Shown piece after piece: positions 1 to 6,973 of a DNA stretch of 6,973 bases (positions within the stretch are counted from its first letter, which is position 1; every line of letters starts with the position of its first letter). The translations under genes and the position numbers were made by a program. This DNA comes from Clostridiales bacterium (GTDB lineage Bacteria; Bacillota_A; Clostridia; Oscillospirales; Oscillospiraceae), in the NCBI GenBank assembly GCA_019417795.1, contig DXUR01000130.1, positions 1 through 6,973 on the forward strand. Direction: 5' to 3'. The notes under the pieces were generated by a model. It worked only from the letters and a program-made list of their open reading frames with translations. It searched no databases and was not told the DNA's origin.

Positions 1-202
1 GTACTTTTGCAATCAGCAAAAGATAAATGGGGCCAGCAAGCAGCCCACCTCCTGCTGGCATGAAAAAAGTAAGTACAGGATTCGTTGCAAAAAAGACACC
101 GCCCACCAATACAAAAACAAATAACAGTGCAGTAAAAATACCTGTTGTTACAAGGTCTTTCACTGTCAGACCTTTGTTCATAGAATTTACTTGATTACTC
201 AT
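1..202 (-). CDS. MptD/Trep_Strep-type ECF transporter S component (N-terminal part, runs off the window)
   Basis: Only the first 67 residues are present; the frame stays open to the window edge. The start is an ATG at 202 preceded by AGGAGGTC seven or so bases upstream. The sequence begins with a short polar tail, then a KGLTVKDLVTTGIFTALLF segment leading into a long hydrophobic helix (about residues 20-38), then a Pro/Gly-rich turn (FFMPAGGGLLAGPIYLLL) and a second helix. This order (LTVKDL, hydrophobic helix, GGP-I turn) is characteristic of the Trep_Strep/MptD family of putative substrate-binding S components of energy-coupling factor importers. These are integral membrane proteins that work with an EcfA/EcfT-type ATPase module, whose genes would be expected further left. 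The substrate cannot be read from this fragment. It is divergent from the AraC-family regulator at 389, which suggests that regulator controls it. Family call from recognised sequence pattern, no search run. Confidence 0.78.
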   Translation of the reverse strand, partial: MSNQVNSMNKGLTVKDLVTTGIFTALLFVFVLVGGVFFATNPVLTFFMPAGGGLLAGPIYLLLIAKV

Positions 203-226
203 TTTGACCTCCTACCTTTCATTGTC

Positions 227-255
227 TTGACTCGACAAGTGGTTTGTGATATTCT
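227..255 (+). promoter_or_regulatory. Promoter candidate for the AraC-family gene
   Basis: TTGACT (227-232) matches the -35 consensus at five of six bases. After exactly 17 bases comes TATTCT (250-255, four of six), preceded by TGA, giving an extended -10. The predicted transcript would start near 262 and have a leader of about 125 bases before the ATG at 389. The minus-strand ECF gene must also be transcribed from this interval, but I see no convincing promoter for it. Confidence 0.6.
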
Positions 256-281
256 TCGGTTAGATAGTTCTAACCACTGTC
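234..281. promoter_or_regulatory. Nested inverted repeats, candidate operator of the divergent pair
   Basis: Two dyads overlap here. A perfect one is GGTTAG (258-263), six bases, CTAACC (270-275), lying on the predicted araC transcription start. A larger imperfect one pairs GACAAGTGGTT (234-244, inside the promoter spacer) with AACCACTGTC (272-281), differing by one inserted base. A third short pair, TTGTC/GACAA, lies at 222-238. Their position over the promoter fits a regulator binding site, plausibly autoregulation by the AraC-family protein, but AraC proteins more often bind direct repeats, so the binding protein is inferred. Confidence 0.4.
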
Positions 282-388
282 TAATACAATACGCATTTAT
301 CGAACAACATTCAATAGGTCCCGGCGATGTTCGTCTGTTCCTTTCAATAGTTCGTCTAATCGTTGCAAAAAGGAGGCGGTCTGTTTTC

Positions 389-1357
389 ATGTCTGAAATT
401 ATTGACCAGTTTTATACACCGTTGCTGATTGAACACGGTTTTATCCATGACCCAGACAACCAGCAATATGGGGCATTAGGTGACTGCTGGAAACTTTCTC
501 CCGAAGTTGGAGAAGGCTCCTACTGGACTTATGGACAGAAAGACCTATATGATATTAAAATCCACAACTTTTCCTTCCACGAAGATTTCATGTTGGAATG
601 TTCCCTGCCGGAATGTCTGAGTATCACTCGGTATGACTCTATTTCCGGGGAGGAATTATCTCCATACCGTAGGCTGTCTGCCGGTTGTATCAAAACATTT
701 ATTGGAGGCTACGCTCCATACAAGGCTTTGATACATAAAAATATTCCAATCCGTTCGGTTGGGATTGAGATTGCACCGGCATATTATGAGGACTACCTGA
801 AAAAACTGTACCCAGAGGCACAGATCAATCCTGTGGATGCATTTCGGAAGATCGACCAAACTTCCGACTTTCCAGAAATGTCACGGTTACTCACAGAAAT
901 CAAAGACTATCGCGGGGAAGGGATTGCCGCAAAACTTTTTTATGAGGGTAAAGTCGCAGAAGCTGTTTCAATGGTGGTGGAATATCAGAAGAAACATCCT
1001 GATAAACCAGCCCATAAGCTCTCTCAACAGGATATTGAAAATCTCCAAATAGTTGCCGCTTATCTTAGCGATCACTATGCTTTTGATATTCCTCTGGAAC
1101 GGCTAACACAGATTGCCTGCATGGGAACAACAAAGCTCAAAAGCTGTTTTAAGAAATACTACGACTGCACCATCACGGAATATGTTCAACAGCGGCGCAT
1201 GAGCCAAGCAGAATATCTGCTGGCATATACAGAGCTGACAGTCGGGCAAGTTGCCCAAACAGTAGGCTATTCCACTTCAAGCCGATTTGCAGAATTATTC
1301 CGAAAAAGCACGGGATTGTTGCCATTAGAGTACAGAAAAAACGCACAGCGAAAGTAA
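389..1357 (+). CDS. AraC-family transcriptional regulator
   Basis: A 322-residue regulator. The start at 389 is chosen because AAGGAGG lies at 370-376 at good spacing; the same frame stays open back to 191, but that extension has no ribosome binding site and crosses the predicted promoter. Residues 1 to about 205 form an N-terminal ligand-sensing or dimerisation region without a motif I can name. Residues about 218-317 are the two-helix-turn-helix AraC DNA-binding domain: the first motif around LERLTQIACMGTTKLKSCF, the second around TVGQVAQTVGYSTSSRFAEL, ending with the typical F-R-K-S-T-G-x-x-P-L-E-Y-R. Length is normal for the family. It is divergent from an ECF-transporter S component and most likely regulates that import system and itself. 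Base composition is more AT-rich than the relaxase region, so this pair may be host flank or separate cargo. The effector is unknown. Confidence 0.9.
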   Translation: MSEIIDQFYTPLLIEHGFIHDPDNQQYGALGDCWKLSPEVGEGSYWTYGQKDLYDIKIHNFSFHEDFMLECSLPECLSITRYDSISGEELSPYRRLSAGCIKTFIGGYAPYKALIHKNIPIRSVGIEIAPAYYEDYLKKLYPEAQINPVDAFRKIDQTSDFPEMSRLLTEIKDYRGEGIAAKLFYEGKVAEAVSMVVEYQKKHPDKPAHKLSQQDIENLQIVAAYLSDHYAFDIPLERLTQIACMGTTKLKSCFKKYYDCTITEYVQQRRMSQAEYLLAYTELTVGQVAQTVGYSTSSRFAELFRKSTGLLPLEYRKNAQRK

Positions 1358-1359
1358 AA

Positions 1360-1387
1360 TGAGCGCCAGGGGGAACTCTGGCGCTCA
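1360..1387 (+). terminator. Terminator-like hairpin after the AraC-family gene
   Basis: A perfect 10-bp stem TGAGCGCCAG / CTGGCGCTCA with an 8-base loop begins three bases after the araC stop codon. The plus-strand side is not followed by a clean T tract (CATGATTATT). The minus-strand side is followed by ATTTTACTTT, so it may work at least as well for minus-strand transcription arriving from the relaxase side. Probably bidirectional. Confidence 0.6.
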
Positions 1388-1392
1388 CATGA

Positions 1393-1539
1393 TTATTGAA
1401 ATATCAACTCTTGAAAAATAGTTTCCTCCACCTGCACTTTCAGCGTGTTCATCAGCCCCACCCAGCGCATGGGGTCACGGGCTTTCAGTTCCTCGGTGAC
1501 GCCTGCCGCCCCCATCATGCGGAATAGCGAGAAAGGTGG
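1393..1539 (-). pseudogene. tnpV: TnpV-like remnant (C-terminal end only)
   Basis: The minus strand reads S-L-F-R-M-M-G-A-A-G-V-T-E-E-L-K-A, then a segment with D-P-M-R-W-V-G-L-M-N and the ending E-E-T-I-F-Q-E-L-I-F-Q before TAA at 1393-1395. This matches the conserved C-terminal end of transposon-encoded TnpV proteins as I know them (GVTEQLKA, then W-V-x-x-M-N-x-I, then a helix ending in E-L-I-Y). Those proteins are usually about 110-130 residues, and here an in-frame TAA at 1540-1542 cuts off everything upstream, leaving about 49 codons. From the first ATG (1518) only 41 residues could be made, without a clear ribosome binding site. It is therefore read as a decayed 3' fragment of a Tn4451/Tn1549-type element gene, and it marks the left edge of recognisable element sequence. 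Family call is by memory of the pattern, not a search. Confidence 0.6.
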
Positions 1540-1585
1540 TTATTCCAAAATTATCTTGAATTCGGGGATAATACTGGCAAGCAAT

Positions 1586-1774
1586 GCAAAGTGGTACCCA
1601 CTTTGCGAAAACAAGCGGATTCCGTTTACACGGAGCCCGCCTGTTTCATGCTTGTTGGGGCGCTGCCCCAATCCCCGCAGAACACAAGTTTTGTGTTCTG
1701 GAACGATGGATAAATCCATCGGCTGCGCGATTTTTCAAATCGCTTGTGGGCGGGCAGCTCAGCGCTGCTCCGCC
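1586..1774. repeat. Array of seven short-loop hairpins downstream of the relaxase gene
   Basis: Seven inverted repeats of unrelated sequence follow one another. H1 is 1586-1606 (9-bp stem, 3-base loop). H2 is 1621-1634 (5 bp, 4). H3 is 1655-1671 (7 bp, 3). H4 is 1678-1700 (10 bp, 3). H5 is 1704-1721 (8 bp around two bases). H6 is 1727-1743 (7 bp, 3). H7 is 1749-1774 (GGCGG/CCGCC with an inner CAGC/GCTG), which overlaps the relaxase stop. An extra 7-bp pair, AACAAGC (1610-1616) with GCTTGTT (1650-1656), can enclose H2. On the minus strand, co-oriented with the relaxase, the loops of H1 and H6 are GTA and GAA and that of H2 is GTAA, which are stable GNA and GNRA types. More than half of the 189 bases can pair. 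No T tracts follow, so it is not a simple terminator. It could be a structured 3'-UTR RNA or DNA secondary structure used in transfer; function unknown. Confidence 0.8.
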
Positions 1775-3183
1775 TCTTTTTCCCGTCGTTCATTCGCTTC
1801 CTCCTGCTCCTTATCCAACTCCAGAATACGGTCGATATTGGCCTTGGCCGTCAGCAGCTCTTTCATTTCCTCACGGGCTTTTCGGTAGTCGGCGTAGGCC
1901 GCTTTCTTCTCCGCCAGCAGCTCGGCGTACTCGGTATTCAGCGCCTTGATGGTGGGCAGCTTCTTGAAGCCCAGTCCATCAAAATAGTTCTTTGCGGCCT
2001 TGTGGATCGTGATCTCGCTTTCATGCTCCGCAAGAAATTTCTTGGAGTACCCGGTCTTGCGATAGGCAACGTAGGTATCGCGGGTCTTGGCGTAATTGAC
2101 AATATGCTCCCGCAGCACCGCAATCTCGGCCATGCGTGTTTCCGCAGCCTTGATCCTTGCGGAAAGCTCGTTGAAGTGAGCGGACGCTTCCGCCGCTTGC
2201 TCTGAGAGAACAGCGTAATCTAAAAGCTCATGGTCTTGCAGATAGGCCACCGTCTGCGCCATCTGTTTCAGGTTGAACAACGTTGCCCAACGCGCATAAC
2301 CGGCACCTTTGCCCGCGCGTAATTTGGCCTGGATGTCCACCAGAAGATTCCCGCTGCGCTTTTCCGGTTTGACCGGTGCGGCGGCGTTCTTTCGTGGTGT
2401 ATGCGCCTTTTCACCTGCAATCACCGCGCGGAGATCTGCGGGAGTATAACCGTCACCGAGGGTATCCATGCGAATGGACTTTTTCTGTTCGCCGCCTAAC
2501 AGGGACGGGACTTTCTTGCCCTTGACCTCATACCCGGCCTGCCGCAGCAGCTCCAGCAGCGCTTCAAAACTGTCGGGCTTTTGTGTCAGCGCATCGTCAA
2601 TGGCCGCGCAGATTCGCTCCCGGTGGGAGGGCTTCTTTTTGTCGCCCAGCCACTTGTTGTAGCTCTTGCCGTGGCGCTTCGGATTCTCCACGATGGAGTA
2701 GCCGTTCTCGATGCAGATGGTATCGTTGAGCCGCCGCACGGCGCGGCTGCTACCCCAAAAGTTTCTGAATTTCCGGGTCTGGCTGAGTGCGGTGGAGTTC
2801 CAGATCACATGATTGTGAATATGGGCTTTGTCGATATGGGTGCAGACGATATAGGCGTGATTGCCCTTGGTGAAGCGCTTGGCCAGCTCACAGCCCAAAC
2901 GGTTCGCGTCCTCCGGTGTGATCTCTCCGGGGACAAAGGACTGCCGCAGATGGTAGGCAATCACATCATCCTCGCCGCGCACTCTGCCGGTCTTTTGGAT
3001 GTACTGATTCTTGGTGAAAAGAAACTCGGCGTCGGCGATCCGGCTGTCGCATTGCCAGCTCGTAATCAGCCTGCCGCCGTCCGTCTTTTGCGGATTTTCG
3101 GTGTAGTCGATGATGGCGCTGATGGCCTGTCCCACCGTGCGGCCTTTGCCGGTGTGGAGAGGCATCAGGCGTGTGGTTGCCAT
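1759..3183 (-). CDS. MOBP-type relaxase / mobilization nuclease
   Basis: A 474-residue relaxase that would nick oriT and stay covalently bound to the 5' end of the transferred strand. The ATG at 3183 is chosen because AAGGAGGT (3191-3198) lies about eight bases upstream; an in-frame GTG at 3192 overlaps that site and is unlikely to be used. The N-terminal domain (about residues 1-180) has the features of the VirD2/MobA-like relaxase family: a likely catalytic tyrosine in the I-I-D-Y-T-E-N-P motif (Tyr27) and the metal-binding H-I-D-K-A-H-I-H-N-H motif (His116, His121, His123 and His125). A central basic, Pro-rich region (about 180-310) follows. The remainder is strongly helical and charged, ending E-R-R-E-K-E-A-E-Q-R, probably coiled coil. 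It appears intact. Its usual partner MobC lies about 3.6 kb upstream instead of adjacent. The exact Mob subfamily is not assigned. Confidence 0.93.
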   Translation of the reverse strand: MATTRLMPLHTGKGRTVGQAISAIIDYTENPQKTDGGRLITSWQCDSRIADAEFLFTKNQYIQKTGRVRGEDDVIAYHLRQSFVPGEITPEDANRLGCELAKRFTKGNHAYIVCTHIDKAHIHNHVIWNSTALSQTRKFRNFWGSSRAVRRLNDTICIENGYSIVENPKRHGKSYNKWLGDKKKPSHRERICAAIDDALTQKPDSFEALLELLRQAGYEVKGKKVPSLLGGEQKKSIRMDTLGDGYTPADLRAVIAGEKAHTPRKNAAAPVKPEKRSGNLLVDIQAKLRAGKGAGYARWATLFNLKQMAQTVAYLQDHELLDYAVLSEQAAEASAHFNELSARIKAAETRMAEIAVLREHIVNYAKTRDTYVAYRKTGYSKKFLAEHESEITIHKAAKNYFDGLGFKKLPTIKALNTEYAELLAEKKAAYADYRKAREEMKELLTAKANIDRILELDKEQEEANERREKEAEQR

Positions 3184-3190
3184 GTTGGAC

Positions 3191-3198
3191 ACCTCCTT
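3191..3198 (-). promoter_or_regulatory. Ribosome binding site that fixes the relaxase start
   Basis: On the minus strand AAGGAGGT stands about eight bases before the ATG at 3183. The upstream in-frame GTG (3192-3190) shares bases with this site, which rules it out as the normal start. Confidence 0.85.
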
Positions 3199-3232
3199 GA
3201 AAAGTAAAACGGCCTGCCGTAGCAGACCGTTT
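3199..3232 (-). terminator. Hairpin with T-rich tail before the relaxase; terminator or oriT-type inverted repeat
   Basis: AAACGG (3207-3212) pairs with CCGTTT (3227-3232). After one mismatch an inner CTGC/GCAG pair closes a CGTA loop. Read on the minus strand the stem is followed by TTTTACTTTT, so it has the form of an intrinsic terminator for the AbiE unit ending at 3283. Its tail abuts the relaxase ribosome binding site, so it could also attenuate relaxase expression. Inverted repeats next to relaxase genes are also typical of oriT, which cannot be excluded. I see no good relaxase promoter in 3233-3282. Confidence 0.65.
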
Positions 3233-3282
3233 GAAGTGTATGATGTGTAACATGAAAGGTGAGATGAAATTTTTAATACTGC

Positions 3283-4062
3283 TTATTTTATCAGTTCATG
3301 AATGGCCTTCACAATCGTAAGTCCATAGTCAACAAGGAAGGTCTTTTGCTCTTCGGAATATGTCTTCCTTTCTGCTATTGCTTCGTCTGTGCAATGTCTA
3401 AAACACTGCATTTGCTTTCTGTAGTTTTTTACTATCGTATCGTCAATGAACCCACAACACACTTTTTCATATTCTGGCGTAATAAATTTTCCATCTTGCT
3501 TCAACATATTTTCAATAAGATTTGCAATCTCAGCAATTTTCTCGTCTGTATGCATACAGTTGAAAGACGCCTGTCTGGTAGAGATTTCGATGAATTTTTG
3601 GTTTATAGAATCGCTCACCTCAATGTTGCAAGACTTTTGCATAAATGTCAGCTCCGCAACAAAGGCTCTTCTGGTTGCATAGCGGACGGTTCCATTATCG
3701 TCTCCACCCAGTGCGATAATTCGGTTCCTAATTTCTCCGTATGTGAAGTCAGCCGGTTCAGCAGGTGGTCTTGCTAATATTCTGGGAAATTCTTTTATCT
3801 CATAGCCAAGTGTATTCAGATAATATGTTATTAGATAAAACCAACATTTGTTTTCCGGTGAAAAATTAACATCAGGCTGGCACAGCTCTTTGAATTTGGT
3901 GATTGCTTCTTCGACATCATAAATCTCGAATTGGTAATCCTGAGTTTCTTCTTCGCCTGTGAAGAGGTTGTATGTATAGTTCACTTTTTTTACGGAATTC
4001 AGAAAGCGATGATGATATTCAGATTCCTTTATATTTTGAAAATAGAACTCTTTTAAGTCCAT
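3283..4062 (-). CDS. Unrecognised 259-residue protein, third gene of the AbiE unit
   Basis: I do not recognise this protein. The ATG at 4062 is preferred because AAGGGG (about 4071-4076) lies eight bases upstream; a TTG one codon earlier is less likely. The protein is soluble, with no signal peptide or membrane segment. The N-terminal part (to about residue 95) is rich in Tyr, Phe and acidic residues and has a C-W-F-Y-L-I-T-Y-Y stretch. A loop P-P-A-E-P-A-D-F-T-Y-G follows near 99-109. The C-terminal half is helical, with T-D-E-K-I-A-E-I-A-N-L-I-E (about 172-184), R-K-Q-M-Q-C-F-R-H (about 215-223) and K-A-I-H-E-L-I-K at the end. The helical half with an R...R-H segment recalls abortive-infection or HEPN-like proteins, but the R-x4-6-H spacing is not met clearly. 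It is distinctly more AT-rich than abiEi, abiEii and the relaxase, suggesting separate acquisition. It starts 46 bases after abiEii with no terminator between, so it is probably co-transcribed. Confidence 0.8.
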   Translation of the reverse strand: MDLKEFYFQNIKESEYHHRFLNSVKKVNYTYNLFTGEEETQDYQFEIYDVEEAITKFKELCQPDVNFSPENKCWFYLITYYLNTLGYEIKEFPRILARPPAEPADFTYGEIRNRIIALGGDDNGTVRYATRRAFVAELTFMQKSCNIEVSDSINQKFIEISTRQASFNCMHTDEKIAEIANLIENMLKQDGKFITPEYEKVCCGFIDDTIVKNYRKQMQCFRHCTDEAIAERKTYSEEQKTFLVDYGLTIVKAIHELIK

Positions 4063-4108
4063 CAAAGCATCCCCTTATCTTCAAAGATTTCAATTTGCTG
4101 AATGTTTA

Positions 4109-4948
4109 CTACTGCGCCAGCCGATAAAGGCTGCGGATGGATTCCATGACCGTATGCCACGACAGGTCGGCAGCATAGGAAAACTTCTTCTGATAAGCCC
4201 GCCACAGCTTTTCCATGTTTGGGTCGGCCTCAACTTCATCAAAGGCCGCAGGCGCGTCGGCAAGATACTTCTCTGTACCGCGTTTCCTGGCCGTTGCAAT
4301 GAGCGCCGCACGGAGATCGGCTGGGATGATGCTCTGGCCGTGGAGCTGGCTCAGAATGTGCAGATCATAGAAATCTCTCATGCGGGTGTTGGTGGTGGCG
4401 CGGGACACGACGGTTTCCAGCTTTTCGGCCAGAACGGTTTCCAGATTGTACGCCCAAATTTCGATGGAGCGATCCTCCAACATCAGCTTAAAGCTGTAAC
4501 GCACCTCGTGGGGCGTGATGGCGTCGCCGGTGGAAATGTCGATCTTGAGCGGCGTTATCACACCGTCAAACTCCGTTTCCATGCTGACACGGATGCCCGG
4601 ATACTCGGCCTCGTCCATGATCTCGGAAATGCGCTTCAACCGGAACTCCACGCCATCGTCCACCGGTACGGAGATGATGGAGGCAATCATATTCTCTACT
4701 TCTTCGATGCCGACCGTCGCACCCTTTACGGTCGCGTCAATGTCCATCGTTGAGCGGGCGTCAAGGCCGACCATGGCAGCCACCAGCATCCCGCCTTTAA
4801 GGATAAACTTGTCCCGATATTCCGAAAGAGAAATGCGCTCCAGAAAGCGCTCCATCATGTAATTGCGCATCAGGATTTGCGCATCTGCGGATTTGTCCTT
4901 GGAGAGATTGCGTATCAGGTCTTTGAGCTGCCGTGCAGTCTTAATCAT
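4109..4948 (-). CDS. abiEii: AbiEii-family nucleotidyltransferase toxin of a type IV toxin-antitoxin system
   Basis: A 279-residue protein of the AbiEii/DUF1814 nucleotidyltransferase family, cytoplasmic toxins that transfer nucleotides to a cellular target and cause growth arrest during phage infection. The family motifs are visible in order: K-G-G (51-53) followed by R-S-T-M-D-I-D (65-71), giving the catalytic D-x-D (Asp69, Asp71); K-I-D-I-S-T (135-140) with a third acidic residue; E-T-V-L-A-E-K-L (170-177); and R-M-R-D-F-Y-D (189-195). All look intact, so the enzyme should be active. The start ATG overlaps the abiEi stop as ATGA, implying translational coupling in which antitoxin is made first. 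Length is usual for the family. Base composition matches abiEi and the relaxase region. Target and phage range cannot be read from sequence. Confidence 0.92.
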   Translation of the reverse strand: MIKTARQLKDLIRNLSKDKSADAQILMRNYMMERFLERISLSEYRDKFILKGGMLVAAMVGLDARSTMDIDATVKGATVGIEEVENMIASIISVPVDDGVEFRLKRISEIMDEAEYPGIRVSMETEFDGVITPLKIDISTGDAITPHEVRYSFKLMLEDRSIEIWAYNLETVLAEKLETVVSRATTNTRMRDFYDLHILSQLHGQSIIPADLRAALIATARKRGTEKYLADAPAAFDEVEADPNMEKLWRAYQKKFSYAADLSWHTVMESIRSLYRLAQ

Positions 4949-5538
4949 AGGAGTACCTCCAAATACTGCCGAAGCAGTTTTTCAACACGGAACATCTGCG
5001 CATAGCGCATCAGCTTCCGCAAGTCCTTGTCTTTTCGTTTTGCGTATTGCTTGAGTGCATCCTGAAAGGTCTGCATCTCGATTCCACTGCGGCTGCGGAT
5101 CAGATCGCAGATCGTGCGCTCCATATCATAGACGGGAACCGGGTTGCCAAAGGGCGTGTTCATCGTGACGATCCCCACATCATGCAATTCTTTCTTGATG
5201 GTATAGACCTTGATGCCGTCTGCTTGCAGGCTGGCAGGATTGTAGCCGGTCTTGACCGTGATGGAATACGGATTCGGCTCCCGGTCGGTCAGGTCATGGA
5301 AAAACAGCGCGCTCTCATGGGAGAATACAGCCTGCGCACAGCGAAGGTGCAGCAGGTACATGGCGTCCGTCCATGCGTCAGGCGAAACATAAATGCCATG
5401 CGCGGCCTGCTCTACGCCGCGCTGCTTGGCGTAGGCGTAAAACGTGGACTTGGCAATACCGATTTCCAAAACCTGCGCGGTTTTGACGATCCCATTGTTT
5501 TGCTGAAAAAGCAGATCAAGCCGGTCGTAGGCGGTCAT
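4945..5538 (-). CDS. abiEi: AbiEi-family antitoxin and transcriptional repressor of a type IV toxin-antitoxin system
   Basis: A 197-residue protein of the AbiEi family. In type IV systems the antitoxin counters the toxin without forming a stable complex with it and also represses its own promoter. An N-terminal winged-helix-like domain is visible: D-L-L-F-Q-Q-N-N-G-I-V-K-T, then the helix K-S-T-F-Y-A-Y-A-K-Q-R-G-V, then the wing G-I-Y-V-S-P-D-A-W (residues about 6-57), as in AbiEi_4-type domains. The C-terminal part (about 65-197) has the family segments F-S-H-E-S-A-L-F-F-H-D-L-T and P-V-Y-D-M-E-R-T-I-C-D-L-I-R. The ATG at 5538 has AAGGAAG about eight bases upstream. It is the first gene of the unit, overlaps abiEii by four bases, and is preceded by a promoter bracketed by inverted repeats, the layout expected for negative autoregulation. 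Confidence 0.9.
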   Translation of the reverse strand: MTAYDRLDLLFQQNNGIVKTAQVLEIGIAKSTFYAYAKQRGVEQAAHGIYVSPDAWTDAMYLLHLRCAQAVFSHESALFFHDLTDREPNPYSITVKTGYNPASLQADGIKVYTIKKELHDVGIVTMNTPFGNPVPVYDMERTICDLIRSRSGIEMQTFQDALKQYAKRKDKDLRKLMRYAQMFRVEKLLRQYLEVLL

Positions 5539-5553
5539 GTTATCACTTCCTTT

Positions 5554-5581
5554 TTGCTAATATTATATCCGAAATTAGCAA
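5554..5581 (-). promoter_or_regulatory. Candidate AbiEi operator: inverted TTGCTAAT repeats around the -10 box
   Basis: TTGCTAAT (5554-5561) and its perfect complement ATTAGCAA (5574-5581) are separated by 12 bases that contain the TATAAT box of the abiE promoter. AbiEi antitoxins are known to repress their operon by binding inverted repeats in the promoter, and this is the only such structure upstream of the gene. Binding itself is inferred. Confidence 0.7.
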
Positions 5582-5590
5582 GAAAGTAAA
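5562..5590 (-). promoter_or_regulatory. Promoter of the abiEi-abiEii unit
   Basis: On the minus strand TTTACT (5585-5590, four of six -35 bases) is followed after exactly 17 bases by a perfect TATAAT (5562-5567). Transcription would begin near 5555, just ahead of the ribosome binding site (5546-5552), so the leader is very short. Confidence 0.8.
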
Positions 5591-5594
5591 CAAC

Positions 5595-5634
5595 GATTTT
5601 AGAAAAGCAAGCCGAGGCGTTCGCCCCGGCTTGC
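5595..5634 (-). terminator. Terminator of the CD1845-like gene
   Basis: GCAAGCCG (5607-5614) pairs with CGGCTTGC (5627-5634). After one mismatch GGCG/CGCC extends the stem around a two-base tip. On the minus strand it starts three bases after the stop of the CD1845-like gene and is followed by TTTTCTAAAAT, a good intrinsic terminator. It insulates the abiE promoter that lies immediately downstream. Confidence 0.85.
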
Positions 5635-5637
5635 GCT

Positions 5638-5925
5638 TTAACTATGAATGAAGTTTTTCATGGCAGAGTTCACGTCTTGCAGCTTGCCAAGCCCCTGCAC
5701 AGCCAGCATCGGAAGCCCCATCGGGCTGATCAGAAACGCCAGCATAAGGAGGATGATGCCGTTCTTTACGGAGTAGGTAATCAGCACGGCGAAAGCCAGC
5801 AGGGAGAGCAGTCCGCTTGCCAGTTTGAACACGAAGCTGGAACAGGACAGCAGCCCCGCGCACAGCCAAACGAACAGGGACAGGATAAGCGACAGCGGCG
5901 CAAAGAGAATTTTCAGGATGAACAT
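5638..5925 (-). CDS. CD1845-like small membrane protein of conjugative elements
   Basis: A 95-residue, very hydrophobic protein. The ATG at 5925 has AAAAGGAGG six to seven bases upstream. Three membrane-spanning segments are visible at about residues 5-25, 30-53 and 55-75, the last containing the pattern T-Y-S-V-K-N-G-I-I-L-L then L-I-S-P-M-G-L-P-M-L, followed by a short charged tail with a G-L-G-K-L-Q-D-V-N motif. This pattern is the one I associate with the CD1845 family, small proteins found on clostridial conjugative elements near mobilization or transfer genes. Their function is not established. It overlaps the upstream gene by 13 bases, so the two are translationally coupled, and a terminator follows directly. 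Confidence 0.82.
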   Translation of the reverse strand: MFILKILFAPLSLILSLFVWLCAGLLSCSSFVFKLASGLLSLLAFAVLITYSVKNGIILLMLAFLISPMGLPMLAVQGLGKLQDVNSAMKNFIHS

Positions 5926-6230
5926 TTTGCGGCCTCCTTTTCACAAAGTGCGGTCAGCGCGTTTTGCTCCTCAATGATCTGCGCTTCTTCCTTTTCGGTC
6001 AAATCACGATCACCGCCCGTGATCTCCAGCTCGCGGAAGCTCTCATAAGCGTTCAACAGAGAGTCCCGCAGCGCTTCGGGCGTAGGGCAATAGTCTACGG
6101 TGTTCCAGTCCTGACGGTGGTTGTCAAAACCCATGACCGTGTAGCCTCTGCTGGTTAGGACAACTTCAAAATCCGTATCGCGGTTGAGGTAGTCGGAAAA
6201 TACCTTCAGCACAATTTCGTTTGTCAGCAT
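5913..6230 (-). CDS. Unrecognised 105-residue protein upstream of the CD1845-like gene
   Basis: A small, acidic, soluble protein. I do not recognise a named domain, though proteins with the run R-D-T-D-F-E-V-V-L-T-S-R-G-Y-T-V-M and the later C-P-T-P-E-A-L-R-D-S-L-L-N-A-Y are, to my memory, recurrent next to CD1845-type genes in clostridial elements. The C-terminal third is charged and helical (D-L-T-E-K-E-E-A-Q-I-I-E-E-Q). I place the start at ATG 6230, preceded by AAAGGAG about 11 bases upstream and by a promoter candidate at 6277-6305. The frame stays open upstream past an ATG at 6359, but that stretch is AT-rich and would cross the promoter. A longer, 148-residue form cannot be excluded. 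It overlaps the next gene by 13 bases. Confidence 0.72.
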   Translation of the reverse strand: MLTNEIVLKVFSDYLNRDTDFEVVLTSRGYTVMGFDNHRQDWNTVDYCPTPEALRDSLLNAYESFRELEITGGDRDLTEKEEAQIIEEQNALTALCEKEAAKCSS

Positions 6231-6276
6231 ACGTTCCGCAGCTCCTTTCCAAGCGGTCAAATCTTTTTCTGATATT

Positions 6277-6305
6277 AGAATACTTTGCTCATTGGTGTTT
6301 TGCAA
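6277..6305 (-). promoter_or_regulatory. Promoter candidate for the small-protein/CD1845-like pair
   Basis: On the minus strand TTGCAA (6300-6305, four of six) is followed after 17 bases by TATTCT (6277-6282, four of six). The transcript would start near 6270, 40 bases ahead of the ATG at 6230, which supports that start over the one at 6359. Confidence 0.45.
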
Positions 6306-6378
6306 GGATGCGGCAAAGTCATACGAATAGTTTTCGCCTTTTGCCCGACATCTAACCATATCACAGAATCTCGCTTTA

Positions 6379-6435
6379 GTACAGCTACCTGAACTAATTT
6401 TCTCCAGATGGGAAATATAATGTTGGTACAGTTAC
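6379..6435 (+). promoter_or_regulatory. XRE gene promoter flanked by direct repeats
   Basis: A perfect -10 box TATAAT lies at 6416-6421 with no good -35 box at 16-18 bases, suggesting a weak or activated promoter. GTACAGCTAC (6379-6388) and GTACAGTTAC (6426-6435) are near-identical direct repeats, 47 bases apart, that bracket it. A short dyad TTAGT (6376-6380) / ACTAA (6393-6397) also lies there. These are candidate binding sites for the XRE protein itself; binding is inferred. Confidence 0.45.
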
Positions 6436-6441
6436 AGGGAC

Positions 6442-6447
6442 GGGAGG
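6442..6447 (+). promoter_or_regulatory. Ribosome binding site selecting a TTG start for the XRE gene
   Basis: GGGAGG lies eight bases before TTG at 6456-6458. The in-frame ATGs at 6408 and 6420 fall upstream of or inside the TATAAT box, so they would not be on the transcript. Confidence 0.7.
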
Positions 6448-6455
6448 TGTGGTAC

Positions 6456-6695
6456 TTGCAGTTGAATGAAGCCGTCAGCAGGCGTTTGGTTGAGCTGATG
6501 CAGGAGCGGGGCATGACGCAGTATCAGCTTTATATGAAAAGCGGCGTACCGAAGTCCACCATCGGTAATCTTGTGAACTGCGCATACCCGTCTATGAAGC
6601 TGCGGATCATCCACGAGCTTTGTCAGGGATTGGAGATCGACCTGAGCAGCTTTTTTGCCTCACCGTTATTCGATGAAAATAATCTGGAACCGTAG
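6456..6695 (+). CDS. XRE-type helix-turn-helix regulator
   Basis: A 79-residue DNA-binding protein read from a TTG start, which is chosen because of the GGGAGG site eight bases upstream and the promoter position; the frame is open further upstream. Residues about 3-60 form the five-helix Cro/C1 domain: a first helix N-E-A-V-S-R-R-L-V-E-L-M, then the helix-turn-helix T-Q-Y-Q-L-Y-M-K-S-G-V-P-K-S-T-I-G-N-L-V (21-40), then K-L-R-I-I-H-E-L-C-Q-G-L. The tail F-F-A-S-P-L-F-D-E-N-N-L is the end I associate with small XRE regulators on clostridial conjugative elements. There is no separate effector domain. It is the only plus-strand gene in the element part of the window, convergent with mobC and divergent from the small-protein/CD1845-like pair, and probably regulates one or both. 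Confidence 0.88.
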   Translation: MQLNEAVSRRLVELMQERGMTQYQLYMKSGVPKSTIGNLVNCAYPSMKLRIIHELCQGLEIDLSSFFASPLFDENNLEP

Positions 6696-6727
6696 AAGCT
6701 CCGATGCTGTTTTGCGTCGGGGCTTTT
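6696..6727 (+). terminator. Terminator of the XRE gene
   Basis: Directly after the stop codon, AAGCTCCGATGC (6696-6707) pairs with GCGTCGGGGCTT (6714-6725) over 12 positions, including G-T pairs. The loop is six bases and the stem is followed by TTTTGCTTTTG. This is a good intrinsic terminator. Confidence 0.85.
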
Positions 6728-6739
6728 GCTTTTGTACGG

Positions 6740-6770
6740 GCAGGGGCGGCGGTTATTCCGCCGCCCCTGC
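6740..6770 (-). terminator. Strong GC-rich hairpin downstream of mobC
   Basis: A perfect 13-bp stem GCAGGGGCGGCGG / CCGCCGCCCCTGC with a five-base loop begins three bases after the mobC stop. It lacks a T tract on either strand, so it may act as a pausing or Rho-linked element, or as a barrier between the convergent XRE and mobC transcripts. An oriT role near mobC is possible but not supported further. Confidence 0.6.
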
Positions 6771-6773
6771 GAC

Positions 6774-6973
6774 TTATTTCAGCGCCGCCAGCGAGGAAAC
6801 GATTTTCTCCGCCGCCGTCCATATCCGCTCCTGATTTTGCTGAATGTCCTTCAGATCGGCCTCATAGATACGTCCCGTCTCGTGGGCGCGGCGGGTGAGC
6901 TGATTGAGGTTGTTGCTGGAATACCGAAGCAGGGACACCAGCTCCCGCAGCTCCGGGAGATCGAGCTTTACTA
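6774..6973 (-). CDS. mobC: MobC-type relaxosome accessory protein (C-terminal part, runs off the window)
   Basis: The last 65 residues of a minus-strand gene that continues past the right edge. The sequence L-R-E-L-V-S-L-L-R-Y-S-S-N-N-L-N-Q-L-T-R-R-A, followed by the helical E-T-G-R-I-Y-E-A-D-L-K-D-I and a final helix ending L-A-A-L-K, is the C-terminal pattern of the MobC family: an N-N-L-N-Q-L-x-R-x-A motif followed by a long helix. MobC proteins bind oriT DNA and help the relaxase to melt and nick it. In related elements mobC usually sits immediately upstream of the relaxase gene, with both in the same direction. Here the direction is kept but about 3.6 kb separates them, including an opposing XRE gene. 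The N-terminal DNA-binding part lies outside the window. Confidence 0.82.
   Translation of the reverse strand, partial: VKLDLPELRELVSLLRYSSNNLNQLTRRAHETGRIYEADLKDIQQNQERIWTAAEKIVSSLAALK

Follow-up and report, generated by a model that had tools for sequence, protein, structure and literature searches.

A conserved row of covarying hairpins behind a Tn1549-like relaxase gene as the probable origin of transfer of a clostridial mobile element

Origins of transfer (oriTs) are, according to PMC4652767, commonly located upstream of the mob genes; the same source reports that plasmids with two oriTs did not carry them on the same strand, and it documents that relaxases recombine oriTs with each other, the core setting the limits. 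The nic sites tabulated in PMC7755788 include RYGCTTG/C for Tn1549 and TGCTTG/CCA for pRJ6 (here and below the slash marks the cut), and the relaxase of Tn1549 has been reported to act in cis (PMC6856555). Elements that hold only an oriT are also known, as iOriT or pOriT (PMC11389934). In the pWBG749 family of Staphylococcus (MOBP), as presented in PMC4652767 and PMC8136818, a branched hairpin of single-stranded DNA stands by the nic core and is conserved in shape and not in sequence, accessory repeats lie upstream, copies occur on elements without mobilisation genes, and recombination at the core is stimulated by the relaxase. The locus examined here is alike in these respects; it differs in its core (CTTATGCTCTT in PMC4652767, GCATTGCTTGC here), in its hosts and in an accessory part that covaries as hairpins. 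With sso1 of ICEBs1 it has in common that several stem-loops stand in a row immediately behind the relaxase gene and that shape matters, whereas the account of sso1 in PMC4595007, by whose description the two are likened, mentions no nic at its end. In the open-licence literature on the Tn1549 oriT, single-stranded DNA origins, tnpV, oriT recombination, phages and structured oriTs of Clostridiales, surveyed by titles and the beginnings of abstracts, we found no description of this array family.

The window, that is, the whole stretch of DNA analysed (6,973 nucleotides, contig DXUR01000130.1 of a Clostridiales bacterium), carries on its minus strand a relaxase gene (1759-3192, 477 aa; PF03432, E 3e-31) and mobC (6774-6971; PF05713, E 7.4e-8), the start of which lies beyond the window. 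The interval 3283-5538, from the relaxase to DUF5699, holds AbiEi/AbiEii-like genes and a gene for a 260-aa protein without a Pfam match, and it differs between relatives. An earlier note on this DNA had pointed to seven inverted repeats in a row at 1586-1774. All of them were confirmed in the sequence, with the minus-strand loops GTA, GTAA and GAA, but they do not simply stand side by side, as the first two lie inside a three-way junction, and in the minus-strand DNA fold the structure extends to 1578, eight bases past the start given by that note. The hairpin row is real and far above chance (z -8.6 to -10.1): for the 211 nt of 1570-1780, z was -8.78 for the minus and -8.62 for the plus strand with RNA parameters, and -10.13 and -10.11, respectively, with DNA parameters, and in each case 0 of 200 dinucleotide shuffles folded as well.

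Read along the minus strand, the row begins at 1749-1774 with a hairpin whose stem is bulged and whose loop contains the stop codon of the relaxase gene. This hairpin may belong to the relaxase end and not to the array unit, since the relative L016 has an equivalent one in a place where the array is missing. P1 (1727-1743, 7 bp, loop GAA) follows, then the linker CAGCC (1721-1725), which is invariant or nearly so in alignment A3, P2 (1704-1721, 8 bp) and P2b (1678-1700, 10 bp); the latter is present in the closer relatives L001 and L003-L012 and missing from most others. P3 (1655-1671, 7 bp) is preceded by GGGGATTGGGG. The motif CAACAAGC (1650-1657) is complementary to the nic core and likewise (nearly) invariant in alignments A1 and A3. 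The row ends in the folded three-way junction P4 (1578-1654), whose closing helix pairs 1649-1654 with 1578-1583 (CAAGCA with TGCTTG) around two hairpins: P4a (1609-1646), which folds with 10-bp outer arms, an inner 5-bp stem and the loop GTAA and has a shorter, single-hairpin form in some relatives, and P4b (1586-1606, 9 bp, loop GTA), which adjoins the predicted nic. A search of the hairpin region against Rfam gave no family that reached its gathering score (best sub-threshold E-value 0.98). Ordinary terminators and CRISPR were set aside, because the stems show covariation and do not repeat one another, in agreement with the earlier statement that this is neither a repeat family nor an ordinary CRISPR. 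As blastn of 1380-1800 returned nothing in plasmids (and two phage records), a structure model was used instead.

This model, R1, comprises P1-P2-P3-CAACAAGC (75 positions) and has as its basis the 25 rows of A3, four of which were imperfectly transcribed; the earlier alignments were non-redundant choices of 36 and then 23 rows. In A3, 12 of 21 pairs changed on both sides (11 when three altered rows were dropped), and the covariation score was reached by none of 500 shuffles, the number of pair types by 32 of 500. Alignment A4 consisted of 48 R1 matches from 41 sources, 46 of them not rows of A3 (L111 and L131, already in A3, were among those omitted). Here 19 of the 21 scored pairs changed on both sides (221 cells; 0/500 shuffles) and 91.9% of cells were paired, compared with at most 52.1% in slid controls, in an alignment that is fitted to R1 and hence biased toward it. 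Both-side changes were found in 6/6 pairs of P1, 8/8 pairs of P2 and 5/7 pairs of P3, in which 93.6% of cells were paired. When strong stems were counted without the model, they were present in 40 of 53 segments for P1, 33 of 37 for P2 and 51 of 62 for P4b, against shuffled expectations of 7.0, 5.1 and 14.9. The closing helix of P4 is uninformative in this regard because both of its sides are nearly invariant. The covariation in relatives that had earlier been asked for thus bears out that the stems are a conserved structure.

In most relatives the array ends with GCATTGCTTGC and the likeness stops after it; P4b and the junction end right at this point, on the 5' side of the nic, and this too is kept in relatives. 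In the window the predicted nic falls between 1578 (G) and 1577 (C) of the minus strand, in GCATTGCTTG/CC (1587-1576), as suggested by a core identical to that of pRJ6 (TGCTTG/CCA), by TTGCTTG being one position (R) off the RYGCTTG/C of Tn1549, and by the breakpoints described below. R1 also gave a match (E 1.3e-7) next to mobC in the Tn1549 element that pMG2200 of E. faecalis carries, where the site folds as P3 and the same two-hairpin junction, ending ATGCTTG/C, and where the relaxase is 36% identical to that of the window. The two sites have in common P3, CAACAAGC, the junction with two hairpins, GCTTG/C at its base, cargo on the leading side and the relaxase family. In Tn1549, by contrast, the site precedes mobC and is on the other strand, with no clear P1 or P2 (R1 puts P1 inside mobC and a 42-nt stretch replaces P2), whereas the array of the window follows the relaxase gene on the relaxase strand and has P1, P2 and P2b in addition. 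In pMG2200 ~11.4 kb separate the first nic from the end of the integrase gene; with a length of ~33.8 kb, which we take to be that of Tn1549, this fits the tabulated position 22239-22266. The probable oriT is of a known kind, and what is new here are the extended covarying hairpins and the position after the relaxase, downstream and not upstream as PMC4652767 gives for most oriTs.

A second, weaker R1 match in pMG2200 (E 0.0021) lies on the same strand before vanR and ends CCATTGCTTGCCAGTATTATC, with the eleven bases after GCTTG in common with the window; the two nic-like sites of this plasmid (L108, 2051 and 3600, minus) are ~1.5 kb apart, and the vanB cluster starts ~240 bp past the second. 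We also noticed further hairpins, each ending TGCTTGC, after the first nic in L143 (1501-1567, minus, and downstream), L088 (3127-3220) and L095 (10717-10820), which resemble repeated P4b-nic units. Similar-looking GC-rich inserts with GGACATCCGGGGGATGTCC-like hairpins and then GACCGGAG were seen inside P3 in L035 (2660-2830) and L154 (1501-1593, minus) and near P1 in L038 (5401-5562); they are perhaps a small mobile hairpin that enters arrays.

Relatives of the relaxase were collected from genomes (the best 80 of 345 loci) and from viral contigs (4 loci). In 75 of these 84 loci the relaxase is followed by the array on its own strand; a sequence pattern found it complete in 73, and R1 added L038 and L050, the latter without the nic end. 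The array does not always adjoin the relaxase: it lies 3.5 kb downstream in L011 and, after contigs were joined by sequence overlap, ~4.45 kb downstream in L036 and L045, in each case on the same strand. It is absent from the fetched stretch in nine loci (L002, L016, L017, L018, L022, L031, L036, L045 and L046). For L002, equating contig C15 with QEKJ01000015 would put the array ~7.7 kb downstream, a placement that follows contig numbering and not overlap (contig C2 of the same genome is tied to L027 by overlap). The genomes of L017, L018 and L022 have arrays that are not tied to the relaxase, and those of L031 and L046, searched with the model at E 0.001, have the relaxase and gave no array. 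The absence of the region from elements that keep the relaxase, named earlier as what would speak against a function, is not seen in 75 of the 84 loci and is seen in a few. The array also follows relaxases that are 38-55% identical to that of the window in the viral contigs L215, L235, L238, L266 and L285. AraC-like and Trep_Strep genes come after the relaxase both in the window (1-1357) and in L002 (5422-9422); the array precedes them in the window and apparently lies beyond them in L002. The record L313 (MT836696.1, 'Bacteriophage sp.') holds an array (92%) and a 96% relaxase fragment ~7.8 kb apart and, having both in one record, is probably a piece of a conjugative element.

The sequences on the two sides of the nic were compared for 70 of 74 sites (200 nt were required on each side; L038 and L050 were not included), which gave 2415 pairs. 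In 66 pairs the sites were at least 93% alike over the 150 nt before the nic and less than 60% alike after it, and exact identity ended 1-5 nt past the nic in all 66; these pairs overlap in membership and are not independent, and they represent at least 17 flank combinations. Six reciprocal pairs (at least 90% alike after the nic, less than 80% before) were also found, and in all six identity began 10-11 nt before the nic, with the core itself. The window and L029 form one of them (91% after, 64% before): their arrays differ and they have the same predicted leading module, the first stretch of which in the window (1390-1577, minus) contains a tnpV remnant (the remnant of L029 is in genome contig G004:C16). 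Judged from these alignments, related elements appear to swap cargo genes exactly at the cut site. The breakpoints fit relaxase-mediated recombination, and the relaxase would be the likely agent of the exchanges.

On the basis of the nic-like end, the kinship with the Tn1549 site and the breakpoints at the nic, single-stranded DNA structure used in transfer, one of the roles proposed earlier, is the best supported. We conclude, with a probability of roughly 0.87, that the hairpin row and the eight bases beyond it are the element's oriT, that they belong with the Tn1549-like MOBP relaxase encoded next to them and that they are selected as single-stranded DNA on the nicked strand. The covarying structure and the linkage to the relaxase also speak for this reading; the deviation from RYGCTTG at the R, the lack of clear P1 and P2 in Tn1549, the place downstream of the relaxase, the weak G.U excess on the fitted alignments, and L031 and L046, with a relaxase and no array at E 0.001, speak against it. 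The relaxase would cut the minus strand at GCATTGCTTG/CC and stay bound to the new 5' end, so that the cargo side (window coordinates below 1577) would lead into the recipient, the relaxase and mob genes would enter last, and the hairpins would trail at the 3' end of the strand that is passed on. There they may be selected as single-stranded shapes for recognition by the relaxosome and for the ending and re-joining of the strand, tasks that we can assign to individual hairpins only by conjecture. Enzymes of this kind are able to link two cut oriTs, so that leading-side modules would be exchanged at the nic.

The array also occurs without a relaxase nearby. A search of 391 genomes of one class gave 45 array matches in 29 genomes at E 1e-4: 13 follow a same-strand relaxase domain at a distance of up to ~1.2 kb, 13 flank tnpV genes, two make up an inverted pair with 42 nt between them, and for the remaining 17 no relaxase or tnpV lies within 9 kb, a view limited by contig ends (for one of these, a same-strand relaxase lies 10 kb upstream). 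Where two arrays are close together, they face outward in all eight cases; in six of these a tnpV gene is enclosed (four were read in the sequence), and in the other two the arrays are 42 and ~60 nt apart. The outward-facing pairs recall the two-oriT plasmids treated in PMC4652767, to which the same-strand pair of the pMG2200 Tn1549 is an exception. In L134, L136, L140 and L144, units of ~960 bp have tnpV and further hairpins between two outward-facing arrays and sit in two different gene neighbourhoods. That tnpV genes generally lie in array-bounded units was rejected, as ten more tnpV loci had no convincing array; a second same-strand match in L130 (E 0.0066) was judged by eye to be a chance match, having neither CAACAAGC nor a nic.

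Among viral sequences, a first search returned 23 stretches, six of them with an array (L088, L093, L095, L097, L098 and L099) and the others looking like chance; a second returned 100 stretches, and 78 new ones among 80 of these were searched with R1. Phage DNA-metabolism genes stand on both sides of the array in L095 and the related contig L098, integrase and repressor genes are close to it in L088 and L230, a terminase gene precedes it in L093, and a partition gene is its neighbour in L099. A PF03432 domain was not found in the records of L088, L093, L095 and L099, and L230 and L241 were compared with the proteins of the window only. The case for phage-borne arrays is firmest for L095/L098, as several of the other contigs are fragments or prophage edges. 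Some copies lie in chromosomes beside ordinary genes. Arrays with no relaxase nearby fit the description of iOriT and pOriT, oriTs without a relaxase, in PMC11389934, and among those that carry them here are a phage replication module and modules of prophages.

We give very little credence to the other earlier suggestion, that the relaxase transcript has a structured RNA at its 3' end, or to a separate small RNA acting by its fold. The minus strand does fold equally well with RNA parameters, and covarying structure by itself does not discriminate RNA from single-stranded DNA. As the comparison of G.U with A.C was weak and partly contrary on the fitted alignments (a weak excess of 35 to 20 in A4, reversed to 9 to 12 in A3 with one pair omitted), G.T and A.C pairs were also counted, both with the same weight, in 57 distinct arrays. 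This gave 12 G.T and 3 A.C among 695 stem pairs (4 and 0 in P1 and P2 alone); the stems are thus almost purely Watson-Crick, and the rare wobbles lean to the relaxase-sense strand, as an RNA would have it. RNA families mostly hold many more wobble pairs, however, and an RNA of the relaxase transcript is hard to reconcile with arrays 3.5 to 4.45 kb from the relaxase or with none near, with an end at the nic where modules change, or with the lack of an Rfam match. GNA triloops, which are specially stable in DNA hairpins, were found on the minus strand in 18/33 P1, 7/24 P2 and 9/48 P4b segments examined. Taken together, the wobble lean, the triloops and the nic indicate the minus strand as the likely functional one, as the earlier note had supposed.

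Another reading keeps the single-stranded DNA and changes its task: P1-P3 would be a single-strand origin (sso) at which a host polymerase or primase starts the complementary strand in the recipient, in addition to the oriT role or as the main role of the upstream hairpins. In ICEBs1, sso1 has three stem-loops directly downstream of the relaxase gene nicK, and its function can survive replacement of the sequence when the fold is kept (PMC4595007). The stems of P1-P3 are conserved and covary, so that here too shape outweighs sequence; they would be on the transferred strand, and a site near its trailing end would suit copying of the whole strand. We nevertheless consider this reading unlikely, because P1-P3 travel with the nic as a single unit, even in copies without a relaxase, and because repeats upstream of the oriT core matter for transfer itself in pWBG749, as reported in PMC4652767. 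Still less probable is that a relaxase-like enzyme moves a transposable unit of which the array forms one end, with relaxase genes, tnpV and others as passengers. The sharp boundary at the nic, the eight outward-facing pairs (six around tnpV) and the chromosomal copies beside ordinary genes would suit such a unit. Yet the relaxase loci have one sharp end only, and the site is akin to the Tn1549 oriT. A search around three copies without a relaxase found no empty site or target duplication but says little here, as the matches to relatives ended in or near genes.

The oriT reading can be carried further, as a possibility that we put forward tentatively and hold to be less probable than not: this structured oriT family may mark where modules meet in mobile elements throughout the Clostridia. 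Relaxases would join any two cut copies, so that whole cargo modules are exchanged at the nic; phages, partition loci and tnpV units without a relaxase would ride on, or recombine with, resident conjugative elements; and a tnpV unit between outward-facing oriTs would be a relaxase-moved cassette. The cis action reported for the Tn1549 relaxase (PMC6856555) counts against it.

The structure model finds transfer origins where a plain DNA search fails, and the breakpoints provide sequence evidence, from many natural loci, for module exchange at the nic. The more surprising part is how far the array unit has spread without relaxases. If the phage and tnpV copies work, the machinery of conjugation would be shared more widely among mobile elements in gut bacteria than one would gather from counting relaxase genes, and this sharing would include Tn1549-type elements, one of which carries vancomycin resistance.
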